Assembly (NCBI RefSeq): GCF_000022545.1 | Contig: NC_012883.1 | Location: 798,276 to 862,275 of the forward strand | Length of the DNA stretch: 64,000 bases | Reading direction: 5' to 3' | Source of the DNA: Thermococcus sibiricus MM 739 | GTDB lineage: Archaea > Methanobacteriota_B > Thermococci > Thermococcales > Thermococcaceae | Shown here: positions 1-64,000 of the stretch, piece after piece | Position numbering within the stretch: position 1 is the first letter of the stretch | Layout: each line of letters opens with the position of its first letter | Program-made: the position numbers and the translations under genes | Notes under the pieces: generated by a model | Databases searched by the model: none | The model's input: only the letters and a program-made list of their open reading frames with translations | Told to the model about the DNA's origin: nothing

Positions 1-1
1 C

Positions 2-226
2 CACATAGACCACGTGAACACACAGTTACCCTATGCCGTGACTGTGGCTGCACTTTCCGCATTTTTATACATCTTGTTTGCTGTAGGACTAAGGAACGGC
101 TTTGTATTGCTTGGCTTAGGAATTGTCTTGTTAATAGTAATCCACCGCGTGCTTAGTGCATGGTACGGAAAGAAACTAGGAATACCTAACGGAGAAGTAC
201 CAGTATATGTTTCTGAGGAAGCTTGA
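2..226 (+). CDS. Na+/H+ antiporter NhaC family, C-terminal end (5' truncated by window)
   Basis: The reading frame is open to the window edge, so only the last 74 residues are present. It begins with HIDHV-TQLPYA, which matches the conserved late segment of NhaC-type sodium/proton antiporters, followed by two hydrophobic helices (about residues 15-50) and a short polar tail. The protein would be an integral membrane exchanger. A GTG at position 14 is an internal Val codon rather than a start, because the conserved block begins before it. The family call rests on this short C-terminal block only. Confidence 0.7.
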   Translation, partial: HIDHVNTQLPYAVTVAALSAFLYILFAVGLRNGFVLLGLGIVLLIVIHRVLSAWYGKKLGIPNGEVPVYVSEEA

Positions 227-296
227 TTTCATACTCTTCTTTTATTTTTACTTCAAACAATAAATTGGTATTAAAATTTATTTTGGAGGGACGAGC

Positions 297-1361
297 ATGA
301 AAATTTGTGTTTTAGGTGCTGGGGATGTTGGTAGATTAATAGCATACGACTTGAGTAAAGATTACGAAGTCTCTATCGCTGACAAAAGCAAAGAACGCCT
401 AAAATTGGCCGAGAATTTTGCGACAACTTATGAGCTGGATGCCTCAAAATTTGAAGATCTAGTTGAATTCATGAAGAAGTTTGACCTCATTGTTGGGGCT
501 CTGCCCGGAAGATTCGGATTTTCTACACTAAAAGCCGCAATAAAAGCAAGGAGAGACATTGTAGATGTCTCTTTCATGCCGGAAGATCCATTAGAGTTGG
601 ATGACCAAGCCAAAGAAGCTGGAATTAGAATGGTTGTGGATGCAGGGTTTGCTCCAGGCCTTAGCAACATTTTAATGGGCCACATACAAGCGGTTCTTGG
701 AAAGCTTGATGAAGGAGTTATAAACGTAGGAGGACTCCCAAAAAATCCCCAGCCACCTCTTTATTATAAAGTTGTGTTTTCTCCATATGATTTAATAGAA
801 GAATATACGCGTCCTGCTAGGATTATAAGAAATGGCCGTCTTGTAAGGGTGGATCCATTGGAAGATATTAAACAATTGAAGATCAGAGATTTCGAGTTTG
901 AAAGCTTTGTTAGTGATGGGCTGCGAACCCTTTTAGCCACAATTGAAGCAGAAAATCTATACGAGAACACACTCCGGTGGAAAGGCCACTTAGAAAAGAT
1001 GAAAGTACTGAAGGAACTCGGCTTTTTCAATCCAGAAAATATTGAATTCACAATGAAAGTTATCCTGCCATTAATGCAGTTTGAAAGTGACGACTTTTCA
1101 ATAATGGAGGTTTATGGAAAGAGTGGAGAACAGGAGATGAGGTACTTCATGTACGATGAGGCCCAAGGAGGTTTTACCTCAATGGCAAGAAGCACAGGAT
1201 ATATAACAGCAATAACAGCACGTCTAGTGTTGAAGTACGAATTCGAACCGGGGGTAATTCCACCAGAACTCTTTGGGATGGAAGACGACCTTTTTGATGA
1301 AATAATAAAAGAGGTCAAAAAGAGAAATATAGTCTTGGAAGAGTATCACAAGGGCTTATAG
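297..1361 (+). CDS. Saccharopine dehydrogenase-like NAD(P)-dependent oxidoreductase
   Basis: A 354-residue cytoplasmic enzyme with an N-terminal Rossmann fold: the dinucleotide-binding motif GAGDVG is at residues 7-12 and a DAGFAPGL segment lies near residue 120, both typical of the saccharopine dehydrogenase/lysine 6-dehydrogenase group. The C-terminal half (about 125-340) fits the family's substrate domain. A strong ribosome site GGAGGG sits 7 nt before the ATG. The gene converges on the DDAH-family gene and their 3' ends overlap by 16 bp. The exact substrate cannot be told from sequence; lysine 6-dehydrogenase-like or another amino-acid dehydrogenase are the main options. Confidence 0.8.
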   Translation: MKICVLGAGDVGRLIAYDLSKDYEVSIADKSKERLKLAENFATTYELDASKFEDLVEFMKKFDLIVGALPGRFGFSTLKAAIKARRDIVDVSFMPEDPLELDDQAKEAGIRMVVDAGFAPGLSNILMGHIQAVLGKLDEGVINVGGLPKNPQPPLYYKVVFSPYDLIEEYTRPARIIRNGRLVRVDPLEDIKQLKIRDFEFESFVSDGLRTLLATIEAENLYENTLRWKGHLEKMKVLKELGFFNPENIEFTMKVILPLMQFESDDFSIMEVYGKSGEQEMRYFMYDEAQGGFTSMARSTGYITAITARLVLKYEFEPGVIPPELFGMEDDLFDEIIKEVKKRNIVLEEYHKGL

Positions 1362-2137
1362 AACGGCAGATTTAGGCAAGTTACGCCACCATCTCCCTTC
1401 CAGAACTCGGAAACGTTAGCTAACACTGGTTTGAAGCCTTCTCTTCTTAATTTTTCTTCGGTTTTTGGATAACCTTCTGGCAACAGTACTTTCTTTTCTC
1501 CCAAATATAACATATTGTTCGCATAAAGTTCATCCTCGGGGATTGTTATGAACTTGAATCCCTTGAAATACTCAGTGTCAACTACATGAGGGGAGATGGC
1601 AACTGTTTTATTCCCCAGATAATTTATCCCAGAGAGTAAGTGGAAGATTTTTGATATTGGAACACCTACAACTTTCACGTTGGGAAAGAACTGGGCCAGT
1701 TGCTTTATGCCCTCAGTGTTGGTTCTTTGAGAGAGGCCTACAAAAACAATACCTTGATCTGTTACTAGGACATCTCCACCTTCAATTGTTCCAGGTTCTT
1801 TAATGTGCTTTATCTCAAAACCCTCTTTTTTCAGAACTTCTTTAATACTTTCCTCTTCTCCTCTTCTGCTAGGCTCTCCAAACCTGCTAAGCACTGCGAG
1901 GTTTGAGTTAACCCCAACTATAGCAGTATCTTGAACAAAAACACTATCAGGATGGTTTTCAAGTGGTTCGAGTTCAATAACTTCAATCCCATTTTCTTTA
2001 AGAATCTTTACGTACTCCTTATGCTGCTTTTTGGCCAAGTTGACATCTATACTTCTGTGCTCAGGATTTGTGGAAACACAGCTTTTGTAGTTTTCTCCGG
2101 GACGCCTTACTATAACAGTATCAAAAAGTCTGTCCAA
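1346..2137 (-). CDS. Dimethylarginine dimethylaminohydrolase (DDAH)-family amidinohydrolase
   Basis: 263 residues with the guanidino-modifying pentein fold. Visible landmarks are the PDSVFVQDT block (residues 62-70), IEGGDVL (about 118-124), the catalytic His in IFHLLSG (about residue 165) and the nucleophilic Cys in GGVTCLNLP near the C terminus. DDAHs convert methylated arginine to citrulline plus methylamine; archaeal members may act on other guanidino compounds, so the substrate is inferred. The start is TTG, with GAGGGTGA upstream. It is divergent from the pantoate kinase gene and overlaps the 3' end of the oxidoreductase gene by 16 bp. Confidence 0.8.
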   Translation of the reverse strand: MDRLFDTVIVRRPGENYKSCVSTNPEHRSIDVNLAKKQHKEYVKILKENGIEVIELEPLENHPDSVFVQDTAIVGVNSNLAVLSRFGEPSRRGEEESIKEVLKKEGFEIKHIKEPGTIEGGDVLVTDQGIVFVGLSQRTNTEGIKQLAQFFPNVKVVGVPISKIFHLLSGINYLGNKTVAISPHVVDTEYFKGFKFITIPEDELYANNMLYLGEKKVLLPEGYPKTEEKLRREGFKPVLANVSEFWKGDGGVTCLNLPFYKPL

Positions 2138-2245
2138 TTATTTTCACCCTCTTTTATTAGATTCCCTGTTTTAAAATATTTTCTGCTTTTTTAAGGGCTC
2201 ACATTTAAAAACATGAGATGCAAGTGTTTAGAAGGAGGTGGATAA

Positions 2246-3160
2246 ATGCTGATAAGAGCATTCGTTCCAGCCCACATTACTGCATTCTTTGTTCCTGTAT
2301 TCAATGAGAATCCTCTTTTAGCTGGCTCTATTGGGGCAGGTATTAATCTGGAAAAAGGTACAAATATTTTTGTAACCACAGAAAACGGACCAGAGCGACA
2401 TATCCATATCGCCTTTAATGGAGAACCTGTGGAGAGAAATAATGCCATAATAAGTTATTCAGTTGCCGAAAAAATGATACCTAAAGACTTTTCTGGAGAA
2501 ATTGAAGTTTGGCAGTACTTTGATTTTCCAAATGGTTATGGATTTGGAAACAGTGCTGCTGGAGCTTTAGGGACGGCCCTTGCATTGGCTTTTAATTTTA
2601 AAGAAAAGACCTTTCTACAGGCCTCTCAAGTAGCTCATAAGTATGAAGTGCTTTATAAGGGTGGCCTTGGGGATGTCATAGCCCAGTTTTATGGAGGTAT
2701 AGAACTCAGAATCAAACCCGGAGCTCCAGGAATTGGAGTCGTGGACAACATATTTTTTGAGGGTTACAAAGTTCTCACACTGCCTCTGGGAAGGATCTCA
2801 ACAAAAGAAGTGCTTGATAGTGATGTCATTAAACTAATTGAAGAGGAAGGCAAAAGATCCTTGGAAGAAGTATTGAAGTATCCAAGAGTTGAGGTTTTAA
2901 TGAAGGCCGCTAGAGCATTTTCCGAGAGAACAGGGTTGCTCACTGGAGAATTGCTGGAAATTGCCATAGAACTTGACAAAGATTTGAGATTGCCTTCCTC
3001 AATGGTAATGCTTGGTAAAAGCCTCTTTGCTCTTTTAAGAGAAGATGAGATAGAAAAGATAAAAGCAACGCTGACGGATCTCACTATAGAAAGGTACCAC
3101 ATTTGTGAGGTTTATACTCAAAGGCCGAGTGTTGAAAGATGGATGGGGGGAAGTTTATGA
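2246..3160 (+). CDS. Pantoate kinase (archaeal CoA biosynthesis, GHMP kinase)
   Basis: 304 residues. It has the N-terminal FVPAHITAFF segment and glycine-rich ATP loop PNGYGFGNSAAGALG (about residues 93-107) of the GHMP kinases, in the archaeal pantoate kinase form that phosphorylates pantoate to 4-phosphopantoate and replaces the bacterial PanC/PanK order. AGGAGGTGG is a strong ribosome site 7 nt before ATG. The 3' end overlaps the following small membrane-protein gene as ATGA, so the two are probably co-translated. Confidence 0.85.
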   Translation: MLIRAFVPAHITAFFVPVFNENPLLAGSIGAGINLEKGTNIFVTTENGPERHIHIAFNGEPVERNNAIISYSVAEKMIPKDFSGEIEVWQYFDFPNGYGFGNSAAGALGTALALAFNFKEKTFLQASQVAHKYEVLYKGGLGDVIAQFYGGIELRIKPGAPGIGVVDNIFFEGYKVLTLPLGRISTKEVLDSDVIKLIEEEGKRSLEEVLKYPRVEVLMKAARAFSERTGLLTGELLEIAIELDKDLRLPSSMVMLGKSLFALLREDEIEKIKATLTDLTIERYHICEVYTQRPSVERWMGGSL

Positions 3161-3390
3161 ACACTCTTTATCTTGCACTCACAATTGTTGGCTTGTTCAT
3201 TACAATATTTTTGAACAAAAGTGGTCGAAGAGAAATTGGTCTTATAGCGGCCGGGTTTACTGGAGGCTTTGCTTTTTTGGTTGCTTTTGAGGACAGTGGT
3301 TATCCTGTTCCACTAATATTCGTTGGGGGCTTCATAGCCACGGTATTCTTTGAATACATAAGGTTTAAGCCAAGACTTAAGGAGGATTAA
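3157..3390 (+). CDS. Small membrane protein, function unknown
   Basis: A 77-residue protein with three hydrophobic stretches (about 3-17, 26-41 and 47-66) and a charged tail, so it is probably an integral membrane protein. I chose the ATG that overlaps the pantoate kinase stop (ATGA) and is preceded by a G-rich ribosome site; a further in-frame ATG 18 nt upstream lies inside the kinase gene and lacks such a site. I do not recognise a family. Its coupling to pantoate kinase may be conserved, which is inference. Confidence 0.6.
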   Translation: MNTLYLALTIVGLFITIFLNKSGRREIGLIAAGFTGGFAFLVAFEDSGYPVPLIFVGGFIATVFFEYIRFKPRLKED

Positions 3391-3432
3391 CCTTTTTATC
3401 TTTTAATGCACTAGTTCAATTTGGTGGTATGA

Positions 3433-5115
3433 ATGCTTTATAAGGAACTGGTTGAATTATATAAAAGACTTGAAAAAACTACACTTAAAACTCTTAAAAC
3501 AAAGTTTGTATCTGATTTCTTGAAGTCAGTCGAAAAACCTGAACTTCTGGAGGTAATCCCTTATCTGATTCTTGGGAAGGTTTTTCCAGACTGGGATGAA
3601 AGAGAGCTTGGCATTGGTGAAAAACTTCTAATAAAGGCCGTGTCTATGGCCACTGGAATAAACAGTGAGGAGATTGAAAACTCGGTAAGAGACACGGGAG
3701 ATTTAGGAGAGAGCATTGCTCTTGCCTTGAATAAGAGAAAACAAAAAAGTTTCTTCTCTCAACCACTTACAATAGAAAGGGTTTACAATACCCTTGTTAA
3801 AATAGCCGAAGCTTCGGGAGCAGGAAGTCAAGACAGAAAGCTCAAGTATCTTGCCAATCTTTTCATGGATGCCTCCCCTGATGAGGGTAAATATCTTGCA
3901 AGAACAGTTCTTGGGATAATGAGAACAGGAGTTGCTGAAGGTCTTTTGAGGGATGCCTTGGCAGATGCATTTAAAGTAAGAGTAGAGCTTGTTGAGAGAG
4001 CTTACATGCTTACAAGTGATTTTGGTTTTGTAGCCAAGGTTGCAAAGCTTGAGGGTGATGAAGGGTTGGCCAAAGTGAAGATACAGGTGGGGAAACCAAT
4101 AAAACCCATGCTGGCTCAAATGGCTGCAAACGTTAGAGAGGCCCTGGTGGAGATGGGCGGAGAGGCAGAATTTGAGATTAAATACGATGGTGCCAGAGTT
4201 CAGGTGCACAAAAATGGAAATAAAGTTCTCATTTATTCAAGGCGTCTTGAAAACGTTACTAAGTCAATCCCGGAAGTTGTTGAAAGAGTGAAAGAAGCTC
4301 TAAAACCTGAAAAAGTTATAGTAGAAGGCGAACTGGTTGCGGTTGAAGAAACTGGCCGACCCCGACCCTTCCAGTATGTTCTTAGAAGGTTCAGGAGGAA
4401 ATACAATATAGAGGAAATGATAGAAAAAATACCTCTCGAGCTTAATCTTTTTGATATTCTTTACGTGGATGGTCAAAATATGATAGATACTCCATTTATG
4501 GAGCGGAGGAAGGTTCTTGAGAGTGTTGTAAATTCAAACGAATGGATAAAATCTGCAGAGAATCTCATAACAAAGAGTCCAGAAGAAGCAGAAGCTTTTT
4601 ATCACAAGGCCTTAGATTTGGGCCATGAAGGTCTTATGGCCAAAAGATTGGACTCAACCTATGAACCAGGGAACAGAGGAAAGAAATGGCTTAAAATTAA
4701 ACCTACAATGGAGAACCTGGATCTGGTCGTACTTGGTGCAGAATGGGGAGAGGGCAGAAGAAGCGGCGTTCTTAGTTCGTTCCTTCTTGGGGCATATGAT
4801 CCGGTGAAAGGTGATTTTGTCCCAGTAGGTAAAGTAGGGAGTGGATTTACTGATGAAGATTTGGTAGAATTTACGAAAATGCTTAAGCCGCTCATAAAGA
4901 AGGAGCATGGCAAGGAAGTGGAATTAGAACCCAAAGTAGTTATAGAAGTGGCCTATCAAGAAATCCAGAAGAGTCCAAAGTATGAGAGTGGCTTTGCCCT
5001 TAGATTCCCGAGATATATAGCACTTAGAGAGGATAAAGGGCCAGAAGATGCTGATACAGTTCAAAGGCTTGCTGAACTCTATCAATTCCAGGAGAGGTTA
5101 AAAGGCGGTAGGTGA
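3433..5115 (+). CDS. lig: ATP-dependent DNA ligase
   Basis: 560 residues, the usual length for Thermococcales replicative ligase LigI. The N-terminal DNA-binding domain covers about residues 1-220. The adenylation motif EIKYDGARV (nucleophilic Lys near residue 250) is followed by [15 protein letters not shown] (about 400), and the C-terminal OB-fold motif KWLKIKPT (about 420). It seals nicks during Okazaki fragment joining and repair. GGTGG lies 5 nt before the ATG. The gene closes the first cluster before the tRNA pair. Confidence 0.97.
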
Positions 5116-5215
5116 GAGGAACCCTACAATTTAGAATAAACTCTTCTTTCTCTGTTTTTACATTTGTCAACAAAAGCTTAAATGGAGTTGGAAAATACCC
5201 ACGATAATTACCGAA

Positions 5216-5229
5216 AGCTTTATAAAGTA
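5216..5229 (+). promoter_or_regulatory. TATA box for the tRNA-Ala/tRNA-Val pair
   Basis: A strong archaeal box A, CTTTATAAAG with a purine-rich BRE upstream, is centred about 30 nt before the mature tRNA-Ala 5' end. The second tRNA begins only 13 nt after the first ends and shows no TATA box of its own, so both tRNAs are probably one transcript. Confidence 0.7.
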
Positions 5230-5255
5230 GCTAGAACCCCTATATTTTGGCGTGT

Positions 5256-5333
5256 GGGCCGGTAGCTCAGTTTGGGATGAGCGCTGCCTTGGCAAGGCAG
5301 AGGCCCCGGGTTCAAATCCCGGCCGGTCCACCA
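5256..5333 (+). tRNA. tRNA-Ala (anticodon GGC)
   Basis: A complete cloverleaf: acceptor GGGCCGG pairs with CCGGTCC, anticodon stem CTGCC/GGCAG encloses the loop TTGGCAA with anticodon GGC, the T arm carries GGTTCAAATCC, and CCA is encoded at 5331-5333. No intron. Confidence 0.95.
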
Positions 5334-5346
5334 AAACTTTTCGGGC

Positions 5347-5424
5347 GGGCCCGTGGTCTAGACTGGTTATGACGTCACCCTGACAAGGTGGAGGTCCGGG
5401 GTTCGAATCCCCGCGGGCCCACCA
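5347..5424 (+). tRNA. tRNA-Val (anticodon GAC)
   Basis: Acceptor GGGCCCG pairs with CGGGCCC, the anticodon loop is CTGACAA (anticodon GAC), the T arm contains GGTTCGAATCC, and CCA is encoded. Its 3' half is overlapped on the opposite strand by an integrase-like reading frame, so it is also a candidate integration (attL) site. Confidence 0.95.
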
Positions 5425-5642
5425 AAAAGAATTTCTCCCGCACAAAATTCTTCTTTTGAAAACTCCAGTTCTGAAATATCACCGTTGTCTTTCAAACCCT
5501 CTTTCCTGTCATTAATCTTTCGTGAATTATCACTGGGTTGTACAACTGGTTGTACAACTCGGCTCTCTTCATCCACATGGATCACTAAAGCCTTCCTTCC
5601 ATCAACAACCTTAAACTCGATTTCGACTTCCCTGCCTATCAA
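5367..5642 (-). pseudogene. Probable int(N) fragment of an SSV1-type integrase at tRNA-Val (attL)
   Basis: A 91-codon frame starts outside the tRNA and runs antisense into the 3' half of tRNA-Val. Its last 18 residues (GGPAGIRTPDL...) are the tRNA read backwards. The upstream part (REVEIEFKVVDGRKALVIHV) looks like true protein sequence. In archaeal SSV1-type integration the viral attP lies inside the integrase gene, so insertion leaves an N-terminal fragment overlapping the target tRNA in exactly this geometry. The frame is open further upstream to about 5666 (LPREYEWL...) with no good start, and the TTG at 5642 lacks a clear ribosome site, so it is probably a remnant. No int(C) or second tRNA-Val 3' copy was seen in the window. 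Confidence 0.5.
5537..5558. repeat. Two perfect 10-bp palindromes in tandem
   Basis: The perfect palindrome GTTGTACAAC occurs twice, at 5537-5546 and 5549-5558, with a 2-bp spacer. It lies inside the int(N)-like frame, where it encodes the repeat VVQPVVQP. It may be a protein-binding site or only a short local duplication. Confidence 0.6.
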
Positions 5643-5706
5643 CCACTCGTACTCTCTGGGTAATCTTTAAAACCGAATATCTAAACCTATCCCTGCTTTT
5701 GCTACC

Positions 5707-6282
5707 CTAACTCTCCTTTTCATACGAATCAGCTTCTACTGGTATATCTATATTTATCTCTGCCATACTTGGTTTGTAGTGAATCTTTTCCCAAGAGACC
5801 TCTCTTTTCTCTACTACGACTTTCACTTGCTTCTCTCTACTCGTTAAGCCTCCGGTTTTCCCCGTTTTCACTTCAACAAAAACGATCCTTTTAATGTCTC
5901 CATCAGTCATGCCATCAAACACTATAAAATCAACCGGCGTTCCAATGAATCTTACATCCTTAGGGTTATACTTAAAGTCTGGAAAATACGGTATCAAGTG
6001 CTCTGTAACTTGACCCATTATAACCGCCTTGCTTTTTTTAATTGCATCTTCCCTAATTCTCTTTTCCTCCTCCAACTTCCACTTTTTGAATTCTGACTCG
6101 TAATTCTTCCTAATGCCTTCTTCTAAAACACGCTTTTGAGTCTCTAACTCCTTGCTCCTCCATTCTTCAAAAAGTTCTCGTGCTTTCCTCTCCATTTGTC
6201 CTTTTAGTTCAGAGTATTTGTACCATAATATAAACACTAAAACAATCAAAACTCCAACTATAATCCACACCATTTCAGGCAT
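5707..6282 (-). CDS. Membrane-anchored endonuclease related to archaeal Holliday junction resolvase
   Basis: 191 residues from the ATG preceded by GGGGGTTGGAAA. An N-terminal membrane helix (about residues 4-20) leads to a charged coiled-coil (about 22-80), then a nuclease core with GTPVDFIVFDGM and IVFVEVKTGK, the Asp and E-x-K residues of the PD-(D/E)xK fold, and a VEKREVSWE tail. This matches the family described as endonuclease related to Holliday junction resolvase. DNA cleavage is expected but the specificity is unknown. It sits in the island after tRNA-Val with no close operon partner. Confidence 0.75.
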   Translation of the reverse strand: MPEMVWIIVGVLIVLVFILWYKYSELKGQMERKARELFEEWRSKELETQKRVLEEGIRKNYESEFKKWKLEEEKRIREDAIKKSKAVIMGQVTEHLIPYFPDFKYNPKDVRFIGTPVDFIVFDGMTDGDIKRIVFVEVKTGKTGGLTSREKQVKVVVEKREVSWEKIHYKPSMAEINIDIPVEADSYEKES

Positions 6283-6452
6283 TTTCCAACCCCCTTTGCG
6301 GTTAAATATCAAAAAATAAAGACCAAAACTTCTTCAAACTTGTAGCCTTTTTATTACTCATCTACGCCACCAGTCTAACTTAACTGGTATTTATCATTGC
6401 CCTTTACCTAAAAGAAATATTTAGCATTTTTGTAATCATGATTCCAAATTTA

Positions 6453-6917
6453 TTATGGAGAATCAATAACTTCAAGGAAGTCAACTTTCCTAAAATCCTC
6501 ATCAAAAGTTGCTATCTTCTTTATCCCAAAGTGTTTACATGTAGCGGCTATTATCGCGTCGTTGGTCAAAAGGGCGTATTCCTCTCCAATTTTTGCAGAT
6601 AACTCAAGTATTTCCCAGTTGACTTCGACAACCTTTAAAAGTTCATTTTTTATTAGTAGTGCAATTGACTCTTTAACCTTCCCATAAGTCCAAGCATATT
6701 TGTCTAAATGCTTTTTTAGATCATGAACTCCCTTTAATCCATCCTTAAGGGCCAGAGTAAACATAACTTTATACGCTGTTTCAGAGAAAACTATGGGATT
6801 TATAATTAGGATGCATCCCCTTTCTATGAGGGATTTCACAAGTTCTTTTGCTTTCTCGTCTCCGAGATTTAAGCCAACCAGCACAGAAGAATCAATAAAA
6901 ACCTCAGAGGGACTCAT
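6453..6917 (-). CDS. vapC: VapC-type PIN-domain toxin (ribonuclease)
   Basis: 154 residues. The PIN-domain acidic residues appear in VFIDSSVL (first Asp), the NPIVFSE segment (Glu), LLTNDAIIAA (Asp) and ATFDEDFRKV (Asp). The start is the ATG at 6917, with GGAGG upstream inside the antitoxin gene; a longer frame starting at 6992 would run through most of the antitoxin's end. The antitoxin gene overlaps it by 14 bp, the normal antitoxin-first arrangement. It is expected to cleave RNA when free of its partner. Confidence 0.88.
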   Translation of the reverse strand: MSPSEVFIDSSVLVGLNLGDEKAKELVKSLIERGCILIINPIVFSETAYKVMFTLALKDGLKGVHDLKKHLDKYAWTYGKVKESIALLIKNELLKVVEVNWEILELSAKIGEEYALLTNDAIIAATCKHFGIKKIATFDEDFRKVDFLEVIDSP

Positions 6918-7101
6918 AATAAGCCTCCTTGAGCTTTTTGTAATCGATATTCTCAATCTTCTCAATAACCATTGAGTTGAGAAGTTTATCAAGCTCCTCC
7001 TCGTCTATTATCTTGATGATGACTTTTGAGTGCTCTTTGAGCTTCAATTTTTTCAGGGGCTTTAACACCCCATTCTCATAAACGGCCTCAATAACCTGCA
7101 T
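6904..7101 (-). CDS. vapB: AF2212/DUF104-type antitoxin paired with VapC
   Basis: 65 residues beginning MQVIEAVYENGVLKPL, the hallmark start of the AF2212-like (DUF104) antitoxin family: a small N-terminal beta domain that binds DNA, then a helical toxin-binding tail. GGTGAG lies 2-7 nt before the ATG at 7101; a second ATG at 7113 is possible but less well placed. It overlaps the PIN gene, giving a classic toxin-antitoxin operon. Confidence 0.85.
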   Translation of the reverse strand: MQVIEAVYENGVLKPLKKLKLKEHSKVIIKIIDEEELDKLLNSMVIEKIENIDYKKLKEAYYESL

Positions 7102-7265
7102 AACTCTCACCATAAGAAATTTTATTTTTGAAGAATTTAAGGTTTTGGTGTTGGTTTTTGAATCATATATTAACAAGGGAAGCAAAAGGTGGGAGATGTG
7201 TTAATGGATCAATAGAGGGGAAAAATTATAGAGAATTGATGTTAGGGATGTAATGATCTCTAAAT

Positions 7266-7676
7266 TCACCATAGGAATGTCTTTGCCACTATTGTCCCTA
7301 AAATTGTAGCTAATGCGGAAGCAAGAACATAAACAAGAATCTTGCATGTTGTAACGGCTTTTTGGAGTTCTTTGCAACTAATTTTCATTTCATAGAGTTT
7401 ATACTTGTCTGCTGCTAGTTGTAATATTGTCTCGAGTCGTAAATCAAGGGCATCAAGTTCTTTCATTTTTTTGAAGGATGTACTACACATAAATGATGGC
7501 ACGTTTTTTATGTCAATTTCGGCTTTCATCCTGAGCTCGAGGTATTTATCTTTAATCTGTCTAATACTTGAAGGACTTAGGCCTGTCTCGGATTCACTGA
7601 CTTTTCTCTCTATATACTCCACGAACTCTGCTATTTCTTGGAGTTCAATAGGAGTTTTAAGAGGATCTTTACTCAA
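7266..7676 (-). CDS. Orphan protein with C-terminal membrane anchor
   Basis: 136 residues starting at TTG after an excellent GGAGGGTGA ribosome site. The N-terminal 105 residues are charged and mostly helical; residues about 110-132 form one hydrophobic segment, so it is probably a tail-anchored protein facing the cytoplasm. I do not recognise a family. It lies in the accessory island between VapBC and the dehydratase fragment. Confidence 0.6.
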   Translation of the reverse strand: MSKDPLKTPIELQEIAEFVEYIERKVSESETGLSPSSIRQIKDKYLELRMKAEIDIKNVPSFMCSTSFKKMKELDALDLRLETILQLAADKYKLYEMKISCKELQKAVTTCKILVYVLASALATILGTIVAKTFLW

Positions 7677-7780
7677 CTTTCACCCTCCTTCTTCCCGTTA
7701 GCAAATCTTTCATCAGCCCACGCTTAACGCGTTCAAGCAAGAGATGTATTTTTAGCAAACTCGATAATTACTTTTTCTTT

Positions 7781-7816
7781 TGAAAGCCTCGCCCTTAAGG
7801 GCGGGAAGGAGATCAG
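7781..7816 (+). mobile_element. Solo IS200/IS605-type right-end hairpin (copy 1)
   Basis: TGAAAGCCTCGCCCTTAAGG and the following GCGGG arm form the GC-rich hairpin followed by AAGGAGATCAG that ends tnpB-bearing IS605-family elements in Thermococcales (family knowledge from memory). No tnpA or tnpB gene is nearby. It abuts the dehydratase fragment at 7817-7975, and could mark the break in that gene. Confidence 0.5.
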
Positions 7817-7975
7817 TTCCTTAAGCTTTCCCCTAATTGTTTGTCTTGCTAGGTTTCCAATTCTATGAGCTGCCGCCACATGAGAACTAGAAGGTCCTCT
7901 CATAATCGGCCCGATTACATCATTAGATATACTTGAGGCAACTTTGCCATCTGCTTCGCCTCTTCTAATCTTTAT
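7817..7975 (-). pseudogene. Fragment of a GPSSSH-motif dehydratase (L-serine dehydratase-like)
   Basis: An open stretch of about 53 codons on the minus strand reads SNDVIGPIMRGPSSSHVAAA followed by HRIGNLARQTIRGK. The GPSSSH motif is the signature of the iron-sulfur L-serine dehydratase group. An in-frame TAA lies just upstream at 7976-7978, and similarity fades into the IS605-type hairpin downstream. There is no start codon, so this is a gene fragment. The exact dehydratase is uncertain. Confidence 0.6.
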
Positions 7976-8018
7976 TTACAGAAGTATAGGGGGTTTCTCG
8001 TTAAATAGATTTAGCATG

Positions 8019-8237
8019 AAATGTGGCCCGCCCGTAACGACCGCTCTCATTGAAGCCATAAGGCACTCTCAAGCGGCTTAACCCAGGCGGGCCAGAATAG
8101 TGTACTCGGCCAGGGTTTCCCACGGTCATTGCGCTCCGTAACGCGGAAGGCCCTTCCGTGGGGACCTCGCTATGGCCGAGCTGTTGCCCCCGCATCGCCC
8201 CCACCTTCATTATTTGGGCGGGTCCTCGCGCAGGGGC
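8019..8237 (-). ncRNA. Candidate triple-hairpin H/ACA guide RNA
   Basis: A GC-rich transcript in AT-rich surroundings folds by eye into three consecutive hairpins, at 8186-8237, 8105-8180 and 8025-8093. Lower stems are GCCCCTGC/GCGGGGGC (one G-U), CTCGGCCA/TGGCCGAG and GGCCCGCC/GGCGGGCC. Each is followed within 0-2 nt by ACA (8184-8182, 8103-8101, 8024-8022). Each also has an internal loop suited to a pseudouridylation pocket, and AATGA on the 3' side of the upper stem, consistent with an L7Ae-binding K-turn or K-loop. A TATA box lies about 25 nt before the predicted 5' end. Three-unit H/ACA RNAs are known from Pyrococcus. Targets were not assigned. Confidence 0.75.
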
Positions 8238-8257
8238 ATTATAAATTAGGGTGTTCC

Positions 8258-8265
8258 TTTATAAA
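8258..8265 (-). promoter_or_regulatory. TATA box of the H/ACA RNA
   Basis: On the minus strand the sequence GGATTTATAAAGG is centred about 25 nt upstream of 8237, the first base of hairpin 1. It overlaps the stop codon of the HAD hydrolase gene, so the RNA seems to have its own promoter at that gene's end. Confidence 0.6.
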
Positions 8266-8924
8266 TCCTTATCTATTAGCGAACGTACCAATTGGACGAG
8301 CTCGTTCAAATTTTCTACATAGTAATCAGCACCCTCTATCTTTCCAAATCTCATTACCTGCACGGCCTTAGCTCCAGCTCCATGGGCGGCCAAAATATCT
8401 GAAAGCGAATCGCCTACTACAAGGGCCTCTTTGGGGGAAACTTCTAGTGCTTTGAGGGATTTTTTGATTAAATATGGGTTAGGTTTAGCACCATCTAAAT
8501 ACTTGTAGTCCTTCCCAAGAACAACATCAAAATACCTTTTTAGGCCAAAAAGGTTTAATACAAATTCTGTGCAGTCTTGAGAGGCATTACTCACCGCTGC
8601 CATTTTTAAGCCCATCTCTTTGAAAGTCTTTAAGACATCAACATCCAGAAAAGCCTTTATTAAACCCTGCTCCGCGGCCCACTTTCTGTATTTAAGTTTC
8701 GCCCTGTCTATGGCTTTCCAGAATTCCACATGATCTACACCGAGGTTCTCGACCCAACTTCGTGGCAGTTTTCCCTTTACCATCTTTTTGTATGTTTCAA
8801 AATCTACGTTGGCCTCAAGATTTTTTATCTCCCTTTTAGCCCACTTTTCAAACCATTCCTTACCATCATAGCTCTCATAATACACGAGGGTCTCATCAAC
8901 ATCAAAGATTAGAGCTTTTATCAT
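8259..8924 (-). CDS. HAD-superfamily hydrolase
   Basis: 221 residues. Motif I is IFDVDETLVYY (the DxDxT nucleophile and acid) at residues 6-16, motif II is AAVSNAS, motif III is the Lys in GAKPNPYLIKK, and motif IV is VVGDSLSDILAA. A helical cap lies between residues 20 and 90. It should be a Mg-dependent small-molecule phosphatase of unknown substrate. The ATG at 8924 has GGGAGG upstream; the TTG five codons earlier is less likely. The H/ACA RNA begins just beyond its 3' end. Confidence 0.88.
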   Translation of the reverse strand: MIKALIFDVDETLVYYESYDGKEWFEKWAKREIKNLEANVDFETYKKMVKGKLPRSWVENLGVDHVEFWKAIDRAKLKYRKWAAEQGLIKAFLDVDVLKTFKEMGLKMAAVSNASQDCTEFVLNLFGLKRYFDVVLGKDYKYLDGAKPNPYLIKKSLKALEVSPKEALVVGDSLSDILAAHGAGAKAVQVMRFGKIEGADYYVENLNELVQLVRSLIDKDL

Positions 8925-8954
8925 CTTATCCTCCCTCAAAGGATTTAATCCAAT

Positions 8955-9066
8955 CTCCTCACTAGCCGGACCACATGATCATTACCGGCTATCTCCGTAA
9001 CAGACGAATCACCGGTTACTTTGCACTTAGTCCATTACGAACCTTCCAGCCGTTGGGCTGTTCCAA
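8955..9066. other. Possible structured RNA, strand uncertain
   Basis: The 238-bp gap between the HAD and threonine dehydratase genes holds a relatively GC-rich stretch with three adjacent hairpins: CTAGCCGG/CCGGCTA, GTAAC/GTTAC and CAGCC/GGCTG. A minus-strand TATA-like ATTTAAATA sits near 9090. No C/D or H/ACA boxes and no tRNA shape were recognised. The rest of the gap shows nothing. Confidence 0.3.
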
Positions 9067-9178
9067 ATTGTTATTATGCTGTATTTTGAGATATTTAAAT
9101 CTTCCTCACTAGCTTTCCCTCACGTATCCTCCACTTTCACAAGGAGTCTTGCGAGCAACAAAAAGATAAAGAAGAAAA

Positions 9179-10144
9179 TTAACCAAACGCCTTTAAAATT
9201 TTTCTAAGTCTGTCCAAACTTATCCTGCATCCACTGAGTATAAGAACAACATTCTTGCCCTTAAATCTTGGGGCCTCCTTTAAATAGGCCGCTACTGAAA
9301 GCGCAGCTGCCCCTTCAATTAACATGTGATGTTTTTCCAGCATTAAGAGAATGGACTCTGCAATCTCTTCCTCGGAGAGTAAGATAAAGTCATCCACATA
9401 CTTTCTGCATAGTTCAAAAGTTATAGAATCTTTTTCAATTCCTCCGGCAGTCCCATCCGCTAGCGTTGGTTTCGACTCTAGCTCAAGAATTTTCCCCGCC
9501 TTTATTGAGTAATACATTACAGCAGAGTTCTCCGGTTGAACTCCTATTATTTCCACATCTTTCATTTTCTCCTTCAGGTATCCTGCGATTCCTGAGATTA
9601 GGCCTCCCCCACCTACCGGAACCAAAACGGCATCAATTTTCCCAAGCTGCTTTTCAAGTTCGACCCCTATGGTTCCCTGTCCTCCTATGACTTTTGGATC
9701 GTTGTAGGGAGGCACGTATATCATCTCTTGTTCTTCGGCGAAATTTCTGGCAAAAATCTCTGTCTTGACAGTATCATTTCCATAAAATCTAAGCTCTACA
9801 TTATACTGTTTTATATCTTGAATTTTTGCTGGGGAAGCATTTTCAGGTAAGAATACAATTCCATTGAGGTTAAGGAAGTTGCTGGCATAGGCAAATGCGG
9901 CCCCGTGATTCCCACTGGATGCAGTTACTATCCCTCTTTTCTTCTCTTCTTCACTTAGTGAGAGTAGCTTGTTAAACACGCCTCGAATTTTAAAAGATCC
10001 GGTTAGTTGAAAGTTCTCCAATTTTAGGTAGACATTAGCATTTCCTTTTTGACTTAAAAAGGGAGAATAGTCCAGAGGAGTTTCTCGAATGTAGTCTCTA
10101 ATTCTCATTTCTGCATCTAAAACTTCCTTGACAATCTTAATCAT
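9179..10144 (-). CDS. ilvA: Threonine/serine dehydratase (PLP fold type II)
   Basis: 321 residues. The PLP Lys is in TGSFKIRG (about residue 53), SSGNHG (about 76-81) contacts the cofactor, and VPVGGGGLISG binds its phosphate. It deaminates threonine (and serine) to 2-oxobutyrate (pyruvate). The protein lacks the C-terminal ACT-like regulatory domain of biosynthetic IlvA, so it resembles short catabolic dehydratases or serine racemases. The upstream aminotransferase gene ends in TAA directly joined to this ATG, so the two are one transcript. Confidence 0.85.
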   Translation of the reverse strand: MIKIVKEVLDAEMRIRDYIRETPLDYSPFLSQKGNANVYLKLENFQLTGSFKIRGVFNKLLSLSEEEKKRGIVTASSGNHGAAFAYASNFLNLNGIVFLPENASPAKIQDIKQYNVELRFYGNDTVKTEIFARNFAEEQEMIYVPPYNDPKVIGGQGTIGVELEKQLGKIDAVLVPVGGGGLISGIAGYLKEKMKDVEIIGVQPENSAVMYYSIKAGKILELESKPTLADGTAGGIEKDSITFELCRKYVDDFILLSEEEIAESILLMLEKHHMLIEGAAALSVAAYLKEAPRFKGKNVVLILSGCRISLDRLRKILKAFG

Positions 10145-11281
10145 TTAATTCTGCCTCCATGAGTCTAAAAACTCTTTAAAGCGTTTTAGTCCTTCTATCA
10201 TAACATCAACAGGATTTCCATATCCTATTCTAAGATGATTTTCGATGCCAAAGCAAGATCCGGGGACAAGGAAGGTACTCTTCTCTTTTATGAGCCTTAT
10301 GGCAAGTTCTTCTGATGGGATTTCAAGGTTATACCTCAAAAAAGCAACGGTTCCTGCTTTTGGAGGAACCCAATCCACCAATGGTTCCTCTTTGATCCAT
10401 TCTTCAAGGAGTTTAAAGTTTTTGCGAAGTATCTTCAAGTTGCGCTCGTATATTTTCTCTGCATGTTCAATTGCAAGTGCAGCAAGCTTTTCTATGAGTA
10501 AGCTAATACTAATTGTTGTATAGTCCCTATGAAGAGTTAATTCCTTAGCAACCTCCTCGCTTGAAGTTGCTATCCATCCGAGGCGTAGACCTGTTAGAGA
10601 CAATGGCTTTGAGAAAGAGTTCGTTGCTATTGCTCTATCTGAGATATCAACTATCGAGGGGACCCAATCTTCTGGGTTTATATAAAGTCCTCTATACGAT
10701 TCATCGTTTAAAACGTAGGCGTTTGCATCTTCAGCGATCTCAGTAATTCCTCTCAGCATTTTTTCATCTAAAAGTGCACCTGTGGGATTATTAGGGCTGT
10801 TTACTACTATTAGTTTTGTTTTCTTATCTACCAGTTCATTGAGCTCATCAAGGTCAGGCATCCAGTTATTCTCTTCATGGAGATGCCAAAGCTTTATCTT
10901 AGCTCCAAAGGATTCGGGAACACTGTAAAGCTGTTGGTATGTGGGGAAAATCGAGATAACAGTATCTCCGGATTCAACTAAGCTATAAAAAACCTGGAAG
11001 TTTGCATCTATTGCCCCATGGGTTGTGAATATGGTATCTGGCTTTACGTTCTTGTAAAATCCGCTTAAACCTTTTTTCAGTTCTGGAAGTCCTTCAACAT
11101 ATCCGTACGTGAGTTGCAAGTCTTTGATTTTTTCAAGAAAATCTGGTTCCCCAACAAATTCTAGGAACTCCCCAAGGGTGAATGGCTTTACACAGGTTTC
11201 AGCTATATTTAATTCGACATTATGTTCGTACTCTCCCATAAATCGCTCGACGAGAAATGGTTTCACTTTCACAAATTTCAC
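10145..11281 (-). CDS. PLP-dependent class I/II aminotransferase
   Basis: 378 residues of fold type I. The SPNNPTG segment (about 165-171), NDESYRG (Asp that holds the PLP ring nitrogen) and TNSFSKPLSLTGLRLGW (Schiff-base Lys near residue 230) are all present, with the substrate-carboxylate Arg in HLRIGYGNP. It is of the group loosely annotated capreomycidine synthase-like. It directly precedes the threonine dehydratase with no gap, suggesting joint amino-acid catabolism, which is inference. Confidence 0.85.
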   Translation of the reverse strand: MKFVKVKPFLVERFMGEYEHNVELNIAETCVKPFTLGEFLEFVGEPDFLEKIKDLQLTYGYVEGLPELKKGLSGFYKNVKPDTIFTTHGAIDANFQVFYSLVESGDTVISIFPTYQQLYSVPESFGAKIKLWHLHEENNWMPDLDELNELVDKKTKLIVVNSPNNPTGALLDEKMLRGITEIAEDANAYVLNDESYRGLYINPEDWVPSIVDISDRAIATNSFSKPLSLTGLRLGWIATSSEEVAKELTLHRDYTTISISLLIEKLAALAIEHAEKIYERNLKILRKNFKLLEEWIKEEPLVDWVPPKAGTVAFLRYNLEIPSEELAIRLIKEKSTFLVPGSCFGIENHLRIGYGNPVDVMIEGLKRFKEFLDSWRQN

Positions 11282-11381
11282 CCAAGCGGTATTTTTAGAC
11301 TAAAATATATAAAAGTTGCTTGAAGTACACAATCAAAAGGATTTAGAGTAGAGTGAAACAAAAAAGGGAGATAGAATAAAA

Positions 11382-12113
11382 CTAAAACAGATCTTCAAGT
11401 TTTACATCAATCTTATCTGGGATAAATGGCAACACATGTCTTGTGGTTTTTGGAGAGTATACCTCTCCTCTTTTTACAAGTTCCATAACCTCTTCTTTGC
11501 TTGGAGCCTTTCTTATGAAGACGTAGTCAATTTCCCCTTTCTCCATGTCTTCTCTTGCATCTTCTTTAAGGCCGTAATAAATGAGTTCAATTTCTCCTTC
11601 GACACTCATCTCGTCCAAGACTTTACTAACCTTTTTCTGTTCATTAAGGGCTCCAGGGATCGTAAAAGTCTTCTCTTTACCAACTAAAGCAAAGGCAATT
11701 TCTCCTCTCTCGGCTTTCTCTTCAGCTTCTTTATCTTCAAGCACTTCAAGCCCCTCTGCTTTTAATCTTTCAATGACCTTGTTAAGATCGCCCTTGAAAG
11801 CCGGGTACCAAGTATAAACTTTGACATCATCACTAAAGTAGTCAAGAATTACTGAAGGAGCCTTCTTAGCACCAAGTTTTTCTAACCCAGCCCATCTGTG
11901 GTGACCATCCACTATTAGGTACATGTCTTCTCCGGGAACTTTGGCTAGGAGCATTGGCTTCCAGAAAACACCGGATCCTGTTACACTCTCAATAAATGCT
12001 TCAAGCTCTTTTTGGACAAGTTGCTCGTGAGGTTTCATTTTATCGAGTTCAATAAAAACATATTCAACTTTTTTCGTTGGAATGTTGTATTTTGGAACCT
12101 TCTCGACACCCAT
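11382..12113 (-). CDS. serK: ADP-dependent free L-serine kinase (ParB/Srx fold)
   Basis: 243 residues. The VDGHHRWAGLEKLGA motif (about residues 69-83) is the ParB/sulfiredoxin-type active segment. Overall sequence and length match SerK of Thermococcus kodakarensis, which phosphorylates free serine with ADP to give O-phosphoserine for cysteine synthesis. It is not a partition protein despite its fold. It stands alone; the gap after it contains an IS605-type hairpin. Confidence 0.85.
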   Translation of the reverse strand: MGVEKVPKYNIPTKKVEYVFIELDKMKPHEQLVQKELEAFIESVTGSGVFWKPMLLAKVPGEDMYLIVDGHHRWAGLEKLGAKKAPSVILDYFSDDVKVYTWYPAFKGDLNKVIERLKAEGLEVLEDKEAEEKAERGEIAFALVGKEKTFTIPGALNEQKKVSKVLDEMSVEGEIELIYYGLKEDAREDMEKGEIDYVFIRKAPSKEEVMELVKRGEVYSPKTTRHVLPFIPDKIDVKLEDLF

Positions 12114-12292
12114 TCTTCATACCCCCTAAGATTACATTATTGGAAAACATTTCATGAAATAAAAGCTTTTCTTATATCCGGAGACGTGTCATTTCATGTA
12201 GTGATGAAGGTAAGCTTAGTTGATCTCTCTGCTGCCCTAAAGCTAGGAATTTGTGAGTATAATTGCTTGTTCTTAGTTTTTACCACCCCTTC

Positions 12293-12324
12293 TGAAATCT
12301 CGCCCTTTAGGGTGGGGTAGGTCA
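12293..12324 (+). mobile_element. Solo IS200/IS605-type right-end hairpin (copy 2)
   Basis: TGAAATCTCGCCCTTTAGGG plus TGGGGTAGGTCA matches the other copies and is in the same orientation. It lies in the 330-bp gap between serK and psmB. A short open frame just upstream (about 12206-12320, reading MKVSLVDLSAAL) could be the stub of a lost gene, but is too short to call. No transposase is present. Confidence 0.45.
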
Positions 12325-12361
12325 CATCTCAAACTTTAGAGGGGAAAAGCTAACATTTTTG

Positions 12362-12376
12362 CGAAAACTTTAAATA
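12362..12376 (+). promoter_or_regulatory. Promoter of the psmB-fttA cluster
   Basis: GCGAAAACTTTAAATAC is a good BRE plus TATA match. Initiation would fall near 12400, leaving a leader of about 50 nt before psmB. Confidence 0.5.
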
Positions 12377-12452
12377 CTACCGCAATAAAAGCCCAACTGT
12401 AGCAGTTGTTTCTATTCTCAAGCTAAGAAAATATTCCTAAGGGGTGTGGGCT

Positions 12453-13067
12453 TTGGACAAAATTAAAGGGACAACAACAGTAGGCATTGTTTGTAAGGAT
12501 GGAGTAGTCTTAACTGCAGACAGGAGAGCTTCATTGGGTAATATGGTCATTTCAAAAGGAGTTACTAAAATATTCCAGGTGGATGACCACTTGGCATTGG
12601 CAGGAGCAGGAGCAGTAGGTGACATATTGAGCCTTGTTAGAGCACTCAGAGCAGAATCAAAGTTGTACAGAGCGAAAGTCGGTAAGGAAATGAGCACAAA
12701 AGCATTGGCAACTCTAACTTCAAACATTCTAAGTGGTAGGAAGTACCTTCCATATTTTGGTTGGTTCTTAATCGGGGGTTATGATGAAAAGCCGAGTCTT
12801 TATTCAATTGACATGGCTGGAGGAATTACCGAAGATAAGTATGTTTCTGCAGGTTCGGGTATGGAGTTTGCATACTCTATTTTAGACAATGAATATAGTG
12901 AAAAAATTACTCTGAATAACGGGGTTAAGCTTGCAATAAAAGCCATAAACGCTGCTATAAAAAGAGATGTTTTTACTGGAGATGGGATAATGGTGGTTAC
13001 CATAGACAGAGAGGGTTACAGAGAGCTTTCTAAAGAAGAAGTGGAGAAACTCCTCAAAAAGCTTTAG
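12453..13067 (+). CDS. psmB: Proteasome subunit beta
   Basis: 204 residues from the TTG at 12453 (or 207 from the GTG at 12444). The mature protein starts at the catalytic Thr of [13 protein letters not shown], after a propeptide of 6-9 residues that is removed autocatalytically. Lys33 of the active site is in the DRRAS block, and GSGMEFA and FTGDGI are family signatures. I prefer the TTG start because GGGGTG lies 6 nt before it but overlaps the GTG. Thermococcales carry two beta subunits; this is the active, Thr-containing form. It works with the alpha ring and PAN in protein turnover. Confidence 0.93.
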
Positions 13068-13085
13068 TTCTGAGAGGTGATTAGC

Positions 13086-15032
13086 GTGATAAAGAGAGAA
13101 ACGAACGTTGAAGAGATCTTAAAGGAAATTAGAGAGATCATAAATCAGATGGTACCTAGAGAAGCTAAGATAAGTGATGTTGAATTTGAAGGCCCTGAAC
13201 TTGTTATTTATGTTAAGAATCCTGAAGTTGTAATGCAAGATGGGGAGCTTATAAAAAATCTTGCTAAAGTTTTAAAGAAGAGGATTAGTGTCAGGCCGGA
13301 TCCTGACGTTCTTTTGGATCCTGAGAAGGCTGAAGAGCTAATTAAAGAACTAGTGCCTTCTGAGGCTGAGATCACTAATATAAGTTTTGATCCTTCTGTT
13401 GGAGAAGTCATAATTGAGGCCAAAAAACCAGGGCTTGTTATTGGAAAAAATGGTGAGACTCTCAGAGAAATTACACAGAAAGTTTATTGGGCCCCTAAAG
13501 TTATTAGGACACCCCCATTACAATCCCAGACCATATACTCCATTAGAGGGATTCTTCAATCAGAAAGCAAAGATAGGAGAAAGTTCCTGCGGCAAGTTGG
13601 AAGAAACATATACAGAAAGCCGGAGCTTAAAAGTGACTGGATAAGGATAACAGCTCTTGGAGGATTTAGAGAAGTTGGTAGAAGTGCGCTACTCCTTCAA
13701 ACAAATGAGAGTTTTGTGCTGGTTGACTTTGGAGTCAATGTAGCTGAGCTTAATGACCCTAAAAAGGGCCTGCCACACTTTGAAGCTCCAGAATTCACCT
13801 ATGTTCTCAAAGAAAGACTTTTGGATGCAATAATAGTCACTCACGCCCACTTGGACCACTCCGGATTGTTGCCATATTTGTTTAGATACAATCTATTTGA
13901 TGGGCCTATTTATACTACCCCTCCCACGAGGGACCTCATGATTCTTCTTCAAAAAGACTTTATTGAAATTCAGCAAAGTAATGGGGTTGAACCTCTCTAC
14001 AGGATGAAAGACATTAAGGAGGTTGTCAAACACACCATTGCTTTGGATTATGGAGAAGTTAGGGACATCTCTCCAGATCTCAGACTTACTCTACACAACG
14101 CAGGTCACGTCCTTGGGTCTGCAATAGCCCATCTACACGTTGGAAATGGGCTCCACAATATAGCTGTTACTGGAGATTTTAAATTCGCCCCTACACGTTT
14201 ATTTGAGCCTGCAAATTCAAAGTTCCCCAGACTTGAAACCCTTATCATGGAGTCTACGTATGGTGGTAGTAGAGATTACCAAATGCCCAGAGAAGAAGCA
14301 GAAAAGAAGCTCATTGAAACCATCATGCACACAATAAAGAGAAAAGGGAAGGTCTTAATACCTGCCATGGCAGTGGGAAGATCTCAAGAGATTATGATAG
14401 CTTTAGAGGATTATGCCAGAGTGGGAGGGTTTGAAGTCCCAATTTACCTAGATGGAATGATTTGGGAGGCCACGGCTATTCACACAGCATATCCAGAGTA
14501 CTTAAGCAAAAACCTAAGGAACCAGATATTCCATGAGGGTTATAATCCATTCCTAAATGAAATATTCAAACCAGTGGCAAATGCTAACGAAAGAAAAGAC
14601 ATTATAGAAAGTGAAGAACCGGCTATAATTATAGCCTCATCTGGCATGCTTGTAGGAGGGCCAAGTGTTGAGTATTTCAAGCATTTAGCACCTGACCCGA
14701 GAAATTCCCTCGTTTTCGTAAGCTACCAGGCCGAGGGTACACTAGGTAGACAAGTTCAGAGAGGTCTTAGAGAGATTCCAATGATTGGAGAAGGAGGAAA
14801 AACTGAAGCTATTCAAATAAACATGGAGATTCATACAATAGATGGATTTTCAGGTCACGCTGATAGAAGAGAATTGATGAATTATATTTCAAGAGTAAGA
14901 CCAAGGCCAGAGAGAGTAATCACTGTACACGGTGAACCTCAGAAATGTTTGGATTTGGCTTCTAGTATTCACAAGAAATTTGGCATTTCTACAAGGGCTC
15001 CAAACAATTTGGACGCAATTAGACTTAAGTAA
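13086..15032 (+). CDS. fttA: Transcription termination factor / ribonuclease FttA (aCPSF1, KH-MBL-beta-CASP)
   Basis: 648 residues. Two N-terminal KH domains (about 1-145, including PGLVIGKNGETL) precede a metallo-beta-lactamase core with THAHLDHSG (zinc motif 2) and a beta-CASP insert with MESTYGG and PAMAVGRSQE, ending in GFSGHADRRELM and VHGEPQK. FttA cuts nascent RNA and terminates transcription genome-wide in archaea. The GTG at 13086 (MIKRETNVEEI) is chosen over the GTG at 13077, because GAGGTGAT fits it and the orthologue begins MIKRE. It follows psmB by 18 bp. Confidence 0.95.
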   Translation: MIKRETNVEEILKEIREIINQMVPREAKISDVEFEGPELVIYVKNPEVVMQDGELIKNLAKVLKKRISVRPDPDVLLDPEKAEELIKELVPSEAEITNISFDPSVGEVIIEAKKPGLVIGKNGETLREITQKVYWAPKVIRTPPLQSQTIYSIRGILQSESKDRRKFLRQVGRNIYRKPELKSDWIRITALGGFREVGRSALLLQTNESFVLVDFGVNVAELNDPKKGLPHFEAPEFTYVLKERLLDAIIVTHAHLDHSGLLPYLFRYNLFDGPIYTTPPTRDLMILLQKDFIEIQQSNGVEPLYRMKDIKEVVKHTIALDYGEVRDISPDLRLTLHNAGHVLGSAIAHLHVGNGLHNIAVTGDFKFAPTRLFEPANSKFPRLETLIMESTYGGSRDYQMPREEAEKKLIETIMHTIKRKGKVLIPAMAVGRSQEIMIALEDYARVGGFEVPIYLDGMIWEATAIHTAYPEYLSKNLRNQIFHEGYNPFLNEIFKPVANANERKDIIESEEPAIIIASSGMLVGGPSVEYFKHLAPDPRNSLVFVSYQAEGTLGRQVQRGLREIPMIGEGGKTEAIQINMEIHTIDGFSGHADRRELMNYISRVRPRPERVITVHGEPQKCLDLASSIHKKFGISTRAPNNLDAIRLK

Positions 15033-15062
15033 TTTTCTTCTAATTTTCATTTGGTGAGTACC

Positions 15063-16394
15063 ATGATAAAATGTGTTAAGTGTGGAAGAGAATATGACCA
15101 CTTTTTTCCTCCTAGGTGCATATGTGGTGCACTTCTTGAGATCGGATATGATTATTCATCTGTAGATATTACTAAATGGAAAACTCGAGAAAGGGGGGTA
15201 TGGAAATACAAGGAACTTTTGCCTCCAGTCAAAAAAGTAATCTCCCTCAAGGAAGGAGGGACGCCATTAGTCAGAGCAAAAATTGGTGAAAAGCTCGGTT
15301 TTGCAGTTTTTATTAAGGATGAAACTCGAAACCCTACTGGTTCATTTAGAGATAGATTGGCAACTGTAGGGGTTTCTTATGGTCTATCTCATGCTAACAA
15401 TGGTTTTATTGTTGCGAGTGACGGGAACGCAGCGGCTTCTCTAGCTGCTTATGCAGCAAGGGCAAACAAAGAGGCCTTTGTTGTGGTCCCTAAAAAAGTG
15501 GATCGGGGAAAACTTATTCAGATGATTGCATTTGGCGCAAAGATCATAAAATATGGAGATAGTGTGGATGAGTGTATTGAATATGCATCAGAACTCTCCC
15601 GGCTAAATGGTCTATATGATATAACTCCGGAAAACAATATAATTGGACTTGAAGGGCAAAAAACTCTTGCCTTCGAATTGTGGGAGGACATCAATCCAAC
15701 TCACGTCATTATTCCTACTGGGAGTGGGAGCAATTTATACAGTATATACAAAGGCTTTAAAGAACTTTTAGAGGTAGGGGCCATAGAAGAGCTTCCAAAA
15801 TTGGTAGCAGTACAAACTGAAAATTGTTCTCCGATTGCATCAGAGATATTGGGTTTAACATCAAAAAAAGACTTCACAAAGGCCTTAGGCCTTTATGTCA
15901 AAGATCCTGTTAATAAGGAACTTGCAACAAATGCTGTGAAAGAAAGTGGAGGGACTGCAGTACTTGTCAGGGAAGAGGAGCTTGATCTTGGAGAAAAGGA
16001 GCTTGCAAAGGAGGGAGTCTTTGCTGAATATTCATCAGCAGTTGTTATTCCAGCTTTGTTGAAGTTGCATGAGGAGGGATATTTCGAGAAAGATGATAAA
16101 GTTGCATTGGTTGTAACAGGATCAGGTCTCAAAAGCTATTATGCGGAAGAAAAAGAACGTTTTTCAATAGGTGGAACAAAATTAAGTATCCTCCGCTTAT
16201 TGAGAGGAAGGTCCATGTACGGTTATGAACTTTGGGAAAATCTAGAAAAGCCCATGAAATACCAAGCAGTTTATCAGCATATAAGAGAGCTTGAAAGTCT
16301 CGAGTTGATAGAAGAAGCTTATAAACGTGGTAGAAGAACATACTACAAACTCACTGAAAAGGGACAAAGATTACTTGAAAACTTTGAGGGATAA
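15063..16394 (+). CDS. Threonine synthase-like PLP enzyme fused to a PadR-like winged helix
   Basis: 443 residues. An N-terminal zinc ribbon (CVKCGREY...RCICG) is followed by a fold type II PLP domain with the Lys in PTGSFRDRL (written NPTGSFRD, where the usual SFK is replaced by SFR) and VIPTGSGSN for the PLP phosphate. From about residue 370, LSILRLLRGRSMYGYELWEN through YKLTEKGQRLLENF is a PadR-type winged helix. The ATG at 15063 with GGTGAG upstream is chosen. The Arg at the expected PLP-Lys position means catalysis is doubtful, and a sensory or regulatory role is possible. It lies 30 bp after fttA. Confidence 0.75.
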   Translation: MIKCVKCGREYDHFFPPRCICGALLEIGYDYSSVDITKWKTRERGVWKYKELLPPVKKVISLKEGGTPLVRAKIGEKLGFAVFIKDETRNPTGSFRDRLATVGVSYGLSHANNGFIVASDGNAAASLAAYAARANKEAFVVVPKKVDRGKLIQMIAFGAKIIKYGDSVDECIEYASELSRLNGLYDITPENNIIGLEGQKTLAFELWEDINPTHVIIPTGSGSNLYSIYKGFKELLEVGAIEELPKLVAVQTENCSPIASEILGLTSKKDFTKALGLYVKDPVNKELATNAVKESGGTAVLVREEELDLGEKELAKEGVFAEYSSAVVIPALLKLHEEGYFEKDDKVALVVTGSGLKSYYAEEKERFSIGGTKLSILRLLRGRSMYGYELWENLEKPMKYQAVYQHIRELESLELIEEAYKRGRRTYYKLTEKGQRLLENFEG

Positions 16395-16443
16395 TGGAAA
16401 GTATTTTAAATGAATCTTTAAAGTAAGTTTTAGGTGGTAGAAG

Positions 16444-16767
16444 GTGAACGCTGAAAATAAAATGTCAATCATATTTTATGGAATCGGTGCATTAGCAGGA
16501 GTGATTAGTGGCATTTTATCTACTCAGGCTCCAATGGGCTACGTTGCCGGTTTGTTAGTCTATTTAATCTCACCCAAGGTAGTTATGGCCGTTGTTAAAG
16601 ACCTTCCCGAAGAACTTAAAAATGATAGGGTTCTCCTGAGAAAAGGTATATGGGGCTTCCTTTTGTTCTGGTTGTACTTCACACTGTTTAGTTATAACTT
16701 AATACTCCAACCAGAGCCAAAATTTTACTCAAATCAATCACTACTCTACAACATAACGAAGGGATGA
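16444..16767 (+). CDS. EMC6-like membrane protein
   Basis: 107 residues with hydrophobic segments at about 9-24, 32-48 and 73-93, and a charged loop VKDLPEELKND between helices 2 and 3. This resembles archaeal EMC6-like proteins. Start is GTG with GGTGG upstream. It ends 3 nt before rpiA, so the genes are co-transcribed. No specific role can be assigned. Confidence 0.6.
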   Translation: MNAENKMSIIFYGIGALAGVISGILSTQAPMGYVAGLLVYLISPKVVMAVVKDLPEELKNDRVLLRKGIWGFLLFWLYFTLFSYNLILQPEPKFYSNQSLLYNITKG

Positions 16768-16770
16768 TGG

Positions 16771-17454
16771 ATGGAAGAGCTGAAAAAACTAGCTGCAAAA
16801 GAGGCTTTGCGATATATAGATGATGACATGATCATTGGTTTAGGTACGGGATCAACTACTGCCTACTTCATTCAGATGTTAGGAAAGAAGCTGATGACTG
16901 AAGAACTTGAAGACGTTTATGGGATCCCCACTTCTCATCAATCTAGACTTTTGGCCCTTGAAAGTGGTATTCCGGTCGTAACCCTTGATGAGGTTGATGC
17001 AATAGACATTGCTGTTGATGGAGCTGATGAAGTTGATCCGCATCTTAACCTGATTAAAGGAAGAGGAGCAGCATTAACAATGGAGAAGATTATTGAGTAT
17101 AGGGCCGGGACTTTCATAGTTCTTGTTGATGAGAGCAAATTAGTGGAGTATCTCGGCCAAAGAGTACCGGTGCCAATTGAAGTGATCCCCGCCGCTTGGA
17201 GGGCCATCAAAGAAGAGTTAGAAGTTTTTAACGCAACGGCTGAGCTTAGAATGGGAGTTAAAAAAGATGGCCCGGTGATTACAGATAACGGGAATTTTAT
17301 TCTCGATGCGAAATTCATAAAAATTGAAGATCCTCTGGACATGGAAATTGAGCTCAACAATATTCCCGGGGTTGTGGAAAACGGGATCTTTGCAGATATT
17401 GCTGATATTATTCTGGTAGGCACAAAAGAGGGTGTCAAAAAGTTAGAGAGATAA
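16771..17454 (+). CDS. rpiA: Ribose-5-phosphate isomerase A
   Basis: 227 residues. Signature blocks are GLGTGSTTAYF (residues 22-32, phosphate loop), DGADEVD (about 89-95, containing the catalytic Asp) and LIKGRGAALTMEKI (Lys contact). It interconverts ribose 5-phosphate and ribulose 5-phosphate, which in Thermococcales is the outlet of the RuMP pathway. ATG start; co-directional with the EMC6-like gene. Confidence 0.96.
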   Translation: MEELKKLAAKEALRYIDDDMIIGLGTGSTTAYFIQMLGKKLMTEELEDVYGIPTSHQSRLLALESGIPVVTLDEVDAIDIAVDGADEVDPHLNLIKGRGAALTMEKIIEYRAGTFIVLVDESKLVEYLGQRVPVPIEVIPAAWRAIKEELEVFNATAELRMGVKKDGPVITDNGNFILDAKFIKIEDPLDMEIELNNIPGVVENGIFADIADIILVGTKEGVKKLER

Positions 17455-17481
17455 ATTCTTTAAATAAACTAAATAAAGAAT

Positions 17482-18693
17482 TTAACTTTCTATTCTTTCT
17501 GCCAAGTTCAGCACGATTCTAAGTGTATTTTGATCCCTCTCCACTCGGATCCATAAGCGGTTAAATTCGGATAAATCTTTGACAACTTTCGGGTTTTCTG
17601 TGAATCTTCTGTAAAAATACTTCACAAATTCTCTGTGAAATGTGAGGGTATAATAATCAATGAAATTAGGCAGTTCAAGCTTCCAAGTGCTTCTATTTGC
17701 ATAACCATATGGAAGATGGACTTTTTTATCAATATCGGAGATGTAGAAATCCTTGCTTAGATTTGGGTAATTTTCGAGAAATAATTCCATCAGATCGTTT
17801 GCCATTACTGCCAGATTTGCTGATGTGAAGTCATAATTTCTATTCTTGAAGTCTTCAGCAGGCATTATTCCAATTATCTTTATTGTGAGGCTTTCACCGC
17901 TTTTCTGTATTTCATACACTGTAGCATTTGAAATGAGCAGTTTTTCTTCCCTATAAAGGGCCCATTTGTTGTAATATGTGCCCAGGTCCATGGGGGGCAA
18001 ATTTTGATCCAAAAGGAAGTATTCGTCATCGATTTTAATTGCTGCTGTCACGTGTTTTGTATTTGAATTTTCGAAGCTAATTTCAAATGCATATACTAGG
18101 GAATAGTCCATTTCTAGCATTAGAGCTAGCGTTAAGATTGTGTAATCTGTACATATTCCTTTCCCTTTTTTGATAGTCTCATATGGGGTCTGGATTTCTG
18201 TTCCTTCTCCTCCTGTAATCCCGATAATAGTTCCATTTTCAGAAATTTGTATTGTTGGAGCTGGGAGGGAGGCTTTGTAACTGTCATATTCGATGTTATT
18301 TTGAAGCCATTCTAGAATGTTCCACACACTTTCCTGTATAGTTTGCCCTTTTAACTCTATTGCAAGATAGGAGATCTTTGTTAGTTCATTTGAACTTAAT
18401 CCATATTTTAGGGCTTCTTTGAATATGTATCTCCAAGTACTGGGGCGGGTACTCTCGGGTAAAGAAGTAGTAGTTTCTATAGCAGTTGTAATGGTAGTGG
18501 TGCTTGTGGTTTCTGTAGTAGTTTGGAATGGTGTGGTGGTAGTGGGAGAAGGTTTTGAGGTTGTTGAGGTTGGCAGCAGCTCTTTTGTCTCATCTTTTGT
18601 TCTAGTTGTAAAGTACCATGCACTGAAAGAGAGAAGAATCAATAGGATAAATAATCCTGCTATGAGTTTTATTTTTGAAGTATCCTCAGACAA
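17482..18693 (-). CDS. Membrane-anchored transglutaminase-like protein
   Basis: 403 residues. One N-terminal membrane helix (about 9-27) is followed by a Thr/Ser-rich, probably glycosylated spacer (residues 40-82), then an extracellular transglutaminase-like domain with the Cys in KGICTDYTILTLAL, His in TKHVTAAIKI and Asp in FLLDQN. It may be a protease or cross-linking enzyme at the cell surface. The start is TTG after GGGGGCAACCAC. The gene is alone and converges on rpiA. Confidence 0.78.
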   Translation of the reverse strand: MSEDTSKIKLIAGLFILLILLSFSAWYFTTRTKDETKELLPTSTTSKPSPTTTTPFQTTTETTSTTTITTAIETTTSLPESTRPSTWRYIFKEALKYGLSSNELTKISYLAIELKGQTIQESVWNILEWLQNNIEYDSYKASLPAPTIQISENGTIIGITGGEGTEIQTPYETIKKGKGICTDYTILTLALMLEMDYSLVYAFEISFENSNTKHVTAAIKIDDEYFLLDQNLPPMDLGTYYNKWALYREEKLLISNATVYEIQKSGESLTIKIIGIMPAEDFKNRNYDFTSANLAVMANDLMELFLENYPNLSKDFYISDIDKKVHLPYGYANRSTWKLELPNFIDYYTLTFHREFVKYFYRRFTENPKVVKDLSEFNRLWIRVERDQNTLRIVLNLAERIES

Positions 18694-18925
18694 AGTGGTT
18701 GCCCCCTTTATTATTCATCTTATGGTGTTAGGTATTCTTTTTATTTAACAATTTTGTATAGTGTTATGAAAAATGAAATATTCTGTCTCCTTAGCTCTAT
18801 TAAAACCACCATCTTAGAGGGAAAATAAGCTAAAGGTTAGAAGTTTTTATATAAAACACATGATTATGAGACCATAATCTTTTTAAAACCAGTGAAATGT
18901 ATAAAAAATGAACCCCATAAAACGT

Positions 18926-19013
18926 GCGGGGGTTGCCGAGCCTGGTCAAAGGCGGTGGACTCAAGATCCACTCCCGTAGGGGTTCAGGGGTTCAAATCCC
19001 CTCCCCCGCACCA
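18926..19013 (+). tRNA. tRNA-Leu (anticodon CAA)
   Basis: A class II tRNA: acceptor GCGGGGG/CCCCCGC, anticodon stem GTGGA/TCCAC around CTCAAGA (anticodon CAA), a long variable arm (CTCCCGTAGGGGT), T arm GGTTCAAATCC and encoded CCA. A TATA-like ATGTATAAAA sits about 25 nt upstream. Confidence 0.95.
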
Positions 19014-19264
19014 GAAAAATTTCCATCCTTCTTCTAGGTCATTCAAAGCCGTTTGTCATATTTACAATATTCAGATATTTATGGAATATTTTCGAGTCAT
19101 TGAAAAATTTAAAGAGAATTTTTTCAAAAATATATTGGGGTTTTAATATGTTACCTATTTTTTAAACTTAAATTCAATTTATCTTGATTTTTACCAAATA
19201 GTGATGCCACATTAAATACTTTGCAAAAATACTGATAATTTCTTAAAATAGGCAGGATTCAATC

Positions 19265-19310
19265 TTGTCATTATGGCAACTTAAAATGGAAAAAGAGTTA
19301 AATAATCAGT
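19265..19310 (+). promoter_or_regulatory. Promoter region and candidate operator of the TRAP operon
   Basis: The 340-bp gap from tRNA-Leu to dctP is AT-rich and has no gene. It contains the imperfect palindrome TTGTCATTATGGCAA (19265-19279) followed by TATA-like AGTTAAATAA (about 19296-19305). The palindrome is a possible regulator site just upstream of the TATA box, suggesting substrate-controlled expression of the transporter. Confidence 0.35.
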
Positions 19311-19352
19311 AACTCCCACAATATGATGAAAAATCCATTGGAGGTTTTAAAT

Positions 19353-20481
19353 ATGTGGCAAAAACTTGATTTTAGAAAAAGTTTTGTGCTAGGGATGATT
19401 GCTTTGGTAGTTTTGTCTTTTGTGGCAGGATGTATTGGAGGAGAAACCCAAACTCCAGGAGCCCAAACTAGCGCCCCTGCAGAGACTTATGAACTTAAAA
19501 TGGCCACTTTTTATCTAGCCGGTGATCCAGGATTTGAAATAGCCCAACATTTTGCTGATGAAGTTGAGAAAATGTCAAATGGTAGAATAAAAATTGAAGT
19601 CTATCAAGCGGGAGAACTTGGTTTCCCAGTAACTGAGATCGTAGATTCAACAGCTAATGGCGTAGTTGATATAGCAATATTTTACAGCAGCTACTTGGCT
19701 TCTCAAGATCCAGTATTAGCTCTTGCTGGAGGTAAGCCAGGGCCTATTTCAAACCCATACGAACTCTTCTACCAAGTCAAAACCGTTGAAGACTTGATTC
19801 AAAAGAGCTTTGAGAAGTTTGGCGTGGTTTATATCGGTCCTATGATATATGGAGAGCCAGAAATCCTTGTTTCTCGAGTTCCAATCAACAGATTGAGCGA
19901 TTTAAATGGTAAAATATAAAATATTAAGATCTTCCGGTCTAGCTGCAGTGTTTTACAACACCCTTGGCGCTCAGGCTATGATGATGGCTTCTGGAGAACT
20001 TTACCAAGCCCTCCAACTTGGGACAATAGATGGTCTCGAGTGGACAGATTATACTGCTGACTATAAGATGGGGTTCCATGAAGTTGCAAAATACGTTTTA
20101 GAGCCTACTCCTGGTGTTAACCTGCACAGTGAAGCTGCAGTACATGCATTCTTGATTGTAAACCCTGATTTGTGGAACAAACTCCCAGATGATCTTAAAG
20201 AAATCATTAAAGTGGCGAGCAGGGAAAGTTATCTCTGGGGTAGCCACTATGTTAACACGTTAAACAGAGAATACAGACAAAAGTGGATTGAGGCTGGAGC
20301 AACACTCGTCAAATTGCCACCTGAAGACAATCAAAAGATAATTGAAACAGCAATACAACTTCACGTAGAGTATGCTAAAAAGAGTCCAGAAGCTCAAGAA
20401 TATATTAGCAGACTTGTTAAGGTCTGGAGAGACCTAGGTCATGATGAGTGGGCTGATGCATTGGAAGCTGCTTTAGGATAA
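19353..20481 (+). pseudogene. dctP: TRAP transporter substrate-binding protein DctP, frameshifted by a 7-bp tandem duplication
   Basis: The first frame (19353-19919) carries a lipoprotein signal (LSFVAGCIGG, acylated Cys near residue 27) and the N-terminal binding lobe. The second (in frame from about 19906 to 20481) continues without loss, with LGTIDGLEW and the C-terminal helices. At 19911-19924, AAAATAT occurs twice in tandem. Removing one copy restores one frame reading NGKILRSSGL. The protein captures organic acid for the DctQM permease. ATG 19353 with GGAGG upstream is the start. It is either a recent pseudogene, a phase-variable gene or a sequence error. Confidence 0.88.
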
Positions 20482-20502
20482 GCCCGGAAGGGGTGACTAA
20501 TC

Positions 20503-20985
20503 TTGGACCCAATAAGTAAATTTAATTCCAAACTTTCTTTTTTTATTATGTATGCTACTCTACTCATAACCCTCGTCGTGGTGTATGAAGTAAGCACAAG
20601 GTATTTCCTCAATATGGCAGATTCTCGTGCAATATTTGTTTCAGTATGGCTTTATGGAATACTCTTCACATTAGGCGGAGCATATACTTTGCGGGAAGGG
20701 GGCCACGTTTCAGTGGACATAGTTTATAGAAAGGTGCCAGAAAAAGTTAGGAAAGTGCTTGATGTCGTGGACATTGGGATAGTTACACTTACGGGAATAA
20801 TCTTGATTCTAGTAGGAACACCAATTGCTTGGAGATCTTTCATGATCAGAGAAGTGGATTCTAGCTTGGGGATAGTTTTTGCACCACCTATATGGTGGTT
20901 TAAGTGGATTGCAGTAATATCTGTGGTTCTAATAACACTTCAGACTATTCCGATGATGTTAGAAAAGACCAGACAATGGAGGTGA
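20503..20985 (+). CDS. dctQ: TRAP transporter small membrane subunit DctQ
   Basis: 160 residues with four membrane helices (about 13-30, 45-63, 84-104, 130-150) and the DctQ-typical RYFLN after helix 1 and GGHVSVD after helix 2. TTG start after AGGGGTGA. It lies 21 bp after the dctP frame and 6 bp before dctM. It forms the permease complex with DctM. Confidence 0.88.
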   Translation: MDPISKFNSKLSFFIMYATLLITLVVVYEVSTRYFLNMADSRAIFVSVWLYGILFTLGGAYTLREGGHVSVDIVYRKVPEKVRKVLDVVDIGIVTLTGIILILVGTPIAWRSFMIREVDSSLGIVFAPPIWWFKWIAVISVVLITLQTIPMMLEKTRQWR

Positions 20986-20991
20986 GTTAAC

Positions 20992-22302
20992 ATGGCTAGT
21001 ACCCTCATGCCATTTGTAATGTTTATATTCCTCTTTGGGCTCATATTGTTAAATATACCTGTTGCTTTTGCACTGTTCTTCACTTCGATAGTATTTGGAT
21101 TGATCTTCTGGGGTTGGAATGGTTTATATGTCACCTTTCAGGGTATATGGAGTTTAATGAATAACTGGGCGCTTGTGGCCTTACCTCTGTTTGTTTTCAT
21201 GTCTGCAGTTCTTGAGAAAAGTGGGATAGCAGATGAGTTGTTTACTACCTTCTACAAGCTTTTGGGTAGAATCAGAGGATCTTTAGCTGTAATAGCAATC
21301 ATTTTGGGATATACAATTGGAGCGATGTCAGGAGTGATAGCAGCGGCAATAGCCAGTTTGGCACTAATTATATACCCTCTTATGGTTAAGCATGGATATG
21401 ATAAGAAACTTGCCATAGGTTCAATACTGGCAGCTGGTACATTACCCCAAGTTGTACCTCCAAGCTTTAACATGATCGTTTATGGTTCTGTGGCTGGAGT
21501 ATCTGTAGGAAAACTTTTCGCTGGAGGGCTTGGAGTAGGTACGGTAATGGCCATAGTGTTTAGCATCTATGTACTCGTATGGAGCCACTTAAACAAAGAT
21601 AAAGTACCAGTATTCGAGGCGGGAAAAATCTCCCTTGGAGAGAAAATAGCTTCACTTAAATATCTTATCGGGCCTCTTACAATAATATTTGGTGTTTTAG
21701 GCTCGATATTTACAGGAATAGCAACACCAACAGAAGCCTCCGGTGTTGGAGCGTTTTTAAGTTTAGTCTATGTCCTCCTGAGAGGGAAACTAACCAAAAA
21801 GGTCTTAGATGAAGCTTTGGTAGTCACTTTAAAAGTAACTTCAATGGCCTGTTGGATAATGGCGGGTGGTTCAGCATTTAGTTCAGTTTTTAGTGGGATC
21901 GGTGGGAAGAAATTGGTGGTTGATCTCCTAATGTCCCTCCCAGCGGCGAAAATCACAGTGCTAATATTTTCATTAGCTCTAATATTCTTCCTCGGCATGT
22001 TTGTAGACCCGGTTTCTATCATCATGATCATGACTCCAATATTAACTCCAGCAGTCACAGGGTTAGGTTATGATCCATTGTGGTGGGGTGTGGCTTTTAC
22101 ATCAATGCTTTTGGTTTCATACCTAACCCCTCCAGTAGGACTTGGTTTGTATTACTTTAAAGGAGCTATTGACGAGGTTTCAATGGATGATATCTATCGT
22201 GCAGTGCTACCATTCATTGTGTTACAAGTTATAGCAATAGTCATCATAATCCTAGAGCCGGACATAGTGCTTTGGTTTATAAGAGTTTTATTTAGAAGTT
22301 AG
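20992..22302 (+). CDS. dctM: TRAP transporter large permease DctM
   Basis: 436 residues, about twelve hydrophobic segments. Family signatures are GIATPTEASG (about 240-250), GMFVDPVSIIMIMTPI and TPPVGLGLYY. It carries the ion-coupled transport path for the solute delivered by DctP. ATG with a GGAGGTGAG ribosome site overlapping the dctQ end. It appears intact, so only the binding-protein gene of the operon is damaged. Confidence 0.93.
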   Translation: MASTLMPFVMFIFLFGLILLNIPVAFALFFTSIVFGLIFWGWNGLYVTFQGIWSLMNNWALVALPLFVFMSAVLEKSGIADELFTTFYKLLGRIRGSLAVIAIILGYTIGAMSGVIAAAIASLALIIYPLMVKHGYDKKLAIGSILAAGTLPQVVPPSFNMIVYGSVAGVSVGKLFAGGLGVGTVMAIVFSIYVLVWSHLNKDKVPVFEAGKISLGEKIASLKYLIGPLTIIFGVLGSIFTGIATPTEASGVGAFLSLVYVLLRGKLTKKVLDEALVVTLKVTSMACWIMAGGSAFSSVFSGIGGKKLVVDLLMSLPAAKITVLIFSLALIFFLGMFVDPVSIIMIMTPILTPAVTGLGYDPLWWGVAFTSMLLVSYLTPPVGLGLYYFKGAIDEVSMDDIYRAVLPFIVLQVIAIVIIILEPDIVLWFIRVLFRS

Positions 22303-22401
22303 TTCAATGCTCTTTTATTTCAATTTTTTTCTGTTCTCTTAGCACCACAACTTAATAACAAAGGCTAAAAAGGGAGAGATCTACTTTTTAAGGGTGGCGG
22401 A

Positions 22402-22986
22402 ATGATAATTTACGAACCGGTGATGCTTGCAATTCCTCTTGCAGAAAAAATTAAAGATTATATCCTCAAAACTAAAGAAATGCCTAGGGTAGATGAGTTA
22501 AAAGAAATACTAAGAGAGTTAAACCTTAAAAATCTCTATTTAGACCGAGGTTTTGCTTTGTATAGGTCCAAACATGTTTTCGCCCTTCTTATATCTTTCA
22601 AGGAGTACATAACTATTGACATAATCTCTTCAAGTGGGGACTTAAGCGATGCTATGGAAATCATGATTTATCATGACAAAACCCTTGATTCGTATATTGT
22701 TGAAATAGTTCCTGTGAATGAGCTTGAATTTGAAGGAAATATAGGGATTGAACCTGTAATAATTGATGCTAAGACATTCGAATTAAAAAGCAACCCTGTT
22801 TTGGGACATTTTGAGAAGGGGAATGGAGAAGTTTTTCTTGTAATAGATGAAAGTACGTATAAAAAATGGGAGGAAAGCAATAAAACGGATCATTGTCCTA
22901 TTTGCGGAGCAAAAGAGTTGACATGGCATGAAAAAGTGGCTTATTGTGATTCCTGTGGGTTTGGAGTAAAGGTGGTGAAAGAATGA
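22402..22986 (+). CDS. Conserved protein with C-terminal zinc ribbon, function unknown
   Basis: 194 residues. The last 35 hold a zinc ribbon CPICGAKELTWH...YCDSCG; the rest is a mixed alpha/beta domain I do not recognise. GGGTGGCGGA lies directly before the ATG. It overlaps the aldolase gene by ATGA, so they are co-translated; a role in the same pathway is only inferred. Confidence 0.65.
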   Translation: MIIYEPVMLAIPLAEKIKDYILKTKEMPRVDELKEILRELNLKNLYLDRGFALYRSKHVFALLISFKEYITIDIISSSGDLSDAMEIMIYHDKTLDSYIVEIVPVNELEFEGNIGIEPVIIDAKTFELKSNPVLGHFEKGNGEVFLVIDESTYKKWEESNKTDHCPICGAKELTWHEKVAYCDSCGFGVKVVKE

Positions 22987-23546
22987 GCAAACTTGTAAAG
23001 GATATGCTTGTTAAATACTCAAAATTGGCCCATGAGCGAGGGCTTACTGCGGCTTTTGGGGGAAACTTCAGTATTTTATTCAATGGAAAGATATTCATAA
23101 AGTCCACGGGCTCCATAATGAATGAGCTCACTAGAACTCAAATTGCAATGATGGATTTTGAAGGTAATTCTTTAAGCTCTATAAGGCCATCTTCTGAATG
23201 GAAACTCCATGTGGAAGTATACAAGCTGAGGAAGGATATTAGAGCAATTGCTCACTTGCACCCTCCTTATTCTATAGTGGTCTCAACCTTACTCGAAGAG
23301 GAACTTCCGATAATAACGCCTGAAGCTGAGGTATATCTGAAGAAGATACCAATAGTCCCGTTTAAACCTGCAGGGAGCTGGGAATTAGCTAGAGAAACAG
23401 CAAAATATCTAGAGGCTTATGATGCAGTTATTATGGAGAATCACGGGGTAGTGACTGTAGGAAAAAGTTTGAGAGAGGCATATTATAAAACAGAATTAGT
23501 AGAAGAAAGTGCAAAGCTATGGTATCTAAAAGAAAAAGGCATTTGA
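22983..23546 (+). CDS. Class II aldolase/adducin family protein (fuculose-phosphate aldolase-like)
   Basis: 187 residues. It has the GGNFSI phosphate-binding segment (about residues 22-27), KSTGSIMNEL, the zinc ligands of AHLHPPYSIV (two His) and MENHGVVTVG (third His), as in L-fuculose-1-phosphate aldolase. In archaea such enzymes cleave or form sugar phosphates. Co-transcribed with the upstream zinc-ribbon gene. Confidence 0.85.
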   Translation: MSKLVKDMLVKYSKLAHERGLTAAFGGNFSILFNGKIFIKSTGSIMNELTRTQIAMMDFEGNSLSSIRPSSEWKLHVEVYKLRKDIRAIAHLHPPYSIVVSTLLEEELPIITPEAEVYLKKIPIVPFKPAGSWELARETAKYLEAYDAVIMENHGVVTVGKSLREAYYKTELVEESAKLWYLKEKGI

Positions 23547-23547
23547 A

Positions 23548-23808
23548 TTACTTAACCTGTTCTAAAGCCCCTAGGACTTCCCATATTATTGTTCTTGTGT
23601 GCATTGGCATATTAGGATCTTCGCTAATTTCTTCAAGAATGACAATCGCATCAGCAGCTCTTACAGTCGGATCCTTGCTAGTATCCATTAAACTTTCTAT
23701 GGCCCTTTCAGCGGCCCTTCTTATATTTCTGGGGACGATAGTATCTTGAACAACTTGTTCCTTCAGAACTTGGATAATTTGTTGAATCCTCACTTCTACG
23801 TCGCTCAT
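23548..23808 (-). CDS. UPF0147 family protein
   Basis: 86 residues, helical, with VPRNIRRAAERAIESL and VRAADAIVILEEISEDPNMP, the UPF0147 signature found across archaea. Function unknown. ATG at 23808 with GGAGGTGGA upstream. It converges on the aldolase gene with a 1-bp gap. Confidence 0.9.
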   Translation of the reverse strand: MSDVEVRIQQIIQVLKEQVVQDTIVPRNIRRAAERAIESLMDTSKDPTVRAADAIVILEEISEDPNMPMHTRTIIWEVLGALEQVK

Positions 23809-23897
23809 TTTCTCCACCTCCAATTTAATAAGAATCAGTAACTAAAATCTTTCCGAGAATATATTGAATCTTGACTATTAAAACCTTTTCGGTGTTT

Positions 23898-24437
23898 TTA
23901 GTATTCAATACCTTTTCTAGCCAATATACCCTTTTGATATGGATGTTTGACTTCTTTCATCAATGTTACATAGTCTGCAAGTTCAAAAAGTTCTTCAGGA
24001 CAGTAGCGCCCTGTTAAAACAACTTCTGTGTATGGGGATTTCTCTTTTAAGATTGCTTTAACATCTTCAACATCTATCATTCCAAATCCTAATGCTACAC
24101 ATATCTCATCAAGGATTACAAGGTCCCATTCTCCATTTTTAACGATCTCTCTGGTTCTTTCCAAGGCCTTTCTAGCGACTTTGATCTCCTCAGGATCTGG
24201 TTTTTTGTGGACAAATTTTGGCAATCCATAAGACTCTACTACTATCCCGCACTCTTGGGCTTTCTTTTGTTCTCCGTAAACATTAGGCGACTTTAGGAAC
24301 TGAATCATGATGACTTTGCCGCCGTTACCCAGCATTCTTAATCCTAAACCCAAAGCAGCGGTTGTTTTCCCTTTTCCATTACCAGTGTAGATGTGGATCA
24401 TACCCAACTTCTCTTTCCAACCTTCTATTTTAGTCAC
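23898..24437 (-). CDS. cobO: Cob(I)alamin (corrinoid) adenosyltransferase, CobO/BtuR type
   Basis: 179 residues. P-loop TGNGKGKTTAALGLGLRM, the ILDEICVALGFG Walker B-like block, and TGRYCPEELFELADYVT are CobO/BtuR family features. It transfers the adenosyl group of ATP to reduced corrinoid, in cobalamin synthesis or salvage. The GTG at 24437 is weakly supported; the ATG at 24401 (MIHIYTGNGKGK) is an alternative that would keep the P-loop at the very N terminus. Confidence 0.88.
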   Translation of the reverse strand: MTKIEGWKEKLGMIHIYTGNGKGKTTAALGLGLRMLGNGGKVIMIQFLKSPNVYGEQKKAQECGIVVESYGLPKFVHKKPDPEEIKVARKALERTREIVKNGEWDLVILDEICVALGFGMIDVEDVKAILKEKSPYTEVVLTGRYCPEELFELADYVTLMKEVKHPYQKGILARKGIEY

Positions 24438-24477
24438 CAGCTGAGAATTTCCCTAGAAGGTACTTATATTTTTCTTT

Positions 24478-24508
24478 TGAAAACTCGCCCTTAGGGTGGG
24501 AAGACAGT
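24478..24508 (+). mobile_element. Solo IS200/IS605-type right-end hairpin (copy 3)
   Basis: TGAAAACTCGCCCTTAGGGT followed by GGGAAGACAG. The CGCCC/GGGTG hairpin and flanks match the other three copies in the same orientation. It lies 50 bp upstream of the P1-peptidase gene; no transposase nearby. Confidence 0.45.
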
Positions 24509-24560
24509 TGTTGTGGAATAGTTTTTATTTTGATCCAACCAACTATTTTTGGTGCAAATT

Positions 24561-25649
24561 ATGAAGGCCCCTGACCTTGGTATTAAGCTTGGCGTTTTTA
24601 GGCATGGAAAGAAGAACTCAATTGCCGATGTGAAAGGAGTAAAAGTTGGACATGTAAGTCTAATCAAAGGGGAAGGAAAGCTTATACCCGGCAAAGGCCC
24701 GGTAAGGACTGGAGTAACAGCTATACTTCCTCATGAAGGGAACATATACAAAGAAAAACTGTTAGCAAGTGTCTTTGTCATGAATGGTTATGCAAAGCCG
24801 ATTGGGCTAATCCAGGTTAGAGAGCTTGGAACTCTAGAGACTCCAATAATCCTTACCAATACACTTGCCGTTGGCACTGCTACAGATGCTCTTATAGAAT
24901 ACATGCTTGACCAAAATGAAGATATCGGAGTTTCCACAGGTTCTGTTAACCCAGTGGTTATGGAGTGTAATGATTCATATCTAAACGATATTAGAGGAAA
25001 ACATGTGAAAAAAGAGCATATTTTTGAGGCACTCAAGAACGCCAAAGCGGATTTTGATGAAGGTGCTGTTGGAGCTGGAACAGGAATGAGTGCTTTTGAG
25101 TTCAAAGGCGGAATTGGTTCTTCTTCAAGGATAGTGGATATAGAAGGAAGGAAATATACCATTGGTGCTCTTGTTTTAAGCAACTTTGGCAAGAGGGAAG
25201 ATTTGACAATAGCTGGAGTTCCAGCAGGTCTAGAGTTAAGAAACTGGCCGGGAAAAGGTGGAGAAGGAAAGGGAAGTATAATAATAGTCATTGCTACAGA
25301 TGTTCCTTTAACAGCAAGACAGCTTTACAGAGTTGCCAAAAGGGGAGCCATAGGACTGGCCAGAACTGGGGGTTATGCATATAATGGAAGTGGGGATATA
25401 ATTTTTGCCTTCTCAACTGCTCAGAGAATAAAACATTACCAGAAAGAAATTATTGACATAAAAAGCACTCCTGATGATGTTTTGTCCCCTCTTTTCAAAG
25501 CAACTGCTGAAACCGTTGAGGAGGCGATAATCAATTCTCTCCTCCAGGCAAAGGCGATGACGGGGAGAGATAATCACATTCGCTATGCTTTACCAAAGGA
25601 GGACTTATTGAAGATAATGAAGAAATATGGAAGATTAGAGAAAGGTTGA
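24561..25649 (+). CDS. P1 family peptidase (DmpA-like aminopeptidase)
   Basis: 362 residues. It follows the DmpA/P1 layout: IADVKGVKVGH near the N terminus, TGVTAILPH, and the self-processing site before the nucleophilic Ser in GGIGSSSRIV (about residue 195), then GARTGGY-like and GSGDIIFAFST near the end. Such enzymes cleave themselves into two chains and act as N-terminal nucleophile aminopeptidases. ATG 24561 with GGTG upstream is preferred to the TTG at 24549. Confidence 0.85.
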   Translation: MKAPDLGIKLGVFRHGKKNSIADVKGVKVGHVSLIKGEGKLIPGKGPVRTGVTAILPHEGNIYKEKLLASVFVMNGYAKPIGLIQVRELGTLETPIILTNTLAVGTATDALIEYMLDQNEDIGVSTGSVNPVVMECNDSYLNDIRGKHVKKEHIFEALKNAKADFDEGAVGAGTGMSAFEFKGGIGSSSRIVDIEGRKYTIGALVLSNFGKREDLTIAGVPAGLELRNWPGKGGEGKGSIIIVIATDVPLTARQLYRVAKRGAIGLARTGGYAYNGSGDIIFAFSTAQRIKHYQKEIIDIKSTPDDVLSPLFKATAETVEEAIINSLLQAKAMTGRDNHIRYALPKEDLLKIMKKYGRLEKG

Positions 25650-25658
25650 GGTGGAAAA

Positions 25659-26855
25659 ATGAATGTTAAACATTTGTTCCCTGGCTTAAGGAACTTTAGG
25701 GCATATCTAAACACTGCAAGTGCAGGATTTCTGCCACTAACAGCCCTTAAACGAAGCATGGATTTTCTATCATATCTTACAGATTTTAGAGAAGGTGTTG
25801 ATTCAGTGGATTTTCTGGACAAAGAAATCATGGAAAACGTCCTTGATGAAGGAAAAAGACTCCTACGTACGAAGAGAGAAAACCTAACGCTAACGATTCA
25901 AACGACGGAAGGTTTAAGGAGGTTACTTCTTTCCATAGAACCGAAGAAAAGTATGAATATTATCTCCTTTGACATGGAATTTCCTTCTCTCTCTTGTCTT
26001 TTAAAAAGTTATGCCCAACGATACAATCTTGAACTTAGAGTCATCAAGAACAGAAATGGCTGGTACTATCTTGAAGACATGGAAAAGCTAGTAGATGATA
26101 ATACCTTTGCGATAATCGGAAGCAGTGTTCAATGGATCTCCGGCCAGAGGATGAATCTGAGAGAGCTCTCCAGAATTGCTCATGAACATGGAGCTTGGGT
26201 TATAGTTGATGCTGTGCAGCATCTGGGAAACCTGACCCTCTATCCGGAGAAGGAGGGTGTTGACGCCGTGATTGCAGGAGGAGAAAAGTGGCTCTTAAAT
26301 CCCTCCGTAGGCTCTGGACTTATGTACGTTTCAAATGCTCTCATAGAAGAAGCCTCCCCAATAGCAGGTTTGTTAAACATGAAATCCCCAGTGGGAGAAT
26401 GGTCTTCATGGTGGGGCATGCCCGAGAAAGATCCGTGGGGCAACTTTGACTTTAGAAATGATGCTAGAAAACTTGATTTTGGAGGTGGGCCACCGTATCT
26501 TCTTGCCACTACGTTGTGGGGAGCTTTGGAGGTTATAAATGAAATCGGCATTGAAAAAATTGAGAGACACAACACTAACCTTGCAGGAAGAATCAAAGAT
26601 GAGATCTTGGCCCTTGGCCTGGAAATTATAGGCGGAGAAGACTGGGAGAAGTCAGCAATAATAACAATCAAAACCGGTTTAAGTTACGAAAAAGAAGAGG
26701 AGATTTACAAGAGGATTCTTGCAGAAGGAATAAAAGTCAGTCATAGAGGTGCGTTAGGACATTATGGGATAAGGGTATCACCGCACTTGTACAACGAAAT
26801 GAAAGATATTGAAATATTTTTAGAATTCCTTGTGAACTCTCTTTCTAGACTTTAA
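25659..26855 (+). CDS. Class V aminotransferase (cysteine desulfurase/isopenicillin epimerase-like)
   Basis: 398 residues of PLP fold type I. VDAVQHLGNLTL holds the Asp/Gln/His cofactor contacts and IAGGEKWLLNPSVGSG the Schiff-base Lys (about residue 210). The catalytic Cys loop of true cysteine desulfurases is not obvious, so its role is left at family level. It starts 9 bp after the P1 peptidase gene and overlaps the convergent endonuclease gene by 11 bp. Confidence 0.82.
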   Translation: MNVKHLFPGLRNFRAYLNTASAGFLPLTALKRSMDFLSYLTDFREGVDSVDFLDKEIMENVLDEGKRLLRTKRENLTLTIQTTEGLRRLLLSIEPKKSMNIISFDMEFPSLSCLLKSYAQRYNLELRVIKNRNGWYYLEDMEKLVDDNTFAIIGSSVQWISGQRMNLRELSRIAHEHGAWVIVDAVQHLGNLTLYPEKEGVDAVIAGGEKWLLNPSVGSGLMYVSNALIEEASPIAGLLNMKSPVGEWSSWWGMPEKDPWGNFDFRNDARKLDFGGGPPYLLATTLWGALEVINEIGIEKIERHNTNLAGRIKDEILALGLEIIGGEDWEKSAIITIKTGLSYEKEEEIYKRILAEGIKVSHRGALGHYGIRVSPHLYNEMKDIEIFLEFLVNSLSRL

Positions 26856-27690
26856 TTTTTTCATATTTTCTCTTCATGAGTATGGCGTCTCCTTCTATAT
26901 TTGGACTTTCACTTATTACGACACCTTTGACCTTGAACTCCTTAAGAACTCTCAGAAGGTCTTTCCATTTCATATCACTTTCTTGAAGGTTTAAGTGATT
27001 CTTTTCTCCTTTATCAGAGTATTCTATGCCGCTTATGTGTATATGCATATTATTCAAAGCATCCCGGCCTAATCCCTCTTCGAGTAATGAAAGCATTTCC
27101 CTCCATTCCTCTGTGCTGTTGTACTTCCCTTTATTTCTAGCATGGCAGTGTGCAAAGTCTATTGCTGGCAAGACTTGTTCTACTTCTTGACTTATCCGTA
27201 TAAGTTCGTTTAGACTTCCAAATTGAGTTGGTTTTCCAGTAAGTTCTGGCCGAATCCACACATTGACCCCTTTATCCTGTAAGGTTTTTACGATATCTCT
27301 TATCTCACTTTTTATTGTGTCGTAAACTTTAGAGGGCTCTTGCTTAAGGTAATATCCCGCATGGAATACCACACTCCATCCTCCAGCTTCATGAAGCCGT
27401 TCGGCACTTTGAATTATTCTATTTTTACTTGCTTCTCTCTTAGCTTTCTCAGTTGCATTTAGATTGATATAATATGGTGCATGTGCTGTTAGAAGAATGT
27501 CGTTTTTTTGGGCCACATATTTAATTTTTTTTGCCATCTCCGGTTTTAGATTTACTCCTCTAACAAATTCTAGTTCCATAGCATCCAATCCAAGCTTTTT
27601 AACTTGTTCTATCCCTGTGAGGGTGGAGGGTTTGGGGGTTGAGATTGGAATTCCCGCAGTTCCAAACCTCAAACGATCAACCTTTTTCAT
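26845..27690 (-). CDS. nfo: Endonuclease IV-like AP endonuclease (TIM barrel)
   Basis: 281 residues. The zinc-site strands are visible as TAHAPYYINL, VVFHAGYYL, IRPELTGK, AIDFAHCHARN, MHIHISGIEYS and VISESPNIEGDA, as in Nfo-type DNA endonuclease IV. It would cut 5' of abasic sites in base-excision repair. The ATG at 27690 with GGTGGTAAGT is chosen over the GTG at 27699. Confidence 0.87.
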   Translation of the reverse strand: MKKVDRLRFGTAGIPISTPKPSTLTGIEQVKKLGLDAMELEFVRGVNLKPEMAKKIKYVAQKNDILLTAHAPYYINLNATEKAKREASKNRIIQSAERLHEAGGWSVVFHAGYYLKQEPSKVYDTIKSEIRDIVKTLQDKGVNVWIRPELTGKPTQFGSLNELIRISQEVEQVLPAIDFAHCHARNKGKYNSTEEWREMLSLLEEGLGRDALNNMHIHISGIEYSDKGEKNHLNLQESDMKWKDLLRVLKEFKVKGVVISESPNIEGDAILMKRKYEKIKV

Positions 27691-27744
27691 ACTTACCACC
27701 TGAATTAGGTCTACCTAAAAATATAAAAAGTTTGAGCCTAACAC

Positions 27745-28806
27745 TTAATATTCTATCTTCTCTCCAATAATTTCTTCGAGTTCTAAAAGACTCTCTTCGA
27801 GTTGCTTTTCTATTTTTTGTAATTCTTCTTTAAGAGATTTTATTTTCTCCTCTTTTTTGTTTATTTTCTGCCTTAGTTTTTCTATTGATTTGTGGAGAGA
27901 CTCTTCCTCAGTCTTGAAACGAGATAATTCTATCTCAACTCCTGCCAACTGTCTCTTAAGCTCTTTAAGTTTTTGAGTCTTTGTGGGAATGTTCTTTCTT
28001 GTCCATTCAATAGTATTTTGATACTTTTTATCTAGCTTATCACTGATTTCCTCAAGAAGTTCCAGAAATTCATGAGGGTGTTCAAGAGCATAAGCACTAT
28101 CTTTTAAAAACTCTCTTGCACGATTATCTGGCAATCTCATCCTTTTTATTGGTTTTTGGAGTTTGGAGACCTTAGAACGTAGGTTAAGCTCTTCTCTTGA
28201 AATTTCTTTTTTGAGCTTTCTTTCATTTTCTTGTAAAGCAATGAATTCAGAAGATTCTTCTAGCTTCTTTTTCCTTTCATTAAGTTCACTTAGCATTTCA
28301 ACAAGGTCTTTTAGTTTCTGCTCCTCTTCGTTTATATGCTTTTTGAAATCTTGGATTTCCTTTAATAGTTTTTCTGCCATGATTTCTTTGGGTTGTAATT
28401 TTTCGATTTCTGAAACATAATTGGCATATTCGTTAGACAAGCTCTTTAAGAGGTTGTTTATTTTGTAAACATCTTTTTCGAATGTTAGAAGCAGGTGTCT
28501 GCCATGAGCAACGTGTAGTCGAGATATTTCAGGTAATATTTTTTCTACATCTTCGATGTCTTTTATTTTTCCAACCATATTTTGAAGAGCCCTGACATAA
28601 GTTTCTCTCTCCATTTTTACGATTCTCGCAAGTCTAGGATCCACTTTTTTTGGGATTTCTTTTTCTTTGAGTTCCTGTAATAACTTTAAAATATCTAAAA
28701 TCATGTGCTCTACCCTTTTTGTATACTCTTGTGAGAGTTTTGCCATTTCTTTTTTGGATCTCTTTTGTATTTCTTCATATTTATGCAGTGCTTCCCTCAG
28801 CTTCAA
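27745..28806 (-). CDS. Long coiled-coil protein, function unknown
   Basis: 353 residues, rich in Lys/Glu/Leu with heptad patterns over about 115-220 and 265-350. No membrane segment or nucleotide-binding motif is visible. It starts with TTG inside the last 26 bp of the DUF373 gene, so the two are translationally coupled and may act together at the membrane, which is inference. Confidence 0.7.
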   Translation of the reverse strand: MKLREALHKYEEIQKRSKKEMAKLSQEYTKRVEHMILDILKLLQELKEKEIPKKVDPRLARIVKMERETYVRALQNMVGKIKDIEDVEKILPEISRLHVAHGRHLLLTFEKDVYKINNLLKSLSNEYANYVSEIEKLQPKEIMAEKLLKEIQDFKKHINEEEQKLKDLVEMLSELNERKKKLEESSEFIALQENERKLKKEISREELNLRSKVSKLQKPIKRMRLPDNRAREFLKDSAYALEHPHEFLELLEEISDKLDKKYQNTIEWTRKNIPTKTQKLKELKRQLAGVEIELSRFKTEEESLHKSIEKLRQKINKKEEKIKSLKEELQKIEKQLEESLLELEEIIGEKIEY

Positions 28807-29938
28807 CTTTTCCCCATCCTCTTACTTTATCTCTTAAGTACATTCCCACTAGCGTTGCAAGTGCTATATCTCCAAAAGCAATTATACCTTTTCTAAGAAA
28901 TTCCATGGAGTAAAAAGATACTATGGAGAGAGCATAGAGAGTGGTAACATCAATAGTAACCCAAAGTGCTGGAAGAAGGAGAAGCCCGCTTATGTAATAC
29001 CATATGCGGTGATCTCTTCTTAAATAAGAATGAATAACCTTGCCAATCATTAACACTCCCAAAGCTGCAACAAATGATGTGTTTATACCATTTAAAAATA
29101 TTACAACCCCTAAAAGCTCTGTGCCTGGGTATCTCCCGATTAGTTCTAGTGCTATACTCTCTAAGTTCAGATAGGCATTCACCGCCCCAGCAAAAAGAAC
29201 GAATAGTGCAGCTACTATGGACACAAATTGTATGAATCCCTCGGTAAAGAAATGGCTTAAAACTTCTTTTACTTTAAATGCCTTTACGAAGAAGTAAGCG
29301 CCTATAAGGAATAGAATAACACCAGTAACTGTGGATGAAATAATAGTAACACTCTGCTGGTACTTTATGGAGAGCAGTCTTGCTATACCGTAGATGAGAA
29401 GTATCATTCCTGGCAACCCAAAGAATATTTTAGCAGCTTCTGGATCACTTAAAATCTCTTTTAAATAACGATAAATTATGTAATACGTTGTTTCTATACT
29501 TTCGCTCTGTTTCACAACAATCCTTTTTGTACTTATAATAGGAACTTTTGAAGTGATTATTGGAAAAATTTGCTCGTCTTCAGCTCCATCTGTAACAGGT
29601 ATTATACCATCAGCCGGAAATTGAGCAAGGACTTTTTCCAATTGCTTGTTTAATTCTAAGTCACTTTTAACTCCCACTTCCGGGTGGCCCGTGATGAGGG
29701 CTACCTCTATATCATCAAATTCCGCGCGCTTTTTAAGTTCATCATATAATTTCACAGCAGCATAGAGAACATTGGCATCACTATCTTCGGGATCAGCTAA
29801 ACTCAGCTTTAGTGCTGCATCCACACAAGCATCCCTACCAATAATTGGGCCTTTAACCCCAGCTTTCTTGCCAAAGTCATCATCTCTATCAATGGCGAGC
29901 ACTAATGCCTTAATCTTAATCCCCCCAAATTTTTTCAA
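28781..29938 (-). CDS. DUF373 family membrane protein
   Basis: 385 residues. The soluble N-terminal half begins with KALVLAIDRDDDFGKKAGVKG, the DUF373 hallmark, and includes ALITGHPEVGVKSDLEL and IPVTDGAEDEQIFPII; the C-terminal half has about six membrane helices (170-370). Function unknown. The start is uncertain: TTG at 29938 has no ribosome site, whereas GGGGGG lies at about residues 5-6 and would suit an ATT/ATA-type start just before KALVLAID. The gene overlaps a small upstream frame. Confidence 0.85.
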   Translation of the reverse strand: MKKFGGIKIKALVLAIDRDDDFGKKAGVKGPIIGRDACVDAALKLSLADPEDSDANVLYAAVKLYDELKKRAEFDDIEVALITGHPEVGVKSDLELNKQLEKVLAQFPADGIIPVTDGAEDEQIFPIITSKVPIISTKRIVVKQSESIETTYYIIYRYLKEILSDPEAAKIFFGLPGMILLIYGIARLLSIKYQQSVTIISSTVTGVILFLIGAYFFVKAFKVKEVLSHFFTEGFIQFVSIVAALFVLFAGAVNAYLNLESIALELIGRYPGTELLGVVIFLNGINTSFVAALGVLMIGKVIHSYLRRDHRIWYYISGLLLLPALWVTIDVTTLYALSIVSFYSMEFLRKGIIAFGDIALATLVGMYLRDKVRGWGKVEAEGSTA

Positions 29939-30104
29939 AAACTGATTTGAATTTGTTTTTCATATCTCTATCTTTATTCCTTTTGTTATCAATTCTTATT
30001 GTTGCACTCAATCTTTTTGCATCTACTCTAAACATTAGTTCATGGGGTTCTTTTATTATTTTAAAGCCTTCACCCAAACTGGTAGCTTCGATGAGTGTTC
30101 TCAT
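29916..30104 (-). CDS. Small protein of unknown family
   Basis: 62 residues from ATG, highly charged (many Lys/Arg/Asp), ending 23 bp inside the 5' end of the DUF373 gene as counted from TTG. There is no ribosome site before the ATG. In the same frame, just upstream of a TAA at 30114-30116, about 39 further codons (to 30233) look coding (KAVIITLEEESLSRYAIHVV), so this may be the second half of a longer broken gene. I do not recognise it. Confidence 0.45.
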   Translation of the reverse strand: MRTLIEATSLGEGFKIIKEPHELMFRVDAKRLSATIRIDNKRNKDRDMKNKFKSVFEKIWGD

Positions 30105-30317
30105 GATAATCAATTAATGTTTTACTTTTTTCTCCTCTAAAAACTTTACTACGTGAATAGCATATCTACTCAAGCTTTCCTCTTCCAATGTAATTATGAC
30201 GGCTTTACTATGATGTTTATATTCGACACCTGGCTAAATTATGCTCGACAATTTTTTTAAGCTTAACGGTGGAAAAACCTTATTTGTTGTTAGACGAAAC
30301 TATTCTTGGTGAGACTT

Positions 30318-30929
30318 ATGTATAAGATAAAAGATGAATGGGGAGTATTCTTAATAAAACTAGCTAGAACAGCAATAGAAGAATATTTAAAAAATGGTAA
30401 AGAGCTTGAACCCCCTCAAGATACTCCACCAGACCTCTGGGAGAAAATGGGAGTATTCGTTACATTAAACCGATATAACGTGCCTCCTCAACAAGCATTA
30501 AGGGGATGTATTGGATTCCCCTACCCAATTTACCCATTGGTTATAGCAACAATAAAAGCAGCAATCTATGCTGCTGTAGATGATCCACGCTTTCCTCCAC
30601 TCAGTATTGAAGAGCTGAACAAGATCACGATTGAGGTCAGTGTTCTAACCCCTCCTGAACCTGTGGAAGGCCCTCCCGACGAGAGGCCCAATAAGATAAA
30701 AGTGGGGAGGGATGGATTAATCGTTAAAAAAGGGATTTATAGTGGGCTCCTCTTACCACAAGTTCCTATTGAGTGGAACTGGGATGAAGAAGAATTTTTA
30801 AGTGAAACCTGCTGGAAAGCTGGTTTATCACCTGACTGTTGGTTGGATGAAGACACAGAGGTCTATCGATTCACTGCTGAAATTTTTGAAGAGGAACATC
30901 CCAATGGTTCGATAAAACGAAAGCTTTAG
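30318..30929 (+). CDS. AMMECR1 domain protein
   Basis: 203 residues. The AMMECR1 motif LRGCIGFPYP is at about residues 60-69, with WEKMGVFVTLN before it and VGRDGLIVKKG and AGLSPDCWL after it. Archaeal members are soluble and of unknown biochemical role. ATG 30318 with GGTGAG 4 nt upstream is chosen over an in-frame start 12 nt earlier. Confidence 0.92.
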   Translation: MYKIKDEWGVFLIKLARTAIEEYLKNGKELEPPQDTPPDLWEKMGVFVTLNRYNVPPQQALRGCIGFPYPIYPLVIATIKAAIYAAVDDPRFPPLSIEELNKITIEVSVLTPPEPVEGPPDERPNKIKVGRDGLIVKKGIYSGLLLPQVPIEWNWDEEEFLSETCWKAGLSPDCWLDEDTEVYRFTAEIFEEEHPNGSIKRKL

Positions 30930-31061
30930 CTACATTATTTCTCCCATTTTTCTCAATTTGGGATTTATAAAGAAAATCTGGATTTCTAAGGGGTAATGAC
31001 CCATCACCTAAATACTCTAAGATTCTATGTAAATTAATAGAATACATAGAAGGTGTTGATA

Positions 31062-32120
31062 TTGAAAAAATTAATAACTCTAGGGATTGTATTTTTGTTT
31101 TTGGCTAGTTTAGGAAGTTTTGCAGTTAGTTCTCCTGCGTCCAGAGATTCAAAACAAGAAGCCCTTGCTATTTTAACCGAAGATTCTAAAGACGCGCTTA
31201 TAAGTGCTACTTTTGAAGGAGGGGATGGGCAAGTTTATATATCTACTGTTGAGGCTATAGGATTTCCAACAGATGGGGACTCTTATGTGATTTTAAGTTC
31301 AGGGATTGCTAGTGAGGCTGTAGATGGAAGTATCGGATCAACGGGAGGAATCTCAATCTCTAATGGACATCCAGTGTTTGGAACCGAAATAAACGATGTT
31401 GCAACTTTAACAATTAAACTAAAAGTTCCCACTAATGCCAAAACTTTGTCCTTTAAGTGGCTTTTTGGTTCAAATGAGATTCCAGAGTATGTGGACGAAT
31501 ATAGAGACCTCTTTAGAGCATATGCAATCTTGCCAGATGGTTCTACTAAAGATATGGCTCTTTTGCCTAATGGGAATATACTGTATGTGGGGGATAGAAT
31601 TCAGAACTATACGGCTTCAGATCAAAATGTTAGTATTAATGAGGTTACATCGGCATATACGGCAACTTTGGATGTGAGCAAGTATAGAGGAAAAGAAATA
31701 ACCCTTATATTCCAAATAGCTGATGAAAGGGACGATAGTGTCGATACTTTTGCGTTTATTGACGAGTTAAAATTTGTCAGAGAAAGCAGGGAAAAGGCTG
31801 ATAGAAGAAGCTACATAATGATGATCCAGATTTGGAGCAAGTATTTTTTCAATGAATATGACCAGTTCGCAGCTCTTTATGCAAAAGCCGAAGAAATTGG
31901 AGTTAGCAATGAAACCTTAGAAAAGGCCTTGGAATTGCATCTTAATGCAACTGAACAGATACTTTATGCTTGGCATACCGATGATCTTGAGAGTATACGG
32001 ATAAAGATTTGGAAACAATACGTCCCGCTACCTAGAGTCTATGCCATAAGACGTGCTTACCTATATGAAAGGGATGCAATAGAGCTACTAATGAGTGCTA
32101 TCGAAGAAATAGAATCTTGA
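31062..32120 (+). CDS. Secreted choice-of-anchor L-type surface protein
   Basis: 352 residues. A signal peptide (MKKLITLGIVFLFLASLGSF) is followed by a beta-rich domain (about 45-240) with DGDSYVILSSG, SFKWLFGSNEIPEYV and FAFIDEL, which fits the choice-of-anchor L domain, and then a helical C-terminal part (245-352) with no membrane anchor. It is probably exported to the surface. TTG start with AGGTG 6 nt upstream. Confidence 0.7.
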   Translation: MKKLITLGIVFLFLASLGSFAVSSPASRDSKQEALAILTEDSKDALISATFEGGDGQVYISTVEAIGFPTDGDSYVILSSGIASEAVDGSIGSTGGISISNGHPVFGTEINDVATLTIKLKVPTNAKTLSFKWLFGSNEIPEYVDEYRDLFRAYAILPDGSTKDMALLPNGNILYVGDRIQNYTASDQNVSINEVTSAYTATLDVSKYRGKEITLIFQIADERDDSVDTFAFIDELKFVRESREKADRRSYIMMIQIWSKYFFNEYDQFAALYAKAEEIGVSNETLEKALELHLNATEQILYAWHTDDLESIRIKIWKQYVPLPRVYAIRRAYLYERDAIELLMSAIEEIES

Positions 32121-32124
32121 TCTT

Positions 32125-33477
32125 TTATCTTTTCAATTTTGCAATGAAAAAGCTATTGCAATCGTGTAAATGGGTAAAGCTTCTGAAAACCATCTCTCCA
32201 ATCTCAGTGAATCCCCGTTCCCCCCAGCTGAATGGATAAGTAACTAGGTCGAATCCTACTTTTTCTAATGCATACTTTACATTCTCCTCGTTTTCATCAA
32301 TTCTTATTGAACATGTCGAGTAAGTCATTTCCCCTTCATCTCTCAGGTTCTTATAGGCATTTCTAATCATCGCTTTTTGTACTTGGATAACCTTCTTTAT
32401 TTTCTCTTTGTTAAATCGCCATTTTACTTCAGGGAACTGCCTGTAGGTCCCAGAAGAAGAACATGGGGCATCAAGAATTATTTTATCGAATTTTCTCATA
32501 TCTTTGAACTTCATGCCATCAGCATGCACGAGTTTGACATTTTTTACACCTAGAATTTTCATTTTAGTCTCCATTTTTCGAAGTCTTTCAAGAGAATAAT
32601 CCACAGCAATTATCTCTCCAGTGTTTTCCATCAATTGTGCGACATGAAATGTTTTACTACCTGGAGCTGCAGCTAAATCAAGAACTCTTTCTCCTTTTTC
32701 AGGAGAAAGGACATGAGCAACATAAGCACTCGCTAAATCTTGTATTACAAAATATCCTTCTTTATACCCTTCGAGATGAGTGATTGGGGTTTTATATTCC
32801 AAAACTTTTAAAATATCATCGACTGGAGTTCTAGTAACTCTGACTCCATGTTCTTCTAAATAGTCTGATAAAGAATCTATATCAGTTTTCAATGGATTTA
32901 CTCTTATATAGTACCTTTGGGGTTTGTTGTTGCTTAGTAAAAGCCTCAATCCCTCTTCATACCCCAAAAGATCTATCACATATTCCACATACCAACGAGG
33001 ATGTGAGAATTTTATACTTAGATACTCTATTTTGTCCCTCTCTCTTAGAGCCTCGAGGGCTTTTCCAACATCAAAACTTTCCACGTCCCTCAGAACAGCG
33101 TTGATAAACTTTGCCCTACTCAAATCGTATTTATCTTTTACGGCTCTCACTATTGAATCTGTAGCTATTGCGGGGACTACTCCTTTGAACTTCATTTCAA
33201 ATATTCCGATTCTAAGGAGGTTAGCCAGATAAGGATCGAGTTCCTCTATCTTGATTCCCTTGAGAACTGAATTTCCAATAAAGTCTATTTTTCTTTTCCA
33301 TTTTTCAATTTCAAAGATGTAAGCATGAGCTAGACCTCTTGCCCTCTCCCTATCTTTACCCCTAACTCGCTTGAAAGTTCTTTCTAGCGCATTTTTTGAG
33401 GAAAGTTCTCTCTCTTCTATAAGGCTTAAGATATCAGCAATCAATTCATGAAAGTTTATTTTGTAAAATAATTCCAT
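32125..33477 (-). CDS. RsmB/NOP2/Sun-family m5C RNA methyltransferase
   Basis: 450 residues. An N-terminal NusB-like helical domain (1-150) precedes a Rossmann methyltransferase with LDLAAAPGSKTFHVAQLM (SAM loop, about 262-279), ILDAPCSSSGT (first Cys) and MTYSTCSIRIDENE (catalytic Cys). It methylates cytosine C5 in rRNA or tRNA. ATG start; divergent from polB with an 80-bp gap that holds both promoters. Confidence 0.92.
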   Translation of the reverse strand: MELFYKINFHELIADILSLIEERELSSKNALERTFKRVRGKDRERARGLAHAYIFEIEKWKRKIDFIGNSVLKGIKIEELDPYLANLLRIGIFEMKFKGVVPAIATDSIVRAVKDKYDLSRAKFINAVLRDVESFDVGKALEALRERDKIEYLSIKFSHPRWYVEYVIDLLGYEEGLRLLLSNNKPQRYYIRVNPLKTDIDSLSDYLEEHGVRVTRTPVDDILKVLEYKTPITHLEGYKEGYFVIQDLASAYVAHVLSPEKGERVLDLAAAPGSKTFHVAQLMENTGEIIAVDYSLERLRKMETKMKILGVKNVKLVHADGMKFKDMRKFDKIILDAPCSSSGTYRQFPEVKWRFNKEKIKKVIQVQKAMIRNAYKNLRDEGEMTYSTCSIRIDENEENVKYALEKVGFDLVTYPFSWGERGFTEIGEMVFRSFTHLHDCNSFFIAKLKR

Positions 33478-33556
33478 GGTCGTGGATTTGATAGCAGGTT
33501 TAAAAATTTGGCGGAAATTTTATTTAATTTGAGTTCGAATTTATATTGGTGAGTTT

Positions 33557-36500
33557 ATGATATTGGGTGCTGATTATATAACCAAAGATGGTAAGCCAAT
33601 AGTCCGAATTTTTAAAAAAGAAAATGGAGAGTTTAAAATAGAGCTGGACCCTCATTTTCAGCCCTATATTTACGCTCTTCTGTCTGAAGATTCTGCAATT
33701 GATGAGATCAAACAAATAAAAGGAGAGAGACATGGAAAAACTGTAAGGATAGTTGATGCAGTAAAAGTGGAGAAAAAATTCCTAAAAAAGCCGGTTAAAG
33801 TATGGAAATTGATATTAGAACACCCGCAAGATGTACCGGCAATTAGAAACAAAATACGTGAACATCCCGCTGTCCAGGATATTTATGAATATGATATTCC
33901 TTTTGCAAAGCGATATTTAATAGACAACGGACTAATTCCTATGGAAGGCGACGAAGAGCTTAAAATGCTCGCTTTTGACATAGAGACATTTTATCACGAG
34001 GGTGACGAGTTTGGAAAAGGAGAAATAATAATGATAAGCTATGCCGATGAGGAAGGAGCAAGAGTTATTACCTGGAAGAATATTGATCTCCCATACGTAG
34101 ATGTTGTCTCTAATGAGAGAGAAATGATAAAACGCTTTATTCAAATAATCAAAGAAAAGGATCCTGATGTGATTATAACTTATAATGGGGATAACTTTGA
34201 TCTTCCTTATCTCATAAAAAGAGCAGAAAAATTGGGTCTCCGTTTAATTTTGAGTAGAGATAACGAGAATCCAGTGCCTAAAATACAAAGAATGGGAAAT
34301 AGTTTTGCTGTAGAAATCAAAGGGAGAATACACTTCGATCTTTTCCCGGTAGTGAAAAGAGCAGTAAATCTTCCCACTTATACGCTTGAAGCAGTTTATG
34401 AAACGGTTTTAGGAAAACATAAGAGCAAGCTTGGAGCAGAAGAAATAGCCGCCATCTGGGAAACTGAGGAAGGTCTGAAAAAATTGGCCCAATATTCAAT
34501 GGAAGATGCAAAAGCAACTTATGAACTTGGAAGAGAGTTTTTCCCCATGGAAGTAGAGTTGGCAAAGCTTATAGGACAAAGCGTTTGGGATGTATCCCGC
34601 TCAAGCACAGGAAACCTTGTAGAATGGTATATGTTAAGGGTAGCTTATGAGAGGAATGAACTTGCTCCAAATAGGCCCAGTGATGAAGAATATAAAAGAC
34701 GTTTGAGGACAACATATCTCGGAGGTTACGTTAAAGAGCCAGAACGGGGTTTATGGGAGAATATTATTTATCTAGATTTTCGTAGCTTGTACCCTTCAAT
34801 AATAGTCACACACAATGTCTCCCCGGACACTCTAGAAAGAAAAGGCTGTCAAAACTATGATGTTGCTCCGATAGTGGGGTACAAATTTTGTAAAGACTTC
34901 TCTGGATTTATTCCTTCTATACTGGAAGACCTCATAGAAACAAGACAGAAAATAAAAAAAGAAATGAAATCTACAATTGATCCAATAAAGAAAAAAATGC
35001 TCGATTATAGACAAAGGGCAGTTAAATTACTTGCAAATAGCATTTTGCCCAATGAATGGTTGCCAATAATCGAAAATGAAGAAATAAAATTCGTAAAAAT
35101 TGGCGAGTTTATAGATCGCTACATGGAAGAACAGAAGGACAGAGTTAGAACAGTGGACAATACTGAAGTTCTCGAAGTGGATAACCTGTTTGCATTGTCA
35201 CTCAATAGAGAAAGCAAAGAGAGCGAAGTCAAAAAAGTCAGGGCCCTCATAAGACATAAGTATAGAGGAAAAGTTTACGCGATTGGTCTTAATTCTGGTA
35301 GGAAAATCACCGTAACTGGTGGCCATAGCTTGTTCACAATTAGGAAGGGAGAAATAAGGGAAGTCTCCGGGGCAGAGATAAAAGCAGGCGACCTTATTGT
35401 AGTACCTAAAAAAGTCAAGCTCAATGAAAAAGAAGTAACCATTAACATTCCGGAGTTAATTTTACGATTACCTGATGAAGCTACAGCTGATATCGTTATG
35501 ACAATTCCGGTTAAGGGGAGAAAGAACTTCTTTAAAGGCATGTTAAGAACTTTAAGGTGGATCTTTGGAGAAGAAAGTAAAAGAATTAGAACATTTAACC
35601 GGTATCTGTTCCATCTTGAGAAACTCGGTTTTGTTAAACTACTGCCTCGTGGATATGAAGTCACCGACTGGGAAGGGCTAAAAATATATAAGCAACTTTA
35701 CGAGAAGCTCGTAGAAAGCCTTAGATACAATGGAAACAAGAGAGAGTATTTGGTGATGTTCAACGATATCAAAGATGTCATATCTTCTTTCCCCCAAAAG
35801 GAGCTCGAAGAATGGAAAATTGGAACGCTTAATGGCTTTAGAATGGATTGTATTCTCAAAATCGATGAGAATTTCGGAAAACTCTTAGGTTACTATGTCA
35901 GTGAAGGCTATGCAGGAGCACAGAAAAACAAAACGGATGGGATTAGCTACTCAGTAAAGCTCTATAATGAAAATCCCAACATCCTTGGAGATATGAAAAA
36001 TGCTGCGGAGAGGTTTTTTGGTAAAGTTAGAGTTGGCAAGAACTGTGTGAGTATATCAAAAAAGATGGCATACTTGCTTATGAAATGTCTCTGTGGAGTA
36101 ACAGCCGAAAACAAAAGAATTCCTCCTATTATATTCAACTCCCCTGAACCTATACGGTGGGCATTCTTGGAAGCATATTTTGCAGGTGATGGTGATGTCC
36201 ATCCATCAAAAAGGCTTAGGTTGTCCACAAAAAGCGAACTCCTTGCAAATCAGCTTATATTTTTCTTGAATTCCTTGGGAGTTTCATCTGTAAAAATTGG
36301 TTTTGACAGTGGGGTTTATAGAGTTTACATAAACGAGGACCTGCAATTCCTAAGAACTTCGAGGGAGAAAAACACATACTATTCTAACCTGATTCCCAAA
36401 GAAATCCTTGAAGAGATATTTGGAAGAAAATTCCAAAGGAACATAACGTTTGAGAAATTTAAAGAGTTTGTTGACTCTGGAAAATTAGATAAAAGAAAAG

Positions 36501-37966
36501 CTAAGCTCTTGGATTTTGTCCTCAATGGAGATATTGTCCTTGACAGAGTAAAAAACGTTAAAAAAAGAGAATATGAAGGATACGTCTATGACCTAAGCGT
36601 TGAAGGCAATGAAAACTTTCTTGTTGGTTTTGGATTGCTCTATGCACACAACAGCTATTACGGCTATATGGGTTACCCCAAGGCGAGATGGTACTCAAAG
36701 GAATGCGCTGAAAGCGTTACCGCATGGGGAAGGCACTATATAGAAATGACTATAAGAGAAATAGAGGAGAAATTTGGCTTTAAGGTGCTATATGCGGACA
36801 GCGTTACGAGCGATACAGAGATTATCGTTAAGAGGAACGGAAGAGTTGAGTTCGTTCCGATTGAAAAGCTCTTTGAACGCGTCGATTACAGGCTTGGGGA
36901 AAAAGAATACTGCATTCTTGAGAGTGTTGAAGCACTGACACTCGACAACAGAGGTAGGCTCGTCTGGAAAAAAGTCCCATACGTTATGAGGCACAAGGCG
37001 AAAAAGAAGGTCTACCGCATCTGGATTACCAACTCATGGTATATTGACGTTACTGAGGATCACTCTCTTATAGTGGCTGAGGATGGTCTAAAGGAAGCCA
37101 AACCAATAGAAATCGAAGGCAAGAGCCTAATAGCGACCAAAGATGACCTTTCAGGGGTAGAATATATCAAGCCTCGTACCCTCGAGGAAATACCCTATGA
37201 CGGGTACGTTTACGACATCGAAGTGGAAGAAACCCACAGGTTCTTCGCAAATGGGATACTTGTCCACAACACTGATGGATTTTATGCCACAATACCGGGA
37301 GCAGATCCTGAAACAATCAAAAAGAAAGCTAAGGAATTCTTAAACTACATAAACTCCAAACTTCCCGGCCTGCTTGAGCTTGAGTATGAGGGCTTTTACT
37401 TGAGAGGATTCTTCGTCACAAAGAAACGCTATGCAGTTATAGATGAAGAAGAGAAAATCACCACAAGGGGTCTTGAAGTCGTTAGACGGGATTGGAGTGA
37501 AATAGCTAAAGAGACTCAGGCAAGAGTATTAGAAGCAATTCTAAGAGAAGGAAGTGTAGAAAAGGCTGTTGAGATAGTTAAAGAAGTTGTTGAAGCTATA
37601 ACCAAATATAAGGTGCCTCTTGAGAAGTTAATCATTCATGAACAGATAACAAGAGAATTGAGAGATTACAAAGCTGTAGGGCCGCACGTAGCTATAGCAA
37701 AGAGACTTGCTGCAAAAGGAATAAAGATAAAGCCTGGAACCATCATAAGTTATATCGTTCTTAGAGGAAGCGGAAAAATAAGTGATAGGGTTGTTTTGCT
37801 CACTGAGTATGACCCTAGAAAGCATAAATATGATCCAGATTACTACATTGAAAATCAAGTTCTTCCCGCAGTTTTAAGAATTCTTGAAGCTTTTGGATAC
37901 AGGAAAGAAGATTTAAAATATCAGAGTTCAAAGCAAACTGGATTGGAATCTTGGCTCAAAAAGTGA
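33557..37966 (+). CDS. polB: Family B DNA polymerase precursor with two inteins
   Basis: 1469 codons encode a 774-residue mature polymerase (same length as Vent) after removal of a 538-residue and a 157-residue intein. Exonuclease motifs are AFDIETF (Asp141, Glu143), [12 protein letters not shown] and [12 protein letters not shown]. Polymerase motif A is [11 protein letters not shown]. Motif B ([13 protein letters not shown]) is cut by intein 1, and motif C (LYAD/TDGF) by intein 2, so neither half works before splicing. The C-terminal [11 protein letters not shown] resembles a PCNA-binding PIP box. ATG start after TTGGTGAG. It is the replicative or repair PolB of Thermococcales. Confidence 0.98.
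35039..36652 (+). other. PolB intein 1 (pol-b site, with LAGLIDADG endonuclease)
   Basis: 538 residues, equal in length to T. litoralis Pol-1 intein (PI-TliI) and closely similar. It begins SILPNEW and ends LLYAHN, followed by Ser. Splicing block B GGHSLF is present. The two endonuclease dodecapeptides are [11 protein letters not shown] and [11 protein letters not shown] with their acidic residues, so the homing endonuclease looks intact. Confidence 0.93.
36800..37270 (+). other. PolB mini-intein 2 (pol-c site, no endonuclease)
   Basis: 157 residues from [10 protein letters not shown] to ANGILVHN, followed by Thr. Block B is [10 protein letters not shown], and the block F/G end is [11 protein letters not shown]. 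There is no LAGLIDADG domain; the splicing halves are joined directly. T. litoralis has a 390-residue endonuclease-bearing intein at the same site (PI-TliII), so this is a minimised relative. It and the adjoining extein look more GC-rich than the rest of the gene. Confidence 0.92.
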
Positions 37967-38528
37967 AGTACTTCTTTTTTATTCCTAATCTCTCCGCTAA
38001 CCTTTCTATTTTCCTCCGATATTGAGTTAGGTGGCTTTCATTAACTATTAGATAGTCTGCTAGTGCAATCACATTGCCCAGTCCAAATTTGAGCTCTTTC
38101 CAATCCCTAGCTTCAAATTCACTCCAACTCTTTGGATCATCACTCCTGCCTCTCTTGCTGAGCCTTTCAAATCTCTTTTGGGGTGAAGAGTGAACGGCTA
38201 TTATTATGACCTTTTCTTCTGGAAAAGCATCTTTAAATGCTTGGATCTCGTCTAATGATCGTACACCTTCTATTATAACGGCTTCATGTGTTTTTAAGAG
38301 CTCTCTAACTTTTGGTATTGCAAGCTTTGCAACTGCATTGTCACCAAGTTCCTGTCGTAACTGGATGCTTACGCTGTTCATACCTTCCGGGGTTCTTGGA
38401 ACTCCCCTTCTGTCAGCTTCTTCTCTTACAATGTCTCCCATAGAAACATGTGGAATTCCATATTTTCCAAATATCCTCACTATTTGCCCCTTCCCTGAGC
38501 CTGGCATTCCAACAACACAGATTATCAT
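37956..38528 (-). CDS. UPF0200-family nucleoside/nucleotide kinase-like P-loop protein
   Basis: 190 residues. P-loop [11 protein letters not shown] (residues 5-15), [16 protein letters not shown] and [15 protein letters not shown] resemble adenylate and dephospho-CoA kinases, and the archaeal UPF0200 group. The substrate is unknown. ATG at 38528 with GAGGTG upstream. Its last 11 bp overlap the end of polB on the other strand. Confidence 0.82.
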
Positions 38529-38561
38529 TAACCACACCTCACTAAAGTTATTACTATTTAA

Positions 38562-40736
38562 TTATTTGAAAAACTCATCCAAGGTCCCTTTTTTTACTTT
38601 TTTCTTTTTCTCATTCGTTGGGAGTTCCACTCCAAAGTGTTGATAAATCTTCTCTATCACTCCAATACCAATTCCTTCCACTTTGAGGAGCTCACTTGCT
38701 TTTGCTCTAACAATATCGTCTATTCCCTTAAATCCAGCGTTATATAGAGCCCTGGCCCTTTTTCTTCCTATCATGGGTAGGGTAATGAGCTCTAGTAGTT
38801 CCTCTCTTACTCCATGCTTGACTCTTATGTGTAGCTTCTTTAGAAAGTCAAGAACTTCTGGTTTTGGATCAAACAGTTTGTAAAGCTCTATTAGGGAGTA
38901 CATAAGCCAGTCCACAAGCTCTAGGATTCTATAAAGATCTCCTGTGTCAATTTCATAAGTTTCTAAAATTTTCACATCATTTACTTCGTTAATCCAGTCA
39001 AGGAGAAGTTTCGCGGTTTTCGTTTCCCCTAAGAACTTCTCAAATTTATAGTCTTCCCAGTAAGGAATATTTTGGTATAAATATTCTTCCATCTCATATG
39101 CATAATCTAAAAGATCTTCCTGTTCTTTTCTCTTTACCCTTAATGAACTCATATCAGGTGTTGATGCCAAAAGTTGGAAAATGCCTAAAGGATTTGGATT
39201 CTTTTCGAGCTTTTCAAATGCATCTTTAAATTTCTTAGCTGTTACTGGGTCGAGATAAAGTTGGGAAGTTCTGATCCCGAGGGGAAGTGGCATGAACTGA
39301 TCATTTAAATCAATATCTATAAACTCATTTTCAAAAAGAAAGTAAACAATACTTTTTGCTTTTCCTTCGAGAGCTTCCAGGTTTTTTCTTTGGTGATAAT
39401 AAAATGTTCGTTCCAAGAAATTTACAAGTTCTTTAAAATTACCAACTCCAAAGTTCGTTATCAACGCAAGCACCTGGCTTCTAAAGGAAGCTTCATTCGA
39501 AAGCATTGAGAACAGTTTTTCTGGCTTGCCTAATACATAACGCTTCATTAAATCTTCAGGTTTTTCTGTTTTTGCAATTATTATTGCCTGGCCCTCTATA
39601 TCATATTTGGGCCTTCCTGCTCTTCCCATCATTTGTTGGATCTCCAAGACAGGAATATCCACCCACCCAAAGTTGGAGTATCTCTTTGTGTCCCGTATAA
39701 TAACGCGATATGCAGGAAGATTCACACCAGCACTCAAGGTTGGAGTTGCCGTAATTACCTTGATGAGACCTTCTCTAAAAGCATCCTCTATTATCGACCT
39801 TTCTGTTCTTCCTAAACCAGCATGGTGAAATGCCACTCCTTTTGTCAATGCCTCTTTGAGTTTTTGATTGGTGGGTGTGGTATCCAATCCATCTGCAAGT
39901 TGCTTTAGCTTTCTTTCCTCAGGTTTAGTCAAAAATCTTTGAATCTTTCCTGCTAAGAGAAGGGCCTCTTTTTCAGCACTTCGACGGGTATTTACAAATA
40001 CAAGTGCTTGCTTACCCTTTTTCAAGGCGTCAATAACTAAAGAGTCCCATTGAGTTGGAAACCTCTCTATGCTTCCATCTTCCCAAAAGAGTTCTCCATG
40101 ATAGAAAACACCTTTTCTCAAAGCTACGGGCCTCCATTCACTCATAACTAAGTCTGCATTTAACCATTCTGCAACTTCTTCTGCATTTCCAACAGTTGCA
40201 CTTAAACCTAAAATTTGTGCTTTATCGTCCAAATGAGCAAGAATCATTTCAAGAGTTGCACCTCTATCATATGATCCCAAAAGATGAATCTCATCAGCAA
40301 TCACGAGATTAATGTCTTTTATCCACGGTGATTTGTGTCGTAAAAGGGAATCAAATTTCTCTGATGTGGCTATGATAATATCGTATTTTCCAAGCCACTC
40401 TTCAGTACTATCATAATCTCCAGTTGTCATGGCAATTCTAATACCTAATTTTTCCCAGAACTTGAATTCTTTATATTTTTCTTCTGCAAGGGCCTTCAAT
40501 GGAACAAGGTATACTGTTTTCCCACCTTCCCGAAGAATTTTATTGATCATTACTATCTCCGCTACGAGAGTTTTTCCAGAAGCTGTAGGAATTGCTAAGA
40601 CAAGATTTTTTCCTTTAAGCACTTCAGTTTTCAGAGCATCTGCTTGCGGAGGGTATAATTCCTCTATGCCCCTCTCACGTAATAGGCGTAATATTCTTTC
40701 ATCTACTCCGAGTGATTTGAGTTCATCCACTTTCAT
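38562..40736 (-). CDS. hel308: Hel308-family superfamily 2 DNA helicase
   Basis: 724 residues. Q-like motif and Walker A in AIPTASGKTLVAE (about 41-53), DEIHLLGS (DExH box), LSATVGN, and motif VI in QMMGRAGRPKYD, followed by winged-helix and ratchet domains and helix-hairpin-helix GIDDIVRAKASELLKVEGIG. It unwinds stalled-fork lagging strands. The C-terminal GTLDEFFK fits a PCNA-binding PIP-like motif. ATG 40736 with GGTGATGAG upstream is chosen over several in-frame upstream starts, and the Pyrococcus homologue begins in the same way. Confidence 0.95.
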   Translation of the reverse strand: MKVDELKSLGVDERILRLLRERGIEELYPPQADALKTEVLKGKNLVLAIPTASGKTLVAEIVMINKILREGGKTVYLVPLKALAEEKYKEFKFWEKLGIRIAMTTGDYDSTEEWLGKYDIIIATSEKFDSLLRHKSPWIKDINLVIADEIHLLGSYDRGATLEMILAHLDDKAQILGLSATVGNAEEVAEWLNADLVMSEWRPVALRKGVFYHGELFWEDGSIERFPTQWDSLVIDALKKGKQALVFVNTRRSAEKEALLLAGKIQRFLTKPEERKLKQLADGLDTTPTNQKLKEALTKGVAFHHAGLGRTERSIIEDAFREGLIKVITATPTLSAGVNLPAYRVIIRDTKRYSNFGWVDIPVLEIQQMMGRAGRPKYDIEGQAIIIAKTEKPEDLMKRYVLGKPEKLFSMLSNEASFRSQVLALITNFGVGNFKELVNFLERTFYYHQRKNLEALEGKAKSIVYFLFENEFIDIDLNDQFMPLPLGIRTSQLYLDPVTAKKFKDAFEKLEKNPNPLGIFQLLASTPDMSSLRVKRKEQEDLLDYAYEMEEYLYQNIPYWEDYKFEKFLGETKTAKLLLDWINEVNDVKILETYEIDTGDLYRILELVDWLMYSLIELYKLFDPKPEVLDFLKKLHIRVKHGVREELLELITLPMIGRKRARALYNAGFKGIDDIVRAKASELLKVEGIGIGVIEKIYQHFGVELPTNEKKKKVKKGTLDEFFK

Positions 40737-40794
40737 ACTCATCACCATGCCTAAGAGAAAAGCGTTTATATAGCTTTTTAATTTATTAAGCTTC

Positions 40795-41385
40795 ATGAAA
40801 GTGGAAATACCATATTTGGTGATTGAAGTTAATAGAAGGCTTTTCATGATAGATGCTTATTTTTCCAAGAAGGTTGAGAAAATTGAACATGTCAGTGTTC
40901 TCATTAAGAGATTCAAGAGAGACCTGCCCAGAGAGGCTCAGAATCCTCTTCCAAGCTTAATAACAGAAAATGAGATAAAATTTTTCCTTAAGAATGTTTT
41001 TAGTACTTTGCATGAGTTTTCAGGAAAAAAAGTTGATGAGAGACTTAGACATATGAGAAAGTGGAATGTTCACAGGTTTTTGGGAATTCCTAGTGGATTT
41101 AAACGACACAAAGAAAAAGAGGAAGAGCTCGCAAGACAAAATAGGGAAATTCTCTTAGCATTGGCCCTGCTTCAAGAAGTTTTAGGAATTAAAAGTCCCA
41201 AGGAATTTGAAGAAATCAACATAAAACCAGTGGGGTGGAGGTACTATACTATCAAAGTCAGAGAAGATGGTATATACAATGAAAAAGGAGAGAAAGATGC
41301 AATTTATACTGAACTTTTGAGGATAGATAAAGGCTTTATGCAATCTATTCATGCTTTGGAATATAACCAACAAGCCACGTGGTGA
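40795..41385 (+). CDS. Conserved protein of unknown function
   Basis: 196 residues, soluble, with a Lys/Glu-rich middle helix (about 90-130) and no motif I recognise. TTTATATA at 40765-40772 is about 25 nt before the ATG and no ribosome site is visible, so the mRNA is probably leaderless. It is divergent from hel308. Its last 37 bp overlap the end of the broken oppF gene on the other strand. Confidence 0.6.
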
Positions 41386-42324
41386 TCTTGTTCCACCTCT
41401 ATTAAGGGCGGCTCTTCTTTTCTGCATATATCTTTTGCATATGGACATCTTGGATGGAAACGACATCCACTTGGTGGATTTATTGGGCTTGGTGGTTCTC
41501 CAGAGATTTTTTTCTCTTTTTGCCTTTAGCTCCGCAGCAAGCTCTGGATCAGGAATTGGTATTGCAGAGAGCAGGAATTGAGCATATGGATGCAAAGGAT
41601 TCTCAAAGATTCGTTCGGCCGGCCCCACCTCTACTAATTTTCCTAAATACATCACGCCCATTTTGTGACTCATGTATTTAACCACTCCAAGGTCATGGGA
41701 GATAAATAGGTATGTGAATCCAAACTCTTTCTGAAGATCCTTTAACATATTCAAGATGTTAGCTTGTACAGAGACGTCAAGAGCAGAAGTAGGCTCATCT
41801 AACACAATGAATTCCGGTCTCACTGCTAAGAGTCTTGCAAGTGCTATTCTCTGCCTCTGACCGCCACTGAATTCATGAGGATAACGATATAAGTGCATTT
41901 CATTTAATCCCACACTTTCTAGAAGCTTAATCACGAATTCTTCCGGGTCATCAACATGAATCCCATGAAATCTCACTGGCTCCATGATAATCTCAAAGAC
42001 AGTCTGTCTGGGATTAAGTGAAGAATAGGGGTCTTGAAACATTATCTGAGCTTCTTTGCGGAACTGTTTTAATGCATCCCCTTTAAGTTTGGTAACATCT
42101 TTTCCTTTGAATATCACATTGCCGCTGGTAGGCTCTATAAGTCTTAAGATTGCTCTGCCTGTCGTTGTTTTCCCACAACCACTTTCTCCTACTAATCCAA
42201 AAGTTTCACCTTTGTAAATTTCAAAGCTTATATCATCTACAGCTTTTACATACCCTTTTGTAAAAAATAACCCTTTAACTGGGAAGTATTTCTTTAAATG
42301 CTTAACTTCAAGTACTTTCTCCAT
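41349..42324 (-). pseudogene. oppF: Oligopeptide ABC transporter ATPase OppF, frameshifted near the C terminus
   Basis: The ATPase core is complete: Walker A GLVGESGCGKTTTGR, FSGGQRQRIALARLLA signature, and FIVLDEPTSALD. After LKAKREK the frame is lost at a run of seven A (41507-41513 on the plus strand). Removing one A restores [16 protein letters not shown], then [15 protein letters not shown] and a stop at 41349, the normal OppF tail. As read, the frame instead continues into about 95 unrelated residues. It would power peptide uptake with OppD, whose gene is also broken. Confidence 0.85.
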
Positions 42325-42333
42325 GTTCTCACC

Positions 42334-43026
42334 TCAATAAAGGTGGCATGCAACAAAGTGACCATCTTCTACCTCAACCAACTCAGGAGCTTTTTGCTTA
42401 CAGATCTCCGTTGCATATGGACATCTTGGGTGAAATCTACACCCTTCTGGAGGAGTTATTAGGTTCGGCACTGTGCCAGGAATAGCTTCTAAACGTTCAC
42501 TCTTTACCATTGGGTTTGGTACGGCTTTTAAGAGACCTTTTGTGTATGGATGTAATGGATTTTTGAATATTTGGCCTACACTTCCAATTTCAACAATTTT
42601 TTCAGCATACATGACTCCCACTCTGTCCGCAGTTTCAGCAACGACACCCAAGTTGTGAGTAATTAAAATAACTGTTGCGTGATATCTTTCTTTAAGTTCG
42701 TTGATTAAATCCAAAATTTGGGCTTGTACAGTCACATCAAGTGCAGTAGTTGGTTCATCGGCTACAAGAATTTTTGGATCGTTTGCAATACTTGTTCCAA
42801 TGACAACTCTCTGTTTCATTCCACCGCTGAGTTCATGCGGATAGTTTTGAACTCTCTTTTCTGCGTCTGGGATTAGAACAGATCTTAAAATTTCAATAGC
42901 CTTTTTGATACCTTCTTTTATGTTCTTAATCCTCTGATGGACCTCCATGCCCTCGGCTATTTGATAACCTACAGTGTATAGTGGGTCTAAAGAAGCGTGA
43001 GGGTCTTGGAATATATAGGCAATTTC
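42334..43026 (-). pseudogene. oppD: OppD remnant: C-terminal two-thirds of peptide ABC ATPase
   Basis: Similarity to OppD starts at EIAYIFQDPHASLDPLYTVG (Q loop) and runs through the signature LSGGMKQRVVIG, Walker B ILVADEPTTALD and the [14 protein letters not shown] tail. The Walker A half is missing. The upstream sequence is instead the start of OppA, in the same reading frame, so a deletion has removed the rest of oppA, both permease genes and the 5' third of oppD. An in-frame ATG at 42948 would give a 204-residue fragment without ATP-binding P-loop. Confidence 0.88.
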
Positions 43027-43713
43027 ATGCCATATCTCCCATCCAAATGTTTCATATGTCCAAGCTGGATCAAAGCTCTCCGGCCATCCGATGGTGCCTA
43101 TAACATATGTTTAAGCGTCGTTCTTATAATCTCCAATTCCAATAGGAACACTTGGAGCATTGGGATCTTCGGAAATTAAATCGTACCTTTCTGGGAAGGT
43201 TGGGTGGTAGTACCTGCCCTTAACCCACTCCCAGTATGTACGGAGCTGTCTGTTTTGGCCAAGGATGACTTCTGGCACAAATTTATTTCCAAGAATATAA
43301 ATGGCCTTGAAGAGTTCAGTTCTTACTTCTGGGTTAGTTTCTCTTCTTGCAGCAATTACAAGTGCATCAACAGTAGTATCCCTGAAAAACGCAGGATTTA
43401 TTGCACCAAAACCTTGTCCTGCTTCCATTAGTTCTTGGACAGATGGAGTGTTAGCTTCATCAACTACATAAGTAACTTTGATTACCTTCTTTCCACTTGG
43501 TAATGAAGCCGGCATTTGAGCTCCTTCTGGGCCTACCAATACAACACTTTCATCTGTTTCTATTACTTCATAGGTTGCTCCAGATGGCTGAGTCTCGGTT
43601 GGAGAAGAAGTTGTTGTTGGAGTTGTAGTGGTTTCACCACCGATACAGCCGCTTGCAACTACGGCAAAAATCAAAACACTTAGTACCAATATTGCTGTTA
43701 GTTGTTTCTTTAT
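43027..43713 (-). pseudogene. oppA: OppA remnant: peptide-binding lipoprotein N-terminal fragment
   Basis: After GGAGG and 7 nt, the codon expected to be ATG is ATA (43711-43713: then KKQLTAILVLSVLIFAVV), so the start may be lost. The lipobox VASGCIGG and a Thr-rich spacer follow, then the binding-protein N-terminal domain ending GIGDYKND. There an in-frame TAA (43111-43113) interrupts TYVIGTIGWPESFDPAWTYE, after which the frame fuses to oppD at about 43027. Three lesions show the gene is dead. Confidence 0.85.
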
Positions 43714-43957
43714 TTACACACCTCCACAAAGTATAGCATTAATGATTTCATCGTAGAACTTTAATAAATTTTTCTACATTCGAGAATCTATCTGGCAGTA
43801 AATAACAGAATATAACTTGGTTATCTCTCTGTATTGAGCAATATGTCTTGACAACATGACGAATAATTTTAAACATCAAAAGTTAGCATAATAATGCGAA
43901 AACCTTAAATTATATAACACCTTTAAAAGAAAGTGACAACAAAATTTGGTGATGTAA

Positions 43958-44197
43958 ATGGTAAGAGCATATGTTTTGTTAACAATTGAAATTGGAAAAG
44001 TAGAACGAGTGATAGGAGATATCAAGACCATTTCAGGCGTTATAAAAGCCGACGCCGTAACAGGACCATATGATGCAATAGTGGAACTTGAAGCCTCAGA
44101 TCTAGGGGAACTTACTAGAAAAATCCTCCACGATATTCACAACATAGATGGCGTAATTGATACCACCACAGCAATAGTGGTAGAAACAGAAGAATAG
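43958..44197 (+). CDS. Stand-alone Lrp/AsnC ligand-binding (RAM) domain protein
   Basis: 79 residues covering only the RAM domain: VRAYVLLTIEIGKVERVIGD, GPYDAIVELEA and GVIDTTTAIVVE. It lacks the helix-turn-helix of full Lrp regulators. Such single-domain proteins may bind amino acids and modulate full-length Lrp partners. The upstream 240-bp gap holds its promoter (CTTAAATTATATAA near 43908-43922) and nothing else clear. Confidence 0.85.
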   Translation: MVRAYVLLTIEIGKVERVIGDIKTISGVIKADAVTGPYDAIVELEASDLGELTRKILHDIHNIDGVIDTTTAIVVETEE

Positions 44198-44202
44198 AGA
44201 AT

Positions 44203-44511
44203 TTATTTTTTTCTATGTAATTTTCTAAATTCCCTGACCTTTTGAGTTATTAGTTTTAATGTTTTTGACTTTCCATGATTGCTCTCTACTACAATGCGTC
44301 CGTTGACTCTGAGATTTTCATCTAGAGCTGATACTCGTGGATTTAAAGCTTCTCGATCTATATTTATGATATTAAGTCTTAGGGCTTGAGCAGCTTCAAG
44401 TATTTCCTCTAGGCTTGGTCTATCTACTGCAAGATTCTTTGGAACTTCTCTTCCATATTTTCTCGGTATTCTGGCGTCTATTTCATTTACCCATATTACA
44501 AATCTCTTCAC
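44203..44511 (-). CDS. srp19: Signal recognition particle 19 kDa protein
   Basis: 102 residues. NEIDARIPRKYGREVPKNLAV and the basic tail KVREFRKLHRKK match archaeal SRP19, which binds 7S RNA and primes SRP54 assembly. GTG at 44511 with AGGTG 6 nt upstream is preferred to the GTG three codons earlier, and homologues begin at the RFV segment. It converges on the RAM-domain gene and is divergent from the DUF257 gene. Confidence 0.9.
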   Translation of the reverse strand: MKRFVIWVNEIDARIPRKYGREVPKNLAVDRPSLEEILEAAQALRLNIINIDREALNPRVSALDENLRVNGRIVVESNHGKSKTLKLITQKVREFRKLHRKK

Positions 44512-44566
44512 TTTGAACACCTAAAAAGTTTAAAAGACTTGAGATTAAAAATCCTTTGGTGAGATC

Positions 44567-45184
44567 ATGGAGATAGGTTCAATCTCAGAATTCTTAGAAA
44601 AGAACGTAACTTTGGGGGATTTTGTCCTCATAGAGTATCCATCTTCATATTCCATCACAAAATTGCTTTGGGGAGAGCTTGTGCCCGAAATCTCACAAAA
44701 GGAGGTATTAATAGACGACTTCTTTGGAATTGGTGACCTTCTTTTTAGGGGATACCTAAGAAAAACACCTCCTGAAGAATACAAAAAAGCAATGGAAATA
44801 ACAAAAAACCTCCGGGCAATAAGGATAGGCGTAGGAAGAACCAGTTATACATCTATAGCAGAGGAAATTCCGATTACATATGAGGTCTCAGAATTTATGA
44901 AGAATTATTACAATGCATTAATGAAGCTCTTTTCAGTCTCTACTAAAGTAGAATATTCCATAACACTCGGAGTCTCTCAATATATTTATTTTGGGGGAGA
45001 AAAAGCATTGAAGGCCATCCTATTCACGAGAAGCACCCTACCTTTTGAGGATTGGACTTCAATCTACTTTGTGAATAAGGATATCTTGGATGAGAGACAG
45101 CTAGCAATATTGAGAGAACTAGCTAACTGGCGTCTAAAAATCAAAAGAGAAGAAAGCGCTTACAAGATGGAAATCGAAGAATAA
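44567..45184 (+). CDS. DUF257-type Thermococcales protein
   Basis: 205 residues with VLIEYPSSYS near residue 24, the conserved IDDFFGIGDLLF and a C-terminal helix; this fits DUF257, known mainly in Thermococcales. There is no membrane segment. Function unknown. GGTGAGATC precedes the ATG. It lies 13 bp before trmI on the same strand and is likely co-transcribed. Confidence 0.75.
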   Translation: MEIGSISEFLEKNVTLGDFVLIEYPSSYSITKLLWGELVPEISQKEVLIDDFFGIGDLLFRGYLRKTPPEEYKKAMEITKNLRAIRIGVGRTSYTSIAEEIPITYEVSEFMKNYYNALMKLFSVSTKVEYSITLGVSQYIYFGGEKALKAILFTRSTLPFEDWTSIYFVNKDILDERQLAILRELANWRLKIKREESAYKMEIEE

Positions 45185-45197
45185 TCCGGTGATGTAA

Positions 45198-45959
45198 ATG
45201 ATTAAATATGGAGATAAAATCGTATTGCTTGACCCAAGAGGAAAAAGATACTTAGTGACGATAAAAGAAGGAGAATTCCATACTGATCTTGGTATAATAA
45301 ATCTCTCCGATTTGATAGGTAAAGAATTTGGAGTAGTCATAAATTCCCATACGGATTATCCTTTTAGGGTCTTGAAACCCAGAATAGTTGATTATATAGA
45401 CAAAATGAAACGTGGCCCGCAAATAATCCATCCTAAAGATGCTGCTCAAATAGTAGCTTTCGCAGGAATATCTCCGGGGGATATCATAATTGAAGCAGGA
45501 GTTGGAAGCGGTGCTTTGACCCTATTTCTAGCCAATATTATTGGGCCCAATGGCAAGATAATAGGCTATGAAATCCGGGAGGATTTTGCAAAACTAGCAT
45601 GGAGGAACGTGGAGTGGGCAGGCTTTTCTGATAGAGTTGAGATAAAGTTGAGAGACATCTATGAGGGTATTGAAGAAGATAATGTGGACCATATAATCTT
45701 AGATCTTCCTCAACCAGAGAATGTTGTCGAGCATGCAGTTCAATCTTTAAAACCAGGAGGATTTCTTGTTGCATACACCCCATGCATAAACCAAGTTGAT
45801 AGATTTTATAAAAAAATAAATGAATACAAAAAACACTTTACAAGACCCAAAACCATTGAGTGTCTTGTTAGAGAGCAGGAAATTAAAAAAGAATGTATAA
45901 GACCAAGAACTACCATGTTGGCCCATACTGGTTATATAACTTTTGTTAGAAAACGTTGA
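45198..45959 (+). CDS. trmI: tRNA (adenine-N1)-methyltransferase TrmI (m1A57/58)
   Basis: 253 residues. Small N-terminal beta domain (1-65), then QIIHPKDAAQIVAFAGISPG, the SAM motif EAGVGSGALTLFLA (about 97-110), and the catalytic region LDLPQPENVVEHA. In Thermococcales the enzyme makes m1A at positions 57 and 58 of tRNA. GGTGATG precedes the ATG. Confidence 0.93.
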   Translation: MIKYGDKIVLLDPRGKRYLVTIKEGEFHTDLGIINLSDLIGKEFGVVINSHTDYPFRVLKPRIVDYIDKMKRGPQIIHPKDAAQIVAFAGISPGDIIIEAGVGSGALTLFLANIIGPNGKIIGYEIREDFAKLAWRNVEWAGFSDRVEIKLRDIYEGIEEDNVDHIILDLPQPENVVEHAVQSLKPGGFLVAYTPCINQVDRFYKKINEYKKHFTRPKTIECLVREQEIKKECIRPRTTMLAHTGYITFVRKR

Positions 45960-46036
45960 TCATTTTCATGCAGTTGTTAAACCGTTATTGGGGGCAAGAA
46001 GCATTCCCTCGCAGCTCTAGGATTTATAATAAATAG

Positions 46037-46044
46037 CTTTATAA
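46037..46044 (+). promoter_or_regulatory. TATA box of the C/D box sRNA
   Basis: GCTTTATAAC is about 25 nt upstream of the predicted RNA 5' end at 46065. Confidence 0.5.
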
Positions 46045-46064
46045 CTTTCTGTCCCAAATAAAAA

Positions 46065-46126
46065 CGGGCAATGAAGAACTCTAGGGTATCTGAACTATGT
46101 ATGATGATGGTTAAAACCTGAGCCGC
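46065..46126 (+). ncRNA. Candidate C/D box guide RNA
   Basis: A 62-nt unit in the gap after trmI has box C ATGAAGA (46071-46077, one mismatch), D' CTGA (46090-46093), a perfect C' ATGATGA (46101-46107) and D CTGA (46118-46121), with a short terminal stem (CGGGC/GCCG). The guides are 12 nt (46078-46089) and 10 nt (46108-46117). Spacing matches archaeal dual-guide sRNAs that direct 2'-O-methylation. Targets would be complementary to ACTCTAGGGTAT and TGGTTAAAAC; these were not assigned. Confidence 0.75.
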
Positions 46127-46167
46127 TAAACGTATAAGCTTTTGTTTCTAATTATTTTTGAAGACTT

Positions 46168-46920
46168 ATGAGTTTGGAAGAGATGCTAGAGAAAGAGGAT
46201 TTAGGAATCGAAATCCTTCATCCCGGTGGGTTGGAGATCACTAAGGACTTAGCAGAGCTATGTGGCATTAACGAGAAATCCAAAGTTTTTGATGTGGCAT
46301 GCGGTACCGGAGAAAGCGCTTGCTTTTTGGCAGAAACATTTGAATGCGAGATTGTAGGGGTTGATGCCTCTCCAATAATGGTAGAGAAAGCAAAGAAAAA
46401 AGCAAAAGAGCGGGGATTAGAGGGGAAAACTACTTTTATACTCGCAGATGCCCACAAACTGTCCTTCCCCGATAATACCTTTGACGTTGTTATCTCCGAG
46501 TGCACCCTCTGTCTTCTCAACAAAGAAGCCGCGTTGAGGGAAATGGTTCGTGTAGTTAAGCCGAACGGCTGTGTTGGCATACACGACGTTGCCTGGAAAG
46601 AGAACACACCTAGAGAGCTAAAGCTGAAGCTTAAGGACATTGAAGGAGAAGAACCCGAAACCATTGAGGGATGGAAAAGGCTTTTTGAGAAAGTTGGTCT
46701 CGTAGATGTCGTTGTAGTTGACAAGTCCCACTTAATCCCTGAGTGGATGAAAGAGATGCGGAGACAAGTAGGTCTCTGGGGAGAGCTGAAAATATTCCTG
46801 AATATACTAAAAAAAGAAGGACCAAAAGGCCTGAAGAACGCCTGGGAATCCATGAAGATTTTTGAAAGCTCCCATACTGGTTACGTGATTGTAGTCGGGA
46901 GAAAGCCCTCTAAAGAGTAG
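46168..46920 (+). CDS. Class I SAM-dependent methyltransferase
   Basis: 250 residues. Motif I VFDVACGTGESACFLA (about 40-55), acidic loop VGVDASPIMVEKAKK, LADAHKLSFPDNTFDVVISE and MVRVVKPNGCVGI are the UbiE/methyltransferase-11 pattern. The Cys-containing SECTLCLL segment recalls arsenite-type methyltransferases, but the substrate is unknown. ATG without a clear ribosome site. Its 3' end overlaps the broken convergent gene by 11 bp. Confidence 0.82.
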   Translation: MSLEEMLEKEDLGIEILHPGGLEITKDLAELCGINEKSKVFDVACGTGESACFLAETFECEIVGVDASPIMVEKAKKKAKERGLEGKTTFILADAHKLSFPDNTFDVVISECTLCLLNKEAALREMVRVVKPNGCVGIHDVAWKENTPRELKLKLKDIEGEEPETIEGWKRLFEKVGLVDVVVVDKSHLIPEWMKEMRRQVGLWGELKIFLNILKKEGPKGLKNAWESMKIFESSHTGYVIVVGRKPSKE

Positions 46921-47262
46921 TTTTCTCTTCTTCCTCCTCTTCGATTTCTTCTAGTATGTGCTCAAATTTCTTGAACTCACCAGTCTGGGCGACCAGTGTT
47001 ATAAACTCATCTATTTCCTCCTTTTCAAGGAAAGACCCTACAAGTAGTCTTCCAGTGTATCGGTTGTTCTTGATTTCCCAGAACATGTAGAACTCCGGGA
47101 ACTTGTTCTTTATTTTTCTATATGCTATCCATATTTTGAATCTTTAAGAGGGTTCTGCTCAAGGAAGAAGTGGTTCTTTGAAATTTCTATCATATGGAGA
47201 ATAGCACCTCTTCTAGTTCTTACAACTTTTAACTTGATTGGCTTTTCTTCTATTGTTCTCAT
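46910..47262 (-). pseudogene. Frameshifted gene for a small conserved protein
   Basis: ATG at 47262 with GGTGAT upstream begins MRTIEEKPIKLKVVRTRRGA. The frame stops at a TAG near 47127. Adding one base there (GGAATAGCA for GGATAGCA) restores AYRKIKNKFPEFYMFWEIKN and continues to a normal end (EEIEEEEEEKTTL) at 46910, giving about 117 residues. No ORF of its own survives the shift. Family not recognised; the acidic tail and mixed alpha/beta pattern suggest a soluble protein. Confidence 0.75.
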
Positions 47263-47308
47263 GTTATCACCAAATAAAAAGTAGGATTAGGAGAACTTAA
47301 ACCTTTCT

Positions 47309-48610
47309 TTATACTATTTTTCCCAAGCCAAGCACTCTGGGAGATACAAAAGCCCCAAGCTCCTCCTTTTTCTTTCCCACAGCAACTATAGATTTTATGA
47401 ACTCAAATATGTTTCCAACAAACATGTTGTCCTTGAAGGGGGTAAGTTCACCGTTTTTAACGACGTAACCAAGCCCCACGGTTAGCGAGAAGTCTCCACT
47501 GATCGGATTCGCAGTGTGTTCACCAAAGACCTTCTTTAGTATAACTCCTTCAAAATCTTCAAGATTTTCTTCTTTTCCCTCTACAATTATATTGCTCGTG
47601 CCGATGTGTGGTGGGGTCCTAAAGTCCCTTACAGCGTTCCCCGTGCTTTCCATTCCCAAGAGTCTTGCATAGGTTTCATCTAGGAGGAAATTCTTCAATA
47701 TTCCATTTTCAACTAAGACAGTTCTTTGGCCAGGGTTTCCTTCACCATCAAAGGAATAACTTGCTATTTTGCCCTCCAACGTGGCATCGTCTATGAGAGT
47801 AAAAGAATCACTTGCTACACTTTCTCCAACTGTTGTGAATTTGCTTCTCTTGTGATATACGTTATCTCCCCTTAAGTTTGAAATAAACAGCCCGAGGATT
47901 GATGCAACCGCGTGAGGCTCTAAGACAAGCTCTCCCTCAAATGAATTTAAGGGCTTTGCATTGTAGCTGAGTTCAGTCTCTTGGAGGGATTTTTCAAGTC
48001 CTATATCCAGTTCTTTTTCAAAATTCATCAGTATCCGGGAGGCCTTATAATAATCCCCGCTTCCAACTTTCCCATCTTTTTTGACTATATAAACACTAAA
48101 ACTCATTGCTGTCCCTTCTTCCGTTATTTCAATCCCATTTGAATTTGCTATGCCGTCTTTTGCCACACCAAAGGCCAGCCTTCCCGAGAAGATATAACTT
48201 GTTCCATATTTTTCTCTCAGCTCGCTCTCCTTTTGGGATATCTCCTTTCCCACCTTTAAAGCTTCTTCAAACTCTAGCTCAGCTATCTTTTTATCGTAAA
48301 TTCCATTAACCTTTCTAATCGGCTTTTTGTCGGGAAATCCGTAGAATTTCACCTGTCCAACCTTGGCAAGTTTTATGGTTCTCTTAACAAACTTCTCAAG
48401 CTCCTCCTTTGGATGATTAATTCCTGTTATGTATGAGAACCCCTGCTTCCCATTGTACCCAACTCTGAGCCCTATCCCAGAATGATATTTTCTTTGAGCC
48501 CTCTCAAGCTCACATTTCTCAATTTTAAAGGAGCTCCCTCTCCCAATCTCCCAGTAAATTTCCCACTCAATATTCTCGCGGTTTAAGATCTTAATTAGTT
48601 CATCTATCAT
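47309..48610 (-). CDS. pmbA: PmbA/TldE-type subunit of the TldD/TldE protease
   Basis: 433 residues. It has the PmbA/TldE layout, an N-terminal domain with ERAQRKYHSGIGLRV and a C-terminal barrel with LVLEPHAVASILGLF (no HExxxH zinc motif), GEGNPGQRTVLVENG and NPISGDFSLTVGLGYVV. It partners TldD, which supplies the zinc site, to degrade peptides. ATG 48610 with GAAGGG upstream. The partner gene is 0.6 kb upstream on the same strand, separated by a dead lipoprotein gene on the other strand. Confidence 0.9.
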   Translation of the reverse strand: MIDELIKILNRENIEWEIYWEIGRGSSFKIEKCELERAQRKYHSGIGLRVGYNGKQGFSYITGINHPKEELEKFVKRTIKLAKVGQVKFYGFPDKKPIRKVNGIYDKKIAELEFEEALKVGKEISQKESELREKYGTSYIFSGRLAFGVAKDGIANSNGIEITEEGTAMSFSVYIVKKDGKVGSGDYYKASRILMNFEKELDIGLEKSLQETELSYNAKPLNSFEGELVLEPHAVASILGLFISNLRGDNVYHKRSKFTTVGESVASDSFTLIDDATLEGKIASYSFDGEGNPGQRTVLVENGILKNFLLDETYARLLGMESTGNAVRDFRTPPHIGTSNIIVEGKEENLEDFEGVILKKVFGEHTANPISGDFSLTVGLGYVVKNGELTPFKDNMFVGNIFEFIKSIVAVGKKKEELGAFVSPRVLGLGKIV

Positions 48611-48700
48611 CTTCCAACCCTTCTTCACTAATCTATGCGAAATTAAAGTTTTTGGTAAAATATATATCTCTTTTGCTGGGATTATTTCTAGGTGGATGGG

Positions 48701-49188
48701 TTGAGATTAACAGCTGTGGTTTTAATTTTAATTATTCTCTCAAGTGGATGCTTGGGAGTGAACTCAACTCTGTCTCCTTCTAAAGAGGAAGAGGTCTCGT
48801 GACTCAGGCTCGGGTATGGAGAATTTAATGCAGGAAATATATTGCTCAGTTTAACCGATGAGTATGAGTGTTTAGAAGAGAACTTGATATTCCTTATGTC
48901 ACCCAACAGAACCATTAAAATCAAAGGCCTTATCTTTGCCAAAAAATACAGCATAAACCAGAGGGTGTTATTACAAGGAAAATCGAAAATATAAGCGTTG
49001 AAATAGTCCCAAAAGAGACTATCATATCTGAAAACAAAAACGCAACTTTTGAAGTAATAATCAAGACAGAAAACGTAAGTGTCGATGAGACTTACTACAT
49101 CTATATTGTTGCATTTGGAGAAGATGGATGGAAGGCGTGGACCAGGATAGATGTGAAAATCTGGGGGTTAGAGAAGTCCTCCCACTAA
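48701..49188 (+). pseudogene. Decayed lipoprotein gene
   Basis: TTG at 48701 after GGTGGATGGG begins a lipoprotein signal (LRLTAVVLILIILSSGCLG). An in-frame TGA (48800-48802) interrupts EEEVS/LRLGYGEFNAGNILLSL, and near 48963 the frame shifts to GVITRKIENISVEIVPKE, which runs to a TAA at 49188, ending 21 bp inside the convergent tldD gene. Total about 160 codons with two lesions. It was a secreted beta-rich protein of unknown role. Confidence 0.75.
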
Positions 49189-50535
49189 TGCCCGTGTTAA
49201 AATATGAGGGCCCCCATCATCGACCGACACCCACTGTCCTTTTCCACAATAGCCGGGAAACTCGATTTTAAGGTCTTTTCCAATTGCCCTTATATTTTTG
49301 AGAACCTCCAGAATCTTGCCCGAAAGCGCAACATCTCTTATTGGTGTTTTTATTTCTCCGTTTTCGATTATATACCCTTCCTTAGCACCGAACGTAAAGG
49401 TGCCGTTAGCTATATCCACCTGTCCACCTTTATCCCCTATCAAATACAGTCCATTTTTAACCTCTTCAAGCATCTCTTCAAATCTCCAGTCTCTGGGCTC
49501 TATGTAGGTGTTGCTCATTCTAACTAGGGGTTGATAGTTATAATTTTGGGCCCTTCCATGGCCATTTGGTTCTAAATTAAAGAAAGCAGCAGTCTCTCTG
49601 TCTAAGAGGTACTCATTTAAAACTCCATTTTTTATAATTTCAACTCTTTTTGATTTAACCCCCTCATCGTCATAAAGATAAGAACCAAATTTTCCTTCTA
49701 ATGTTGGATCATCCACAACCGTTAACTCTTCTACCGCTATCTTTTTCCCAAGTTTGTTCTCAAATATGCTCTCACCATTTTTAACAGCATCCCCTTCAGC
49801 TGCATGACCCAAGGCTTCATGGATAAAAACTCCTGCAAGTTCAGGATCTACAATAACGTCAAATTCTCCGGAGGGAGGCAGGCTAGCATTTAAGAGATTT
49901 TTAGCTTTTTCTTTTACAAAAGAGGTCCAATGTTCAATATCTATCTTTTCTATAATCTCCCATCCGGTTGTTCCCCCAAAAATTTTCCAATAAGTTTGCA
50001 TATCGCCATTTTTCTTCGCTGTAACTGAGAAACTTAAACGGATCCTTGGAGTTAGGGTTTTAATCTCACTTCCCAGAGAATTGAAATAAAGTTGCTCTTT
50101 TATGCCATCACCATAAACGATTCTTCTGTTTGGAAGAGCATCTCCCTTTAGGAGAGAATCAAGAGAAGTTAAAAAGGTCATTTTCTCCTCAAGATCAACA
50201 TCTAGAAACGATTTTTGCACTTTTATTTCACTCTCGTCTCTAATAAGATCTCCAAAATAGATTTTTGCATTACCCGGACTTGTTTTGGCAATTTTCATTG
50301 CAATTTTGATAGCGTCTTCAGCTCTCCTCATATCATTTGCTGATGAAAACCCCCATGAACCGCTAAAAGCTCTTACTCCGATGCCAATCTCTACATTTGA
50401 AGACACGTCTTCAAAATGAGAATTTTGAATTTCGATATGTGTCGCATTTATTTTATTTATTCTAATTTCATAATATGGAATTTTGTACTTTCTAGCAAGT
50501 TCTTCAGCTCTTTTGAATAACTTTTCCACTTCCAT
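49168..50535 (-). CDS. tldD: TldD-type metalloprotease subunit
   Basis: 455 residues. The zinc motif is VFIHEALGHAAEGD (HExxxH, about 242-255). GSYLYDDEGVKSKRVEII, MSNTYIEPRDW and FTFGAKEGYIIENGEI are family blocks. With PmbA/TldE it forms a heterodimeric peptidase. ATG 50535 with GGGAGG upstream. Confidence 0.93.
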   Translation of the reverse strand: MEVEKLFKRAEELARKYKIPYYEIRINKINATHIEIQNSHFEDVSSNVEIGIGVRAFSGSWGFSSANDMRRAEDAIKIAMKIAKTSPGNAKIYFGDLIRDESEIKVQKSFLDVDLEEKMTFLTSLDSLLKGDALPNRRIVYGDGIKEQLYFNSLGSEIKTLTPRIRLSFSVTAKKNGDMQTYWKIFGGTTGWEIIEKIDIEHWTSFVKEKAKNLLNASLPPSGEFDVIVDPELAGVFIHEALGHAAEGDAVKNGESIFENKLGKKIAVEELTVVDDPTLEGKFGSYLYDDEGVKSKRVEIIKNGVLNEYLLDRETAAFFNLEPNGHGRAQNYNYQPLVRMSNTYIEPRDWRFEEMLEEVKNGLYLIGDKGGQVDIANGTFTFGAKEGYIIENGEIKTPIRDVALSGKILEVLKNIRAIGKDLKIEFPGYCGKGQWVSVDDGGPHILTRALVGGLL

Positions 50536-50606
50536 GGAACCTCCCAAAAAAGAGGATCAAAGGTTGCTTATATTCTTTTTGGAAATCCCAAAATAAAAAA
50601 GAAAGA

Positions 50607-52106
50607 TCAGTAGTCAATTTCTTCCTTTTCCTTGAGTTCTTTATACATCCGCCATGTGATTATGGGCCTTTTAGCTGCTAAGACATCATCTACTCTCCTT
50701 ACTGTAGTATTGTGGGGGGCAGTTTTTACCAATTCAGGAGTAGTATAAGCCTCCTTACTGATCTTTTTAAGAGCCTCCACATAGGCATCTAAGTCTTCCT
50801 TTGTGACCGTCTCAGTAGGCTCTATCATTAATGCTTCGTGAACTATCAACGGGAAGTATATTGTAGGAGCATGCAATCCAAAATCAAGCAGGCGCTTTGC
50901 CACGTCTAAAGTCTTCACACCAGTATCCCGTTTCATTGGTTCGGCAGAAAAGACTACTTCGTGCTTTCTAAGTTCTTTGTGTGGTAATTCATATCCTTTA
51001 GTTCCTTTTAGTTTCTGGGCCAAGTAATTGGCATTAAGTACAGCGACCTCTCCGACTTCTCTGAGACCGTCCCTTCCCATCATCTTAAGATATGTTAACG
51101 CCCTTACCAATACTGTAAAGTTTCCGTAGAATTCCTTTACTTTTCCTATGCTTTTTGGGAGGTCATAGTTCAAGTAATACCTCTCTCCATCAAACTCAAC
51201 GAGAGGTACTGGGAGATAATCGATTAAGTGTTTTTTTACACCTACAGGACCACTTCCAGGCCCTCCTCCACCGTGAGGTGTAGAGAATGTTTTATGCAGG
51301 TTTATGTGAACAACATCAAATCCCATGTCTCCAGGTCTGGCTTTACCAAGAATTCCATTCAGATTTGCACCGTCGTAATAAAGTAACCCACCAGCGTCGT
51401 GGACTATTTTCGCTATTTCGAGGATATCTTCTTCGAATATTCCAAGAGTATTGGGATTTGTTAACATTATCCCCGCTGTTTTTTCACTAACTGCATTTTC
51501 CAATGCTGCTATATCGACCATACCTTGTTCATTAGAAGGTATCTCTACAACCTTGAAACCGGCCATAGCAGCGCTTGCTGGATTTGTGCCATGAGCAGAA
51601 TCTGGAACTATTATCTCATTTCTTTGTGTTTCTCCATGGTCTAAATGATAGGCCCTTATTATCATCACTCCTGTAAATTCTCCATTTGCTCCAGCAGCAG
51701 GCTGTAAAGTGAAACGATCCATTCCAACGATTTCCTTTAACCATTGTTCAAGCTCCCACATTATCTGCAATGCCCCTTGAACTGTTCTCTCATCCTGATA
51801 AGGATGAATAAATGCAACTTCCGGATGATTGGCCAGTTCTTCATTAATCTTGGGATTGTATTTCATAGTACAGGACCCTAATGGGTACATTCCATTGTCC
51901 ACACCGTAGTTCATTTGACTAAGTCTTGTGTAATGTCTAACCACCTCAGGTTCGCTCAATTCAGGTAATTCCAGATTTTTTCTCTTTAGATGCTGGGGAA
52001 TTTGAACGTCAATGTCTTCGATCGGACTTGGGAGTGTGAATCCTATTCTACCCGGCTTAGAGAGTTCAAAAACAAGAGGTTCTTCCCATTTCGCCTGTCT
52101 GAACAT
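50607..52106 (-). CDS. gcvPB: Glycine dehydrogenase (decarboxylating) P-protein subunit 2
   Basis: 499 residues. The PLP Lys is in [21 protein letters not shown] (about residue 270), with [11 protein letters not shown] (Asp-x-x-Asn) before it. It is the catalytic half of the split glycine decarboxylase of the glycine cleavage system. ATG 52106 after GAGGTGGGAAAG, 10 bp behind gcvPA. Confidence 0.96.
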
Positions 52107-52116
52107 CTTTCCCACC

Positions 52117-53472
52117 TCACAACTCTGCTTCATTTATTATCTCTCTCATGTTTGTCACGAGCGCGTCAATCCACTCTTTTCTTGTTGTTTCAGTTACTGC
52201 GAGTAAAGCACTTTCCTCTAACTCTGGGAAGTGTGGTTTCAAGTAGAACCCTCCATGAATGTTTCTCTTCAGGAGCTCCTCGTGAATCACGTCATAGGGG
52301 ATCTCAAATTTGACAACTACGTCTTTGAAATTAATGCCATCAAAAGGAATTTCGGCCACTTCGCTTATACGCTCCTTGAAGTATTTGGTGTTCTTTAAAA
52401 TGATCTCTCCTAATTTCTGTAGGCCTTTCGGCCCAAGTGTGGCCATGTGAATTGCTGCAGCAACTGCTACAAGAGCTTCATTTGAACAAATATTGGACGT
52501 TGCTTTTGCTCTTCTGATGTGTTGCTCTCTGGTTTGTAACGTCATGACAAAGGCCCTTTTTCCATCTGCATCCTTTGTCATCCCTATTACTCTTCCGGGC
52601 ATCTGCCTTAATATCCTTCTTTCATTTTTAACAGCGAAAATTCCTGCTCTAGGTCCACCAAAGTTCAACGCACTGCCCAAGAAAGACGCTTCTCCAACTA
52701 CTACATCTGCCCCAAGTTCACCTGGCGCTTCTATTATTCCAAGTATTGTTGGATCAACGCCCACCACAAACAACGCTCCACTTTCATGAGCTATTTCTCC
52801 GATTTCCTTTATCTGTTCTTCAATTAATCCAAAAAAGTTCGGAACCTCGAGATAAATCCCCGCTGCATCTGTGGCCTTTTCCTTAAGGTCTTCAATGTCT
52901 ACTTGACCGTTTTCATTCCACTTTACATATTCGATTTCAAGGCCGGGTCCTGCTGTGTAGGTATGAAGGATTTTCTTTCTCTCAGGATGTAAATGTCCTG
53001 GCACTATGAATTTCTTTTTTCCTGTTACACGAGCACTCATTAAGGCAGCTTCGGCCATTGCTGTGCCCCAATCATACATAGAGGCATTAACTATTTCTAA
53101 TCCAACAAGCTCCCCAATTAGACTTTGATATTCAAATAGTGCTTGGAGCATTCCCTGGCTTATTTCCGCCTGATAAGGAGTATATGAAGTTATAAACTCA
53201 CTTCTTTCGATGAGATACTTCACATGGGCTGGCACATAGTGAAAATATGCCCCAGCACCTAAGAAAGTTGGCATTTCTAAAACACTCTTGTTTTTGTTGA
53301 GTATTTCATTCATTTCAAGAAAAACTTCATATTCACTTTTGCCTTCTGGAAGGTTGAATTCCTTTACGAAGTCCTCTGGAACATCTGAAAAGAGATCGGC
53401 AATGCTTTTGAAGCCAATCTCACGCAGCATTTCTTCCTTGTGGCCTGAGTTTGGGATATAGTGTCTTGCCAT
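52117..53472 (-). CDS. gcvPA: Glycine dehydrogenase (decarboxylating) P-protein subunit 1
   Basis: 451 residues from the ATG with GGTGG upstream. Family blocks are [48 protein letters not shown] and [21 protein letters not shown]. It forms an alpha2beta2 enzyme with GcvPB. An apparent 37-codon N-terminal extension upstream of the ATG has no ribosome site and is not counted. Confidence 0.96.
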
Positions 53473-53603
53473 TTTTACCACCCTTTTGGAATCATCATCT
53501 AGACATTTCACTCTACTAAAATATATGCTTTTTGGAGAGCAAAACTTAAAGGGAAACAATGTGTGGTTAATGTGGAGAATCAAAAATATGGGAGGAACTC
53601 TTC

Positions 53604-54275
53604 ATGATAATTGGCTTTGACTTTGATGGTACATTGATAGATAGCTACTCTGTTATAGAGGAAGCCTTTAGCCGGGCTCTAAAAAAACACTTTCCATGGC
53701 TTCCATTTAACTCTTTATGGGCTAAACTCCTTACTAAAGCAGAGTTACACTTTGAAAGGCCTAGATTTGGAAAATATTCCGGTAAAACAAGGCAACCAGC
53801 ATTCTTTAAAACAAAATTTGCCCGTACGTGGTTTGAGGAAAGGGCAAAGTTATCAAAGCCTATTGACGAGTCAAAAAACCTTCTAAAAAAGCTTAGAGAA
53901 GAAGGACATAAGGTAATTTCCTTTTCTGCTGAAGACTTTTTGACCGGGATGAAAGAATATCGTTTAAAGGTTGCAGGATTTTATGAGTTATTTGATGATA
54001 TAATAATCTTTGGTGGTAATATGAGCCTTTGTGAAACTTTTCAGATTCTCAGAGAGAAATATGGAGATGAGGTATTCATATGGGTGGATGACAAGCCCTG
54101 GAGATTTGTAGGAAGGGGAGATGAGAACACTGAATATGTATGGTATTATTTCCCTCCAACGGCAAAATATGTTACCAAAGAGATTTTAGATCAAATCCCA
54201 CACCTTCACGTTATCCATGATCTTTGGAGTATTTTCGATGTAATAGAGCGGGTTAAACAAGAAAGAGGTCTTTAA
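53604..54275 (+). CDS. HAD-superfamily hydrolase
   Basis: 223 residues. Motif I FDFDGTLID is at residues 5-13. Motif II VISFSAEDF, and the acidic IWVDDKPWRFVG in motif IV position, complete the fold. A helical cap lies between. The substrate is unknown. GGAGGAACTCTTC precedes the ATG. Confidence 0.85.
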   Translation: MIIGFDFDGTLIDSYSVIEEAFSRALKKHFPWLPFNSLWAKLLTKAELHFERPRFGKYSGKTRQPAFFKTKFARTWFEERAKLSKPIDESKNLLKKLREEGHKVISFSAEDFLTGMKEYRLKVAGFYELFDDIIIFGGNMSLCETFQILREKYGDEVFIWVDDKPWRFVGRGDENTEYVWYYFPPTAKYVTKEILDQIPHLHVIHDLWSIFDVIERVKQERGL

Positions 54276-54310
54276 TTATGTTTAAATATTATTACCACTA
54301 ACTTACCTCG

Positions 54311-54344
54311 TGAAAGCCCCGTCCTTAGGGTGGGGAGGGGGTCA
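54311..54344 (+). mobile_element. Solo IS200/IS605-type right-end hairpin (copy 4)
   Basis: TGAAAGCCCCGTCCTTAGGG plus TGGGGAGGGGGTCA is the best conserved of four copies. Its G-rich right arm (GGGAGGGGG) lies 8-10 nt before the ATG of the next gene and acts as that gene's apparent ribosome site. No transposase is present. Confidence 0.55.
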
Positions 54345-54349
54345 GTCTC

Positions 54350-55030
54350 ATGAAATTTGAACTTCTCCCTCAGAAGGCCATCAAAATTGGGGATGACTTA
54401 ATAATAGCAGACCTCCATCTAGGATACGAAGAGAGTCTGGCTCGGGAAGGAATTTATTTGCCAAAAGCATTCGATCAGATGATAACCTCACTAAAAAGTC
54501 TGATAGAAAAAAATCATTTTAAACGACTTATTATAAATGGTGATCTAAAGCACTCTTTTGTCCCATTCAAGCGAGAAAAAATTGAGCTGGAAACATTCTT
54601 TAATAAGATCTCCCCGCTGGTTGAGGAGGTAATGGTCATAAGGGGCAATCATGATGTTGGTATGTCTTGGATAAAAAGTTTAGGAGTTGAGATTTTAGAT
54701 GAACTTGAAATTAGAAATTGGAAAATTGTTCATGGTCATAAACTTGTAGAGGGGGATAGATTTATTATAGGGCATGAACATCCTGCTATAAGACTACGAG
54801 ATGAAGTAGGAGCTCTGATAAAGGTGCCAATATTTTTAAAAAGTGAAAACCTAATAGTCATGCCTGCCTTTTCCCCGTGGGCCTATGGAAATGACATCCT
54901 CAGAGAGATTGTGTCTCCTTTCTTAAGAAGCTTGGATACCACAGCATTTGAAGTTTTTGTTCCATTAGAAACAGAAATGTTAAGCTTTGGAAAATTGACG
55001 GAATTAATTCGGGCCATTCAAAAAATATAA
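54350..55030 (+). CDS. Calcineurin-like metallophosphoesterase
   Basis: 226 residues. Metal ligands appear in IIADLHLGYE (Asp-x-His), INGDLKHSF (GDxxH-like), MVIRGNHDVG (GNHD), VHGHKL and IIGHEHPA. It matches the archaeal ICC-type phosphoesterases, of uncertain substrate (nucleotide or DNA). Its ribosome site appears to come from the solo IS-like end directly upstream. Confidence 0.88.
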   Translation: MKFELLPQKAIKIGDDLIIADLHLGYEESLAREGIYLPKAFDQMITSLKSLIEKNHFKRLIINGDLKHSFVPFKREKIELETFFNKISPLVEEVMVIRGNHDVGMSWIKSLGVEILDELEIRNWKIVHGHKLVEGDRFIIGHEHPAIRLRDEVGALIKVPIFLKSENLIVMPAFSPWAYGNDILREIVSPFLRSLDTTAFEVFVPLETEMLSFGKLTELIRAIQKI

Positions 55031-55110
55031 TATCTCTATCTTCACAAGGCAAGACCCTAAAAATCACAAAAGTTTAAAATTACATGGCCCTAATTCTTTC
55101 TGGTGATAAG

Positions 55111-55809
55111 ATGGACATCTTTAGTACGATAATTTTCTTTGCTTATGCTCCTGCTTTAGCAATATTATGGTATTTCTATCATGAGGATAAATATGAACCT
55201 GAGCCCAAACGATTTGTGATTGGTACCTTTATTTTAGGTGCAACACTCTCAATAGGTATAGCTATGATCTTAGAAGCTTTTTTAGTGCAAGGGGAATTTG
55301 GATATGCCCTCTTACCAGCAACTGCATTTTATATGGCGCTTGTGGCCGGCATTGTGGAGGAACCCGCAAAAACCCTTGCCATTCGGTTTCCATTCAAAGC
55401 TGGTCAAATGGATGGGATCATGGATGGAGTAGTTTATGGAGTAGCAGCAGGATTAGGATTTGCAGCCACCGAGAATTTCTTATATGGGATCGGCTTTGGA
55501 GTTGGCACCACTATAGTTAGAGCTTTTTTAACTCCATTCGCCCATGCAACATGGAGTGCAATAGTCGGGGTTGGATATGGCCTAAAAGCTGAAGGAAAAA
55601 TTCAAAGTGTTTCTGGATACCTTAGTTTAGGAATACTACTTCACTTCCTTTGGGATTACTTCGCATTTCTAAGCATCGCCACACCTGCATATTACATCTT
55701 CACAATATTATTGATCTTTATCAACATAGCCATAATCAGATACTTTATAATGGTTGGTCAACGGGAGGATTTAGAGAAAATGTGGTGGTATTGGTTTGGT
55801 AGGAGGTAA
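55111..55809 (+). CDS. PrsW-family intramembrane metalloprotease
   Basis: 232 residues with about seven membrane helices. PrsW motifs are GIVEEPAKTLAI (EE-x-x-K), GIMDGVVYGVAAGLGFAATENFLY (E-N) and the C-terminal HFLWDYF. It may cleave membrane proteins such as anti-sigma-type factors in bacteria; the archaeal substrate is unknown. ATG 55111 with GGTGAT upstream is used. Confidence 0.88.
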   Translation: MDIFSTIIFFAYAPALAILWYFYHEDKYEPEPKRFVIGTFILGATLSIGIAMILEAFLVQGEFGYALLPATAFYMALVAGIVEEPAKTLAIRFPFKAGQMDGIMDGVVYGVAAGLGFAATENFLYGIGFGVGTTIVRAFLTPFAHATWSAIVGVGYGLKAEGKIQSVSGYLSLGILLHFLWDYFAFLSIATPAYYIFTILLIFINIAIIRYFIMVGQREDLEKMWWYWFGRR

Positions 55810-55813
55810 TAAC

Positions 55814-56023
55814 ATGAAGGAAAAAATAGAACAGGCCCTTTTTGAGGTGAGACCCTACATTGAGTATTACGAAGAACTAAAGAAAAGGGTCGAAGAAATT
55901 GCTTCAACAACCGACGAGGAGGGCCTCTTTATCAAACTCTTGGAAGAAGAAATTAAAAAATCAGAGGAGCCCTTTAAGACGGATCTAAGAATATTTCTCC
56001 AGAAATTTACATCTTTCCTTTGA
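55814..56023 (+). CDS. Small helical protein, function unknown
   Basis: 69 residues, highly charged and helical, no Cys or membrane segment. GGAGGTAAT precedes the ATG and only 4 bp separate it from the PrsW gene, so it is co-transcribed; a partner role is inference. Confidence 0.6.
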   Translation: MKEKIEQALFEVRPYIEYYEELKKRVEEIASTTDEEGLFIKLLEEEIKKSEEPFKTDLRIFLQKFTSFL

Positions 56024-56365
56024 AAGACCTCACTATCTAATTCGAAATTTCTTTCTATTTGAAAATTTCTTGAGCAACCACCTGTTCTGTGAAAAATTTT
56101 TGGAAATTTTGTATAATAATGAGCGACCATGATTGATGAATTTACATTCAAGTAATTTTTTCATGGGCTGTGTGCATTATACATGGTTCATGATAGAAGT
56201 GCAACATAATTGAGCCTTTTATGGTTTTATTGCTTCTTACTTCTCTGTAATGGCTTTAAACAGACTGAAAAACTTTATATGTGCAAAAAAGACAGAATGC
56301 CTTGCTTTTGTATCTTTAGTATAGATAATAAACCACATGTACAAAAATATACAGGGGGTTGAAAA
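56024..56365. other. Intergenic region with OPT promoter only
   Basis: This 342-bp AT-rich gap holds a TATA-like CTTTATATG near 56271-56279 for the OPT gene and a weak inverted pair around 56042-56070. No gene, guide RNA or tRNA was seen. Confidence 0.4.
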
Positions 56366-58105
56366 ATGGAGAGATATGCTGGACAGAGTGTTACAAAAGG
56401 AGAGGAAAGTTATAGAGAAGTAACACCTGCTGCAGTAGTTTTGGGTGTTCTTTGGGGTGCTTTCATGGCTGCAAGTTTTACTTACGCCGGGATGATAATG
56501 GGATTCACATCTGGAGGTTCTGCCATTGCAGCAATTGTTGGTTGGGGAATTCTTAGAGGTATCCTAAAGAAAGGTACAGTAGTAGAAAACAACATTGTCC
56601 AAACTGTCGCTTCAGCTGTTAACATTTCAGTATCTGGTGTTATCTTTACAATTCCTGCACTCTACATAATGGGACTCCACCAGGAGATAAATACAATGTA
56701 CTTCTTCCTAGCGACAGCAGCTGGTGCAATTTTAGGTATAACCTTCATAATTCCCCTTAGAAAGCAAATGATTGAAATAGATAGACTTAGATTCCCTACT
56801 GGAACTGCAGTTGCTACTATCCTTAAGACTCCAGGAAGTGGGATAGAAAAGGCAAGACTTCTTTTCTTTGGGATGATAATCAGTGCTGTGATTTATCTTA
56901 TTCAGCAATTCCCAATCTTTGGATTACCACATGTAATTCCCGAGACCGTCGATTTAGGAGCAATGCTCCACCTTCCAGCCTGGATCAACCTCACGGTAGC
57001 CTTATCACTCATGGTATTTGGTATGGGTTTAATCACCGGAAGAAATGGTTTAATAGTTCTCGCTGGAGGGGTACTTTCCTACTACATTATAACCCCAGTG
57101 GTTAAGGCCCTTGGATGGATCCCAGCTGATGTTCAGGGAGGCGCAGTAAGCGGTTACGTTTATAGTACAATGACAAGGCCTCTGGGCATAGGGATGCTCC
57201 TTGGAGGCTCAATAGCAGGATTGATACTTTCACTCCCAGTTATTGCAGTTGCCATGAAAAGCCTTGCACAGGCAAGCAAAGTAAAAGACAAAAATGGAAA
57301 CAATGAAGAGCTTCCAATTTACTATTTGGTTGGCGGGGCAATTTTAGCATTTGTTTTACTCTTAGTAACCGCGTACAAACTCGGGGATCTTGGACTTGGT
57401 AGGAGCCTCCTCACAGCTCTTATAGGAGTTGCATGGATCTTTATAGCCTCACTCCTCGTAGCAATGTCCACTGGAATGACTGACTGGAGTCCAGTGTCCG
57501 GTCTCTCCTTGGTGTCTGTGATGATCCTTCTCTACTTAACTCACAAGAACATCCCACTAACAATATTGATGGGAGCAACAGTTGGTGTAGCCATTTCAGG
57601 AGCTGCAGACATGATGCAAGATCTTAAAACGGGCCATATGGTTGGAGCAATTCCTTCAAGACAACAAAAGGTTGAACTTTTAACAGGGTGGCTTGGTCCA
57701 ATAATCGCCTTGACTGTAGTAGGCCTTATTTGGAACGCTTATGGAATCGGAAACGACAAAGTTCCAGCTCCTCAAGCAATGGCCCTCAAGTCAATGGTAG
57801 AGGCAGTCCTTGGTGGAAGTGTACCAGTAGACAAGTTCATAGCAGGAGGTCTTCTTGGATTCTTGCTTTCTCTTAGTGGAGTTCCAGGGCTTGGCGTCCT
57901 CATAGGCCTTTCAATGTATCTTCCAATGCTCTACATAATTCCCTATGGGCTTGGATGTGTAGTTAATGAAATCACAAAGAGAAAGAAAGGCTATGAATTC
58001 ATTGTTGAGAAGGTCCTCCCATTTGCCGCTGGATTAATGGTCGGAGAAGCCGCAATGACATTACTCTTTGCAGTACTCACTGTAGCTGGAGTACTCCATC
58101 CATGA
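56366..58105 (+). CDS. OPT family oligopeptide/metal transporter
   Basis: 579 residues with about fifteen membrane helices. The N-terminal YREVTPAAVVLGVLWG and the internal RLRFPTGTAVATILKTPG are OPT family signatures. It would import small peptides or metal chelates. This may partly replace the dead opp operon in the same window, which is inference. A large gap upstream carries its promoter. Confidence 0.9.
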   Translation: MERYAGQSVTKGEESYREVTPAAVVLGVLWGAFMAASFTYAGMIMGFTSGGSAIAAIVGWGILRGILKKGTVVENNIVQTVASAVNISVSGVIFTIPALYIMGLHQEINTMYFFLATAAGAILGITFIIPLRKQMIEIDRLRFPTGTAVATILKTPGSGIEKARLLFFGMIISAVIYLIQQFPIFGLPHVIPETVDLGAMLHLPAWINLTVALSLMVFGMGLITGRNGLIVLAGGVLSYYIITPVVKALGWIPADVQGGAVSGYVYSTMTRPLGIGMLLGGSIAGLILSLPVIAVAMKSLAQASKVKDKNGNNEELPIYYLVGGAILAFVLLLVTAYKLGDLGLGRSLLTALIGVAWIFIASLLVAMSTGMTDWSPVSGLSLVSVMILLYLTHKNIPLTILMGATVGVAISGAADMMQDLKTGHMVGAIPSRQQKVELLTGWLGPIIALTVVGLIWNAYGIGNDKVPAPQAMALKSMVEAVLGGSVPVDKFIAGGLLGFLLSLSGVPGLGVLIGLSMYLPMLYIIPYGLGCVVNEITKRKKGYEFIVEKVLPFAAGLMVGEAAMTLLFAVLTVAGVLHP

Positions 58106-58115
58106 GGTGATGAAA

Positions 58116-58622
58116 ATGAAAAAGCTCATTGGAAATATCATGCTCACAACCGGTTTGATTGGGGGAGCTATAGCTTCAGCTAGAAACCCTCCACTTTGGG
58201 TAGTGGTTGGTGGCGCTCTTGGTGTCATGGCTCTCGGAATACTCTTCAGGAGACAGGGAGAAAGAGAAGAATTACACAAAACAGCAGCCCATGGGAAGGG
58301 CGGAAAAGAAGAACTCAAGAAAAGCCTAGAAGATGCCCTTAAAGAAATCGAAAAAGTGATGGAAGAAAAAGAGAGAGACATTGAAAAGGCTAGAGAAAAA
58401 CTAGGAAAAGTGCTTGAAGCATTAGAGAATTTTGCAGAAAAGGCCCAACCCCTTAGAATCGAAGGAATTAGAGTGTATGGAGAAGTAATGACAAGCTTCA
58501 GCAAAGCAGAAAGGCATTTAAATAGAGCTTGGAGCGCATATGCAGATGGATATATAAGGGAAGGGAATGCTTACCTCGAATCAGGATACGCCCAACTAAG
58601 GGAGACTTCAAAAATCCTATAA
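58116..58622 (+). CDS. Membrane protein with coiled-coil domain, OPT partner
   Basis: 168 residues. Two membrane helices (about 5-19 and 27-43) are followed by a long coiled-coil (about 60-110, Lys/Glu-rich) and a C-terminal helical part. ATG 58116 with GAGGTGAT, which overlaps the OPT stop; thus it is co-translated with the transporter. Function unknown. Confidence 0.65.
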   Translation: MKKLIGNIMLTTGLIGGAIASARNPPLWVVVGGALGVMALGILFRRQGEREELHKTAAHGKGGKEELKKSLEDALKEIEKVMEEKERDIEKAREKLGKVLEALENFAEKAQPLRIEGIRVYGEVMTSFSKAERHLNRAWSAYADGYIREGNAYLESGYAQLRETSKIL

Positions 58623-58708
58623 TTCAAGAATTGATTTTTCCTTTTTTCTTCTTGTTTATGGCAAAATAAATAAATAGTCAAAAAACCAAGATACTTTTGG
58701 TGAACAAC

Positions 58709-59587
58709 GTGAAGAGATTCATTAGCTTGATATTAATTCTCATTATAGCTGTTAGTGTTTCTGCATGTGTTTCAAAAGAAAGTTCTACACCCTCCACAAG
58801 CCCACCACCTGCCTCAACCCCAGTAACCATAGATGAAAGTACCAGCACTTCCAGTACCTCATCAGAAACCACTACAACTGAAACAACGAGTATAAACAAG
58901 GCAGATATAATTGAAACTATTGAAAAAGTTGAAAAATACGAATTTGCTGCTCAGTATTCCGCAATTCCAGAAAAGGATATTCAGGTAACCTCCAAAGGAG
59001 GTTTTGATTATAGCAAAGAAGAGGCTTTCTGGGAAATCATTAGTAAAAGTGGAGATTTTGTAACGTATTCTAATGAAACGGTATGGGATGACTCCATTTA
59101 CTACTCGGCTCTTGTTAAGCAGAATAACAGGGTAGTTCAAAAAGGGGAAGCAACTTTAACACTAGATGAATACCTTGAAAAAGTCCTCAAAGGCCGTACA
59201 GAGATTGCAACTTCTGAAAAATTTAAACAACAACTTTTCAAGGGCCCGGACCCTACACGGAATCCCCTTTATTACATCAGAGATATTCTTAGCAATGCAG
59301 ACTCATTTACAGCAAGCCAGGAAGGAGACAATTACCTGCTAACCTTCACCTTTACAAAAGAGGAGCAAATAACCCTTAATTCTGTACAGAAAGTTGTAAA
59401 AATCCAAGGGACTGGAAAGTTATGGATTCGGGGGGATAAGTTACCAATAAAAGGGGAAATAGAAATCACAAAAGCAACAAGCTATGCAGGATTAGAAGAG
59501 AGTACCACAACCTCAAATGCCGAAATAACATTTGAAATAATGTATGAATACCAACCCCCAGAGTGGGTAACTAAAATTACTAAATGA
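58709..59587 (+). CDS. Secreted lipoprotein, tandem paralogue 1
   Basis: 292 residues. Lipoprotein signal with Cys in VSVSACVS, a Thr/Ser-rich spacer (25-65), then a domain with VEKYEFAAQYS, NPLYYIRDIL and RGDKLPIKGEIEI. The next gene shares these blocks, so they are duplicates. They may be archaeal carrier or binding lipoproteins. GTG start with GGTGA 7 nt upstream. Confidence 0.75.
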   Translation: MKRFISLILILIIAVSVSACVSKESSTPSTSPPPASTPVTIDESTSTSSTSSETTTTETTSINKADIIETIEKVEKYEFAAQYSAIPEKDIQVTSKGGFDYSKEEAFWEIISKSGDFVTYSNETVWDDSIYYSALVKQNNRVVQKGEATLTLDEYLEKVLKGRTEIATSEKFKQQLFKGPDPTRNPLYYIRDILSNADSFTASQEGDNYLLTFTFTKEEQITLNSVQKVVKIQGTGKLWIRGDKLPIKGEIEITKATSYAGLEESTTTSNAEITFEIMYEYQPPEWVTKITK

Positions 59588-59650
59588 TTTTCAAATTTTT
59601 TAACCGAAAACTATAAGTATTAACTGTCATAATTTACTTTGGTGGGAAGC

Positions 59651-60457
59651 TTGGGGAGGACTTTTGCTCTAAGCTTGATTCTCATAATTATGGTTAGTTT
59701 TTCTGCGTGTATTCAAAAGGAGCCAACCCCCCAAAATCTTGCCAATGAGATTGAGGATGTTGATAAGTACATGTATTCATTGGAATACCACCTAAAATCC
59801 CCTTATGGGAATAGTAGCATGTATTACAGGGGTGGTTTTAATTATGACAAGGCTGAAGCATTCTGGGAAGGAAAAATAATACATAGTAATGGGGATGTGG
59901 TTTACATCAATGAAACAATTATTGAAGATTTTATGTACTTCTCCTACGCCACAGAGAGGAATAACAAAATTATTAACAGCTACATAGCAAATATGACAAT
60001 TCAGGAATATTTCGAAAAACTCAAGGATCGTCTCCCGCCAAATATCAAAACGGTGGAGGATTTAAGGTATGAAATTTTCAAAAGAGCAGATTTAAGGAGT
60101 AACCCACTCTATTATATCCGAGAAGCACTCAACAATGTTACAAACTTTGAAACTACAAAGGGAGATGGAATTTATCTGGTGGCGTTTAACTTTACTAAAA
60201 TATATGAGATGCCAATCCCTGAAAATATCAGTGCAGCCGAGATGGGCTACTATGAGAGCATAAAACACGTTACTATAACAAAAAGCTTTATGAGGCTTTG
60301 GGTTAAGGACAATCTTCCTATAAAGGGCGAAATTGAGGGAATAGAAATATTTAAACTACTTGCAGAAAATATCACCTCGACAAGAGAATTTAATGCCAAA
60401 TTTGAGATTACACCGGATTATAAAAGACCAGAATGGCTCAAGAAGGTGCTTCAATAA
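59651..60457 (+). CDS. Secreted lipoprotein, tandem paralogue 2
   Basis: 268 residues with lipobox Cys in VSFSACIQ, no long spacer, then VDKYMYSLEYH, NPLYYIREAL and KDNLPIKGEIEG, matching paralogue 1 block for block. TTG start with GGTGGG upstream. The pair arose by duplication and has diverged strongly. Confidence 0.75.
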   Translation: MGRTFALSLILIIMVSFSACIQKEPTPQNLANEIEDVDKYMYSLEYHLKSPYGNSSMYYRGGFNYDKAEAFWEGKIIHSNGDVVYINETIIEDFMYFSYATERNNKIINSYIANMTIQEYFEKLKDRLPPNIKTVEDLRYEIFKRADLRSNPLYYIREALNNVTNFETTKGDGIYLVAFNFTKIYEMPIPENISAAEMGYYESIKHVTITKSFMRLWVKDNLPIKGEIEGIEIFKLLAENITSTREFNAKFEITPDYKRPEWLKKVLQ

Positions 60458-60682
60458 AGAGAACAATTTTCTTTTAAGCCTTGCTTAATTTAATTTTGAA
60501 TTTCTGAGTTCATTGGAACAGAAGATAACCTTCATACCTTAAAGAAGAATTTAGGGTGAAATTCTGCCTTCAAGAACCAAGAGTAACCTCTTCCGGGCCG
60601 TGAAGAGTTGACCTTTCGGCATGGATCGAGATTGTTTCTTGCCAAAAATAGTAGTTACAACTTAAAAGTTAAAAGGTAGAAG

Positions 60683-60985
60683 TTATTCAACCTTTTTCAT
60701 ATGCTTTTCAACGGAGCTCCATATCTCTGGATATTTCTCCTTTATTGCTTTTTCTAGAAGCTTACTTGCTTCATTTGAAATACTAAATTCTGGGATGGTT
60801 TTTCTTAGATATCTAAGAACTGCAGCTGCTTCTGGTGACCATAATGTTATTCTTGGATTCTTTAGGGCCTCATGGATACTTAGCATTAATACTTCTTCGT
60901 TAAGTTCCTCTTTTGGTTTTTCTTCAATTGGGAGTGGCTCCGAAATAAGGGCTTCTAAACCTCTTCCAAGGGCTTTTTTCTTCAT
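60683..60985 (-). CDS. Short ParB-like partner lacking DNA-binding domain
   Basis: 100 residues. The N-terminal KKKALGRGLEALISE matches the ParA-stimulating peptide found at the start of ParB/Spo0J (K-x-GLG-x-GL-x-ALI). The rest is a small helical domain (about 28-98) with no ParB nuclease or helix-turn-helix motif. It overlaps parA by 4 bp (ATGA) and lies directly downstream, so it is very likely its partner and could activate the ATPase. How it contacts DNA, if at all, is unknown. Confidence 0.75.
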   Translation of the reverse strand: MKKKALGRGLEALISEPLPIEEKPKEELNEEVLMLSIHEALKNPRITLWSPEAAAVLRYLRKTIPEFSISNEASKLLEKAIKEKYPEIWSSVEKHMKKVE

Positions 60986-61731
60986 TTTCCATCGACCTCC
61001 TCGGCCAGCTTCATATATGCTTTAGCGCCTCTACTATCAGGAGCATAAAGGAATATTGGTCTTCCATAGGAGGGAGCCTCTGCAAGCCTAACGTTTCTCG
61101 GTATCATTGTCTTGAAGACCTTTTCTCCAAATGTTCTCTTTACTTCCTCTCTAACCTCCTTGGAAAGATTGGTTCTTTTGTCGAACATTGTGATTAAAAA
61201 CCCTTTAATTTCAAGTGGGATGCCAAGTCTATCCCTCACCAACCTTATTGCTTTTAAAAGCAGGGCAATTCCTTCAAGAGCATAGTATTCTGCTTGTATT
61301 GGGATAATCACTTCATCACTTGCTACTAATGAGTTCATAGTAAGCACTCCAAGAGAAGGAGGTGTGTCAATAATAATGTAATCGTAATTCCTTTTAAGCT
61401 TTGAAAGCTTATTTCTAAGTATGTATTCTCTTCCTATTTGACTACTCAGCTCGATTTCAGCACCGCTTAATGCTATGTTACTCGGAACTAAATGAAGGCC
61501 ATCTATGGGGGTCTTTACGACCACTTCTTCTATCTCTGCTTCATCTATTATCACATTGTAAATGGTTGGTGTTGCTTCTCTGAGACCAAGGCCGATTGTG
61601 GTGGCCCCTTGCGGGTCCATGTCTACAAGAAGGACGTTTTTCCCTTTTAGCGCCAATGCTGCTGATAAGTTTATTGCGGTAGTGCTCTTTCCTACTCCAC
61701 CTTTTTGATTTGCAATACTTATTACGGACAT
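60982..61731 (-). CDS. parA: ParA/Soj-family partition ATPase
   Basis: 249 residues. Deviant Walker A is QKGGVGKSTTAINLS (residues 9-23), Walker A' LLVDMDPQGATTIGLG, and Walker B IIDTPPSLGVLTMNS. Such ATPases bind DNA in ATP form and position chromosomes, plasmids or other cargo. It is followed by the short ParB-tail-like gene; tandem TTATAA repeats lie just upstream. ATG start. Confidence 0.93.
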   Translation of the reverse strand: MSVISIANQKGGVGKSTTAINLSAALALKGKNVLLVDMDPQGATTIGLGLREATPTIYNVIIDEAEIEEVVVKTPIDGLHLVPSNIALSGAEIELSSQIGREYILRNKLSKLKRNYDYIIIDTPPSLGVLTMNSLVASDEVIIPIQAEYYALEGIALLLKAIRLVRDRLGIPLEIKGFLITMFDKRTNLSKEVREEVKRTFGEKVFKTMIPRNVRLAEAPSYGRPIFLYAPDSRGAKAYMKLAEEVDGK

Positions 61732-61751
61732 GATAGCCCTAAGGTAGTTAG

Positions 61752-61795
61752 AAGTTATAAATCTTGAGAATTATAAGTTCTAAGTTATAAGTTCT
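61752..61795. repeat. Three TTATAA-centred repeats upstream of parA
   Basis: AAGTTATAAATCT, AATTATAAGTTCT and AAGTTATAAGTTCT occur at 61752-61764, 61769-61781 and 61782-61795, with the TTATAA cores 14-16 bp apart, in the 209-bp gap upstream of parA. They may be an operator or a parS-like centromere site. The rest of the gap shows nothing. Confidence 0.5.
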
Positions 61796-61940
61796 ACTCC
61801 AAACAGCCAAAAGAATAATAACTTATTTCTTGAAATCCTTGCTCTTCAGGGTTAGTAAGGGGTTAGATTCTCTGTATTCTCAATGATAACCTTGCAGTTT
61901 GTTAGAGGGAGTGATACAAAAGGAAAAGATATTCTTTATT

Positions 61941-63668
61941 TTATTCTTCTGACATCAAAATGTAAATTGGCCGGTGATCTGAGACTTCCACATCTAAGAG
62001 CCATCCATAATCCTTAACCTTTAAAGCACTTCCTCTCTTTATCATAATGTAGTCAATGTTTTCTATATCCACATTGCCCCAGTTGAAAGTGTATGGAGGT
62101 CTTTCTGGGAATGCATCATAATACTCCATAAGAAGTATCTCTATCGCTTTTTCGTGCAGTTCCGCATTTGTATCACCTAGGATTATTTCAGCTACTGGAT
62201 CTTTTAGTGCCATTTCTAAAAGTTCTTCTGCCTGTAATGCCCTTTCTTCTGGATAAAGGCCCATGTGAACATTTATAAGAACGAATCCATTACTCAACAC
62301 CTTGACTTTTTGAGCTGGTCTTGCCTGCCCAAGGCTTTTAAGGTTCCTTTCTTCTATGGGCTCTAGTGGCCACCTGGAAAATGTTGCGACTCCATAAGTA
62401 CCTTCAACAGCAGGGCTATATTCATAATAATACCCAAAATATGCTGACAAAAGAACGGGAACATCTTGGTAACCATTCCCTATCATACCACCAACTACTT
62501 CCTGACTTGCCATAACATCTGGACTGTAGGTTTTTAGAAGTTTTACCAGCTCGTTTCCATTGAAGGCCCCTTTATATGGGGCAAAACCTTGATGAATGTT
62601 ATAACTCCATACTATAATTTCATCTTTGGTTTCTACGTCTACTGGACGGACATGAAAAGCGGAAACTACGACGAGAGAGGCAATTATCATGCCAGCTATT
62701 GGAACTCCCATCTCTCTCATGTTGGGCCGCTCAACAACCAAAGGCCTAGAAGATAGAGTATAGATCACTGTACTGAAGAATATTAAAACTTCTAGATGGT
62801 CTTCCATAAAGGGGATTCCTATGTCTCTCCCCACATAAGCTCCAATGGCAAGTACTGAGACAATTACAAAATATAGTGCACCAATAACTCCAAAACGGCC
62901 TTTTTTCACACTTTTGAGCAATGCAAGAGCTGAAGTGAGTGCGATGGGAATTCCTACAATGCCAAATGGTGGAACAAAGAGAGTAAACACGCTAGCAATC
63001 AATAATAGAGGGGTAAATTTGTTGCCTGCTAGATATGGTGAAATAAGAATGGCCAGGGTCACTACAAATGAGTATCCCACAAAATGAAGCAAATAGTATG
63101 TTTCAAATCCTGAATAGCGCATTATTGCGTTTGGGTAGATAAAACCCAAGTTTAGTAAGGCAGCAAAGGCATAAATACCAAATCCGGGGCTTTTTAATTG
63201 GCCTTTCTCTTTCCATAACACATATGAAGCGCCTAAAATACAAATCACAAGCAAAATCCTTGTATGAATAAAATCAATTGGTTCTCCCCCAACTGCAAGC
63301 ACCCTGAGTGCTAAGTCCATCACAAGCCCGAGAATAATGTACTTTACTTTAACCTCTTTTACGAGAGATAGAGCTACTGGCAATGCAAAGGCTGCTATTA
63401 AGTGAATATACTCCGTGGCATCAGTTGTTAAAGAAGTTATTGCATAAGCAGTTACTATAATTGCACCTGTCTTTCGCTGCATCTTACCAACAATGAAAGA
63501 AGCAATCAAAAATAAGATTATTCCAAGGGCTGATGGGAACGTGGCTCCATAGAAAAAGGTTTTTTCAAGACTTGCATATGCCCCTGAAACAAAAATTCTC
63601 ATAGAAGAGGCCAGTAAAACACCAGCTCCAATTCCTAAGATCATGTTTTCTTGTTCTGATAATTTCAT
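61941..63668 (-). CDS. Multi-pass membrane protein with C-terminal endonuclease/exonuclease/phosphatase domain
   Basis: 575 residues. About ten membrane helices (residues 10-345) precede an EEP (DNase I-like) domain: IIVWSYNIHQG, VMASQEVVGGM (Glu), LGDTNAEL (Asp-x-Asn), and VSDHRPIYIL (Asp-His). It probably hydrolyses phosphodiesters or sphingolipid-like or phosphoinositide-like lipids at the membrane surface. ATG 63668 with GGTGAAT upstream. Confidence 0.8.
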   Translation of the reverse strand: MKLSEQENMILGIGAGVLLASSMRIFVSGAYASLEKTFFYGATFPSALGIILFLIASFIVGKMQRKTGAIIVTAYAITSLTTDATEYIHLIAAFALPVALSLVKEVKVKYIILGLVMDLALRVLAVGGEPIDFIHTRILLVICILGASYVLWKEKGQLKSPGFGIYAFAALLNLGFIYPNAIMRYSGFETYYLLHFVGYSFVVTLAILISPYLAGNKFTPLLLIASVFTLFVPPFGIVGIPIALTSALALLKSVKKGRFGVIGALYFVIVSVLAIGAYVGRDIGIPFMEDHLEVLIFFSTVIYTLSSRPLVVERPNMREMGVPIAGMIIASLVVVSAFHVRPVDVETKDEIIVWSYNIHQGFAPYKGAFNGNELVKLLKTYSPDVMASQEVVGGMIGNGYQDVPVLLSAYFGYYYEYSPAVEGTYGVATFSRWPLEPIEERNLKSLGQARPAQKVKVLSNGFVLINVHMGLYPEERALQAEELLEMALKDPVAEIILGDTNAELHEKAIEILLMEYYDAFPERPPYTFNWGNVDIENIDYIMIKRGSALKVKDYGWLLDVEVSDHRPIYILMSEE

Positions 63669-63752
63669 AATATTCACCAGAATAGCGAATACACGTTAAA
63701 GGATTTAAATCTTTTTCACTTTAGTGCTTCAGTCTACTGCAGTTCTTATTCC

Positions 63753-63765
63753 TCACTTTCAGTGA
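63753..63765. promoter_or_regulatory. Probable Tgr (TrmBL1-type) operator of gap
   Basis: TCAC-TTTCA-GTGA is the core of the Thermococcales glycolytic motif TATCAC-N5-GTGATA (outer bases CC/AA differ). It sits just upstream of a TATA box (TTTAAGTA at 63774-63781), the position at which the regulator activates gluconeogenic genes. GAPDH is a known member of that regulon. Confidence 0.6.
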
Positions 63766-63813
63766 AAGCAATCTTTAAGTATTTCACATATATAAAATAA
63801 TCTGGTGATTAAG

Positions 63814-64000
63814 ATGAAAGTTAAGGTGGGAATTAACGGTTACGGTACTATAGGAAAAAGAGTGGGTTATGCAGTATCAAAACAGGCTGATATGGAATTA
63901 GTGGGTGTTGCAAAAACAAAACCAGATTTTGAGGCTTACCGAGCTAAAGAGCTTGGGATACCCGTTTATGCCGCATCGCCTGATTTTGTTCCAAGATTTG
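63814..64000 (+). CDS. gap: Glyceraldehyde-3-phosphate dehydrogenase, N-terminal part (runs off window)
   Basis: The first 62 codons are present: [20 protein letters not shown] is the archaeal GAPDH NAD(P)-binding start, followed by [14 protein letters not shown]. It catalyses the gluconeogenic direction in Thermococcales. GGTGATTAAG precedes the ATG; the leader is short. Confidence 0.93.

Follow-up and report, generated by a model that had tools for sequence, protein, structure and literature searches.

The closest described relatives of the RNA reported here belong to the archaeal family HgcG (Rfam RF00064), known as Pab40 in P. abyssi and as Pf7 in P. furiosus. In the published work, Pab40 is a three-motif H/ACA guide that was studied by experiment and guides pseudouridylation in vitro, and the targets listed there for this ortholog are Pa40.1-L2588, Pa40.2-L1932 and Pa40.3-L2016 (PMC4652768). 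By RNA-seq, the P. abyssi RNA was placed at 382,389-622, with a 5' end shorter and a 3' end longer than those of the Rfam entry (PMC4652768). Related hairpins have been described in other archaea as well, the haloarchaeal Hvo1/Hvo2 as homologs of HgcG hairpins II and III and the A. fulgidus Afu4 motif Af4.3 as closely related to HgcG hairpin III. The criterion applied to archaeal H/ACA RNAs is a hairpin composed of stem, internal loop and stem, with an ACA box on its 3' side at a distance of 14-15 nt from the upper stem.

Identity, fold and boundaries of the HgcG locus

Within the window, which is the whole 64,000-nucleotide stretch of T. sibiricus DNA that was analysed, one minus-strand locus is almost certainly the ortholog of HgcG, a three-hairpin box H/ACA guide RNA with its own TATA promoter, a start at or near 8237 and 23S rRNA targets U2594, U1938 and U2022. 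It is an already-known archaeal small RNA and ordinary in its setting. In the present genome this reading is based on homology, on the fold, on where the promoter lies, on how the pockets complement their targets and on the presence of the guide proteins; its expression and the modification of rRNA in T. sibiricus are expected by analogy with orthologs, for which transcription and in vitro guiding are known. The features of the locus and of its promoter are as follows.

8022..8237, minus strand: HgcG/Pab40-type H/ACA guide RNA with three hairpins (RF00064 match 8017-8291 and P. abyssi RNA-seq start)
8258..8265, minus strand: promoter TATA box TTTATAAA (sequence), shared in part with the end of the HAD gene (last codon and stop)
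8259-8939, minus strand: HAD-family hydrolase gene (PF00702, E 9.4e-24), whose 3' end holds the promoter of the RNA
8185..8238, minus strand: hairpin 1, lower stem 8238-8230/8193-8185 (fold and alignment)
8229-8224 and 8198-8194, minus strand: hairpin 1 guides, 5' GCGAGG and 3' GCGAU
8211-8207, minus strand: hairpin 1 K-loop AAUGA, 3' side of the upper stem
8184-8182, minus strand: ACA box of hairpin 1 (sequence)
8104..8181, minus strand: hairpin 2, lower stem 8181-8174/8111-8104 and upper stem 8162-8156/8119-8125 (fold and covariation)
8173-8163 and 8117-8112, minus strand: hairpin 2 long 5' internal loop and 3' guide AACCCU
8130-8126, minus strand: hairpin 2 K-turn AAUGA, 3' side of the upper stem
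8103-8101, minus strand: ACA box of hairpin 2 (sequence)
8025..8093, minus strand: hairpin 3, lower stem 8093-8085/8033-8025 (fold and alignment)
8084-8079 and 8038-8034, minus strand: hairpin 3 guides, 5' GGGUUA and 3' GUUAC
8051-8047, minus strand: hairpin 3 K-turn AAUGA, 3' side of the upper stem
8024-8022, minus strand: ACA box of hairpin 3 (sequence)

The Rfam scan matched RF00064 (HgcG, H/ACA snoRNA type, Pab40) to 8291-8017 on the minus strand with 197.5 bits and E 6.8e-56, spanning model positions 1-276 of 276 and exceeding the curated gathering threshold of 77, and this is the only above-threshold RF00064 copy in the genome. A preliminary description of the region, made from the letters of the DNA, had proposed a three-hairpin H/ACA guide RNA and had named the Rfam search as a check, and the match bears out this proposal by assigning it to the known family HgcG/Pab40/Pf7. 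The RNA had also been called hidden there, which it is not, since Rfam-based annotation of any kind would pick up HgcG.

For the minus-strand RNA between 8237 and 8017, the predicted fold consists of three separate hairpins with a free energy of -113.5 kcal/mol (z = -5.46), a stability reached by none of 200 shuffled sequences, and an internal loop separates the lower from the upper stem in each of them. A thermodynamic fold with the stems of the preliminary description was thereby found, and the three hairpins, each with its ACA end, AATGA and internal loop, are all present on the minus strand, no strand having been named beforehand. G+C content peaks at the RNA with about 0.56-0.59 versus about 0.40 in the surroundings. 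In hairpins 1 and 3, the distance between the first base pair of the 10-bp GA stem and ACA is 14 nt, which fits the archaeal H/ACA criterion. Two other readings of the same letters were rejected, namely a plus-strand RNA, with a weaker fold (z = -2.4) and without a family match, and a 69-amino-acid open reading frame at 8001-8210 on the minus strand, considered mechanical because it overlaps the HgcG RNA.

The motif TATAAA is located at 8263-8258 on the minus strand, i.e. at -26 to -21 relative to 8237, in keeping with the TATA box that had been proposed at -25 of the first base, and relatives carry an AT-rich TATA-like element at the same aligned place. In the P. abyssi genome, the RF00064 match coincides exactly with the published Pab40 coordinates 382,332-604. 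Upon alignment, the P. abyssi RNA-seq start, which is the G of GCCCC, falls exactly on window position 8237, the very first base of the preliminary description, so that its suggestion to consult RNA-seq is answered by the data of the ortholog. RF00064 positions 1-54 (window 8291-8238) constitute the 54 nt upstream of the RNA start and correspond here to the promoter and HAD coding sequence, and the start at 8237 is a better boundary than that of Rfam. Judged by the ortholog, the 5' end of the RNA is likely at 8237, and the mature 3' end, by analogy with P. abyssi, probably lies about 20 nt beyond the last ACA (around 7999).

Predicted rRNA targets and the pairing of hairpin 2

Pockets were scored against every U in the 16S and 23S rRNA of the same genome, with 300 shuffled pockets each as control. 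Hairpin 3 matches LSU U2022 with 11/11 bases and hairpin 1 matches LSU U2594 with 10/11 (one G-U), in both cases ahead of every other uridine in the two rRNAs, with 0/300 and 9/300 shuffled pockets as good, respectively. The 3' guide AACCCU of hairpin 2 matches 6/6 bases before LSU U1938, while its 5' guide pairs poorly there, and as the minimal pocket at this position is no better than chance (215 of 300 shuffled pockets as good), the assignment of U1938 rests on homology together with the 3' guide match. LSU 2594, 1938 and 2022 correspond to P. abyssi U2588, U1932 and U2016, each at exactly +6, and hence the published spacing is kept. These target stretches are identical across 17 Thermococcales 23S genes, with the exception of one base in one genome, located 3' of the hairpin 3 pairing region. 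Thus, the comparison of pockets with 16S and 23S rRNA that the preliminary description had recommended gave a positive outcome, strong for hairpins 1 and 3 and by the 3' guide only for hairpin 2.

Cbf5, Nop10, Gar1 and L7Ae are all four encoded in the genome with matches above cut-off, in agreement with the earlier link of this RNA to H/ACA RNPs through Cbf5 and L7Ae. Loss of cbf5, nop10 or gar1 in T. kodakarensis is accompanied by loss of the U2592 modification (PMC6138745). In the proposed mechanism, Cbf5-Nop10-Gar1 would bind each hairpin at the lower stem and ACA box, L7Ae would bind its K-turn or K-loop, and the internal loop would pair with the stretches of 23S rRNA that flank a single uridine, the substrate that Cbf5 would isomerise to pseudouridine, with LSU U2594 as the predicted target of hairpin 1, U1938 that of hairpin 2 and U2022 in helix 69 that of hairpin 3.

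The upper stem of hairpin 2 (8162-8156/8119-8125) is paired in 33/33 sequences with compensatory changes, the pair 8159-8122 occurring among them as A-U, G-C, C-G, U-G and G-U, and compensatory changes are likewise present in the upper stem of hairpin 1. For the stem that the Rfam consensus gives in hairpin 2 (8142-8136/8125-8131), the share of paired cells is 100% among Pyrococcus-type sequences and 67-74% in the other genera with good sampling, and double changes are absent. As far as the aligned sequences go, the Rfam pairing of hairpin 2 is unsupported outside the Pyrococcus-type sequences. GGUC forms the end of the 5' guide in the covarying fold, and together with AACCC it matches LSU 2684 on 9/9 bases, a score reached by 1/300 shuffled pockets; this pocket was picked after looking and is therefore a lead rather than a result. 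From the sequence context of E. coli 23S rRNA, we take the U at LSU 2684 to be the equivalent of E. coli U2586. A tentative and rather doubtful proposal is that hairpin 2 in the covarying fold guides, or once guided, pseudouridylation at this position next to the peptidyl transferase centre, either alongside the published U1932 equivalent or in its place. An H. volcanii homolog was predicted to target the U2586-equivalent position (PMC2584109).

A separate observation concerns the 5' internal loop of hairpin 2, AGCGAGGUC (8173-8163, minus strand), which is invariant in 33/33 sequences and contains AGCGAGG, complementary 7/7 to the rRNA just 3' of U2594, the target of hairpin 1, which gives hairpins 1 and 2 the look of ancient duplicates.

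Conservation, K-turn deviations and genomic setting

RF00064 was matched above cut-off in 33 of 61 searched genomes, all from the family to which T. sibiricus belongs. The preliminary description had suggested examining relatives, and HgcG is indeed conserved in them, with matches in 30/30 of these Thermococcales genomes that are at least 90% complete; the other three matches are in incomplete genomes, and the four family members lacking a match have genomes 61-79% complete. In this 61-genome search, no genome of another family and not one of 14 control genomes exceeded the cut-off, and a pattern scan of genome records gave matches only in Thermococcus and other Thermococcaceae/Thermococci. 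The 33 distinct HgcG sequences have pairwise identities of about 72-99%. Biologically, HgcG is a conserved housekeeping guide.

In archaeal H/ACA guides, a K-turn or K-loop with tandem sheared G-A pairs is expected in the upper stem. The AUGA strand is present in all three hairpins, with its partner GA intact in hairpin 3 and AA in its place in hairpins 1 and 2 of this genome. The partner base at 8215 in hairpin 1, as a rule a G, reads A in 9/33 sequences (the window and genus-mates), and the corresponding position 8155 in hairpin 2 is A in 5/33, this genome among them, and U in P. abyssi. These replacements could weaken L7Ae binding. However, P. abyssi hairpin 2, with U at the equivalent of 8155, is reported as active and appears with a modified target in the published list, and hence A at the K-turn/K-loop position probably does not abolish function. 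The same substitutions for the sheared-pair G, recurring as they do in relatives, are what would speak for a decayed HgcG copy with at least one hairpin no longer working, an explanation that is very improbable given that this is the sole copy above threshold, that guides, stems and ACA boxes are all intact and that the P. abyssi hairpin with its U is listed as productive.

The preliminary description had placed the RNA between a HAD gene and an IS remnant, and the former is the PF00702 gene listed above. That the hairpins belong in cis to the HAD transcript, as a terminator or a structure of its 3' UTR, and not to an independent guide RNA would agree with an RNA start 22 nt past the HAD stop codon and with a HAD gene directly upstream in 10/10 RNA-bearing genomes of the genus, but it is scarcely credible, since the RNA is kept in other Thermococcales genera with the HAD gene adjacent at none of their loci and is thus independent of it, is preceded at the right distance by a TATA box of its own, has a P. 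abyssi 5' end mapped at the homologous base, and carries pockets that match rRNA.

On the other side of the HgcG RNA, an HgcC-like element is located at 7741-7829 on the plus strand, with 34.9 bits and hence below the gathering score, and no tnpB was found beside it in the window region examined. The genome contains about 20 such elements at scattered sites, three of them directly downstream of tnpB-type genes, and the element at 7741-7829 is therefore probably either the relic of an omega RNA or an IS200/IS605 end that stands alone, which lends support to the earlier notion of an IS remnant. Positions 7811-7945 on the minus strand encode an N-terminal fragment of the beta subunit of an iron-sulfur L-serine ammonia-lyase (TIGR00719; the match, with E 6.2e-8, falls short of the cut-off), which ends abruptly by the HgcC-like element and was found in the fetched HgcG flanks of none of the relatives. 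Further away, 6453-6992 and 6904-7185 on the minus strand encode a PIN-domain protein and, adjoining it, a small protein that is AF2212-like; the two probably form a toxin-antitoxin pair.

Comparison with known guide RNAs

This locus illustrates that a reader with the raw sequence alone can correctly recover a known guide RNA and find a better 5' boundary for it than Rfam gives. For specialists, the useful points are confined to this 5' boundary of HgcG and to the pairing of hairpin 2 in the Rfam consensus.

HgcE/Pab105 (RF00060) is likewise an H/ACA guide, but a different RNA with two motifs, and a match of HgcE to hairpin 3 was rejected, as its 31.7 bits are below the gathering score and reflect common H/ACA features. 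With HgcG/Pab40/Pf7 (RF00064), the window RNA has in common the order of the hairpins, the ACA boxes, the pockets, the targets and the spacing from TATA box to start. It departs from this family at one K-turn/K-loop position, which in hairpins 1 and 2 is A rather than G, and by a short spacer that separates hairpin 2 from hairpin 3, whereas the Pyrococcus RNA has these two hairpins without a spacer.
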